Position numbers and translations under genes: made by a program. This document shows positions 1-42,875 of a DNA stretch of 42,875 nt, piece after piece (the stretch's first letter is position 1; every line of letters begins with the position of its first letter). Source of the stretch: Deltaproteobacteria bacterium. GTDB lineage: Bacteria; Desulfobacterota; Desulfuromonadia; Geobacterales; Pseudopelobacteraceae. The stretch spans positions 1-42,875 of the forward strand of contig JAFLLC010000090.1 in NCBI GenBank assembly GCA_019162745.1, in the 5' to 3' direction. The notes under the pieces are model-generated. The model was not told the DNA's origin, searched no databases, and was given only the letters and a program-made list of their open reading frames with translations.

Positions 1-20
1 CAACAGATATTAAAGCCAAT

Positions 21-48
21 AAAAAATACCTGCAATTTATGTTGCAAG
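21..48 (-). terminator. Probable intrinsic terminator of the tRNA-Arg gene
   Basis: Read on the minus strand just past the CCA end of the tRNA, CTTGCAA (48-42) can pair with TTGCAGG (35-29) around a six-base loop, followed by a T-rich stretch (28-21). The stem has seven pairs including one G-U wobble, so it is modest in strength. Position directly downstream of the tRNA is the main support. Confidence 0.5.
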
Positions 49-61
49 TTATTGTTGTTAT

Positions 62-138
62 TGGTACGCCCGGACCGATTCGAACGGCCGACACCCAGGT
101 TCGAAGCCTGGTACTCTATCCAGCTGAGCTACGGGCGC
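62..138 (-). tRNA. tRNA-Arg (anticodon UCG)
   Basis: The reverse complement folds as a complete 77-nt tRNA. The acceptor stem GCGCCCG pairs with CGGGCGU (one G-U at the end), the D-arm contains AGCTCAGCTGGATAGAG, and the anticodon stem CCAGG/CCTGG encloses loop CTTCGAA with anticodon TCG, which reads CGA. The T-arm contains GTTCGAATC. The terminal CCA is encoded in the DNA (64-62). It decodes arginine. It stands alone, divergent from the shc operon. Confidence 0.96.
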
Positions 139-417
139 ATAGTCATTAAAAGTTGTTTACGATAGTTGTTTTTGAGACAAAAAGTTGTTCAATTTATTGC
201 CCATTTAGTAGGCAAGGTTTATAGCCTGTTTAGTCTTGAAAGTCAAAGGAACTTCTCTTTAACTCAATTGAACCGTGAAAGATGACTCAGTAGTGTCCTC
301 TGAAATGGGAAAAAAATATACAACTATGTGCTTGTTATGCTAGTACTATGCGCCTTAATGCGTAAAATGTAGCTCTTCGTAAAATGGATTGTTGGTGCTG
401 ATATGGAGTTCATCTGG

Positions 418-2463
418 ATGGAAATGCACAAAAAATCAATTTCAAAATCTCTTACCTCGTTTAATACTCAGTCTGCTGTAACTGATTCTTTGCTTGTCGG
501 GAAAGCTATAGGCAAAAGCCATCACATTTCGCCCGTAATCTTGAAAAAAATGGCTGTTGATGCACAGAACCCTCTTGATAAGGCAATTGAACGGACTCGT
601 GATTTCTTTTTTAGTGAGCAATTGCCTGATGGCTACTGGTGGGCAGAGCTTGAATCAAATGTAACAATTACGTCTGAGTATATTATGCTGTTTCATTTTC
701 TTGGCATGGTCGATAAAGCGCGCGAACGAAAGATGGCGCATTATATTCTGAACAAGCAGACCGTGGATGGGTGGTGGTCGGTCTGGCATGGCGGTCCGGG
801 AGATCTTTCCACAACTATTGAAGCGTATTTTGCTCTTAAGCTGGCTGGCTATGCTGCTGGTGATCCTGTCATGTGCAGGGCACGCGACTTCATCCTCTCT
901 AAAGGAGGGATTCTAAAGGCGCGTGTATTTACAAAAATATTTTTGGCGTTGTTTGGTGAATTCTCCTGGTTGGGCGTACCGTCAATGCCGATTGAACTTA
1001 TGATGCTTCCGGAATGGGCTTATTTTAATATTTATGAGTTGTCAAGCTGGTCACGCGCAACAATTATACCGCTTTCTGTTGTCATGTCGGAAAACCCGGT
1101 CAGAAAATTACCTCCGCAAGCCAGAGTCCAAGAACTTTTTGTCCGTCCGCCCCGTCCCGCTGATTACTCGTTTTCCCGTCAGGACGGAGTCGTGAGTTGG
1201 AAGAACTTTTTTATAGGCATAGATCATCTGCTGAAGATTTATGAATCATCTCCCCTTCGCCCGTTAAAGAAAAGATCGGCTGCTCTTGCCGAGCGGTGGA
1301 TACTGGATCATCAGGAATCGAGTGGCGATTTGGGGGGGATCCAGCCGGCCATGCTCAATTCTATTCTCGCCCTGCATTGCCTCGGTTATGCAAACGATCA
1401 TCCTGCTGTTGCAAGCGGACTTGAAGCGCTTGCAAATTTCTGTATTGAGGATCAAGACAGCCTGGTACTGCAGTCATGCGTTTCTCCCCTCTGGGACACA
1501 GCGTTGGTTCTGGTTGCGATGCAGGAAGCAGGCGTTCCGGTTGATCATCCGGCTCTGGTTAAGTCCGCTCAGTGGCTTCTGGATCGAGAGGTTCGTTCCA
1601 AGGGGGACTGGCAGGTTAAATCTCCCGATCTTGAGCCGGGTGGTTGGGCGTTTGAGTTTTTAAATGACTGGTATCCCGATATAGATGACACCGGTTTTGT
1701 CATGCTTGCACTTAAGGATATCGATGTTCGTGACAAAAAGCATAAAGAGCAGGCCATCAAGCGCGGCATTGCCTGGTGCCTCGGAATGCAGAGCAAAAAT
1801 GGCGGGTGGGGAGCATTTGATAAAGACAATACAAAGTATCTTCTTAACAAGATCCCTTTTGCCGATCTGGAGGCGCTGATTGATCCTCCGACCGCCGATC
1901 TTACCGGTCGCATGCTTGAACTTATGGGCACGTTCGATTTCCCCCCCAATCATCCTGCCGTCGTCCGGGCGCTGGACTTTCTCAAGGCAGAACAGGAACC
2001 TGAGGGTCCCTGGTGGGGACGTTGGGGTGTTAATTATATTTACGGCACCTGGTCGGTGCTCGGCGGGTTGAGTGCCATTGGCGAAGATATGACCCAGCCG
2101 TATATCCGAAAAGCTGTTGACTGGCTTAAGTCCAGGCAGAATCCGGATGGCGGGTGGGGTGAGGTCTGTGAATCGTATGATGACCGCTCTCTGATGGGGT
2201 GCGGTCCAAGTACCCCGTCGCAAACCAGCTGGGCGCTTCTTACGCTCTTTGCCGCCGGAGAGGTGCATTCAAAAGCTGCTTCGCGTGGTGCCGAATATCT
2301 TGTTGCCGCCCAGAAACCGGATGGCACATGGGATGAGGATGCTTTCACCGGGACAGGGTTCCCCAAGTTTTTCATGATAAAATATCACATATATCGTAAT
2401 TGCTTCCCATTGACGGCACTCGGCAGATATCGTCGCTTGCTCTCTGAGAGTGCAAAGAACTAA
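418..2463 (+). CDS. shc: Squalene-hopene cyclase
   Basis: Cyclises squalene to hopene/hopanol, the first committed step of hopanoid lipid synthesis, as a monotopic inner-membrane enzyme. The catalytic acid motif DIDD is visible at about residues 421-424. Several QW repeats that brace the alpha-alpha barrels are present (QTVDGWW, QSKNGGWG, QNPDGGWG, QKPDGTW). The length of 681 aa is normal for the family. An ATG at 403 is also in frame, but GGAG at 405-408 lies nine bases before the ATG at 418, so I chose 418. The gene shares one base with hpnA (TAATG) and heads a plus-strand run that includes dxs. The family call is very secure; which of possibly several cyclase copies in the genome this is cannot be told from here. 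Confidence 0.95.
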   Translation: MEMHKKSISKSLTSFNTQSAVTDSLLVGKAIGKSHHISPVILKKMAVDAQNPLDKAIERTRDFFFSEQLPDGYWWAELESNVTITSEYIMLFHFLGMVDKARERKMAHYILNKQTVDGWWSVWHGGPGDLSTTIEAYFALKLAGYAAGDPVMCRARDFILSKGGILKARVFTKIFLALFGEFSWLGVPSMPIELMMLPEWAYFNIYELSSWSRATIIPLSVVMSENPVRKLPPQARVQELFVRPPRPADYSFSRQDGVVSWKNFFIGIDHLLKIYESSPLRPLKKRSAALAERWILDHQESSGDLGGIQPAMLNSILALHCLGYANDHPAVASGLEALANFCIEDQDSLVLQSCVSPLWDTALVLVAMQEAGVPVDHPALVKSAQWLLDREVRSKGDWQVKSPDLEPGGWAFEFLNDWYPDIDDTGFVMLALKDIDVRDKKHKEQAIKRGIAWCLGMQSKNGGWGAFDKDNTKYLLNKIPFADLEALIDPPTADLTGRMLELMGTFDFPPNHPAVVRALDFLKAEQEPEGPWWGRWGVNYIYGTWSVLGGLSAIGEDMTQPYIRKAVDWLKSRQNPDGGWGEVCESYDDRSLMGCGPSTPSQTSWALLTLFAAGEVHSKAASRGAEYLVAAQKPDGTWDEDAFTGTGFPKFFMIKYHIYRNCFPLTALGRYRRLLSESAKN

Positions 2464-3446
2464 TGAAAACGTTTGTTACCGGTGCTACCGGTTTTATCGG
2501 TGCCAGCATCGTTCGTGAACTGCTCCGCGATGGGCGGGAAGTGCGGGTGCTGGTGCGGCAGGCTTCAAACCTTGCCAACCTGAAAGGGCTTGATGTAGAG
2601 ATATGGAAGGGGGACCTACTTGATTCTGCAGGGTTACGGCGTGGGCTTGATGGGTGTGATATCCTTTATCATGCTGCGGCTGATTATCGCCTCTGGACCC
2701 CTGACCCTGACGAAATGTATCGCACCAATGTGGAGGGGACTGCCGCTGTTATGGAAGCAGCGATGGAGAGTAATATCTCGCGAGTCGTCTACACCAGCAG
2801 CGTCGGAACGCTCGGAAACCCCGGTAATGGAATGCCGGGGACTGAAGATACGAAAGTATCGCTGGCTGATATGGTCGGCCCGTACAAGAAAAGTAAATTC
2901 CTTGCTGAGCGCGAGGCAGAGCGGTTTGTTGCCCGTGGATTACCGCTGGTAATCGTCAATCCTTCGACTCCGGTGGGAGCTTGGGATATAAAGCCTACAC
3001 CTACCGGGAAAATAATTGTCAATTTTCTGAAACGGAGGATGCCGGCATATCTGGATACCGGTCTGAATTTGATTGCTGTCGAGGATTGTGCCCGCGGGCA
3101 TATTCTGGCAGAGCAAAAAGGTCAAGTCGGCCGCAAATACATATTGGGCAACGCCGATCTTTCCCTGCATGATATTTTCAGGGTGCTCCAGGAGATAACC
3201 GGTATTCCGGCACCGAAAATCCGGCTGCCGTATGCACCTGTACTGGCGGCAGCCTGGCTCAATGAGTTGCTTTCCCGGATATCAGGCCGCGAACCATTAA
3301 TCCCGCTGGCGGGAGTCCGGATGGCGGCACACCATATGTATTTTGACTCCGGACGTGCGGTTCGGGAACTCGGTTTGCCGCAGACATCAGTCGCGGAAGC
3401 TCTGAAACGAGCGGTTGAGTGGTTCCGCACGAACAACTATGTTTAG
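2463..3446 (+). CDS. hpnA: Hopanoid-associated sugar epimerase HpnA (NAD-dependent epimerase/dehydratase)
   Basis: An extended short-chain dehydrogenase with the nucleotide-binding motif GATGFIG (residues 7-13) and the catalytic pair Y141xxxK145 (YKKSK), preceded by a TSS motif near 111-113. Length 327 aa fits HpnA. Its start overlaps the stop of shc by one base, which is the known hpn context. In hopanoid producers HpnA is associated with side-chain sugar modification, but its exact reaction is not established. The hopanoid role is inferred from the linkage; a generic dihydroflavonol-4-reductase label would describe the same fold. Confidence 0.88.
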   Translation: MKTFVTGATGFIGASIVRELLRDGREVRVLVRQASNLANLKGLDVEIWKGDLLDSAGLRRGLDGCDILYHAAADYRLWTPDPDEMYRTNVEGTAAVMEAAMESNISRVVYTSSVGTLGNPGNGMPGTEDTKVSLADMVGPYKKSKFLAEREAERFVARGLPLVIVNPSTPVGAWDIKPTPTGKIIVNFLKRRMPAYLDTGLNLIAVEDCARGHILAEQKGQVGRKYILGNADLSLHDIFRVLQEITGIPAPKIRLPYAPVLAAAWLNELLSRISGREPLIPLAGVRMAAHHMYFDSGRAVRELGLPQTSVAEALKRAVEWFRTNNYV

Positions 3447-3497
3447 TTAACGCACTCATCCAGTTTATCTGGGTTAGGATCGCAAGAGGACTCAACA

Positions 3498-5363
3498 ATG
3501 CTGCTTGAAACTATAAACTCTCCAGCTGACCTAAAAAAAATGCAACAGGAACAGCTGCCCGAACTTGCAGCAGAAGTCAGGAAATTTCTTTTGGAAACCG
3601 TTTCCGACACTGGCGGCCATCTTGGCTCCAATCTCGGAACTGTTGAGCTGTCAATCGCACTGCATTACTGTTTCAACTCCCCGAGTGACAAAATAATCTG
3701 GGATGTCGGACATCAGGCCTATACCCACAAAATTCTCACCGGGCGCCGCGACCGCTTTCATACACAGCGCCAGTACAAAGGGATTTCAGGTTTTCCGAAG
3801 CGGTGTGAATCAGAGCATGATGCATTCGGGGTCGGTCACTCATCCACCTCCATCTCGGCTGGCCTTGGTATGGCTGTTGCGGCCAGCCTCGATGGTAAGA
3901 GGAATCATTCAATAGCGGTTATCGGCGACGGCTCCCTGACCGGCGGAATGGCTTTTGAAGCGCTGAATCAGGCTGGTCATCTCAAAAAAAATCTGATTGT
4001 CATTCTGAACGACAACGAAATGTCGATTTCAAAGAATGTCGGCGCTTTTTCTACGTTTATTTCGCGAAAGATGACGGGGCGTTACTACCGGGATTTAAAA
4101 AAAGAGATACAGGTATTACTCAAAAATATTCCGGCCTTTGGCACTGACATCCTGCAGTTTGCCCGCCGTGCTGAAAACTCGCTGAAGGGGTTTCTTACCC
4201 CCGGCTCTCTGTTTGAGGCGCTTGGTTTCGATTATCTGGGCCCTCTGGACGGGCATGACCTGCATCAGCTGGTTGATGTGTTCAATAATATCAATCAGCT
4301 GGATGGCCCGTTGCTAGTGCATGTCCTGACTACCAAAGGGAAAGGGTACAAACCTGCCGAAGAGACCCCGGCCAAATATCATGGTGTTGGCGCCTTTGAT
4401 GTCGCGACCGGTAAAGGGGCCGCCAAACCAGCGGTAAAATCCTATACGGACCTTTTCGGCGAAACCATGCTGCAGCTAGCGGAAGAAGATCCAAAGATTA
4501 TCGCCATTACCGCAGCCATGCCGGATGGGACAGGACTTAATCAGTTTTCGCAGCGTTTCCCGGATCGTTTTTTTGATGTCGGTATAGCCGAGCAACATGC
4601 GATGACCTTTGCAGCCGGCCTTGCTGCTGACGGATTCAGACCGGTGGTCGCAATATATTCAACCTTCGTCCAACGTGCCTACGACCAGGTTTTTCATGAT
4701 ATTTGCCTGCAAAACCTGCCGGTAACCATAGCGATGGACCGTGCCGGACTGGTGGGAGATGACGGCCCGACTCATCATGGTGTTTTTGATTTGTCCTATC
4801 TGCGCCACCTGCCGGGAATAACCGTTATGGCTCCCAAAGACGAGAATGAATTGCGCCACATGCTCAAAACGGCTGTTTATTCGGGGCTGCCGATTGCGCT
4901 CCGCTATCCGAGAGGGGCTGGATACGGCGTGCTGCTGGATCGTGAGCTGAATATTGTTGAGATAGGGAAGGGTGAACAGCTGTTTGACGGTGATGATCTG
5001 ACCATTGTTGCGATTGGAGCAACGGTCTATCCGGCAGTTCAGGCGGCTGATGCGCTAAGGCTGAAGGGGTTTTCCGTTGGGGTCGTCAATGCCCGCTTTG
5101 TGAAACCGCTTGATGCTGAACTCATCCTCGGTGTTGCCCGGCGTACCGGCAGAATCCTGACGGTGGAGGAAAACGCCCTGCAGGGGGGCTTTGGCAGCGC
5201 TGTTCTTGAAATTTTATATGACAATAACCTGCAGGATGTAAAAGTGCGCCGGCTTGGCCTTCCGGATCATTATATTGAACAGGGGAGTCAGGCCCAACTG
5301 CGCAGGGATGTCGGTATAGATGCGGAAGGAATCACCGCAGCAGCTTTAGAATTCATGAAATGA
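3498..5363 (+). CDS. dxs: 1-deoxy-D-xylulose-5-phosphate synthase
   Basis: Condenses pyruvate and glyceraldehyde 3-phosphate with thiamine diphosphate, the entry step of the MEP isoprenoid pathway. Visible family features are the N-terminal [12 protein letters not shown] segment, the thiamine-binding GDGSLTGG motif near residue 150, the catalytic [16 protein letters not shown] stretch near 370 and a C-terminal transketolase domain ending in [11 protein letters not shown]. Length 621 aa is typical. AGAGGA at 3485-3490 precedes the ATG by seven bases. It lies 51 bases after hpnA with no terminator between, so isoprenoid supply is probably co-transcribed with the cyclase that consumes it. Confidence 0.97.
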
Positions 5364-5370
5364 GGATATT

Positions 5371-6096
5371 ATGACATTAGATGAAGCACGCAAAAAAATC
5401 ATATTCGCCCTTGATGTACATTGTCTGGATGACATAGACCGCTGGGCTGACACATTGGCTGGTAAGGTGGGGATGTTCAAGGTTGGCAAGGAGCTGTTCA
5501 CTTCCTGCGGACCGACTGCGGTCAAAGCTGTTCAGCGGCGTGGCGGCCAGGTTTTTCTTGATCTTAAATATCACGACATTCCGAATACGGTTGCAAAAGC
5601 GATGTGTGAGGCGGCCCGTCTTGGAGTCCAACTGGCCAATCTCCACGCGCTGGGTGGCGCCGAAATGATGGAAGCGGCTGCCACCGCTGTGCAGAAGGAA
5701 TTCAGCGATGCGGAGCGTCCCCGGCTTCTGGCGGTGACGATTCTGACCTCTTCAACTGCTGAAACTCTGCGACAGGTAGGGATAGAATATTCAGTTCAGG
5801 ATATGGTGGTGCGTCTGGCTCTGCTTGCGAAAGAGTCAGGTATGGATGGTGTGGTTGCCTCTCCGCTTGAAATTGCCCTGATCAGAGAGGCGTGCGGCCC
5901 CGATTTTCTGATTGTAACTCCGGGGGTGCGTCCATCTTTTGCTGCTGTTGATGATCAAAAGCGGATTATGACCCCGGCGGAAGCGGTCTCCTCAGGAGCG
6001 GATTATCTGGTAATCGGCCGCCCGATCACTAAAGCTGCGGACCCTGTTCAGGCGGTAGAATGGATTGCTGCCGAGATATTGGATGGTGCCCAATGA
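5371..6096 (+). CDS. pyrF: Orotidine 5'-phosphate decarboxylase
   Basis: Decarboxylates OMP to UMP, the last step of de novo pyrimidine synthesis in the cytosol. It begins with the family signature IIFALDV and carries the catalytic D-K-x-x-D array in FLDLKYHDIPNTV. The phosphate-binding end is VTPGVRP followed by GADYLVIGRPIT. Length 241 aa matches group 1 PyrF. It lies eight bases after dxs with GAGGA in front, and its TGA overlaps the ATG of rlmB (ATGA), indicating translational coupling. Confidence 0.96.
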   Translation: MTLDEARKKIIFALDVHCLDDIDRWADTLAGKVGMFKVGKELFTSCGPTAVKAVQRRGGQVFLDLKYHDIPNTVAKAMCEAARLGVQLANLHALGGAEMMEAAATAVQKEFSDAERPRLLAVTILTSSTAETLRQVGIEYSVQDMVVRLALLAKESGMDGVVASPLEIALIREACGPDFLIVTPGVRPSFAAVDDQKRIMTPAEAVSSGADYLVIGRPITKAADPVQAVEWIAAEILDGAQ

Positions 6097-6839
6097 AAGG
6101 TGAACTGATCTTTGGCGTCAATCCGGTAAAAGAATCTCTGCAGGGGACACGCGGTGCCTTCAACCTGTATGTACAGATCAGTGCCACCGATCATCGGGTT
6201 GAAAAGATTATCAGGCTGGCCGAGGAACGTGGTGTTGCGGTGCACCGCCGGGATAAAGGCGACCTTAACAGAATGTGTGCCTCTTCACATCACCAGGGTA
6301 TTGCTCTGGAGGTAGAACCGTTCCGCTACACCGACTTCGACGATCTGCTGACATCTATCAGCCAGTCCGGTTCGAACGGTTTTCTTCTCGTGCTGGACGC
6401 AATTCAGGACCCTCACAACCTGGGTGCTTTGATCCGTTCAGCCGCCTGCGCCGGTGTTGACGGCGTCATTATTCCCAAAGACCGTGCCTGCGGCATCACC
6501 GCTGCCGCCGAAAAGACCTCGGCCGGTGCTGTAGAGACTGTCCCGGTGGCAATGGTTACCAATGTTGCTCAGACGCTTGAAACGCTGAAAAAACTCGGCT
6601 TCTGGATTTACGGACTGGATGGCGCTGCCAGGCAGTCCGTCTATGGAACAGACTTCTCTGGAAACGTTGCCCTGGTGGTTGGTGGAGAAGGGGAGGGGAT
6701 CAGGCCGCTCGTACGCAAACAGTGCGATGTCGTGATGTCGATCCCGCAGTATGGCGGGGTGAGTTCACTCAATGCCTCTGTCGCAGGCGGAATTGCACTG
6801 TTTGAGATTGCGAGGAAGGTGCGGGGGGTAAGCGGGTGA
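6093..6839 (+). CDS. rlmB: 23S rRNA (guanosine-2'-O-)-methyltransferase RlmB family (SpoU/TrmH SPOUT)
   Basis: A SPOUT 2'-O-ribose methyltransferase. Motif 1 is DAIQDPHNLGALIRSAACAG, motif 2 is LVVGGEGEGIRPLV and motif 3 is IPQYGGVSSLNASVAGGIAL, forming the trefoil-knot SAM site. An N-terminal SpoU substrate-binding domain is recognisable (FGVNPVKESL). An in-frame start at 6060 exists, but the protein homologous part begins MKGELIFG at 6093, where the ATG overlaps the pyrF stop by four bases. Length from there is 248 aa, right for RlmB. RlmB in E. coli modifies G2251 of 23S rRNA; whether this member has that target or is a paralogous TrmH-type enzyme cannot be decided from sequence alone. Confidence 0.9.
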   Translation: MKGELIFGVNPVKESLQGTRGAFNLYVQISATDHRVEKIIRLAEERGVAVHRRDKGDLNRMCASSHHQGIALEVEPFRYTDFDDLLTSISQSGSNGFLLVLDAIQDPHNLGALIRSAACAGVDGVIIPKDRACGITAAAEKTSAGAVETVPVAMVTNVAQTLETLKKLGFWIYGLDGAARQSVYGTDFSGNVALVVGGEGEGIRPLVRKQCDVVMSIPQYGGVSSLNASVAGGIALFEIARKVRGVSG

Positions 6840-6859
6840 CGCCGCAAGGACATACCGCC

Positions 6860-7360
6860 ATGAACTATCAGGCTATTGGAACGATACGTACCCCTTATAC
6901 CGAAGTGACCGGCGCTCCGTATCAGTCGGCTGAACCGGAAGAGCAGGATGACAGGCTGTTTTACGTTGAGCTGAATGATGAGTATGCCGAGGGTCTTTAT
7001 CGTTTGGATTCGTTTAGCTATCTCTACCTGCTGTACCATATTGATCGTCTGAAAAAGCCTTGCAATCTGCAGATAAGGCCAGCATGGACTGGTGATCGAA
7101 TCACTGTCGGTCTGTTTGCCAGCCGTTCACCAGCCCGCCCCAATTCAATCGGTCTTAGTGTCGTTCGCTTGTATGCTGTCGAAGGGAACCGTATCTACAC
7201 ATCATCACTGGATGTCTTTAACGGTACTCCCCTGCTGGATATAAAACCGTATATACGCGATCTGGATACCAAGAATGATGCAAATTACGGCTGGATTGAT
7301 GATTTGCCGGATAGAGATCACCTGATGCTTCATATAAAGGGTGTGCCGCATGATTATTGA
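6860..7360 (+). CDS. trmO: tRNA (t6A37-N6)-methyltransferase TrmO/TsaA family
   Basis: A beta-barrel SAM methyltransferase of the UPF0066/TsaA family; E. coli TrmO methylates N6 of t6A at tRNA position 37. Conserved segments are AIGTIRTPY at the start, SPARPNSIGLSVVRL near residue 93 and NGTPLLDIKPYI near 125. An in-frame GTG at 6836 overlaps the rlmB stop, but the family start is M-x-x-x-AIGTIRTP, and AAGGA (6846-6850) sits nine bases before the ATG at 6860. The product is 166 aa, slightly shorter than E. coli TrmO because it lacks a long C-terminal extension. Short members have not all been tested for tRNA activity. Confidence 0.82.
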   Translation: MNYQAIGTIRTPYTEVTGAPYQSAEPEEQDDRLFYVELNDEYAEGLYRLDSFSYLYLLYHIDRLKKPCNLQIRPAWTGDRITVGLFASRSPARPNSIGLSVVRLYAVEGNRIYTSSLDVFNGTPLLDIKPYIRDLDTKNDANYGWIDDLPDRDHLMLHIKGVPHDY

Positions 7361-7392
7361 GCAATTCTAAATCGATATAAGGAGTAACGCCA

Positions 7393-7806
7393 ATGGAAAG
7401 ATTAGCGGTAATCTTTGGAACATCTACAGATGGAACGTTGTGGGGGAAGCATTTCGGTGACGCTGAGATTTTTGTCAAATATTACCTGTATCCCGACAAA
7501 GAGCCGGAATATGTGGGGGAAGTAACTAATAAGGCGAGGAATGTTGATGAACAGCACAACAGTGCGGGAAAGTTATCTGAAATAATCCAGCTGCTTGGTA
7601 GTTGTGACTGTGTTGCTGCGGTTGTAATGAGTCCAAACTTTAAAAAAATGGCAGCAGAAAAACCGATCCAACCGGTAGTGGTAAAGGTGGAAAAACGTGA
7701 AGAGCTGTTACACTCCTTACGTAAAAACTTCAGCATGCTTGAGCCACTGGTAATGAAAAGGAAAGGCGGGGTGATGGAAAAAGAGGTCCCTGTCATCTCC
7801 TTATAG
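7393..7806 (+). CDS. NifX/NafY-like dinitrogenase iron-molybdenum cofactor-type domain protein
   Basis: A 137-aa protein that starts with a beta strand and continues with a glycine-rich turn (LAVIFGTSTDGTLWGKHFGDAEIFVKYY, quoted here only by its start LAVIFGTSTDGTLWGKHFGD). It ends its Rossmann-like fold with CDCVAAVVMSPNFKK and QPVVVKVEKREELL. This pattern fits the Nitro_FeMo-Co domain of NifX, NifB C-termini and related small proteins. AAGGAG lies eight bases before the ATG. No nif gene is nearby, so a nitrogenase role should not be assumed; many such stand-alone proteins are of unknown function. It closes the shc-led plus-strand run and converges on the aldolase gene four bases away. Confidence 0.65.
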   Translation: MERLAVIFGTSTDGTLWGKHFGDAEIFVKYYLYPDKEPEYVGEVTNKARNVDEQHNSAGKLSEIIQLLGSCDCVAAVVMSPNFKKMAAEKPIQPVVVKVEKREELLHSLRKNFSMLEPLVMKRKGGVMEKEVPVISL

Positions 7807-7809
7807 TCT

Positions 7810-8988
7810 TTAAAGGCTTTTTTGGTACCTTTCGTCAAAGCGCCGGAAATATTCCCCTCGGCACCAGTTTTCAACGTCAACCAGCCCCTGAAAAGCTTCG
7901 CGGAAATCGGCCATGCCGATGCTGAACACTCCGTGACCGTACACTATCGCGCTTCCGGTTCTACCTATCACCGGCGGAACATTCCTGGCGATGCCGCCGG
8001 CGCCGATTTCACCTGCTACTACCGGAGTATTTCCCAGAAAGCGGACTTTTGAGCAATCTCTCCAGCAGTCCGTAACATGGCATGATTCTTTTTCGTCACA
8101 GATCATGCTCATGACCACAGCAAAGCGCGGATGGCCGTGTAAAATGGCACGACAACCAGTCGTTTCAAAAATGGCGCGGTGCGCAACCAGTTCGCTGGAG
8201 GCGGTAATGCCGACTGTTGAGCTGTTTTCAAAGGGAACCGGATCGATGCAGCCGGCGAGTTCGTCCAGACTGGATGCGGTTTGTGAAATATATATCAGGT
8301 TGCCGCTTGAATAAGAAATATTGCCGAAAAAGGAATCAACCAGACCCCGTTGTACGGTATACCTGCCGATGCGAGCCATCTCTTCAAGAATGGCATTTTT
8401 TTCAGCAAACGGACCCTGGCAAAACTCCAGCCCTGCGGATGAAAGCGGATTAAGCAAGCCACGGCGAAAATATTTGAATGCAGCCTCTTCGCCCGGAAGC
8501 ATGAAGCCGTCTTCGAGCAGATCTTCAAGGTATTTGATGTAGGTTGCATGAAAAACCGAAGACCAGTTGATATAGGCCTGTTCAACCGTCAATGCCCCGG
8601 CGGCGATGATCCCGAGGCCCTCAACGACGATTCCTTTGCGGGTTCCCAGCAGTGTGGCAATTTTTTCTGCAGGACAAGAACGGAACTCTCCTTTTCGTAT
8701 TATCGGAATGTCATGCAGAAAGGTGCGGGTCTCGGTGTCGCGCGGGACTATTTTCTGCTCATGAGCGGCGCTCCGCTGAACCAGAAAATCAGCAAAAGGA
8801 AGTGAAGGGGCAGCGATGACCAGTGCGAGGAAATTCAGGCGGGATAGTACTGATTCCGACAGCGAGGTCAGGAAAGGTTCACCGTCAGAAATTATGACAT
8901 CGTCCTGGGCCGCAAAGGCGATCTGCCCCGCCTGTGCCGAGCCTTCTGAAATAAGTTTACAGGTATATTTGTCAATTTGGCCGTGCAT
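7810..8988 (-). CDS. Class II aldolase/adducin family protein with a degenerate N-terminal copy
   Basis: The C-terminal half (about residues 200-380) is an intact class II aldolase/adducin domain. It has FGNISY for the phosphate-loop region and the zinc ligand candidates E266 (SSELVAH), H284 and H286 (LHGHPRF), and H352 (VYGHGVFSIG). These enzymes cleave or epimerise sugar phosphates such as fuculose or ribulose 5-phosphate; the substrate here is unknown. The N-terminal 160 residues look like a second, decayed copy: KGIVVEGLGIIAAGALTVEQ at 119-138 parallels the H352 segment but has leucine in place of the histidine. Its start overlaps the stop of the peptidase gene by one base (TGATG). The 392-aa length is nearly twice that of FucA. 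Confidence 0.8.
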   Translation of the reverse strand: MHGQIDKYTCKLISEGSAQAGQIAFAAQDDVIISDGEPFLTSLSESVLSRLNFLALVIAAPSLPFADFLVQRSAAHEQKIVPRDTETRTFLHDIPIIRKGEFRSCPAEKIATLLGTRKGIVVEGLGIIAAGALTVEQAYINWSSVFHATYIKYLEDLLEDGFMLPGEEAAFKYFRRGLLNPLSSAGLEFCQGPFAEKNAILEEMARIGRYTVQRGLVDSFFGNISYSSGNLIYISQTASSLDELAGCIDPVPFENSSTVGITASSELVAHRAIFETTGCRAILHGHPRFAVVMSMICDEKESCHVTDCWRDCSKVRFLGNTPVVAGEIGAGGIARNVPPVIGRTGSAIVYGHGVFSIGMADFREAFQGLVDVENWCRGEYFRRFDERYQKSL

Positions 8989-9860
8989 CAGGGAATTGAT
9001 TCAGGAATATTGGTAAAGAGAATCGAGCCGTCGGAAAGGGTTTCACTCCGAAAGCGGTGTGCCCTACGGTTGCTGGCTACCAGCGTTGTTTTCGGCAGAG
9101 TCACGCCGCTGTCGGGAAGAAAGGCCATAGTTATATTTGACCCTGCCCGCCAAGCTTCAAAATGGAGATGCGGTCCGGTTGATCTTCCGGTAGAGCCGGA
9201 AAGAGCCAGGGTGCTTTCCGGCGTAACCTCCTGGCCCTCTGCTACCAGGATTCGGCTGTTGTGCGCGTACAGAGTAATGATCCCATTGTCATGTTCGACG
9301 ACTACAGTATTGCCATATCCTGAACGGCTTCCGCTGTAGACGACCACGCCGGGGGCAACCGGATTGACTACGGTTCCGCTGGGAATCGCTATGTCAATGC
9401 CGTTGTGCTGGCGCCAGGTCCCATCAATCGGATCGATTCTCATCCCTACCCGCGAGGTTATCGTACCGCCGACAGGAGGCAGCTGAGGTTTGAAACTGTT
9501 TTGTTCCGCTTCGTGAGGATTGAGAGAGGCAGCAACCGCTTTTTGGACAATTTCATCGAGCGAGATGTCATGGAATTTTTGCTTCTTTGATGATTTACGC
9601 TGTTTGGTGGTTTTAGCCGTGTGCTCTTTAATGACCACTGTGGCGCTCTTGTTGCTGGGAGCATCGGTAAATGTCTCAACTCCGTCAACAGTGACAAAAC
9701 GATAAATATCAGCTCCTGCAAAGGAGCTGACAAGGGTAAAAACAAAGGTTAAAGGCAGCGTGTATAAAAAGCGGAATCTGTTCCAAAACAGGCGTTGCGT
9801 TTTAGCAGGATTTGTCAATTGTGCTTGTTGTTCGGCACAATTTCTGATAGATAAATTCAT
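8988..9860 (-). CDS. Secreted LytM/M23 peptidase with DUF4124-like segments
   Basis: An envelope zinc endopeptidase, or a degenerate activator, of the M23 family that acts on peptidoglycan cross-links. An N-terminal hydrophobic segment (LYTLPLTFVFTLVSSFAGA) should export it. Next comes a DUF4124-like piece (IYRFVTVDGVETFTDAPS), then a basic linker rich in Lys/Thr, and then the M23 domain with HNGIDIAIPSG (HxxxD ligands), YAHNSRI and HLHFE. All metal-binding residues are present, which favours an active enzyme. A second DUF4124-like end (SDGSILFTNIPE) closes the protein. An in-frame ATG at 9878 lacks a ribosome site; the ATG at 9860 is chosen, though GGA before it is also weak. It is translationally coupled to the aldolase and divergent from the PilZ gene. 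Confidence 0.85.
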   Translation of the reverse strand: MNLSIRNCAEQQAQLTNPAKTQRLFWNRFRFLYTLPLTFVFTLVSSFAGADIYRFVTVDGVETFTDAPSNKSATVVIKEHTAKTTKQRKSSKKQKFHDISLDEIVQKAVAASLNPHEAEQNSFKPQLPPVGGTITSRVGMRIDPIDGTWRQHNGIDIAIPSGTVVNPVAPGVVVYSGSRSGYGNTVVVEHDNGIITLYAHNSRILVAEGQEVTPESTLALSGSTGRSTGPHLHFEAWRAGSNITMAFLPDSGVTLPKTTLVASNRRAHRFRSETLSDGSILFTNIPESIP

Positions 9861-9910
9861 TCGTCCACTGTATCTCATTTTAAAAAATAGTACAATTCAT
9901 CATCTTCGGG

Positions 9911-10633
9911 GTGCTGGTGGTTTCTCCATATTACGACAAAGCAGTGCGGGGAACCGAACGAGAAGATTTGCTGGTTATTCTTCAGTTTCTACAGGAGATG
10001 ATCGGCAAGACGTTTTCTTTTTTAAACTATTACAAAGAAATCCCCGTTTCATATGATGCAACCTTGCTGAGTGTCGAAAATGAGATGGCGGAGTTTGCCG
10101 TTCATGAGTATCAGGCCAAGGTTATTAATATAGAGAAAAAAACGCTCATTCATGCTCATGCACGGAGCTCGTTTCCGGAAGATATGATTGGTGAGGCCTT
10201 TTATATAAGCTCTGCCAAAAAGCGCGTCATTCTGTGCAATTTAGGTTATGCAAATATTCGTTCGGACATGAGGCGCTTTGTGCGGGTTCTGCTTGATAAT
10301 CCGGTTGAAGCGGAACTGATTTTTGAAGGAGATATTTTATCAGGCAATGTGAAGGATATTTCGCTCGGCGGCGCTGCAATCAGCACCATGTCTGCCGATC
10401 TCCTGGTCGCGGGCCTTGACATAAACATGTTTCTAAAGCTGCCTGAACTTGATGGTAACTCTATGCTTGAAGTGGGACTAAGTGCGACGATTATTAAAGT
10501 TATCGGGGTGAGCGCTCCATTTACCTGCATTATAGAATTTCATGCGGAAAAACATTCTCAACAGCAGATTTCCCACTATATCAACCAGCGCCAGGTTGAA
10601 ATAATCAAGGAGCTTAAGGATGTTAAGATCTGA
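9911..10633 (+). CDS. PilZ domain protein, predicted c-di-GMP receptor
   Basis: The PilZ domain lies at about residues 117-225. Both c-di-GMP motifs are visible: RxxxR (R117-R121 and R121-R125 within RSDMRRFVR) and D149-x-S-x-x-G154 in DISLGG. The first 110 residues form a separate N-terminal domain, probably of the YcgR/flagellar-brake type, with beta-rich text. The output is unknown, but such proteins adjust motility, pili or polysaccharide. The start is GTG at 9911 or at 9917; GGGG at 9907-9911 would serve the second. It shares a short divergent region with the M23 peptidase and is followed by an inverted repeat. Confidence 0.85.
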   Translation: MLVVSPYYDKAVRGTEREDLLVILQFLQEMIGKTFSFLNYYKEIPVSYDATLLSVENEMAEFAVHEYQAKVINIEKKTLIHAHARSSFPEDMIGEAFYISSAKKRVILCNLGYANIRSDMRRFVRVLLDNPVEAELIFEGDILSGNVKDISLGGAAISTMSADLLVAGLDINMFLKLPELDGNSMLEVGLSATIIKVIGVSAPFTCIIEFHAEKHSQQQISHYINQRQVEIIKELKDVKI

Positions 10634-10672
10634 TCATCATCCGCTCACAGTGCCCTTATTATGTGCAGATCT
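10626..10672. repeat. Inverted repeat at the end of the PilZ gene
   Basis: AGATCTG (10626-10632) is matched exactly by CAGATCT (10666-10672). Immediately inside the right arm, TGTG (10662-10665) can pair with CACA (10646-10649), leaving a bulge. The left arm overlaps the PilZ stop codon and a T/G-rich run follows. It could act as a weak terminator or RNA end-protecting stem; the T tract is interrupted, so termination is uncertain. Confidence 0.35.
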
Positions 10673-10771
10673 GTTTGTTTGTTGGGCATGTAGATGAGCA
10701 ACGACTGCGGCTGTAATTAGAGTATATTTCATAACTATTCGAATGTACGGTTATAATAATTAGATGACTAG

Positions 10772-10788
10772 TTGGCAAGGAGCTTGCT
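10772..10788 (+). promoter_or_regulatory. Sigma-54 (RpoN) promoter of glnB-glnA
   Basis: TTGGCAAGGAGCTTGCT has the invariant GG (10774-10775) and GC (10786-10787) separated by exactly ten bases, matching the -24/-12 consensus TTGGCAC-N5-TTGCT with a single change in the core. Transcription would begin near 10798, leaving a leader of about 80 bases before glnB. Sigma-54 control of P-II and glutamine synthetase under nitrogen limitation is established in many proteobacteria. No clear NtrC dimer site was found upstream. Confidence 0.85.
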
Positions 10789-10864
10789 TTTGAACCAAGG
10801 AAGAAGGGTAATTTTGCCAGTCTCGTGAAACCTGTTTTTCCTTGCTTTCATAAATCTCAAGTAA

Positions 10865-11218
<354 letters not shown>

Positions 11219-11247
11219 TAAAATACAAATCCCGAAAGGAGTAACAG

Positions 11248-12660
11248 ATGACACCGAAGCAGGTACTTGAGTTTGCTAAAGAGAATTGTGTAAAGATGGT
11301 TGATTACAAGTTTATGGATTTTATTGGCACCTGGCAGCATCTTTCAGTGCCAATAACCGAGTTTAATGAGGACACTTTTGAAGAGGGACAAGGTTTTGAC
11401 GGTTCTTCAATTCGTGGCTGGCAGCCTATCCACGCTTCTGACATGATCCTGCTGCCTGATCCCACCACAGCCAAGATAGACCCCTTTGTTAAGGTCCCGA
11501 CCATGTCGATTATTTGCGACATCTTCGACCCGATTACCAAGGAAGATTACACCAGAGATCCGCGTAACATAGCCAAAAAAGCTGAAATGTATCTGAAGTC
11601 AACCGGTATTGGTGATACCGCTTTCTTTGGCCCCGAAGCGGAATTCTTCATCTTTGACGATGTCCGTTTTTCTTCGACGGCAAATCAGTCATTCTTTGCC
11701 GTCGACTCCTCTGAAGGCGCCTGGAATAGCGGCCGCGAGGAATTCCCTAACCTCGGCTACAAACCGCGTCACAAAGAGGGATACTTTCCCTGTTCGCCGG
11801 TTGATTCTCAAAATGACCTGCGTAACGAAATGGTCGAAGTGCTTCAAAGTGTCGGTATTCGTGTAGAGTGCCAGCATCACGAAGTTGCCACCGGTGGCCA
11901 GGCCGAAATAGACATGCGCTTTTCCTCGCTGGTTGATATGGCTGACCAGTTACAGTGGTTCAAATATATCGTCAAGAACGTAGCCCACCGTAACGGTAAA
12001 ACGGCAACCTTTATGCCCAAGCCTCTCTACGGCGACAACGGCTCGGGTATGCATTGCCACCAATCGATATGGAAAGATGGACAGAACCTGTTCGCCGGTG
12101 ATAAATATGGCGGCCTTTCCCAGATGGCCCTCTGGTACATCGGTGGTATTATCAAGCATGCCAAGGCACTCTGTGCCATAACCAATCCGACTACCAACTC
12201 GTACAAACGGCTGGTGCCCGGTTTCGAGGCCCCGGTGAACATGGCGTACTCCAGCCGTAACCGCTCTGCTTCACTTCGTATTCCAATGATGTCTACAAAT
12301 CCGAAGGCCAAGCGTGTTGAATATCGTACTCCCGATCCATCGTGCAACGGCTACCTGGCGTTTGCCGCCATGCTGATGGCCGGCCTCGATGGTATTGAAA
12401 ACAAAATTGATCCGGGCCAGCCTCTGGACAAGGATATTTACGGTCTTTCTCCTGAAGAGTTAAAGGATATTCCGTCTGCACCGGGTACTCTTGAAGACGC
12501 ATTGAAATGCCTTAAGGAAGACCACGAGTTTCTTCTGAAGGGCGACGTATTTACCCCTGATGTTATCGAAAAATGGATTGAGTACAAAACCGAGGCAGAA
12601 GTAAATCCTGTCCGGATGCGTCCCGTGCCACTTGAGTTTGAACTGTACTACGATATTTAA
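11248..12660 (+). CDS. glnA: Type I glutamine synthetase
   Basis: Condenses glutamate and ammonia with ATP in a cytosolic dodecamer. Family blocks are present in order: FDGSSIRGW near residue 50, [11 protein letters not shown] near 127, the ATP-site region [20 protein letters not shown] near 255-275, and the glutamate-flap region [19 protein letters not shown] near 310. The adenylylation tyrosine is Y398 in [11 protein letters not shown], so this is a GSI-beta enzyme open to GlnE control. Length 470 aa is normal. AAAGGAG precedes the ATG by seven bases. It is co-transcribed with glnB and followed by a strong terminator. Confidence 0.98.
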
Positions 12661-12687
12661 TTAATACCTAAGCGGTATAAAACCATG

Positions 12688-12714
12688 AAAGGCGGGAGCG
12701 ATCCCGTCTTTTTT
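12688..12714 (+). terminator. Intrinsic terminator after glnA
   Basis: GGCGGGA (12691-12697) pairs with TCCCGTC (12702-12708) around the stable GNRA tetraloop GCGA, with one G-U pair. It is flanked by AAA on the left and a run of six T on the right. It sits 30 bases after the glnA stop and should end the glnB-glnA transcript. Confidence 0.88.
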
Positions 12715-12884
12715 GCGTCTGCAGTCCGAAAATAGTGATAACTTCTGTTTTTCTCTGATTGGTGGGGGATGCGATTACTGATACTGATTAAATCGCTGGA
12801 AGTTATGGAAAAAGAGACGTCCTGAATGTAGTATGGGGGTATCTTGATCAAGCAGGGGAAATCATAATTAAAACCGGATTAGCC

Positions 12885-13298
12885 ATGCGAAAATGTGAAG
12901 AGTCACCACCTGGCCAGCTTCTGCTGGCCATCCGACAATTTAATAGCCGTGATTGGTACAATTGCCATGAAACCATTGAAGAATTATGGCTTGGTGAAGT
13001 GGGGGAGGTGCGAAACCTCCTTCAGGGGATTCTGCAGATTGCTGTTGCCCTGCATCACTGGCGTAACGGCAACCATGGTGGCGCAGTCAGTCTCCTTGAA
13101 AGCGGGGTCAACTACTTGAGTCGGGTTTCTGATGCCTGTCTTTGGGTCGATGTGGCAGCTCTTATTACCGATTCCGATAAAGTGAGAAATGCTCTGGAGC
13201 AGCTTGGCAAAGAGAATATGGATTCGCTTGATCAAACGCTCATACCACTGATTAAGACAATTTCTGTAGACCGGGCGTTTAGTTGTGAAAAACTCTGA
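12885..13298 (+). CDS. DUF309 family protein
   Basis: A 137-aa helical protein matching DUF309. The hallmark FNSRDWYNCHETIEELW near residues 19-35 carries the conserved HExxE-like CHETIEE. It is followed by RNLLQGILQIAVALHHWRNG, with the conserved Q and H, and by GAVSLLESGVNYL. DUF309 proteins have no established reaction; the conserved His/Glu could bind a metal, which is inference. The ribosome site is poor. The gene follows a 224-base gap holding the glnA terminator and an unassigned hairpin, and it is followed in the same frame by a small ORF. Confidence 0.8.
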   Translation: MRKCEESPPGQLLLAIRQFNSRDWYNCHETIEELWLGEVGEVRNLLQGILQIAVALHHWRNGNHGGAVSLLESGVNYLSRVSDACLWVDVAALITDSDKVRNALEQLGKENMDSLDQTLIPLIKTISVDRAFSCEKL

Positions 13299-13319
13299 AC
13301 AGCGGAAAGGAGCCACGCA

Positions 13320-13451
13320 ATTAAGATTCTTCCCTGTGACGTCTGCCACAAGACCGAGTGTGGAATCAACCGCGTTGGCTGGTTCCAATTGAGCACCAAT
13401 GGTGTGATCGATCCCGCCTTTTCTGCATTTCATGGCTTGCCTTGTAATTGA
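13320..13451 (+). CDS. Probable small cysteine-containing protein (43 aa), ATT start
   Basis: An open frame of 43 codons runs from ATT at 13320 to TGA at 13449-13451. AAAGGAG (13306-13312) lies exactly seven bases before the ATT, a spacing that is otherwise typical here. The peptide reads ILPCDVCHKTECGINRVGW after the first two residues and ends in GLPCN. It has a CxxC and further cysteines, and ordinary codon choice with mixed third positions. No ATG, GTG or TTG could give the whole frame. It lies in the same frame as the DUF309 gene just upstream, so read-through of that stop is an alternative. I do not recognise the product; a metal-binding knot is possible. It could also be a remnant. Confidence 0.45.
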   Translation: MKILPCDVCHKTECGINRVGWFQLSTNGVIDPAFSAFHGLPCN

Positions 13452-13509
13452 CTTTGCCGGTCCGCTCTGTTAGAAGAGGTGCAGATTTATTAAGCTCAAA
13501 GGACTATAG

Positions 13510-14190
13510 ATGGAAAATTTTTTTCTCAAACTTTCAGTGATGCTTGTGCCCGGTATGCTTGCAGTTGTTTGTCATGAGGTTTCCCATGGTTATGTCGCCT
13601 GGCGTTTCGGCGATCCGACAGCCAAGATGATGGGGCGTCTGACACTTAATCCCATTAAGCATATCGATATTATAGGTACGCTGATGATTTTCTTTATCGG
13701 TATAGGGTGGGCCAAACCGGTGCCGGTGGTGTTTGAAAATCTTCGTAATCCCAAGCGTGATATGATCTGGGTGGCCGCAGCAGGCCCGATTACCAACATC
13801 TTGCTTGCAACCGTTTCGGCGATACTGCTCCGTGGCCTGATGTTTTATGGCAATACGGCCTCACCAGGTTCGCCGCTTGCCATGCTGGTGGAGCCGCTGG
13901 TTATGATGCTTGCTTTTTCGGTCTATATAAATCTTCTCCTGGCGATCTTTAACATGATACCGGTGCCGCCTCTTGATGGCGGCCGTGTCTTGGCTGGGTT
14001 GCTTCCCTCCAGACAGGCGGCTGTTTTGTCTCGCATTGAACCGTACGGGATGATTCTTATTATTGTGCTGGTGTTTTTTACCAACATGTTTTCGTACATT
14101 ATTTCGCCGGTTCTCGGAATCGGTGTTCGGTTGCTGGCCGGTCCGCAGAGCGGGGTAGTCCTCGGCGTTACCAGGCTGATGATGCATTGA
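13510..14190 (+). CDS. Site-2 protease (M50) family intramembrane metalloprotease
   Basis: A polytopic membrane protease of the short, Rv/YwhC-like M50 group. The zinc site is HEVSH near residue 22-26 in the first helix, and the third ligand is in NMIPVPPLDGGRVLAGLLP near 153-171 (the NPxPxLDG-type motif). The NPIKHIDIIGTL and GWAKPVPV loop motifs typical of this subgroup lie between them. Four or five hydrophobic segments are visible in 226 aa. There is no PDZ domain, unlike RseP. Substrates are unknown. AAAGGA precedes the ATG by about six bases, and it is 28 bases upstream of the aminopeptidase gene. Confidence 0.9.
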   Translation: MENFFLKLSVMLVPGMLAVVCHEVSHGYVAWRFGDPTAKMMGRLTLNPIKHIDIIGTLMIFFIGIGWAKPVPVVFENLRNPKRDMIWVAAAGPITNILLATVSAILLRGLMFYGNTASPGSPLAMLVEPLVMMLAFSVYINLLLAIFNMIPVPPLDGGRVLAGLLPSRQAAVLSRIEPYGMILIIVLVFFTNMFSYIISPVLGIGVRLLAGPQSGVVLGVTRLMMH

Positions 14191-14218
14191 ATTTTACACT
14201 TATACTTGGAGTGTGGTG

Positions 14219-15319
14219 ATGAACGATCCCAGAATCAGGCAGCTTGCAGAGATACTTGTTGATTACTCGACCCGGGTAAAAAAGGGAGATGTCGTACTTA
14301 TCAACGCTGCCGGTCTGGAGGCTCAGCCACTGGTGAAAGAGTTGTATGCACTCTGCCTCATGCGCGGTGCAAAGTACGTGGAATACAATTTTTCAGTGCC
14401 GGAAATTGATCGCTTTTTCTACAACAGTGCCAATAAACTGCAGCTTGATTACTTCCCGCAGCATAAGCTTGATTTCTATAAAACCGTAACAGTCTATATC
14501 GGTATTTCCGCCGCTAACAATTCGATGGTCATGGCTAATGCCCGCCAGGATGCTGTGGTTGCATATTCAAAACTGACCAGGCCACTGATCGATCAGCGTG
14601 TTAAACACACCCGCTGGTGTGTGACCCGCTATCCGACCCACGCCTCAGCCCAGGAAGCCCGAATGAGCCTGGATGAATATGAGGATTACCTCTTTTCCGC
14701 CTGCTGTATTGACTGGAAAGCTGAGTCAAAGAAACAGGAAAAGCTTAAAAAACTGATGGACCGAACCAGAAAGGTCAGAATTGCAGCACCCGATACTGAT
14801 ATCCATTTCAGTATTGACGGCCTGCCCGGCATCAAATGTGATGGTCGTCTCAATATGCCGGATGGTGAGGTATTTACCGCCCCGGTTAAAAAATCTGTCC
14901 AAGGGCATATCTGCTATAACTGTCCGAGTATTTATCAAGGCAAGGAATATAACGGTGTCCGTTTCGAGTTTGTTGACGGTAAAATAGTCAAGGCGACGGC
15001 TGAAGGGGATATGACCAAGCCCCTCAACAAAATTCTGGATGCAGATGAAGGTGCCCGCTACATTGGAGAGTTTGCGATCGGTGTCAATCCCGGGATCCGC
15101 CAGCCGATGCGCAATATTCTTTTTGATGAAAAGATTTTCGGTTCAATTCATCTCACCCCCGGACAGGCGTACGACGAGTGTGATAACGGCAACCGTTCCT
15201 CCGTGCATTGGGATCTGGTGCGGATTCTTGCCGATGGAGAGATCTGGTTTGACGATATATTGATCCAGAAAAATGGCCGTTTTGTCCATAAAGAGTTGCT
15301 TGAACTTAATCCTGCCTGA
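14219..15319 (+). CDS. M29 family (thermophilic-type) aminopeptidase
   Basis: A cytosolic metallo-aminopeptidase of the AmpS/AmpT/PepS family that releases N-terminal amino acids. The opening RIRQLAEILVDYSTRVKKGD is the family start. The metal ligands sit in expected blocks: NMPDGEVFTAPV, GEFAIGVNPG, SIHLTPGQAY, SSVHWDLV and the final IWFDDILI. Length 366 aa is close to the usual 370-410. GTG codons at 14213 and 14216 are in frame, but TTGGAG (14206-14211) fits the ATG at 14219 with seven bases. It follows the site-2 protease gene closely, so the two may be one transcript. Confidence 0.9.
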   Translation: MNDPRIRQLAEILVDYSTRVKKGDVVLINAAGLEAQPLVKELYALCLMRGAKYVEYNFSVPEIDRFFYNSANKLQLDYFPQHKLDFYKTVTVYIGISAANNSMVMANARQDAVVAYSKLTRPLIDQRVKHTRWCVTRYPTHASAQEARMSLDEYEDYLFSACCIDWKAESKKQEKLKKLMDRTRKVRIAAPDTDIHFSIDGLPGIKCDGRLNMPDGEVFTAPVKKSVQGHICYNCPSIYQGKEYNGVRFEFVDGKIVKATAEGDMTKPLNKILDADEGARYIGEFAIGVNPGIRQPMRNILFDEKIFGSIHLTPGQAYDECDNGNRSSVHWDLVRILADGEIWFDDILIQKNGRFVHKELLELNPA

Positions 15320-15336
15320 GAGAGACCGCTAACCTT

Positions 15337-15834
15337 ATGCCGCAGAGCCCTGAAATTGAATTTGAGCATGACGACTTCGACTTTGATACTATTGACGAGG
15401 AGTTGCTGGTTGATGAGCGTTGCCAGCAGATCCTGAAACAGTTCTACCTCTCCCTCCAGCAGCAGGGAATGCCGGCTGCAGAGGCTTCCGAACTGGCGTT
15501 CAGCGCTGATCTTTATCTGCGTGATTATCTGATTGATTTTGGCCGCCAAAATATTGCCCGTCCCCAGCCGGGAATAGTCACTATTTTTGCCGCTTCCTGG
15601 TTCATCACGCATACGCTTGATCCCGAACTGGCAATGCTGGAGCGCCATTTGACGGCAATCACCGCGCTGTACCGATATCTGCATCGCAAGCATCTGATTT
15701 CTGTCGCAGAGCTCTCTTTTCTGATAAAAGAGGCGGGCCAGCTTGAATTTTACCGCCAGCGGATAGATTCTTTTCTTGATCTTACGGGCGAAGGCTTTGC
15801 TGCGTGGGACGCTCAATGCCCGGCTGTGCTGTGA
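15337..15834 (+). CDS. Hypothetical protein, acidic N-terminus
   Basis: I do not recognise a named family. The 165-aa protein begins with a strongly acidic stretch (EFEHDDFDFDTIDEELLVDE) and continues as an all-helical domain. That domain contains LYLRDYLIDFGRQNIARPQP and ITALYRYLHRKHLISVAELS, the latter resembling a helix-turn-helix-like or cap segment. It lacks a signal peptide and membrane segments. It lies between the M29 aminopeptidase (17 bases upstream) and the DUF815 ATPase (28 bases downstream), and a partner or regulator of that ATPase is a reasonable guess only. The ribosome site is weak (GAGAGA). Confidence 0.7.
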   Translation: MPQSPEIEFEHDDFDFDTIDEELLVDERCQQILKQFYLSLQQQGMPAAEASELAFSADLYLRDYLIDFGRQNIARPQPGIVTIFAASWFITHTLDPELAMLERHLTAITALYRYLHRKHLISVAELSFLIKEAGQLEFYRQRIDSFLDLTGEGFAAWDAQCPAVL

Positions 15835-15862
15835 TGACGAGCAAAAAAGGACCATGTTGCAC

Positions 15863-16726
15863 ATGAATAACTACACCGATAAACTTGATACACTGCTGGA
15901 TAAAATTACCACCTTGGTCGATCGTCTGGCGCCTGCCCCGGAGTTGCCAATTGACTTCAGCGCTAATCTTGCTTTTCGCTGGGAGCGGGTAGGGGAGGCA
16001 GGCCGGTTGGTTGCGGTGACGCATCCGCATCTGTTTGATCTGAACGAGCTTATCGGCATTGATGATGTCCGGGATGAGGTGCTCCGCAACACACGGCAGT
16101 TTGTCGCACATCTTCCGGCAAATAATGTCCTGCTCTGGGGAGAACGCGGCTGTGGTAAATCTTCGCTGGTAAAAGGTCTCCTGAAGCATTTTGCTCCAGA
16201 TGGGCTCCGGATTGTGGAGCTGAAACGCTGGGATATCATGTCGCTGCCCCAGATTATCGGACAGCTGCGAGATATCCCCTTTTGTTTCATCCTTTTCTGT
16301 GATGATCTCTCCTTTGATGAAGGGGAGGGTGACTTCAGAGCGTTAAAGACGCTGCTTGATGGCGATATTGAAGAGCGTCCCGCGAATATTCTTATTTATG
16401 CAACTTCCAATCGCCGCCACCTGATGCCGGAACGGATGTCGCAAAACAGCTCTGATTCTGAAATACATCCTGAAGAGGCGGTCGGTGAAAAGTTGGCTCT
16501 GTCTGACCGTTTCGGCCTTTCTCTCGGCTTTTATGAATTTGATCAAGAAGAGTATCTGTCCATTATTCGCGGTTATGCCGTTTCGAGAAGGCTTCCTGTC
16601 TCTGACGAAGAGCTGTGCGACAAGGCCCTTAAATGGGCCAGGATGACTGCCCGCAGGAGCGGTCGTTCCGCCCGGCAGTTTATAGATGACCTGGAAGGAC
16701 GCCTGCTGCTGGAGCGTCACGAGTAA
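15863..16726 (+). CDS. DUF815 family AAA+ ATPase
   Basis: A 287-aa ATPase with Walker A GERGCGKSSLVK near residues 93-104, Walker B FILFCDDLSFDE near 148-160, and a sensor-1-type IYATSNRRHLMPERM. A C-terminal lid ends in RRSGRSARQFIDDL. The ANNVLLWGERGCGKSSLVKG region and the YATSNRRHL motif are characteristic of DUF815. Its cellular role is not established. Longer in-frame starts reach back to 15776 inside the previous gene, but AAGGA (15848-15851) and the family start favour ATG at 15863; ATG 15854 is too close to that site. Probably co-transcribed with the hypothetical gene before it. Confidence 0.85.
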   Translation: MNNYTDKLDTLLDKITTLVDRLAPAPELPIDFSANLAFRWERVGEAGRLVAVTHPHLFDLNELIGIDDVRDEVLRNTRQFVAHLPANNVLLWGERGCGKSSLVKGLLKHFAPDGLRIVELKRWDIMSLPQIIGQLRDIPFCFILFCDDLSFDEGEGDFRALKTLLDGDIEERPANILIYATSNRRHLMPERMSQNSSDSEIHPEEAVGEKLALSDRFGLSLGFYEFDQEEYLSIIRGYAVSRRLPVSDEELCDKALKWARMTARRSGRSARQFIDDLEGRLLLERHE

Positions 16727-16756
16727 GAACCTGAATTTGTGTTAAGGAGATCTGTC

Positions 16757-17602
16757 ATGGCATCAGCATCTATTCCGGAAACCGTAAGAAGGTTACTTGC
16801 TTCGCAGCCGATTGAGCTGCCGATCTTTCACCCTGTCGCGCTAAAGCTGCAGCGAATGCTTTCAAACTACGATTTTACCGTTGATGAGGTTTCACAGGTT
16901 GCAAATGAGGACATGTCTCTTGCCAGCCAGATGCTGAAAATTGCCAACTCTCCGATGTATATGGGGCGCACCAAGGTCGCTACGATCAAAGAAGCGGTCA
17001 TCCGTCTCGGAGCACAGCAGGTCATAAATCTGGTGATTGCGGCTTCTCAGGCGTCGGCCCACTCATCGAACAATCCGGCGCTTGATCACTATATGAAAGA
17101 ACTGTGGCTGCACAGCCACAGCAGTGCTCTCGGGGCCCGCTGGTTGGCCCATTCCTGCGGTATGCGGGGTGTGGCTGATGAAACCTATCTGGCCGCACTT
17201 CTGCATGATGTCGGCAAGCTCTATCTGCTCAAATCAATTGAGAAACTGGTCGCAGCAGGGGTGATAAATTCGCTTTTCGATGATGAGCTGATTCTGGAAA
17301 TCTTCGAAGTGATGCATGTCGAACAGGGATATCGCTTGATGCAGCATTGGAATTTCCCGGCGATGTACTGTGACGTGATTCGTGATCACCACGCCGAAGA
17401 ATGGGACACAGTCAACAAAATGCTGGCGATCGTACGGTTTGTCAATATGGCCTGCCACCGGATCGGGGTTGGTTTGAAACATGAGCCGGATCTTGATTTG
17501 ATAAACACGAAGGAAGCAGAGGTCCTGGATATAACCGACACCCAGATTGTCGAGCTTGAGGCGTTGCTGGAAGAATCCCGGGATGCTTCCCTTGAGGGGT
17601 GA
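16757..17602 (+). CDS. HDOD domain protein
   Basis: A signal-transduction protein with an HDOD domain filling most of its 281 residues. Visible markers are LPIFHPVALKLQRML, QVANEDMSLASQMLKIANSP, TIKEAVIRLGAQQVINLVIA and the HD-like LLHDVGKLYLL. A DHHAEEW follows, so unusually for HDOD several HD-phosphohydrolase-type residues are retained. No response-regulator or GGDEF domain is attached. HDOD proteins often act downstream of two-component or c-di-GMP signalling, but direct outputs are mostly unknown. AAGGAGA (16744-16750) lies six bases before ATG 16757; an in-frame ATG at 16739 has no such site. Confidence 0.88.
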   Translation: MASASIPETVRRLLASQPIELPIFHPVALKLQRMLSNYDFTVDEVSQVANEDMSLASQMLKIANSPMYMGRTKVATIKEAVIRLGAQQVINLVIAASQASAHSSNNPALDHYMKELWLHSHSSALGARWLAHSCGMRGVADETYLAALLHDVGKLYLLKSIEKLVAAGVINSLFDDELILEIFEVMHVEQGYRLMQHWNFPAMYCDVIRDHHAEEWDTVNKMLAIVRFVNMACHRIGVGLKHEPDLDLINTKEAEVLDITDTQIVELEALLEESRDASLEG

Positions 17603-17631
17603 CGAACACAAAAATTGAGGGGATATAGAAA

Positions 17632-18705
17632 ATGCCATTTTTACCGACATCAATTCTTGTTACCGGAGGGGCCGGTTTTATCGGCTCTAATTTCATCCAT
17701 TCATTTATCGCGGGCAATCCGGGATGCAGGGTTTCCAATCTAGATTGTCTGACCTATGCCGGCAATCTGAAAAACCTCACCGCGCTTGAAGGAAACCCGG
17801 ATTACCATTTTATCAAAGGGGATATCGGCGACGCAACCCTTGTGGGGAAGGTTCTTGCAGGGCAGCGGGTTGATGCGGTGGTGCATTTTGCCGCCGAGTC
17901 CCATGTCGATCGCTCCATCACCGGACCGGAAATATTTGTGCGTACGAACGTGCTCGGCACGCAGATCCTGCTGGAGGAGAGCCGCAAGCATTGGCTCTCC
18001 GGCGCCGTTGCTGATTTTCGTTTTTTGCAGATATCAACTGATGAGGTCTATGGCAGTCTGGGTGACACCGGCTACTTTACCGAAGAAACGCCGTTGGCCG
18101 CCAATTCACCATATTCCGCCAGCAAGGCTGGCGCTGACCTGCTGGTGCGCGCCTATCATGAAACATTCGGCATGCCGACTTTGAATACCCGCTGCTCCAA
18201 TAATTATGGCCCCTACCACTTCCCGGAAAAGCTGATCCCGCTCCTGATCCACAATATCATCAACAAAAAGCCGCTGCCGGTCTACGGCGACGGCTTGAAT
18301 ATCCGCGACTGGCTGCACGTCCGTGATCATGCCGTGGCGATTGAGACCGTTCTGAAAAAGGCAAAGCCCGGTTCAGTCTATAATATCGGCGGTAACAACG
18401 AATGGAAAAATATCGATATTGTCAATCTGGTTTGCGACCTGCTGGATGACCGTCTCGGTCGTGCTCGAGGTGAGAATCGCTCTTTGACAGCCTTTGTCAA
18501 GGATCGCCCCGGCCATGACCGCCGCTATGCTATTGATGCCTCCAGGCTCAAAGCCGATCTCGACTGGAGCCCGGCCTATACCTTTGAGCAGGGGATAGCC
18601 GAGACGATTGACTGGTATCTTGCCAATCAGGAATGGGTGGCTGAAGTTACTTCCGGCGCGTACCGCGAATATTATCAAGGTCAGTATGGCGGAGGTGCAG
18701 TTTGA
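17632..18705 (+). CDS. rfbB: dTDP-glucose 4,6-dehydratase
   Basis: Converts dTDP-glucose to dTDP-4-keto-6-deoxyglucose with tightly bound NAD, the second step toward dTDP-rhamnose. It shows GGAGFIGSNF near residue 10, HFAAESHVDRSITGP near 85, the catalytic STDEVYG near 134, YSASKAGADLLVRAYHETFG (YxxxK) near 160, and NNYGPYHFPEKLIP. Length 357 aa is typical. A GAGGGGA ribosome site precedes the ATG. It is translationally coupled to rfbD by overlap. Neither rfbA nor rfbC is in the window, so rhamnose synthesis needs genes elsewhere. Confidence 0.96.
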   Translation: MPFLPTSILVTGGAGFIGSNFIHSFIAGNPGCRVSNLDCLTYAGNLKNLTALEGNPDYHFIKGDIGDATLVGKVLAGQRVDAVVHFAAESHVDRSITGPEIFVRTNVLGTQILLEESRKHWLSGAVADFRFLQISTDEVYGSLGDTGYFTEETPLAANSPYSASKAGADLLVRAYHETFGMPTLNTRCSNNYGPYHFPEKLIPLLIHNIINKKPLPVYGDGLNIRDWLHVRDHAVAIETVLKKAKPGSVYNIGGNNEWKNIDIVNLVCDLLDDRLGRARGENRSLTAFVKDRPGHDRRYAIDASRLKADLDWSPAYTFEQGIAETIDWYLANQEWVAEVTSGAYREYYQGQYGGGAV

Positions 18706-19541
18706 TTCTGGTAGTGGGTGCAAACGGGATGCTGGGGCAAGATCTGATGTCGCTCCTTGGTGACAGGGGACACGGTGTGGACATCGCTGATATCGATATT
18801 ACCTCGCCGGAATCGGTGTTGGAGGTTATCGGTCGTCTAAAACCGACGGTGGTAGTCAATTGTGCCGCCTATACCGATGTCGACGGCTGTGAAAGCGACC
18901 CCGAGACGGCAATGGCGGTCAATGGTGAAGGGGTTGCTTATCTGGCGATGGCCTGCCGGGAGAACGGCGCTCTGCTGGTGCAGGTCAGTACCGATTACAT
19001 TTTTGACGGCGGCAAAGGTACGCCGTACGTCGAGGATGATGCCCCGAATCCGCTTGGCGTTTACGGTGAATCAAAGCTCGCAGGTGAAATGAATGCCGCA
19101 TTTTCTCCGGAATATCTGATCGTCCGGACGCAGTGGCTGTACGGCCTGCATGGCAAAAATTTTGTTGAAACCATGCTCCGTCTGGGGACTGAAAAGGATG
19201 AATTGGCTGTGGTTGACGATCAGATCGGTTCGCCAACCTGGACAGTCGATCTGTCACGGGCAGTTATTGCGCTGATTGATGGCGGCTGCCGGGGTACCTA
19301 TCACGCGGCCAATTCTGAGTACTGTTCGTGGAACGGCTTTGCCAAAGCGATCTTTGAAGAAACCGGCTTAAACGTTGCGGTCAAGCCGATGACAACCACA
19401 GAGTTGAATCGCCCTGCCAGGCGTCCGCTCTATTCGACTCTGGAATGCAGTAAATTGACCGTTGATACCGGTTTTCACCCGCAAACATGGCGGGATGCAC
19501 TGAGGCAGTATCTGAAGCTTCGCACCTCTAAGACACTTTGA
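18702..19541 (+). CDS. rfbD: dTDP-4-dehydrorhamnose reductase
   Basis: Reduces dTDP-4-keto-L-rhamnose to dTDP-L-rhamnose with NAD(P)H. An SDR fold with GANGMLGQDL near residues 5-14, STDYIFDG near 103, YGESKLAGE (YxxxK) near 128-136 and RTQWLYG is clear. It ends with the RPLYSTLECSKL region typical of RfbD. Length 279 aa is normal. The start is TTG at 18702, overlapping the rfbB stop as TTGA, with GGAGG at 18691-18695 six bases ahead. The sequential step RfbC (epimerase) is missing from this cluster. Confidence 0.95.
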   Translation: MILVVGANGMLGQDLMSLLGDRGHGVDIADIDITSPESVLEVIGRLKPTVVVNCAAYTDVDGCESDPETAMAVNGEGVAYLAMACRENGALLVQVSTDYIFDGGKGTPYVEDDAPNPLGVYGESKLAGEMNAAFSPEYLIVRTQWLYGLHGKNFVETMLRLGTEKDELAVVDDQIGSPTWTVDLSRAVIALIDGGCRGTYHAANSEYCSWNGFAKAIFEETGLNVAVKPMTTTELNRPARRPLYSTLECSKLTVDTGFHPQTWRDALRQYLKLRTSKTL

Positions 19542-19552
19542 AAGGATCAGCT

Positions 19553-19933
19553 ATGGAACGTGGTGAACGCCCGTGGGGTACCTATACCGTTCTCGATGAG
19601 AATACGAGTTATAAGATAAAGCGTATTGAAGTCCTGCCCGGCCAGCGTCTGTCGCTGCAGAAGCACCACCACCGCAGCGAACACTGGATCGTGGTGTCCG
19701 GCACCGCTCTTGTTACCTGTGGTGAAGGGTTGCAGACCGTTAACGTCAATGAGTCGACCTTTATTCCTATCGGTCAGCACCATCGCCTCGAAAATCCGGG
19801 CAAGATACCGCTCGTGATTATTGAGGTGCAGAGCGGGGAATATCTGGGAGAAGACGATATCGTCCGTTTTAATGATGATTACAATCGCTGTGAAAGCCCA
19901 AACCATGACAAACAGGATATGTGTGTTGAATAG
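19553..19933 (+). CDS. Stand-alone cupin mannose-6-phosphate isomerase (type II PMI domain)
   Basis: A 126-aa single cupin equal to the C-terminal domain of bifunctional AlgA/ManC proteins. It contains RPWGTYTVLDENTSYKIKRI, then PGQRLSLQKHHHRSEHWIVV with the metal-binding histidines, and IPIGQHHRLENPGKIPL. It would interconvert fructose 6-phosphate and mannose 6-phosphate, though single-domain members have not all been shown active. AAAGGA at 19541-19546 fixes ATG 19553; an upstream in-frame start at 19538 overlaps rfbD and lacks a site. The matching guanylyltransferase is a separate gene 540 bases downstream, so the usual fusion is split here. Confidence 0.88.
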   Translation: MERGERPWGTYTVLDENTSYKIKRIEVLPGQRLSLQKHHHRSEHWIVVSGTALVTCGEGLQTVNVNESTFIPIGQHHRLENPGKIPLVIIEVQSGEYLGEDDIVRFNDDYNRCESPNHDKQDMCVE

Positions 19934-20456
19934 TATCGCATCGTTCAGGCATGCGCTGCTGACTCTTTTCTCTGTCGGTTTGTTTTTCGTCATCGCAGGA
20001 TGTGCCGCCTCTTCTACGACGATAATTGAGGAGGAAGTTGTCACCAATCCAAGGCCCATGTACAGCTACACGACACTCTTGATTCAGGATTTTGAACTCA
20101 AGCGGGAATTGCATCCTGATGTTACCGATGTCCGTATGGGGCAGCGCGAACTCCGCTATGAAAAACTCCCCGGAGAGCTGTCTGAGCATATCGAGCGCTA
20201 TGTCAAGTCACATCGCATCTATAAAAATATTTCCCGAGACGGGAAAACGGATGCATCAACACTGCTGCTTACGGGTAAATTCATCCGCCTTGGCCGTTTT
20301 AAAATAACTGTTGCAGTCAGTTTGCGCGATGGTGTCAGCAATCAGGAGGTGGCTTACTTCCGTCAGACACTCTGGGATGTCTTTGACACGACCGACTCGT
20401 TTAGTCAACTCGGGCGCGAAGTAGCAGATTTTATAAGTCGGATTCAGTACAAATAA
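19905..20456 (+). CDS. Putative lipoprotein (DUF4410-like)
   Basis: A signal peptide with the lipobox VIAGC (mature Cys near residue 27 from this start) predicts lipid anchoring, probably at the outer membrane because Ala follows the Cys. The mature part contains YTTLLIQDFELKRELHPD, LSEHIERYVKSHRIYKNI, LLTGKFIRLGRF and a C-terminal FSQLGREVADFISRI. This order resembles DUF4410-type lipoproteins, an assignment I hold weakly. The start may be ATG 19905 or GTG 19923 (AGGA at 19914-19917); both lie inside the end of the preceding cupin gene. It sits between the two halves of GDP-mannose synthesis, so a role in surface polysaccharide is possible but unproven. Confidence 0.7.
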   Translation: MTNRICVLNSIASFRHALLTLFSVGLFFVIAGCAASSTTIIEEEVVTNPRPMYSYTTLLIQDFELKRELHPDVTDVRMGQRELRYEKLPGELSEHIERYVKSHRIYKNISRDGKTDASTLLLTGKFIRLGRFKITVAVSLRDGVSNQEVAYFRQTLWDVFDTTDSFSQLGREVADFISRIQYK

Positions 20457-20469
20457 CGGGAGATACTTC

Positions 20470-21558
20470 ATGTACGTTGTTATTCTGGCCGGAGGGTCTG
20501 GGACCAGATTCTGGCCGCTTTCGCGGGCTGCCCGCCCCAAACAGCTTATTTCGATCACCGGTGACCGAAGCATGCTGCAGCGAACGGTAGAGCGTGTCCT
20601 GCCGCTGCACCCGAAGCGGATTCTGATTATAACCAACCATCTGCAGGCGGATGAAACCGCACGCCAGATGCAGTCCTATGATTCGGTCCCGATCGATGTT
20701 ATCGCCGAACCTGCTGCGCGCAATACCGCCCCGGCCATCGGCCTGGCTGCCGCACTTATTGCCGCCCATGATCCATCCGCAATAATGGTAGTCCTGCCCG
20801 CTGATCATTTCATAAAAAATGAAAATATGCTGCGAGATACGCTGACCTTTGCGGGGGATGCCGCGGGCAACGGTTTTCTGGTGACGCTTGGCATTTTGCC
20901 GTCACGCCCGGAAACCGGATATGGATATATCGAAGCCGGGATGGATGCAGTCGCTGAAGGGTCCGCTCAGGGGCCGTTCCCGGTCAGGCGCTTTGTGGAA
21001 AAACCGCCGCTGGATCAGGCTTTGCGCTATCTGGAGGAAGGGAACTATTTTTGGAACAGCGGCATGTTTATCTGGCGGGCCGACACGATTCTGGCGGAGA
21101 TGGGGATATTCATGCCGGCTCTGCATAACAAACTCCTGCAGTTGATCCAAGCCGGAGTCTCGCCTGAACAGGCCGACATGAAGGTGCAGATTGCCGCTCT
21201 GTATCAGGATATAGAGAGTATTTCGATCGATTACGGGGTTATGGAAAAATCTTCCCGGGTTTTGATGGTGCCGGTAGAGATGGGGTGGAGTGATGTCGGG
21301 AGCTGGAGCGCTCTGCCGGAGGTGATTGAGCCTGACAATGACGGCACCGTCTGCGTCAATGCTGCCGGGCATATCGCCGTCGATTCCTCAGATTGTATAA
21401 TTTATTCCGACGGGAGAATGGTCGCAACGGTGGGGGTGAATAACGTTGTTGTCGTTGCCACTCCGGATGCCATTCTGGTCTGCCACCGCGAGCGCTGCCA
21501 GGATGTAAAAAAAGTGGTTGAACGGCTGGGAGCTGCCGGGTTGACTGACTACCTTTAG
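20470..21558 (+). CDS. manC: Mannose-1-phosphate guanylyltransferase
   Basis: Makes GDP-mannose from mannose 1-phosphate and GTP. The nucleotidyltransferase signature GGSGTRFWPLSR is at residues 8-19, with QLISITGDRSMLQRTVERV, EPAARNTAPAIGLAA, LPADHFI and RFVEKPPLDQALRYL following in the family order. A C-terminal left-handed helix region ends at residue 362. It lacks the fused cupin isomerase domain, which is encoded separately at 19553-19933. GGGAG precedes the ATG. It ends the nucleotide-sugar block; the biotin operon promoter begins 25-30 bases later. Confidence 0.94.
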   Translation: MYVVILAGGSGTRFWPLSRAARPKQLISITGDRSMLQRTVERVLPLHPKRILIITNHLQADETARQMQSYDSVPIDVIAEPAARNTAPAIGLAAALIAAHDPSAIMVVLPADHFIKNENMLRDTLTFAGDAAGNGFLVTLGILPSRPETGYGYIEAGMDAVAEGSAQGPFPVRRFVEKPPLDQALRYLEEGNYFWNSGMFIWRADTILAEMGIFMPALHNKLLQLIQAGVSPEQADMKVQIAALYQDIESISIDYGVMEKSSRVLMVPVEMGWSDVGSWSALPEVIEPDNDGTVCVNAAGHIAVDSSDCIIYSDGRMVATVGVNNVVVVATPDAILVCHRERCQDVKKVVERLGAAGLTDYL

Positions 21559-21582
21559 TCTCGTTGCTCTGAACAGATTTTT

Positions 21583-21609
21583 TTGAGCCTGTTGTCAACC
21601 AAATATTAT
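21583..21609 (+). promoter_or_regulatory. Probable sigma-70 promoter of the bio operon
   Basis: TTGAGC at 21583-21588 and TATTAT at 21604-21609 form -35 and -10 candidates with a 15-base spacer (16-17 if the -35 is read one or two bases earlier). The -10 lies exactly between the two halves of the BirA operator, the arrangement expected for repression by occlusion. Spacing is slightly short, so the precise -35 is uncertain. Confidence 0.5.
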
Positions 21610-21623
21610 GAAGCGGTTTACTA
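21592..21623 (+). promoter_or_regulatory. BirA operator upstream of bioF
   Basis: TTGTCAACC (21592-21600) and GGTTTACTA (21615-21623) are separated by 14 bases. The known BirA site is TTGTAAACC-N14 to N16-GGTTTACAA, so each half differs by one base. It lies directly before a biotin synthesis gene, which makes chance very unlikely. BirA with biotinyl-AMP would bind here and shut off bioF-bioH-bioC when biotin is sufficient. The operator also shows that the in-frame ATG at 21608 is not the bioF start. Confidence 0.9.
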
Positions 21624-21637
21624 GTGAGAAGGCCCAT

Positions 21638-22810
21638 ATGCAAAGAACGGTACAGAACGAACTCGAAGATATCAGGAGCCGCGGACTGCTGCGCAGTACC
21701 AGGGTGATCAGCGGTCGACAGGAAGCGCGCGTTAGCTGCAATGGACATGACGTGATGCTGCTCTGTTCCAATAATTACCTTGGGCTGGCCGATCATCCCG
21801 CCCTGGCGGCGGCTTCGATAGCGGCTGTTCAGCAATATGGGACGTCGAGCGGAGCCTCGCGGCTGGTGTCGGGGACTATGGCGCTTCACGAAGAACTGGA
21901 GCGTGCTGTAGCCAGCTTTAAAAAGAGTGAAGCGGCACTTCTCTTCAACAGCGGATATGCGGCAAATACCGGCATCATTCCGGCTCTGGTCGGTCGGGGT
22001 GATGTCGTCTTTTCTGACCGCCTCAATCACGCCAGCATCATTGACGGGATATTACTCTCCGGTGCACGCCTGGTCCGCTATCCACATAATGATTTCAGCT
22101 CTCTGGCCTCGCTCATGGAAAAACACGCCAAGGGGCGTTGTTTGATCATCACGGATGCTGTCTTCAGCATGGATGGTGATATCGCCCCGCTCGCCGAACT
22201 GGTTCTGCTCAAACGGAGGTATGGGGCACTGCTTATGGTCGATGATGCTCATGGCTGCGGTATTCTGGGAGAACATGGGGGGGGGAGCGCCGAACTGCTT
22301 GGTGTCGGGAATGATATTGATATCCAGATGGGAACGTTTGGCAAAGCCCTTGGGAGTTTTGGGGCTTACGCCGCAGTTTCGGCTGAATTGCGCGATCTGT
22401 TAATTAACCGCGCGCGAAGCTTCATTTTTTCAACCTCTTTGCCACCTTCGGTGTTGGCTGCATCGCTGGCGGCCGTTGAGCTAGTGCAGACACGTGAGGG
22501 GGACCGCTTGAGGAAGCAGCTTTGCGCCAACGGCCGCTTTTTCCGGGACGGTCTGGCGGCATCCGGTTTCAGCATTCCTCCAGGTTCAACCCAGATTGTG
22601 CCGATCGTCATCGGTTCTGCCGTTATCACCATGCAGTTTTCAGATAGGCTGATGGAGGAAGGGATTTTTGCCCAGGGAATACGGCCTCCGACGGTGCCCC
22701 CCGGCACCAGCCGTCTCAGGTTTACTCTGATGGCCACTCACACTGCCACTGATCTTGCCAAAGCCGTTGAGCGTATCTGCAAGGTCGGCAAGATTCTTGG
22801 AGTGGTGTGA
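21638..22810 (+). CDS. bioF: 8-amino-7-oxononanoate synthase
   Basis: A PLP enzyme joining pimeloyl-ACP (or CoA) and alanine, the first step of biotin ring assembly. It has the alpha-oxoamine synthase pattern: [11 protein letters not shown] near residue 35, [14 protein letters not shown] near 67, [38 protein letters not shown] and the PLP lysine in [14 protein letters not shown] near 235. Length is 390 aa. ATG 21638 has GAGAAGG five bases ahead; an earlier in-frame ATG at 21608 lies inside the BirA operator and is rejected. It overlaps bioH (TGATG). Confidence 0.95.
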
Positions 22811-23637
22811 TGCCACTGTATCTCAACCGCAGAGGGGAGCAGCTGTGGTATGAAGACGAGGGTGGAGGGTTTCCGGTCGTACTTGTACATGGCTGGGGCA
22901 TGTCATCAGCGGTCTGGAAATATCAGTTTGAGGGGCTGGCTTCTTCAACGAGGCTTATCGCGCCTGACCTTCGCGGTCACGGCCGTTCACGGGAAATATC
23001 AGGTGGCCTGAATTTTGACTGCTTTGCCGAAGATCTGGTGGACCTGTTTGATTCTCTGAACCTTGCGAAGGTTGTTCTTGTCGGCTGGTCAATGGGGGCG
23101 CAAATTGCGCTTCAATCTTGCGCTGAGCTGTCAGACAGACTGGCAGGGATGGTGCTGCTCTCTGCAACCCCCTGCTTCACCGCCTCAGCTGATTTCCCTC
23201 ATGCTCTGGCACTCAGTGAAGTCGTCGGGATGCGGCTCAAAGTACAACGCAACACCCAGCGTGCGGTGGATGGGTTCTATGCCCGACTGTTTGCCGCAGG
23301 TGAACTTGAAAACAGCTCCTCTGCGGCAGAAATCAAACAACTGCTCTCGACAATATCGCCCCCGGATACCGCAGCCATGCTTGATGCGCTTGACGCGCTT
23401 GCCAGAACAGACCTGCGCCACCTGCTTGCCACAATTACAGTTCCGACTTTAATTCTGAATGGCGCACTGGACCAAATTTGTCTGCCACAGGCGTCGTGCT
23501 ATCTAAAAACCCACATTCCGCGCGCCCGGCAGATTGTTTTCCCGGAGTGTGGTCATGCACCTTTTTTGACTCAGAGATGTCAATTCACTGCCGAAATTAT
23601 CAGATTTACAAGGAGCGTATGTGAACAGGATGCCTGA
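22810..23637 (+). CDS. bioH: Pimeloyl-ACP methyl ester carboxylesterase (BioH-like alpha/beta hydrolase)
   Basis: Releases pimeloyl-ACP from its methyl ester, ending the disguised fatty-acid route to pimelate. An alpha/beta hydrolase fold is clear: VVLVHGWGMSSAVWKYQ for the oxyanion loop, DLRGHGRS, nucleophile elbow GWSMGAQIAL near residue 95, LILNGALDQICLP for the acid, and the final ECGHAPFLTQ histidine near 247. Length is 275 aa. ATG 22810 overlaps the bioF stop and has TTGGAG seven bases ahead. Its position between bioF and bioC supports BioH over an unrelated hydrolase. Its end overlaps the bioC start. Confidence 0.88.
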   Translation: MPLYLNRRGEQLWYEDEGGGFPVVLVHGWGMSSAVWKYQFEGLASSTRLIAPDLRGHGRSREISGGLNFDCFAEDLVDLFDSLNLAKVVLVGWSMGAQIALQSCAELSDRLAGMVLLSATPCFTASADFPHALALSEVVGMRLKVQRNTQRAVDGFYARLFAAGELENSSSAAEIKQLLSTISPPDTAAMLDALDALARTDLRHLLATITVPTLILNGALDQICLPQASCYLKTHIPRARQIVFPECGHAPFLTQRCQFTAEIIRFTRSVCEQDA

Positions 23638-24445
23638 TATCGGCAGGATAGCTGCGGCATTTCATCAAAAAGCTGTCGAGTATGATCAGCACGTTCTTGT
23701 GCAGAAACGGGTTGTGTCAAATCTGGTCAAGTCAGTCGAGCTGCATCTGCATCAGCCACCCGAGCATATCCTCGATGTCGGGACCGGCACTGGCGCCCTG
23801 CTTGAGCGGCTACATGTAATTTATCCGGCTGCTCACCTGACGGGAATTGATATCGCTCTGAATATGTGCCTGCGTACGCTGCAAAAGCTGGGTAATGACT
23901 GCCGGATGGTTAACGGTGATGCCGAATTCCTTCCGTTCAGAAGCGGAGCCTTCGATCTGGCGGTGTCGGCATCTGTGCTGCAGTGGGTGGGCAATTTACC
24001 CGCTGCTCTGCATGAGTTGCGCAGAGTTGTACGACCTGGGGGAAACATCAGTCTGGCATTTTTCTGTCAAGGCACGCTGGGAGAATTGCAGTACTGTTTT
24101 GGGGATGCGATCGGCAGGTGTGGTGCAGACAACAGTCAAAGTATGTCACGTCTGCACGCTTTCAGAACGGTTGACGACGTGAAGTCGATTTTAAGCGAAA
24201 TGGATTTCGAACGGGTAGTTGTTACGGTTGAAACTGAAGTTGACTGGTATGAGAATCTTCACTCCCTGTTGCGATCGATAAAAAACATCGGGGCCGGAAC
24301 TGTATCGGGCGGATCAGGGAGCGGCTTGGGTTGGAGGGGGATATTACAGGAGACTTCCCGGTTGTACCAAGGTAGGTATGGAGAGAGCGGCATGATTCCT
24401 GCCACATATAAAGTGCTTTATCTCTCTGCCCAGGTTGGACTGTAA
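23621..24445 (+). CDS. bioC: Malonyl-ACP O-methyltransferase
   Basis: Methylates malonyl-ACP so that fatty-acid enzymes can build pimelate. A class I SAM methyltransferase with the BioC opening IAAAFHQKAVEYDQHVLVQ, motif I ILDVGTGTGALLERL near residue 48, NGDAEFLPFRSGAFDL and SASVLQWV is seen. Length is 274 aa. The start is GTG 23621 with AAGGAG five bases ahead, overlapping the end of bioH by 17 bases. bioA, bioD and bioB are not in the window. It converges on the ArsR gene. Confidence 0.93.
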   Translation: MNRMPDIGRIAAAFHQKAVEYDQHVLVQKRVVSNLVKSVELHLHQPPEHILDVGTGTGALLERLHVIYPAAHLTGIDIALNMCLRTLQKLGNDCRMVNGDAEFLPFRSGAFDLAVSASVLQWVGNLPAALHELRRVVRPGGNISLAFFCQGTLGELQYCFGDAIGRCGADNSQSMSRLHAFRTVDDVKSILSEMDFERVVVTVETEVDWYENLHSLLRSIKNIGAGTVSGGSGSGLGWRGILQETSRLYQGRYGESGMIPATYKVLYLSAQVGL

Positions 24446-24482
24446 CAAAAGATTTGAATGCGACCCGATGAGCTGCCCCGGA

Positions 24483-24755
24483 TTATAACGAACTTATGAT
24501 TTTTTTGGCAAATTCATCGATAACACTATAATGTACTTCAACACCTTCCCGCTTGCCGTCAATTATCCCCTTGTTCTTAAGCAGCGCCAGGTGTTGCGAT
24601 ACCGTTGCCTGCGGCAGTCCGAGACATTCCCAGATATGTTTTACATTGCATTCATGCGTGCAGAGACCAGCAACGATCTTCAGGCGGATCGGGTGGCCCA
24701 GGACTTTTAATACCTCTGCTTCAGTTGAAAAGTTTTTATCTTTATCAAAGGCCAT
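24483..24755 (-). CDS. ArsR family winged-helix regulator
   Basis: A 90-aa dimeric repressor with the ArsR fold: EAEVLKVLGHPIRLKIVAGL, then the recognition region LGLPQATVSQHLALLKNKGI and the wing GKREGVEVHYSV. Cysteines are present in THECNVKHIWEC, the alpha-3/alpha-4 region where some members bind metals or sulfane sulfur; whether they sense anything here is not known. An upstream ATG at 24773 is in frame but has no ribosome site, while GGGAG eight bases before ATG 24755 supports the shorter form. A TATGA-N3-TCATA palindrome lies upstream. Its regulated genes could be itself only, since no effector gene follows. Confidence 0.88.
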   Translation of the reverse strand: MAFDKDKNFSTEAEVLKVLGHPIRLKIVAGLCTHECNVKHIWECLGLPQATVSQHLALLKNKGIIDGKREGVEVHYSVIDEFAKKIISSL

Positions 24756-24777
24756 TGTTCCGGCTCCCATCATTTTT

Positions 24778-24790
24778 TATGAATATCATA
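24778..24790. promoter_or_regulatory. Candidate ArsR operator
   Basis: TATGA-ATA-TCATA is a perfect five-base inverted repeat with a three-base centre, placed 23-35 bases upstream of the chosen ArsR start. ArsR-family proteins usually autoregulate through AT-rich palindromes of this kind. Function is inferred from position and symmetry only. Confidence 0.4.
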
Positions 24791-24855
24791 TATATGGAAT
24801 CTACGCTCGTCAATCTAAAACTTTTAATTCAAATATGTGTGCAGAGATTACTCCT

Positions 24856-25830
24856 TCAGCCGTACAACTGTTTGCTCAGATGGCAGGCTGCCGTATGACC
24901 GCTCGCATATTCAACCATTTCCGGGACCTCGCAGCGGCAGAGATCAACCGCATGGCGGCAGCGCGGATGGAATCGGCATCCGGACGGGATTGACAGAGCA
25001 GACGGCAGGTCGTCCCGCAGTAATACGTCTCTGGAGGCGGCTGAAGTGTGCACGCCGGGAATTGCGGCGATGAGGGCCTCAGTATACGGATGCCGGCAGC
25101 GATTAAACAGCTCTGAAGCGGGGCCGCACTCTACAATCGCTCCAAGATACATGATTATAATACGGTCACAGATGTGACGCAATACCAGTAAGTTGTGTGA
25201 GACAATCATCATGGAGAGCGAAAAATCACGTTTCATCTGCAGCAGGATATTGATTATCTGGGCTTGAATCGAAATATCGAGAGATGAAACCGGCTCATCG
25301 GCGATCAGGATATCAGGTGAAGCAGCCAGTGCACGAGCAATGCCGATGCGTTGCCGCTGTCCTCCTGAAAATTCATCGGGAAAGCGGTTGACGGCATCGT
25401 TCTGCAAACCGACCGCCGCCATGATACGGGATAGTTCTGCGCGTTGCAGCGGAGCAGAGATACCGGCGATCTTGAGCGGTTCTGAAATGCTGTCACCAAC
25501 CCGCATGCGAGGATTCAGGGATGAAAACGGGTCCTGAAAAATCATCTGGGTTTTGCGCCGGAAAACGCTGCGATCGTTATGTCCGAGCTGGCTCAGCGGA
25601 GCCCCTTTGTAAAAAACACTCCCCCCGTCTGGCGTCAGCAGGCCGGCCATGACCTTTGCCAGGGTGGATTTGCCGCAGCCGGACTCGCCGGCAATCCCGA
25701 GGGTTTCACCGGCAGAGAGATACAGGGATACCCTGTCAAGAGCGGTCAAAAAGCGGGTTGAATGACTCTTGCCGGAAACCCTGAACGTTTTATACAGATT
25801 GACTGCGCTGAGAAGCTGTGTATCGCTCAT
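24856..25830 (-). CDS. Peptide/nickel-type ABC transporter ATP-binding protein (DppF/OppF-like)
   Basis: The second ATPase of an Opp/Dpp-type importer, 324 aa. It has Walker A GESGCGKSTLAK near residue 47, Q-loop MIFQDPFSSLNPRMRVGD, signature FSGGQRQRIGIARALA, Walker B ILIADEPVSSLD and switch H in MIVSHNLLVL. The C-terminal extension carries the conserved cysteines CRFHPRCRHAVDLCRC typical of this subfamily. Its ATG overlaps the stop of the preceding ATPase gene (ATGA). In-frame codons further upstream belong to that gene. No permease or binding-protein gene is adjacent, so the substrate is unknown. Confidence 0.88.
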   Translation of the reverse strand: MSDTQLLSAVNLYKTFRVSGKSHSTRFLTALDRVSLYLSAGETLGIAGESGCGKSTLAKVMAGLLTPDGGSVFYKGAPLSQLGHNDRSVFRRKTQMIFQDPFSSLNPRMRVGDSISEPLKIAGISAPLQRAELSRIMAAVGLQNDAVNRFPDEFSGGQRQRIGIARALAASPDILIADEPVSSLDISIQAQIINILLQMKRDFSLSMMIVSHNLLVLRHICDRIIIMYLGAIVECGPASELFNRCRHPYTEALIAAIPGVHTSAASRDVLLRDDLPSALSIPSGCRFHPRCRHAVDLCRCEVPEMVEYASGHTAACHLSKQLYG

Positions 25831-26789
25831 GAACATTTCCAGCAGCGAAGTAAATGATTCGGAGCAATTTCGTGAAGATCCTGAAATTCGGCGCGGCATC
25901 TGGCCGCTGCGAGCGGACAGCGCTCTGCAAAGCTGCAGCCGCCGGCAGACGCTGTCCGGAAGTCCATTTGGCCGGGCAGGGTAGGCAGGGGTTTCCCCGG
26001 CTCTGCATATTGAGGCAGAGAAGCCAGGAGCGCCTTTGTATAAGGATGGCGGGGGTCAGAAAGCAGAGTGCCGGTATGGGCGGACTCAACTATCTGGCCG
26101 GCATACATGACGGCAGTATGATCGGCACGTTCGGCCACAATCCCCAGATCATGCGTAATTAGCAGGATTGACAGGCCACTCGCTTTTCTCTGGTTATCGA
26201 GAAGTTCCAGTATCTGCGCCTGGATGGTGACATCCAATGCGGTCGTGGGTTCATCGGCAATCAGCAACGAAGGGTGGCACGCCAGGGCCATGGCTATCAT
26301 AACCCGTTGGCGCATGCCACCGCTCAACTGGTGCGGATAGTCCCGCATTCTCTCCCCGGCTGACGGAATGCCGACGTTTGTCAGGAGTTCGACTCCGCGC
26401 TCCTGAGCATCACGCCGGGAGAGGCCCATGTGCAGAATCAGCGGCTCGCAGAGTTGGTCTGTAATGCGCAAAACCGGATTCAGCGAAGTCATCGGCTCCT
26501 GAAAGACCATTGAAGCCCGTCGCCCCCGGATTGTTCGCAGCGCCTCTTCCGGCAACTCCAACAGATTATGCCCTTCAAAAACGATTTCCCCTGAGCTGAT
26601 AAACCCGGGTTGCGGAACAAGCCGCATAATCGACAGCGCCGTCATGCTTTTTCCCGATCCGGATTCCCCTACAAGTGCCAGTACGGATCCCGTTACCAGG
26701 GAAAGAGAAATCCCCCGGACGGCATGAAAGGTGCCTTGTTCGGTCGGAAAGGAGATCTGCAGGTTATGTATTGAGAGCAGTTCTGACAC
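25827..26789 (-). CDS. Peptide/nickel-type ABC transporter ATP-binding protein (DppD/OppD-like)
   Basis: The first ATPase of the pair, 320 aa: Walker [14 protein letters not shown]-loop [19 protein letters not shown], signature [16 protein letters not shown], Walker [13 protein letters not shown] and the Opp/Dpp C-terminus [16 protein letters not shown]. The open frame extends back to 26957, but that extension shows no family resemblance. The domain begins at [15 protein letters not shown], so GTG 26789 is chosen, with a weak GGGA site. It is divergent from the SpoIID gene and coupled to the second ATPase. Permeases must lie elsewhere or be absent. Confidence 0.87.
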
Positions 26790-27014
26790 GGCAAATTCCC
26801 GGATAATCCTGTATAAATACCAGCAAGCGGAGCGCATGATAATCGAGCGCATTGGTGGTTGCTGCCAATTGTTGATTGAGCTGGTCAAACATACAGTAAA
26901 GATGCAAAATTGTACAATATTGATCTTCATGCTAAAACGTTCAAAAAAAACAGGCAATCAAAAAAATTGACACAATGGAGTGTTCTATGTTTTTATCTTC
27001 AGGTTTTGCAGCCA

Positions 27015-28148
27015 ATGTATCGCATGTGCATACTTATCGTTCTGACGCTGACTACGACCGTTTTGTCGTGGCCGGGGATGGACAGGATAAATGCAGCAGT
27101 TCTGGATGAAACCATCCGGATTGCTATTGTTAAATCAGCTCCCGAAGTGACGGTGACTGGTGACGGACTCCTTGTCACTGATGAGACAGGCAGTCCCCTT
27201 GCCATGTTGTTTCCGGCCAAGGTAAAGGCTGTGAAGGATGGTCTGCTGGTGGAGGGGAAGCTGTTCCGGCGCTTGTTATTTTCTGCTCCCTCTGCCGTGT
27301 ATGTGAATAACAAACCGTACCGGGGACTTGCGGAGCTGTCCGTGGCAGACAAGGGGATTCTGGTGATAAACCAGTTGCCGCTTGAGGAATATCTGGTCGG
27401 ACTGATTAACTGCGAAATATCTTCTGCATGGCCGATTGAAGCGGTAAAAGCCCAGGCGATAATCGCCAGAACATATGCTTTAAACAGGAAGATGGCCCGT
27501 TTGACCTCCCCATATCATCTCGAATCATCTGTAATTGATCAGGTGTATGAAGGGTGTCTGATCGAAGACAGCCGTTCCCGTCGCGCGGTTATTGAGACTG
27601 AAGGGGAAGTGCTGACATTCGGTGGCGCCATTATTCAGGCTTTTTACCACTCCAGTTGCGGTGGGCGGACCGAATCGTCCGAAAATGTCTGGGGGGCTTC
27701 GCTGCCTTACCTGAAAGGTGTTGAATGTCAGTATTGCCTGACTTCACCTACGGGTACAACCTGGGAGTACAAGCTTTCCCTGAAAGATATTGAAGAACGG
27801 CTGCGGGGGACTGGACATAAAGTGTCAGGCCTTTACGATATAAAGCCGGGAGTGGATAATTCCCGAGGCCGCCTTAAGCAGGTTCTCCTGCTGGCGTCAA
27901 GAGGTGGCGGCGCGATCAGTGGCGAACAGTTTCGCAAGGCTGTCGGGTATGGTTTCATTAAGAGCACCCGCTTCACCATGAAAAATTCTAAGAATGAAAT
28001 CAGCTTTTCAGGAAGCGGCAACGGTCATGGCGTCGGATTATGCCAATGGGGTGCCAAACAGCGTGCACTTGATGGCTTTACCGCTGGAGAAATTCTTTCC
28101 TACTACTACCCCGGCACGGAGTTGAAAAAGCTCTCTGAAATTCGTTGA
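27015..28148 (+). CDS. SpoIID/LytB domain protein, predicted lytic transglycosylase-like
   Basis: An exported peptidoglycan-active protein. A hydrophobic N-terminus (MCILIVLTLTTTVLSWPG) serves as signal. The SpoIID/LytB domain shows LPLEEYLVGLINCEISSAWP with the conserved catalytic glutamate E134, KAQAIIARTYAL, YHSSCGGRTESSENVWG, and the C-terminal GNGHGVGLCQWGAKQRA. SpoIID removes stem-free glycan strands in sporulating Firmicutes, but this organism type does not sporulate and the role here is presumably in cell-wall remodelling or division. The frame is open from 26910; ATG 27015 (or 27024) best fits the signal peptide. No good ribosome site is seen for either. Confidence 0.85.
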   Translation: MYRMCILIVLTLTTTVLSWPGMDRINAAVLDETIRIAIVKSAPEVTVTGDGLLVTDETGSPLAMLFPAKVKAVKDGLLVEGKLFRRLLFSAPSAVYVNNKPYRGLAELSVADKGILVINQLPLEEYLVGLINCEISSAWPIEAVKAQAIIARTYALNRKMARLTSPYHLESSVIDQVYEGCLIEDSRSRRAVIETEGEVLTFGGAIIQAFYHSSCGGRTESSENVWGASLPYLKGVECQYCLTSPTGTTWEYKLSLKDIEERLRGTGHKVSGLYDIKPGVDNSRGRLKQVLLLASRGGGAISGEQFRKAVGYGFIKSTRFTMKNSKNEISFSGSGNGHGVGLCQWGAKQRALDGFTAGEILSYYYPGTELKKLSEIR

Positions 28149-28172
28149 ATATGGATCAAAAGCAGAGATTGA

Positions 28173-30340
<2,168 letters not shown>

Positions 30341-30363
30341 TAAACTTAAAGGGGGACAACAAC

Positions 30364-30690
30364 ATGTTTGGATTAGCTTTTGCGATGGGAGGTGCTCCAG
30401 GAGGAGCGGCAGGTGGAGCTAGCGGGGGTATGGCGGCGTTTCAGCAGATAATTCCGCTGGTGTTCATGTTTGCAATATTTTATTTTTTACTCATTCGTCC
30501 GCAGCAGAAAAAGGCCAAAGAGCATAAAGCTCTGCTGGAAGCGATGAAAAAGGGTGACAATGTCGTTACGGCTGGTGGCGTCCATGGCAAAGTTACTTCA
30601 GTGGAGAACGATCTTGTGACTCTTGAGATTGCAAACAACGTAAATATTAAAATTACCAAGAGCTACATCGCAGCAATCAAGAAGGACTAG
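30364..30690 (+). CDS. yajC: Preprotein translocase accessory subunit YajC
   Basis: A small inner-membrane partner of SecDF. One membrane segment (IIPLVFMFAIFYFLLI, about residues 22-38) is followed by the hallmark RPQQKKAKEHKALLEAMKKG and VVTAGGVHGKVTSVENDLVT. The N-terminus is unusually rich in Gly and Ala (GGAPGGAAGGASGG). Length is 108 aa. GGGGGA precedes the ATG. Its place between tgt and secD is conserved. Confidence 0.95.
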   Translation: MFGLAFAMGGAPGGAAGGASGGMAAFQQIIPLVFMFAIFYFLLIRPQQKKAKEHKALLEAMKKGDNVVTAGGVHGKVTSVENDLVTLEIANNVNIKITKSYIAAIKKD

Positions 30691-30719
30691 TTCAAAATCC
30701 GGAAGGGAGAACAAGCCTT

Positions 30720-32312
30720 ATGCCGAAAGGAACTGGCTGGCGTATAAGCCTGATAGCAGTTTTTGTTGTATTTTCGTTTCTGTACCTGACTCCAACCCTG
30801 GTGAGCAGCTTGCCGTCATGGTGGGGGAACTTTTTGCCGGATGACAAGATTCATCTCGGGCTTGACCTGCAGGGTGGAACACACCTGGTGATGGAGGTTG
30901 ATACCCAGAAAGCGGTTGAAGGGTCTCTTGATCTTGTCGCGACAGATCTTGAAGATACGCTGAACAGCAAGAATCTTCATTTCAAACGTATTTCAAGGGA
31001 CGGTTCTGATAAGGTGTCCGTGGTGCTGTACGAAAAGGGGACTGCCGATACGGTACAAAAGCTGATCAAGGATAAATATCCATCCTATGAACAGAGTCCG
31101 ACTTTTGACGAAGGCGGTTTTGTTGCTCTGACGTTGCGGGTAAGCGAGAAGGATGCGCAGGATCGTAAGGACAAGGCTGTTCAGCAGGCGCTCGAAACAA
31201 TCCGTAACAGGATTGACCAGTTCGGCGTTTCGGAACCTACTATCCAGCGCGAAGGGATCAATCATATTGTTGTCCAGCTGCCCGGCATCAAGGATCCGCA
31301 GCGGGCGATTGAGCTGATCGGACGTACTGCCAGACTCGATTTTAAAATGGTGCGCGAGGATATCTCACCTACATCCGGTACGATTCCCGATGACGCCGAG
31401 CTGCTCAAGGAAAAATCAGTAGACCCGACAACCGGTGCGGTTACGGAAATTCCGATCGTAGTCCAGAAAAAAGCGATGATCACCGGCGATCTGTTGACTG
31501 ACGCTCAGGTAAGAATCGATTCACAGTTCAACCAGCCATATGTCGGCATTGAGTTCAATTCACTTGGCGCCAAGCTGTTTGACCAGGTCACCGCAGCAAA
31601 TGTCGGCAAACGCTTTGCTATCGTTCTTGACAACAATATTCACTCAGCTCCGGTTATACGTGAGCGGATTTCCGGCGGCAGCGCCCAGATCTCTGGCAAC
31701 TTTACCGAGAAAACCGCTGCCGATCTTGCGATTGTACTTAGGGCCGGAGCACTGCCTGCCCCGGTCAATATTATCCAGAATGTGACCGTTGGCCCCTCTT
31801 TGGGACAGGACTCCATCAATAAAGGTCTGTATGCCGGCCTGATCGGGGTGCTGCTGGTCGTTATCTTTATGGCGGTTTATTATAAACTGTCGGGCCTGAT
31901 TGCCGACCTGGGTATGGTTTTGAACATACTCTTCCTGATGGGTGTATTGGCTTTACTGGGCGCAACGCTTACTCTTCCCGGCATCGCCGCTATCGTACTG
32001 CTGATCGGCATGTCGGTTGACGCCAATGTCATTATTTTTGAGCGCATCCGTGAAGAGCTCAAGCTGGGTAAATCTCCCAAATCGGCTTTGGATGCAGGCT
32101 ACGACAAGGCTTTCCTGACGATCATGGACTCCCATGTTACCACCTTGATTACGGCGGCGGTTCTGTTTCAGTTCGGTACCGGCCCGGTCAAGGGGTTTGC
32201 CGTTTCCTTGAGTCTGGGGGTCATCATTAACCTGTTCACTTCATTGATCGGTACAAAGGTGATATTTGACATCTTTCTGCACAAGGGAACAGTCAAAAAA
32301 ATGAGCATATAG
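30720..32312 (+). CDS. secD: Protein translocase subunit SecD
   Basis: A proton-motive-force-linked subunit that helps pull secreted proteins through SecYEG. One N-terminal membrane helix is followed by LGLDLQGGTHLVMEV and a large periplasmic P1 domain containing IRNRIDQFGVSEPTIQREG. Then come FAIVLDNNIHSAPVI, and five C-terminal helices with GLIADLGMVLNILFLMGVLA and GMSVDANVIIFERIREEL. Length is 530 aa. A GGAAGGGAG site lies upstream. SecF follows after 14 bases. Confidence 0.97.
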   Translation: MPKGTGWRISLIAVFVVFSFLYLTPTLVSSLPSWWGNFLPDDKIHLGLDLQGGTHLVMEVDTQKAVEGSLDLVATDLEDTLNSKNLHFKRISRDGSDKVSVVLYEKGTADTVQKLIKDKYPSYEQSPTFDEGGFVALTLRVSEKDAQDRKDKAVQQALETIRNRIDQFGVSEPTIQREGINHIVVQLPGIKDPQRAIELIGRTARLDFKMVREDISPTSGTIPDDAELLKEKSVDPTTGAVTEIPIVVQKKAMITGDLLTDAQVRIDSQFNQPYVGIEFNSLGAKLFDQVTAANVGKRFAIVLDNNIHSAPVIRERISGGSAQISGNFTEKTAADLAIVLRAGALPAPVNIIQNVTVGPSLGQDSINKGLYAGLIGVLLVVIFMAVYYKLSGLIADLGMVLNILFLMGVLALLGATLTLPGIAAIVLLIGMSVDANVIIFERIREELKLGKSPKSALDAGYDKAFLTIMDSHVTTLITAAVLFQFGTGPVKGFAVSLSLGVIINLFTSLIGTKVIFDIFLHKGTVKKMSI

Positions 32313-32326
32313 GGGGAGCATCGTTC

Positions 32327-33238
32327 ATGGAAATTCTTGGCAAGACCAACATAGACTTTATCGGCAAGCGGAATATTGCGTTTGTCATTTCATCGATTAT
32401 CGCGATTATCGGCATTATCGGCATCATCCAGATTAGCCGCGGCGCCGCCAACATGGGGATAGACTTTTCCGGCGGCACCGCCATGCAGCTGAAATTCAGC
32501 AAGCCGTTTTCGATTGCCGATGCCAGAGCCGCCCTGCACAAGCACGGCATTGCCAAGGCTGATCTGCAGGAAATCAAAGAGGGGAACATGCTCTTGGTCA
32601 AGATGGCCGGAGCTGCCGTCGGCAAGCAATCGGAACTGGTGCAGATATCGTTTAAAAAAGAGTTTGCGGATAACCCCTTTACTGTTGAAAGTTCTACTGA
32701 AATCGGGCCTTCAGTCGGTGACAAGCTGCGCAAAGACACGCTGATTGCCGTTGTTATCTCGCTGTTTGGTATCATAATATATATCGCCTGGCGTTTTGAT
32801 TTGAAATTCGGTATCGGGGCAACCATAGCTACCATGCATGATGTCCTGGCCATGGTTGCCGTTTTTTACCTGCTGAATAAAGAGATTAATCTGCTCTTTA
32901 TCACGGCCGTTCTGACTATCGCCGGCTATTCGCTGACAGATACGGTGGTTATATTTGACCGTATCCGCGAAAACCTGCACAAAAACCTTAAAGGTGCCAT
33001 GCATAACATCTTCAACGGCAGCATCAACGAGGTTCTATCCCGTACCATTATTACCTCTTTAACAACCTTTATAGCTGCTTTGTCACTGTTTTTGTTCGGC
33101 GGCGAAGTTATACATGATTTTTCTCTTGCGCTATTGATAGGAATCGGGATTGCCACGTATTCATCTGTGTTTGTCGCCAGTCCGATTGTGGTTATTCTTG
33201 AAAATCGCGCCTTGGCAAAAAATGTTAAAGCCGCATAG
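32327..33238 (+). CDS. secF: Protein translocase subunit SecF
   Basis: The SecD partner. It shows the expected six-helix arrangement: NIDFIGKRNIAFVISSIIAI, then GIDFSGGTAMQLKF, and TEIGPSVGDKLRKDTLIAV. The helices that follow carry TIAGYSLTDTVVIFDRIREN and RTIITSLTTFIAALSLFLFG. Length is 303 aa, normal for the family. A GGGGGAG site precedes the ATG. Translocation-coupled with secD; the TPR gene follows after 31 bases. Confidence 0.97.
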   Translation: MEILGKTNIDFIGKRNIAFVISSIIAIIGIIGIIQISRGAANMGIDFSGGTAMQLKFSKPFSIADARAALHKHGIAKADLQEIKEGNMLLVKMAGAAVGKQSELVQISFKKEFADNPFTVESSTEIGPSVGDKLRKDTLIAVVISLFGIIIYIAWRFDLKFGIGATIATMHDVLAMVAVFYLLNKEINLLFITAVLTIAGYSLTDTVVIFDRIRENLHKNLKGAMHNIFNGSINEVLSRTIITSLTTFIAALSLFLFGGEVIHDFSLALLIGIGIATYSSVFVASPIVVILENRALAKNVKAA

Positions 33239-33269
33239 CCGCCATTAATATTCCCTTGGGAGACGTTCT

Positions 33270-33845
33270 ATGAATAAAGATTCCATCCTGATTGCTGTTG
33301 TTGCCCTGATTGTCGGATTGCTGGGTGGGTATCTTGTCTTTAGCATAAGCACTTCCGGTAAAGCCCAACAGTCAAATGTCGCAATCCAGACCGGTGCAGG
33401 ATCGCCTGCCGACTACACGCAGCGTATCGTCCAGGCAGAGAAGATTGTGGCTCAGGATCCCAAAAACCTTAACGCGTGGATATCTCTTGGCAATGACTAT
33501 TTTGATACGGCCCAATCCCAAAAAGCGATTAATGCCTATGGTAAAGCGCTGGAGATTGGACCGGATAACCCGAACGTACTGACTGACCAGGGGATTATGT
33601 TCAGAGCAGTTGGGTGGTATGATAAGGCGCTTGCTAATTTTGAAAGGGCTAACAAGATTGATCCTAACCATCTGCAGAGCCTGTACAATGCCGGTCTGGT
33701 TTATGCAGTTGATTTGAAGCAGCCTGAAAAGGCGACCCCGTACTGGAACAGATATCTCAAGCTGGACTCAAGCAGTCCGACCGCCATTCAGATAAAAGGG
33801 ATGATGGAGCAACCGGGCAGGAGCATGTCTCCGGCGATGAAATAA
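33270..33845 (+). CDS. Membrane-anchored TPR protein
   Basis: An N-terminal membrane helix (SILIAVVALIVGLLGGYLVF, residues 5-24) without an obvious cleavage site anchors a periplasmic domain. At least three tetratricopeptide repeats follow, such as NAWISLGNDYFDTAQSQKAI, NVLTDQGIMFRAVGWYDKAL and LQSLYNAGLVYAVDLKQPEK, covering about residues 65-175. The layout resembles CcmH/NrfG-type assembly helpers, but no cytochrome maturation gene is near. It probably scaffolds other envelope proteins. It is last in the queA-secF run and is followed directly by a terminator. Confidence 0.85.
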   Translation: MNKDSILIAVVALIVGLLGGYLVFSISTSGKAQQSNVAIQTGAGSPADYTQRIVQAEKIVAQDPKNLNAWISLGNDYFDTAQSQKAINAYGKALEIGPDNPNVLTDQGIMFRAVGWYDKALANFERANKIDPNHLQSLYNAGLVYAVDLKQPEKATPYWNRYLKLDSSSPTAIQIKGMMEQPGRSMSPAMK

Positions 33846-33856
33846 ATGCAACCTAT

Positions 33857-33882
33857 CCCCCGCTTGTCGGGGGTTTTTTTTT
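33857..33882 (+). terminator. Strong intrinsic terminator after the TPR gene
   Basis: CCCCCG (33857-33862) and CGGGGG (33868-33873) form a perfect six-pair GC stem around a five-base loop, followed by nine T. It ends the queA-tgt-yajC-secD-secF-TPR transcript 12 bases after the stop codon and 19 bases before recJ. Confidence 0.93.
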
Positions 33883-33900
33883 GACAAAGGGACGTACCGG

Positions 33901-35610
33901 ATGGAGAAAAAATGGGCTGTTAAAACGGTTGACGATGTTGGGGTTGAAAATCTGTCCCGGCTACTCGGGGTCGGCTCAATAACCGCACGGATTCTTATCG
34001 GCAGGGGAATAGACGCGGTTGAAGATGGCCGGCAGTACTTATTACCCTCCCTGTCAGCGATGCATGATCCTTTTTTGTTGAAGGGTATGCAGACTGCGGT
34101 AGAACGGGTACTGCTGGCTCTCGAAAACAGCGAAACAGTCTGTGTCTACGGTGACTATGATGTCGACGGAATTACCGGCACGGCTTTGCTGGTTTCATTT
34201 CTGCGTCAAGTGGGGTTGATCTGCAACTATTTCATACCCAGTCGTTTTGATGATGGCTATGGTCTTAATGAAGAGGCGTTGCAACGTATCATTGATACAG
34301 GTGCCACGCTGATTATTTCTGTCGATTGCGGTATTACTGCGGTAAAAGAGGCCATCTTCTGTCGGCATGCCGGTGTTGATCTGGTTATACTAGACCATCA
34401 TGCGCCCAGGGAGATTATTCCGGAAGCGACTGCGGTGGTAAACCCTCTGCAGCCCGGCTGTTCCTATCCATTTAAAATGCTGGCCGGTGTCGGCGTCGCC
34501 TTTAATCTGCTGGTTGCGCTGCGGAGTCGCATGAGGTTGGCTGGGCTGTTTGGTATTAGTGATGAGCCTGATCTTCGGGATTGGCTTGATCTTGTTGCAC
34601 TCGGGACGATCGCCGATGTCGTGCCGCTCGTCGGCCAAAATCGTACCTATGCGTATTATGGTTTGCAAAAGCTTGAAAGCAGCCGCAGGCCCGGCATTGC
34701 AGCGCTTAAAAAAGTCGCCGGAATCAAGGATACTGTTAATTGCGGCCAGGTTGGATTCCGTCTGGCGCCACGGCTGAATGCCGCCGGTCGAATGGAAAGC
34801 GCAGTGCCGGGTGTTGACCTGCTGCTTAACAATAGTGCCGATGAATGTGCTATCATTGCAGATGAGCTGGATACGGCTAATGCAGAGCGCCAGGCTGTGG
34901 AGCGGGGAATACTTGAACAGGCTGTTGCAATGGTTGATAGCGGCGGAAACTATCCCGCCTGCAGAAGTATTGTCCTCGCTTCACGGGACTGGCATCAGGG
35001 GGTTATCGGCATTGTTGCGTCCCGGCTGGTTGAACGCTACCATCGCCCGACTATTCTGATTGCCATTGATGAGGAAGGAAAAGCAAAAGGTTCCGGGCGC
35101 AGTATTCCTGGTTTTCATCTGCTGGAGGCGCTGACCGCCTGTCCTGATTATCTTGATCGTTTCGGAGGGCACCGCTATGCCGCCGGCATCGGTTTGGAAG
35201 CTGGAAATATTGATGCCTTTGCCGCAGCCTTTGAAGCTGCCTCTCTTCAAATCCTTGGTGACCGTGAACTTGTGCCGTCCCTTGATATTGATGGTGACGT
35301 TTGCCCGGCTGAAGTAAATCTCACCCTGACTAACGAGTTTAAACGTATGGAGCCGTTTGGAGCCGGGAATCCGGAGCCGACCCTGATGATGCGGCGTGTT
35401 ACGGTGGTTGATCGCCGGATTGTCGGCGAGGGGCACCTTAAACTGCGATTGTCTGCAGGTGGACTGGTCTTTAGCGGCATCGCGTTCAGGCAGGCAGAAT
35501 GCCCTGCTGACGGGCTGCTGGATATCGCCTTTTTCCCTGAGAGCAACTTCTGGAACAATGCAACTACGTTGCAATTACGTATAAAAGCGATGCGGAAGGC
35601 GGCGTCTTGA
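33901..35610 (+). CDS. recJ: Single-stranded-DNA-specific exonuclease RecJ
   Basis: A 5'-3' ssDNA exonuclease for mismatch repair and recombination. DHH-family motifs are in order: CVYGDYDVDGITGTALL near residue 80, SVDCGI, the DHH triad in LVILDHHAPRE near 163, and LGTIADVVPL. The DHHA1 part contains RLNAAGRMESA, DWHQGVIGIVASRLVERYH, GSGRSIPGFHL and the RNA/DNA-backbone GGH segment FGGHRYAAGIGL. A C-terminal OB domain has MEPFGAGNPEPTL. Length is 569 aa. AAAGGGA precedes the ATG. Its stop overlaps the next start (TGATG). Confidence 0.96.
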   Translation: MEKKWAVKTVDDVGVENLSRLLGVGSITARILIGRGIDAVEDGRQYLLPSLSAMHDPFLLKGMQTAVERVLLALENSETVCVYGDYDVDGITGTALLVSFLRQVGLICNYFIPSRFDDGYGLNEEALQRIIDTGATLIISVDCGITAVKEAIFCRHAGVDLVILDHHAPREIIPEATAVVNPLQPGCSYPFKMLAGVGVAFNLLVALRSRMRLAGLFGISDEPDLRDWLDLVALGTIADVVPLVGQNRTYAYYGLQKLESSRRPGIAALKKVAGIKDTVNCGQVGFRLAPRLNAAGRMESAVPGVDLLLNNSADECAIIADELDTANAERQAVERGILEQAVAMVDSGGNYPACRSIVLASRDWHQGVIGIVASRLVERYHRPTILIAIDEEGKAKGSGRSIPGFHLLEALTACPDYLDRFGGHRYAAGIGLEAGNIDAFAAAFEAASLQILGDRELVPSLDIDGDVCPAEVNLTLTNEFKRMEPFGAGNPEPTLMMRRVTVVDRRIVGEGHLKLRLSAGGLVFSGIAFRQAECPADGLLDIAFFPESNFWNNATTLQLRIKAMRKAAS

Positions 35611-36509
35611 TGCAAAGAAACGAACGTTTCGACAAAGCCGACAGGATCATAAAGATCGGTTTCTGGGTAAATGCCGTATTGATGGTTATGAAATTGTCAG
35701 CCGGTCACTGGGGACAGTCGGATGCCGTTTTTGCCGATGGTATCGAGAGTGCGTGTGATTTTATCGCAATATTTGCCACCATGATTGCGCTCAAGCTGGG
35801 CCGCCAGCCTTTTGATGCCAACCACCCCTACGGTCATGGCCGCGCAGAAAGCCTTGCCGCGCTTCTGATTTCACTAGTGATAGCTGCTACCGGCGGCTGG
35901 ATCATGTTTCAATCGGTAATTACAATCTTCGCTGGAGATTTCAACTCACCAGGCTGGATTGCCGTTGCTGCCGCTGCCGTAACGATAGCCACCAAAGAAT
36001 GGCTCTACCGATTCTCGACCCGTACGGGTAAAAAACTCGAAAGTCCGGCACTGCTGGCAATTGCCAAAGATCACCGTAAAGATGCTATTACATCAGTTGC
36101 AACACTGGTCGGTGTCATTGGTGCCTTTTTCGGGCTGGGGATCATGGATCCGCTGGCGGCCGGCCTTACCTCATTATTTATTCTGCATGTCGGTTACCAG
36201 ACGTTTCGTGAAGCGTCCCACGATCTTATGGACGGGACAGCTCCGGCTGATTTTATCGACGCTCTGCAAATACTGGCAGAAAGTGTCGACCAGGTTGAAC
36301 ATGTGCATGAATTGCGTGCCCGGCGTTCCGGACAGTATATGATCGTAGATCTGAAGCTTGAAATGGATCCTAATATGACGGTCAAGCAATCACACGATGT
36401 TGCTACACGCGTAAAAAAACTGATTTTTGACCGTTATCCCGGCGTCGGAGACGTCATGATTCATATCAATCCTCACGACGAGGAACATGAGGATTTGATC
36501 AGATTATGA
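35610..36509 (+). CDS. Cation diffusion facilitator family transporter
   Basis: A 299-aa divalent-cation/proton antiporter of the inner membrane. The metal site is FADGIESACDF in helix 2 and AKDHRKDAITSVATL in helix 5, supported by the HPYGHGRAESLAAL loop. About five or six hydrophobic segments are visible. The C-terminal cytoplasmic domain (VEHVHELRARRSGQYMIVDL, MIHINPHDEEHEDL) is complete. Zn, Fe or Mn cannot be distinguished by eye. ATG 35610 overlaps the recJ stop; the in-frame TTG 35607 is less likely. It converges on mtaB. Confidence 0.92.
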   Translation: MQRNERFDKADRIIKIGFWVNAVLMVMKLSAGHWGQSDAVFADGIESACDFIAIFATMIALKLGRQPFDANHPYGHGRAESLAALLISLVIAATGGWIMFQSVITIFAGDFNSPGWIAVAAAAVTIATKEWLYRFSTRTGKKLESPALLAIAKDHRKDAITSVATLVGVIGAFFGLGIMDPLAAGLTSLFILHVGYQTFREASHDLMDGTAPADFIDALQILAESVDQVEHVHELRARRSGQYMIVDLKLEMDPNMTVKQSHDVATRVKKLIFDRYPGVGDVMIHINPHDEEHEDLIRL

Positions 36510-36557
36510 GTTTCTTCATCCGATCGGAGCAAGTCCACCCTGATCCCCGGTTTTGTC

Positions 36558-37856
36558 TCACCTATCCGATACTGCTGTTGTATTTCCCGAACAAACCGCC
36601 CCGTTACAGCGTGTTATCCGCACGGAAACTTCTTCGTTTACCAGCGCCTTTTCACCGGGAAACGAAACAGAGATGTAATTGCGTGACAATCCACTGCAGA
36701 ATCCGGATGTAACATCGTATCTTTGAATCAGAATTTTTAGATCCTTGTCCACAAACCGCTGCAGAAATATCTCTTTTTTCTGTTTCGCAATGTTTCGTAA
36801 AGACGCTGCCCGCACGGTAACTGTCTGGGGTGACAGGTGTCCCGACATGCTCGCCGCCCTGGTACCCGGGCGGCTGGAATAGGGGAAGACATGCAGATCG
36901 GAGAATGGCAGATCTTCAAGTAATCTGACGGTATCCTGAAACTCCTCCTCTGTTTCCCCCGGAAATCCGGCGATCACGTCGGCACCGATAAAAGCGTCCG
37001 GCATGGCAACAGAAATCCGCGTCACCAGATCCCGGAATTCCCCCGAAGTGTACGGTCTCCCCATGCGCTTCAATACCGAATCGCTGCCGCTCTGCAACGG
37101 CAGATGCAGGTGCGGGCAGATGCTCTTTGATTGCGCCATCAGGCCCAGCAGTTCCTCGCTGACTTCATTGGGTTCGACCGAGCCGATACGCAGGCGGGGG
37201 ACAATGTACTCGGCAGTAATTTCTCTGACGAGAGCTGTCAGCGATGTCGGTGATGAGAGGTCCAGACCATAAGCACCAAGATGGATGCCGGTCAGTACGA
37301 TCTCCTTGAAGCTGTTAGCGGCAAGGTCCCGCACACCTTGCAGGATCTCGGCTGGACTGACGCTGCGGCTGCGACCACGGGCGTAGGGGACGATACAGTA
37401 CGCGCAGAACGAGTTGCAGCCGTTCTGGATCTGGAGAAAAGCGCGGATATGTTCGGCAAAGCTGGTCAGTTTAAGCGGTTCGGCCCGGCTGACGGCAGCA
37501 ATATCAGAAACCGAGCTAGTGGCAGATTCGAGAAAATCCGAGATGTTCTGTTTTTCCTGGTTGCCGAGCACACAATCGAGCTCGGGCATCTTTTCCAGCT
37601 CACCCGGCGCCACCTGAGCGTAGCAGCCGGTTGCAATGATGCGTGAAGCCGGGTTAAGACGGTGGGCGCGGCGGATCAGTCGGCGGGTTTCCGCGTCAGT
37701 CCGGGCAGTCACTGTGCAGGAGTTGACGATATAAATATCAGATGGTTCGGTGAAGGGGACGACGAGGTACCCGGCGGCTTTCAGCTGTTCAATCATGGCG
37801 GCCGATTCGAATTGATTGGTTTTGCATCCCAGAGTGCTGATGGCTACACGTTTCAT
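36558..37856 (-). CDS. mtaB: tRNA (t6A37-C2)-methylthiotransferase MtaB
   Basis: Adds a methylthio group to t6A37, giving ms2t6A, by radical SAM chemistry. The N-terminal MTTase domain holds three cluster cysteines C11 (STLGCKTNQ), C47 (VNSCTVT) and C78 (ATGCYAQ). The radical SAM CxxxCxxC is C147-C151-C154 (CNSFCAYC). LRIGSVEPNEVSEELL and HLPLQSGSDSVLKRMGRPY are characteristic of this branch, and a C-terminal TRAM-like domain ends the 432 aa. Its ATG overlaps the stop of the MATE gene (ATGA), so the two are coupled. Confidence 0.95.
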   Translation of the reverse strand: MKRVAISTLGCKTNQFESAAMIEQLKAAGYLVVPFTEPSDIYIVNSCTVTARTDAETRRLIRRAHRLNPASRIIATGCYAQVAPGELEKMPELDCVLGNQEKQNISDFLESATSSVSDIAAVSRAEPLKLTSFAEHIRAFLQIQNGCNSFCAYCIVPYARGRSRSVSPAEILQGVRDLAANSFKEIVLTGIHLGAYGLDLSSPTSLTALVREITAEYIVPRLRIGSVEPNEVSEELLGLMAQSKSICPHLHLPLQSGSDSVLKRMGRPYTSGEFRDLVTRISVAMPDAFIGADVIAGFPGETEEEFQDTVRLLEDLPFSDLHVFPYSSRPGTRAASMSGHLSPQTVTVRAASLRNIAKQKKEIFLQRFVDKDLKILIQRYDVTSGFCSGLSRNYISVSFPGEKALVNEEVSVRITRCNGAVCSGNTTAVSDR

Positions 37857-39208
37857 ATTTTAATAAGATCCTTTTCAAGTTTGGCAAGTGTCCTGCCGAT
37901 ATAAACCACAACGATCAGTGCCGCTGACCAGGTTATCACTAAAATCCCCCACCAGACGCCGACCAGTCCCAACCCCATGACCGTCGTAAACAGGTGAAAC
38001 ACAAACAGCGGTCCGGCTATCTGGCGGTAGAGCCCGATAGTGAGGCCGAACATCGGCATTCTGATTCCCTGCATGGCGGACACATTGATGTAGAGCAGAA
38101 CGTACGCCGGCATTACAAACGCTTCTATAGCCAGAAATCTTGCTCCGGCTTCAATAACGGAGGAATCTTTGGTGAAGAGCCCCATTAATTGGTGGCGGTA
38201 CAATAGTGCGGCGGCAGTCCCGCAGAGAGCAAACATAACTCCGTAGCGGAGCGAGACCCGGACTGTTTCGCGAATTCGATCGATTCTCCCGGCTCCGAAA
38301 TTCTGGGCGGTGAGGGCCAGCGTGGAAATATTCAGCCCCATAACCGGCAGCAGCGCGATTTGCTCGATCCGCGTACCAATGCCATAAGCAGCGACAGCCT
38401 GCTCACCAAAGCGTCCTACAAACCAGGTGATGATGAAGATCCCGAGCGAGACGGTCATCATATTCATGGCTGATGGATACCCCTGCCTGAAAAGCTCGCG
38501 GAAATAGCTCCAGCGCGGCCGAAGATCAGCAAGACAGAAAGAGGGCATACTGCCGGTTTTAGATAATTGCCTGAACAGATAAATACCACCAAGGCACTGG
38601 ATAAAAACTGTAGCCAGGGCAACCCCGGCCAGTCCAAGCGCCGGTACACCGGCACCGCCGTACATAAACCACGGATCCAGAACCAGATTGAGAAAAAAAC
38701 CGCCGATCAGGAAATTGCGATACGCCAGGGTGTTGCCGTGTGAGTTGAGAATGGCATTCATCACGAAGTTAAGCAGAAAAAAAGTGCTGCCGGCAAAAAT
38801 CACATTCATGTAACTGAGCGCCAGGGAAAGGTATGCCCCCCGGGCTCCCATCAGAATAAAAATGTGCGGAGCCAGTATCAATCCAGCCGCAGTCAGCAGC
38901 AGTGCATGGAACAGGGCAAAAGAGAGTGACTGCAACAGGTAGCGCCGGGCTTCGTCATGATCCTTGCGCCCGAGGGCGTTCCCGATCAGCGTGGTTGCAC
39001 CGGTTGATACGCCGCTGCCGATCGCCAGGATCAGAAAAAAAACCGGGAAGGATAGTGACATGGCGGCCAGGGCGCTGGTCGAAAGTTGTCCGCCATACCA
39101 GGTGTCTACGACATTGAACATGGTGTTGAAGAAAAAACCGGTTCCGGCCGGTATGGCCAGGCGTCTTACGAGCTGTGGAATTGGCGCGGATGTCAGATCG
39201 GAAGTCAT
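37853..39208 (-). CDS. MATE family efflux transporter
   Basis: A twelve-helix multidrug/metabolite-cation antiporter of 451 aa. The first half opens PIPQLVRRLAIPAGTGFFFN and VVDTWYGGQLSTSALAAMSL. It continues with GVSTGATTLIGNALGRKDHD, and the second half repeats the pattern (QGYPSAMNMMTVSLGIFIIT, ALTAQNFGAGRIDRI). The substrate is unknown. An ATG at 39229 is also in frame; neither has a clear ribosome site, and family resemblance starts near the 39208 start. It lies upstream of mtaB on the same strand. Confidence 0.9.
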   Translation of the reverse strand: MTSDLTSAPIPQLVRRLAIPAGTGFFFNTMFNVVDTWYGGQLSTSALAAMSLSFPVFFLILAIGSGVSTGATTLIGNALGRKDHDEARRYLLQSLSFALFHALLLTAAGLILAPHIFILMGARGAYLSLALSYMNVIFAGSTFFLLNFVMNAILNSHGNTLAYRNFLIGGFFLNLVLDPWFMYGGAGVPALGLAGVALATVFIQCLGGIYLFRQLSKTGSMPSFCLADLRPRWSYFRELFRQGYPSAMNMMTVSLGIFIITWFVGRFGEQAVAAYGIGTRIEQIALLPVMGLNISTLALTAQNFGAGRIDRIRETVRVSLRYGVMFALCGTAAALLYRHQLMGLFTKDSSVIEAGARFLAIEAFVMPAYVLLYINVSAMQGIRMPMFGLTIGLYRQIAGPLFVFHLFTTVMGLGLVGVWWGILVITWSAALIVVVYIGRTLAKLEKDLIKI

Positions 39209-39366
39209 AAAAACAGGGTAAGGGGTCATGGGGCAAGGGTCAAGGAAAAACAGTCAGAGTAACAATCTCTTAAGTGTCAAAATAACGGCAAAAAATTTGC
39301 GACCACCCGGAGAAATTGGATGGGGACTAACCTGCCTATCAAGATGGACTCAATTGACGGGCCTTA

Positions 39367-39499
39367 CTACACGAAACCTAATTCAATCCGTTTGCCGAAC
39401 ACCCGAGCGATTTCGAGGATTTTGACGGTAGGGTTGGTCTTGCGGGGGTTTTCCAGGCTGGTAGGAGATGTTGAACTGCCGTGCCACCTCCCTCGCTAC
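39367..39499 (-). pseudogene. Remnant of an XRE-type (antitoxin-like) DNA-binding protein
   Basis: The minus strand carries the end of a helix-turn-helix protein in two frames. From 39499 it reads VAREVARQFNISYQ; after a one-base shift near 39454-39460 it reads SLENPRKTNPTVKILEIARV and then FGKRIELGFV before TAG at 39367. This order (helix-turn-helix, ENP turn, LEIARVFGK, terminal beta strand) is typical of small XRE antitoxins and regulators of the HigA/HipB kind. The first helices are missing, since the AraC gene ends at this exact point. No matching toxin was recognised between 39209 and 39366; that 158-base stretch holds nothing else I can support. Confidence 0.6.
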
Positions 39500-40320
39500 T
39501 ACCCAGAAAAAATCTGTTGTTTGAACTTTCCGGGAGAGATGCCATAGATTGATTTAAAGTGACGTGTCAAATGGCTCTGGTCAGCGAAACCGATCTCCAG
39601 CGCAGTATCAACCAGCGTGTAACCCTTGCAAATCAGCTCACGAGCTCTTTCCAGTCGTAAACGTAACAGGTATGCATAAGGCGTAATCCCTGTCTCCTTC
39701 TTGAAAAACCGAATAAGATGAAATGGAGTACAGTCAAACCTCGCGGATAATTCATTAAGGGAGATATTAACTGACAGCCGACTCTGAAAAAGATCGATAA
39801 TTTTGCGCACACGCATTTTTTCATTGCCAATTACTGGCCCCTGAATTTTTGTGGTCGCATGTCTTCCTGTCAGCAAGCTGAAAGTCTCCAGTAAAGCGGA
39901 CTCTTTTTCTAATAGAGATGTTGAATAATGAAGAATGCTAAATAGCTTGGCTAATAAGTCGAGACATTCAGGATCACGATAAAAATCACTTTTAAATTCA
40001 ACAGAGGCGGGATTAGCGGAACTAAGTTGTCGTGCTACTGATTGAAATAGCGCAGGCTTCACATAAAAGGTCATCAGGCTACGGGATAAACAGTCAATTG
40101 TTCGGTTAGCATGGACTTCACCCGGAGCTACAATGCTAAAACTTGCGGACTGAAGAATGTTTGTGCTGCCACGTTGCGTATACTGTTCGCCGCCGCTCCT
40201 GTTGAACCAGATGCAGTATGTATGATGGAAATGGGCCGGAAAATTAAAACTAACATCAAGGCATGATAGGAGTTCAATTTCATTGAAACCAAATGGCCTG
40301 AAATAATGGATTTTATTCAC
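39499..40320 (-). CDS. AraC family transcriptional regulator
   Basis: A 273-aa regulator with an N-terminal cupin sensor (FPAHFHHTYCIWFNRSGGEQ near residue 30, with VAPGEVHANRT) and a C-terminal double helix-turn-helix. The latter runs from INISLNELSARFDCTPFHLI-like text to the signature ALEIGFADQSHLTRHFKSIY. It likely senses a small molecule and activates its own operon. The start is GTG 40320, overlapping the EamA gene by eight bases. The AAGGAG next to it is too close, while AGGG nine bases upstream fits, so the start is uncertain. Base composition is AT-rich relative to the rest of the window. It abuts the XRE remnant. Confidence 0.88.
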   Translation of the reverse strand: MNKIHYFRPFGFNEIELLSCLDVSFNFPAHFHHTYCIWFNRSGGEQYTQRGSTNILQSASFSIVAPGEVHANRTIDCLSRSLMTFYVKPALFQSVARQLSSANPASVEFKSDFYRDPECLDLLAKLFSILHYSTSLLEKESALLETFSLLTGRHATTKIQGPVIGNEKMRVRKIIDLFQSRLSVNISLNELSARFDCTPFHLIRFFKKETGITPYAYLLRLRLERARELICKGYTLVDTALEIGFADQSHLTRHFKSIYGISPGKFKQQIFSG

Positions 40321-41191
40321 TCCTTTTTACCCTGACAAACCGCTTAATCGTATCCAGAGCAACAAGTGCGGCACCAACAACAATCATAAGGCAAGCTATA
40401 GCAGTATTCCAGCTTGGCTCGGCACGTCCAAAGGAGATTAACATAATAGTAGAAATCAACGGTGCTGTATATGAAAGAGTCCCCAATAACTTAATATTTC
40501 CATGCTTTACGCCATAATCCCAGAAGAAAAATGCTGCCCCAACCGGGCCGACACCCAATGCAATAACAGCAAGCCATTCTGAACGATCCAAGCTTACACT
40601 GTTTTCTAGCAGCAGGTGACATGTTGCTGATAGAAGTGCTGTTACCCCGCAGAAACCGCCTACCAATTCAGTCGGTGATTCGCCGAGCAATCTTGATATT
40701 ATCGAATATGTGGCCCAAATTAATGAACAGGAAAACGCCGCAGCATAGCCGACAATATACTCTGGCTTTAAATTAAGTGATCCTCCCTTGAGCATAATCA
40801 AAGTAGCACCTGCAAACCCGATAAATGCGCCGACAAGATGAAACCAATGCAATTTTTCTTTTGGTAACAATGCGGAAAAAATCACAATGAACAATGGCCA
40901 TAAATAAGCAATGAGACTTGCTTCAACAGCAGGGGCATTTTTAAGGGCAATAAAATATAATATATGGTACCCGAAAAGTCCGAAAACACCGTTTAGCCAC
41001 ACAATAACGGGCTGCTTAAAGCATCTTGAGTTGGCACCTTTAAATCCCCAGAAAAGTAGTCCAACCACAAAAGCAATCGTGAAGGTCATAGCAGTCAATT
41101 GCAGCGGAGGTATTTTATTCGTAAAAGACGTTAACAATGCCAACAATCCCCACATGAGAATGGCACTAAAACCTATCATGGTAGATTTCAT
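40313..41191 (-). CDS. EamA (drug/metabolite) family exporter
   Basis: A ten-helix DMT-superfamily membrane protein of 292 aa with two EamA repeats. The first covers FSAILMWGLLALLTSFTNKI to VEASLIAYLWPLFIVIFSAL; the second covers YAAAFSCSLIWATYSIISRL to GNIKLLGTLSYTAPLISTIM. The AYLWPLF and LSYTAPL segments end each repeat as in YddG-type amino-acid and metabolite exporters. The frame is open to 41284, but GGAG five bases before ATG 41191 fixes the start, leaving 89 bases after the radical SAM stop. Its product may be the one made by the neighbouring radical SAM enzyme, which is inference. Confidence 0.88.
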   Translation of the reverse strand: MKSTMIGFSAILMWGLLALLTSFTNKIPPLQLTAMTFTIAFVVGLLFWGFKGANSRCFKQPVIVWLNGVFGLFGYHILYFIALKNAPAVEASLIAYLWPLFIVIFSALLPKEKLHWFHLVGAFIGFAGATLIMLKGGSLNLKPEYIVGYAAAFSCSLIWATYSIISRLLGESPTELVGGFCGVTALLSATCHLLLENSVSLDRSEWLAVIALGVGPVGAAFFFWDYGVKHGNIKLLGTLSYTAPLISTIMLISFGRAEPSWNTAIACLMIVVGAALVALDTIKRFVRVKRSE

Positions 41192-41280
41192 AGGTTCTCC
41201 AAATAATTTGAAAAAACCGGCAAGTTGAAACTGGCCTAAGTCTATATTCAACAGTTTACCATCCTGTAAAATCACCGTAA

Positions 41281-42875
41281 TCAATCTCTACTAATCGGCC
41301 AAGTGCCGGTCTTTGCAATCAACTCATATCCATCGGCACCAACAGTAGTTATGATTGCAGCGACCCTAGCAAGACTCATCGTATCCCTACACCAACTGCC
41401 ATCTGGTGCATCAAGGCTACCAAATTCATGTGAAAAACCCTCATCTGTATTGTTAATTGTATATTTTCTCAATTCTGCAAAATGCGGTGCACCTGGAAGT
41501 GGAGTAAAAACAAATGGATTTATATATGTTGCCCCAGCGGTCATCAGCATTTTACCGTAGTCAACACTGTTTTTCACGTGCTTCCGAGTTTCCAAGTAAT
41601 TTTCATCCGGGTTAATGAAACCAAGCATTAACCCACAGGTCGTCTTAATGTTGTACTTTTTGAACAACTGTACTATTTTGTGAGTGTGCACTTCAATGGC
41701 ATTGAGCTTTGGTTTATTTGAGGCATCAAGTGATTCATGATTTGCAGTCTCTACGGCTAAATATATACTGTAACATCCACTGTCAGCCATCGCTTTTATG
41801 AACTTTTCAGCAGTCAGCCCATTTCTTCGCGCCAATATAGTATTTCTAAACACGCTATCGTTATTAACACTTGAGTATATGATTTCTTCAGACACTTCAG
41901 GAAGAAGTGCAATGAGATTATACAAACTAACACCACCTTCTTCCATCCATGGCAAATTGTATTTTGTAAGCTTATCAAATACAGTCATTGCCCAAATTGG
42001 ATCATGGAGGAGATGATCATCTTCAAGCATAAACTCTGTTACACCATTAGATTTCAAATAGCTCAGATAACTATCAAAAACTGATTCCTTCATGGATATC
42101 CACCCGCCCTGAAGACCTGGGATAGTGCAAAAATTGCATCGTGTATTACAGCCAAAAGATGAAAATCCGTAAACAAGATGTCCGTGATCTAGCTGTCGTT
42201 CTCCCGCAGAGTGATACCTTCCACTGTAGAGTTTTAAATCTATGAGAGAAAGATCGGGTATGGCAATTTCTGTTATATCAGAAATAAAGCTCCTTTTTTT
42301 TGTATACACTATTTCCCCGTTTGCCCGATAAGCGATACCATTTATTTCAGAAAGATGACGAGAGTTTCTTCCAGTCAGTACGTCGAGCAGCTCGGTAAAT
42401 GTATAATCTGCTTGACCGAGAACAACAAAATCTATAGGAGAAGTCAAAAGTGCCTCTGCTGGGAGACCATTTGAATGAACGCCTCCCATGATTACAGGAA
42501 CATCAGGAGTCATCTGCTTGATAAGATCAGCAACCTCACAGGCATTACCCCATTGATGAGAGTAGGGGCATGTAATCGCAACCACATCTGGTTTGTATAA
42601 TTTCACCTTGTTTGCTAGAGATATTGAGGTTAGGCCATATGATAGTATTGTGCTGTCTTCTGTGCTTTTAAAGTATTCTCTCTCTTCTTCCCATCCCTCG
42701 TATACAACATCAATAATTTTCACATAATATCCTGATTTTTTTGCTAAAGTTCCAATTCGGAGAAGCCCCATAGGTATACCTGCTCGTTTCATTTCTTCCA
42801 AATGGGTAATTCCCATGTCTTTTAGACATAATGTCCGCCAGTAGAATAAAAAAAGGACTCGCCCCTTGCTAACGT
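41281..42875 (-). CDS. B12-binding-type radical SAM protein, 5' end cut by the window edge
   Basis: The frame runs off the right edge. Before the first internal ATG (42816) it reads SKGRVLFLFYWRTLCLKDMG without a stop, and this looks like a genuine family N-terminus, so the true start lies outside. The next part is a cobalamin-binding-like Rossmann domain: IPMGLLRIGTLAKKSGYYVK, VVAITCPYSHQWGNACEVAD with HxxG, VIMGGVHSNGLP and DFVVLGQADYTFTELL. The usual DxHxxG aspartate and the GEGE motif are altered. The radical SAM cluster is C-x3-C-x2-C in FGCNTRCNFCTIPG (C223, C227, C230 counted from 42816), with a TIM-barrel and a C-terminal region ending in TGTWPISRD. The substrate is unknown. It leads the operon with the EamA and AraC genes. 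Confidence 0.85.
   Translation of the reverse strand, partial: VSKGRVLFLFYWRTLCLKDMGITHLEEMKRAGIPMGLLRIGTLAKKSGYYVKIIDVVYEGWEEEREYFKSTEDSTILSYGLTSISLANKVKLYKPDVVAITCPYSHQWGNACEVADLIKQMTPDVPVIMGGVHSNGLPAEALLTSPIDFVVLGQADYTFTELLDVLTGRNSRHLSEINGIAYRANGEIVYTKKRSFISDITEIAIPDLSLIDLKLYSGRYHSAGERQLDHGHLVYGFSSFGCNTRCNFCTIPGLQGGWISMKESVFDSYLSYLKSNGVTEFMLEDDHLLHDPIWAMTVFDKLTKYNLPWMEEGGVSLYNLIALLPEVSEEIIYSSVNNDSVFRNTILARRNGLTAEKFIKAMADSGCYSIYLAVETANHESLDASNKPKLNAIEVHTHKIVQLFKKYNIKTTCGLMLGFINPDENYLETRKHVKNSVDYGKMLMTAGATYINPFVFTPLPGAPHFAELRKYTINNTDEGFSHEFGSLDAPDGSWCRDTMSLARVAAIITTVGADGYELIAKTGTWPISRD

Follow-up and report, generated by a model that had tools for sequence, protein, structure and literature searches.

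A cobalamin-type radical SAM gene beside yddG and araC in a Geobacter-type bacterium: a possible make-and-export operon with an enzyme gene interrupted by an insertion sequence

Introduction

When genes for an enzyme, an exporter and a sensor stand side by side, do they serve one and the same molecule? The question is raised by three genes at the end of a contig from a Geobacter-type bacterium, for which a first-pass annotation had suggested a unit that modifies, exports and senses a single compound. Cobalamin radical SAM enzymes perform hard reactions, and to our knowledge most of them have no known substrate. An exporter of a known family kept beside such an enzyme in two phyla would narrow the product to a molecule carried by YddG, most simply an amino acid. 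We refer to the whole analyzed stretch of 42,875 nucleotides as the window, and to the radical SAM protein or gene as rSAM.

Results and Discussion

The relevant features are the following.

39230..39498, minus strand: intergenic DNA, in which a decayed C-terminal fragment directly follows the AraC stop (six-frame translation)
39499..40320, minus strand: AraC-family regulator with a cupin-type ligand domain (PF02311, PF12833)
40313..41191, minus strand: YddG-family exporter (EamA/DMT), predicted to export amino acids (NF050091, 380 bits against 300)
41192..41280, minus strand: gap of 89 nt between rSAM and YddG, containing the YddG ribosome-binding site (sequence inspection)
41281..42823, minus strand: 3' part of rSAM (Pfam B12-binding and Radical_SAM; 428-bit ortholog in L108; 5' piece on contig C97, 14076-14353)
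42824..42875, plus strand: end of an IS110-family insertion sequence, transposase-start side (identity of the end with other copies)

The three minus-strand genes of the first-pass annotation are real (AraC 39499-40320, EamA/YddG 40313-41191, rSAM 41281-42873), and the families given to them are borne out, with AraC_binding and HTH_18, EamA, and B12-binding and Radical_SAM all above the Pfam cutoffs. Their noted richness in A and T was also found, the three genes having a GC content of 0.40-0.42 and positions 1-39229 one of 0.51. The tight spacing held for AraC, the start of which overlaps YddG by 8 bp, but not for rSAM, as YddG most likely starts at the ATG at 41191, preceded by GGAGA, which leaves the 89 nt to the rSAM stop; an alternative TTG start that would extend YddG to 41284 is unlikely. 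The decayed fragment downstream presumably resembles an XRE-type antitoxin.

YddG passes the NCBIfam equivalog cutoff of NF050091 (380.3 bits against 300, longer frame scored) and is matched over residues 3-279 (294 bits) by structure 5i20 of the same DMT exporter family, an entry titled "Uncharacterized protein" which we take to be YddG of Starkeya novella. The YddG proteins of S. novella and Escherichia coli export amino acids, and the same activity is predicted for the window protein as a member of this family. The regulator scores 37.9 bits with PF02311 (cutoff 21.1) and 79.4 bits with PF12833 (cutoff 33.6).

The open frame of rSAM (41281-42873) has no 5' end in the window and encodes 530 aa, or 511 aa counted from its first ATG (42816). 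PF02310 at residues 80-162 and PF04055 at 239-429 of the 530-aa frame both exceed their cutoffs, and the order of B12-binding domain followed by radical SAM domain is the same in the ortholog from Streptomyces sp. SDr-06 (L108). The CxxxCxxC cluster motif reads CNTRCNFC in the window and CNIGCDFC or CNVGCDFC in three Streptomycetaceae orthologs. Class 1 cobalamin-dependent radical SAM enzymes are described as having an N-terminal Rossmann B12 domain and then the RS domain (passages of PMC13331322). By its domains rSAM would be a class-1-type protein of this kind, with B12 binding and SAM cleavage predicted. It reaches no NCBIfam cutoff. The Sden_1168 family B12-binding radical SAM P-methyltransferase (NF038361) is the model that scores highest with the window protein and with its Streptomyces ortholog alike, at 92.5 and 86.3 bits, respectively, against a cutoff of 575 and with only about 300 residues matched.

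The contig edge

The first-pass annotation took rSAM to be cut by the end of the contig. The gene is indeed 5'-open there, but it is interrupted by an IS110 end (42824-42875) and not merely by the assembly. The last 55 and 53 bases of the contig recur without a mismatch at the ends of C216 and C48, two other contigs of this genome, and a similar sequence (E <= 0.01) occurs in 20 of the 141 genomes of the order, the own genome counted. The same end stands before a transposase frame in L041 and L038; the L041 transposase carries DEDD_Tnp_IS110 and Transposase_20 (PF01548, 67.5 bits; PF02371, 78.8 bits), and Rfam gave no match within this copy. The IS110 assignment of the window edge rests on this identity of ends, as the window itself contains just 52 bp of the element, which runs on past the contig end and has a plus-strand transposase.

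The first ~17 residues of the 530-aa frame are consequently encoded by the insertion sequence. They (VSKGRVLFLFYW...) resemble the first strand of a B12 domain, yet a native origin was rejected for two reasons. L038 has this peptide joined to a frame of 824 aa that is unrelated, and a native-looking first strand was found elsewhere, in an rSAM 5' piece that lies at one end of C97, another contig, next to the opposite IS end. An IS end at a contig edge can thus give a false yet plausible protein start. Read in frame, the flanks on C97 and on the window contig (C20) give 606 codons with AGGAG ahead of the ATG, and the two contigs appear to be the two sides of one insertion, a join that is seen in no read. 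The enzyme step is probably off in this genome owing to this insertion. It had been considered that rSAM might belong to a known pathway encoded beyond the edge. This was not borne out: what lies there is the IS110 element, the rSAM 5' piece and a citramalate-synthase-like gene.

Enzyme and exporter in other genomes

The homolog search gave 38 candidates, the best 24 of which were aligned and, together with the window protein, made up the rSAM profile. A full-length ortholog adjoins YddG in L108 (428 bits, residues 18-528 of 530 aligned). Further full-length orthologs adjoin YddG in two other Streptomycetaceae, L157 and L159, both found by a search with rSAM only, so that YddG was adjacent in 2/2. 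All four orthologs found, that of the window included, are therefore next to YddG. They come from two phyla but amount to just two independent lineages, since identity among the three Streptomycetaceae copies is 88-91% and these count as one. In these three the two genes converge, their stops 21-32 nt apart, and DNA similarity among the loci (blastn, E <= 1e-10) spans just rSAM and YddG while the flanks differ. The copies are under purifying selection, with dN/dS of 0.12-0.14 for rSAM and 0.19-0.24 for YddG. Conversely, an intact rSAM is missing from the stretch examined at 79 of 80 YddG loci (HMM, tblastn), one of which (L142) contains a 19-residue rSAM relic. In the open literature we found no paper on YddG beside a radical SAM gene.

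A single-protein scan of genome contigs with rSAM found none, and it failed on the Streptomyces ortholog present in the collection, which indicates that such scans miss relatives of about 40% identity. Viral contigs gave no match by single-protein or alignment scan, nor did phages by tblastn or PHROGs. Among plasmids, tblastn with the window protein returned only 21 distant records, four of which cover 80% at 20-25.3% identity, and none at E <= 1e-25 with the Streptomyces ortholog.

The regulator and a shared upstream motif

AraC homologs of 453 and 443 bits lie directly 3' of YddG in L035 (the same contig as L074) and L036, and weak AraC-family matches (32 bits) are near YddG in L077 and L088. 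In four of the six other genomes of the order with a YddG relative no such AraC stands beside YddG in the stretch examined, and the fetched Streptomycetaceae stretches contain no AraC similar to that of the window. The complete rSAM-YddG-AraC set was found by the neighborhood search only in this genome.

Two Geobacter-type relatives, G019 and G111, have the YddG-AraC pair without rSAM, with YddG 76-80% identical to that of the window. This favors a reading in which rSAM is a chance neighbor and the true unit is yddG-araC, an overflow valve for amino acids with its sensor, rSAM having drifted in with low-GC DNA and now being lost. DNA similarity with these rSAM-less operons extends from 9 bp upstream of the YddG ATG to 13 bp short of the end of AraC, and the splitting of rSAM by IS110 also fits. 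However, YddG adjoins rSAM in all three Streptomycetaceae genomes found with an ortholog, and a 27-bp motif that stands ahead of yddG-araC in the two rSAM-less relatives stands here ahead of rSAM, on C97. We consider chance neighborhood rather unlikely.

The motif is identical at 24 of 27 positions between the rSAM upstream region (C97) and the YddG upstream region of G019, a score reached in 0 of 1000 shuffles, and was confirmed in L036. A search of 167 sequences (1.23 Mb in total) that allowed up to 5 mismatches gave no copy elsewhere, and the window, the 89-nt gap between rSAM and YddG included, has none at up to 3 mismatches. In the fetched DNA the motif thus occurs only before rSAM and two yddG-araC operons, which makes it the probable AraC operator. 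A promoter scan gave 12 hits in the window region against 8.6 expected, and one on C97 against 2.1. The link between enzyme and exporter, proposed from the window alone, is thus supported by the recurring pair and by the probable operator before rSAM, while the full trio is seen nowhere else.

The likely reaction

Fold comparison was made with the Streptomyces ortholog, the model of which is poor (mean pLDDT 55). The VIA scores of CysS (Z 14.5, rmsd 7.7, 361 aligned), TsrM (Z 14.1, rmsd 7.5, 373 aligned), OxsB (Z 13.8, rmsd 7.2, 346 aligned) and TokK (Z 13.7, rmsd 7.6, 362 aligned) are tied, and the best seven Foldseek rows have TM-scores of 0.33-0.38 by query length with rmsd of 10-13. In sequence, the position of Trp76 of TokK, described as the residue under the cobalt (in part of PMC13331322), aligns to His in the window protein and Val in L108, two residues ahead of a conserved Trp.

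The reaction is most likely methylation of a small amino-acid-like molecule. Other cobalamin radical SAM enzymes rearrange, cyclise or oxidise their substrates, and rSAM might do the same, YddG exporting the product. OxsB, which passages of PMC13331322 describe as a non-methyltransferase, ties with the methylases in VIA and is second in Foldseek (with the same poor model), and the diol dehydratase AprD4 is close in fold (Z 12.2, rmsd 6.5, 365 aligned). Nevertheless, eight of the 12 top VIA rows are methylases. The family model that scores highest, though it stays far under its cutoff, is likewise one for a P-methyltransferase, and a non-methylating enzyme seems improbable to us. Less probable still is that rSAM serves a larger pathway encoded elsewhere in the genome by modifying a peptide or an intermediate bound to a carrier, with YddG exporting unrelated amino acids. 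Several superfamily relatives do act on RiPP precursors (by family names) or pantetheinylated substrates (by entry titles), but similarity at the DNA level among the three Streptomycetaceae loci is restricted to rSAM and YddG.

A possible make-and-export operon

The reading we prefer, which we hold with about as much belief as doubt, is an AraC-controlled operon rSAM-yddG-araC for a modified amino-acid-like product, with the enzyme gene broken here. In this Geobacter-type bacterium the operon would lie beside the citramalate-synthase-like gene. Its rSAM would methylate a small amino-acid-like molecule, the substrate being presumably an amino acid, and YddG would export the product. AraC would sense this product, its putative signal, or a related metabolite and act at the 27-bp site before rSAM; a single molecule may then be made, exported and sensed, the enzyme step being probably off here through the IS110 insertion. 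More tentatively, and with doubt outweighing belief, the pair could be a two-gene cassette in two phyla in which rSAM converts a free cellular amino acid into a modified one that acts as signal or antimetabolite and a dedicated YddG secretes it, product sensing by AraC being added in the Geobacter-type version. If true, few known systems that produce and secrete a non-protein amino acid would be as small. In Streptomyces the pair is intact and offers a testable system of two genes.

Comparison with known systems

TsrM has a cobalamin-binding domain, a radical SAM domain and then a C-terminal part, as rSAM does, and is described as a tryptophan methyltransferase (in part of PMC4632189). It differs in belonging to an antibiotic (thiostrepton) pathway, whereas the sole constant partner of rSAM is an exporter, and identity in the fold alignment is 17%. 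A sequence search of solved structures with the window protein reached TokK alone at E <= 0.001 (26.6 bits, residues 92-250 only). TokK and CysS, the latter at the top of the VIA list, are methylases of carrier-bound substrates, solved with pantetheinylated substrates according to entry titles, and their sequence similarity to rSAM is weak. The best Foldseek row (E 8.8e-12; VIA Z 12.0, rmsd 7.0, 335 aligned) is MgmA (9ccb), by its entry title the glutamine methylase of methyl-coenzyme M reductase, with a protein residue as substrate and 16-17% identity. In the norcoronamic acid pathway, which reportedly needs few genes, a cobalamin radical SAM enzyme is reported to help build a non-protein amino acid, its reported partner being a cyclopropane-forming enzyme and not an exporter. 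The presence of a cobalamin radical SAM enzyme in that pathway is described in part of PMC7277169, and the likeness to rSAM drawn here is one of description.

Composition of the three-gene set

The window spans all of contig C20 (42,875 bp), one of 237 contigs in a genome belonging to a Geobacter-type order. Its right end carries three minus-strand genes which the first-pass annotation had proposed as a set and which gene calls, Pfam and NCBIfam confirm as real:

39499-40320, minus strand: AraC, cupin-type regulator, Pfam domains confirmed
40313-41191, minus strand: YddG/EamA exporter, identified by Pfam and by an NCBIfam score of 380.3, over a curated cutoff of 300
41281 to contig edge, minus strand: B12-binding radical SAM enzyme (rSAM), Pfam domains confirmed

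The higher A+T content claimed for this set also holds, as the GC of AraC, YddG and rSAM is 0.423, 0.422 and 0.399, against 0.51 for positions 1-39229, while third-position GC is 0.33-0.40 in the three genes and 0.61 in the adjoining MATE gene. The yddG-araC pair of the related genome G019 likewise has a GC of 0.43-0.44, which indicates that low GC goes with these genes. A decayed antitoxin-like fragment (SLENPRKTNPTVKILEIARVFGKRIELGF; 39340-39498, minus strand) lies right after the AraC stop.

Interruption of the radical SAM gene by an IS110 element

Read on the minus strand, the final 55 bases of the window recur unchanged where another contig of this genome, C216, starts, and 53 of them where a third, C48, ends. 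Counting this genome, 20 of the order's 141 genomes have sequences resembling this end (E ≤ 0.01), and in two loci (L041 and L038) such a sequence directly precedes a transposase frame, which in L041 has DEDD_Tnp_IS110 and Transposase_20 domains. The first residues of the 530-aa open rSAM frame, contributed by this end, resemble the strand with which a B12 domain opens; a native strand is nevertheless ruled out and these residues are IS-encoded, since in L038 (G109:C383, about 1415-3886) this IS end runs in frame into an unrelated frame of 824 aa, with the identical peptide VSKGRVLFLFYWRTLCLK. The L038 fusion also illustrates that this IS110 end is able to create chimeric open frames.

When the far IS end, taken from L041, was searched for in the window's own genome, it matched the final 57 bases of contig C97 and, more weakly, a site in C201. 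Immediately ahead of this end on C97, an ATG preceded by AGGAG opens, from 14076 onward, the frame MIGNNKNTF...KPRILLLVPYYTRISRP..., in which PRILLLVPYYTR is the counterpart of PRVLLLVPSYTRV in Streptomyces orthologs. Merging the C97 and C20 (window) flanks at their common CT gives a single frame of 606 codons which, across 574 aligned residues, shares 40% identity with each ortholog. From homology, frame, the common CT and an upstream motif discussed below, we infer that the two contigs flank one and the same insertion. To the left of the rSAM piece, C97 carries a gene with HMGL-like, LeuA_dimer and HCS_D2 domains, which citramalate synthases also have.

By manual count, the transposase of the IS copy in L041 (1791-3347, G085:C87) is followed by a non-coding end of about 320 bp and preceded by one of about 110 bp. 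In the longer non-coding end after the transposase it is like the IS1111 group, whose right end is the longer one according to PMC11208160. This long region is a possible place for a bridge RNA; Rfam at gathering cutoff gave no match in this copy. On C48 (L012, about 6635-9942) several TCTAAAGGGGACAGGCTACTTTACC copies surround an apparent REP-associated transposase, and one of them abuts the IS110 end.

The AraC regulator and its putative operator

YddG relatives at E ≤ 1e-40 were found in six of 140 other genomes of the order. In two of these, G019 and G111, AraC homologs (453 and 443 bits) directly follow YddG without rSAM, while none was seen beside YddG in the examined stretches of the other four. 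Similarity of the G019 and G111 operon DNA to the window is limited to 39512-41200. Frames read as hipB/hipA-like lie beside YddG-AraC in these loci (L035 38-448 and L036 4987-6660).

A 27-bp motif (GTCAATTTYGTTCAAGAATRCAAYATT) lies 58 bp upstream of the rSAM start on C97 and also upstream of YddG in G019 and G111; the C97 and G019 copies are identical at 24 of 27 positions, a score reached by none of 1000 dinucleotide shuffles. Further copies at ≤5 mismatches were not found in 167 sequences (1,232,905 bases, including overlapping loci), nor was the exact motif in viral contigs. As each of the three operons having this AraC has one distinct copy in front of its leading gene, the motif is probably the AraC operator, in which case the regulated operon would start with rSAM. 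The proposed link to a sensor thereby gains support.

Distribution of the radical SAM gene and its pairing with YddG

No rSAM relatives were found at E ≤ 1e-60 among 140 other genomes of the order, or at E ≤ 1e-40 among 394 other genomes sampled from the phylum, where only the best few candidates per genome were scored; partial matches at E ≤ 1e-18 (24-39% identity) occurred in 62 of these 394. An alignment-based YddG scan of genome contigs confirmed at least 505 relatives, and among the best 80 that were kept, one locus (L108, Streptomyces sp. SDr-06) has an adjoining rSAM ortholog (428 bits, aligned to residues 18-528 of the 530-aa frame). In S. olindensis (L142 8432-8486), about 19 C-terminal rSAM residues are left at a distance of some 2.5 kb from YddG, which is intact, with a transposase-like frame, named from its reading frame, between them; here the exporter has outlasted the enzyme. 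HMM and tblastn screening of the remaining 78 loci was for rSAM itself rather than for such short relics. On an Eleftheria terrae plasmid (L043 6436-9485), adjacent genes annotated as radical SAM and cobalamin-dependent protein lie near glycosyltransferase genes, the second being a distant relative of the window's rSAM.

Searches with rSAM only gave two positives among 374 genomes in the class of G527 (SDr-06 and G881) and two among 200 in the family of G881 (itself and G1025), and in the genus of SDr-06 one of 199, SDr-06 itself. G881 and SDr-06 belong to one family, because G551 is in both genome samples. YddG adjoins rSAM in both G881 and G1025 (316 and 298 bits). In the three Streptomycetaceae loci the two genes are convergent, 21-32 nt from stop to stop, and blastn similarity is restricted to them, the flanks being unlike; dN/dS is 0.12-0.14 for rSAM and 0.19-0.24 for YddG. 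The rSAM copies are 88-91% identical and thus one lineage, so the pairing has two independent occurrences, in two phyla and with unlike gene orders.

Chance adjacency is unlikely: of the sampled Streptomycetaceae, about 0.5% or fewer carry rSAM (1/199 and 0/198, search centres left out), and the odds of meeting it by luck among 80 YddG neighbourhoods are, on a rough estimate, around one in a thousand or lower. Both later finds again lie beside YddG, though in the same lineage as SDr-06. The enzyme-exporter link, previously drawn from this contig, now has support from other genomes. As a gene set the trio is real; rSAM, YddG and AraC were found together only here, where the enzyme gene is broken by IS110. 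Among openly licensed PubMed Central papers, full-text searching found none that joins radical SAM with YddG or with an amino acid exporter, and those that join it with an EamA family transporter do not, by title, treat such a pair.

Enzyme class and proposed function

The enzyme has a B12-binding domain followed by a radical SAM domain, and CxxxCxxC is present in all four rSAM sequences. Its substrate would be an amino-acid-like molecule, as the constant partner is a YddG. In a fold comparison that used a poor model (pLDDT 55) of the Streptomyces ortholog, CysS, TsrM, OxsB and TokK are closest, tied within 1 Z unit, and the top Foldseek row is MgmA. Since most of the closest-fold enzymes are methylases, rSAM would most likely methylate its substrate. 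The nearest named family, NF038361, does not include it (92.5 bits against a cutoff of 575).
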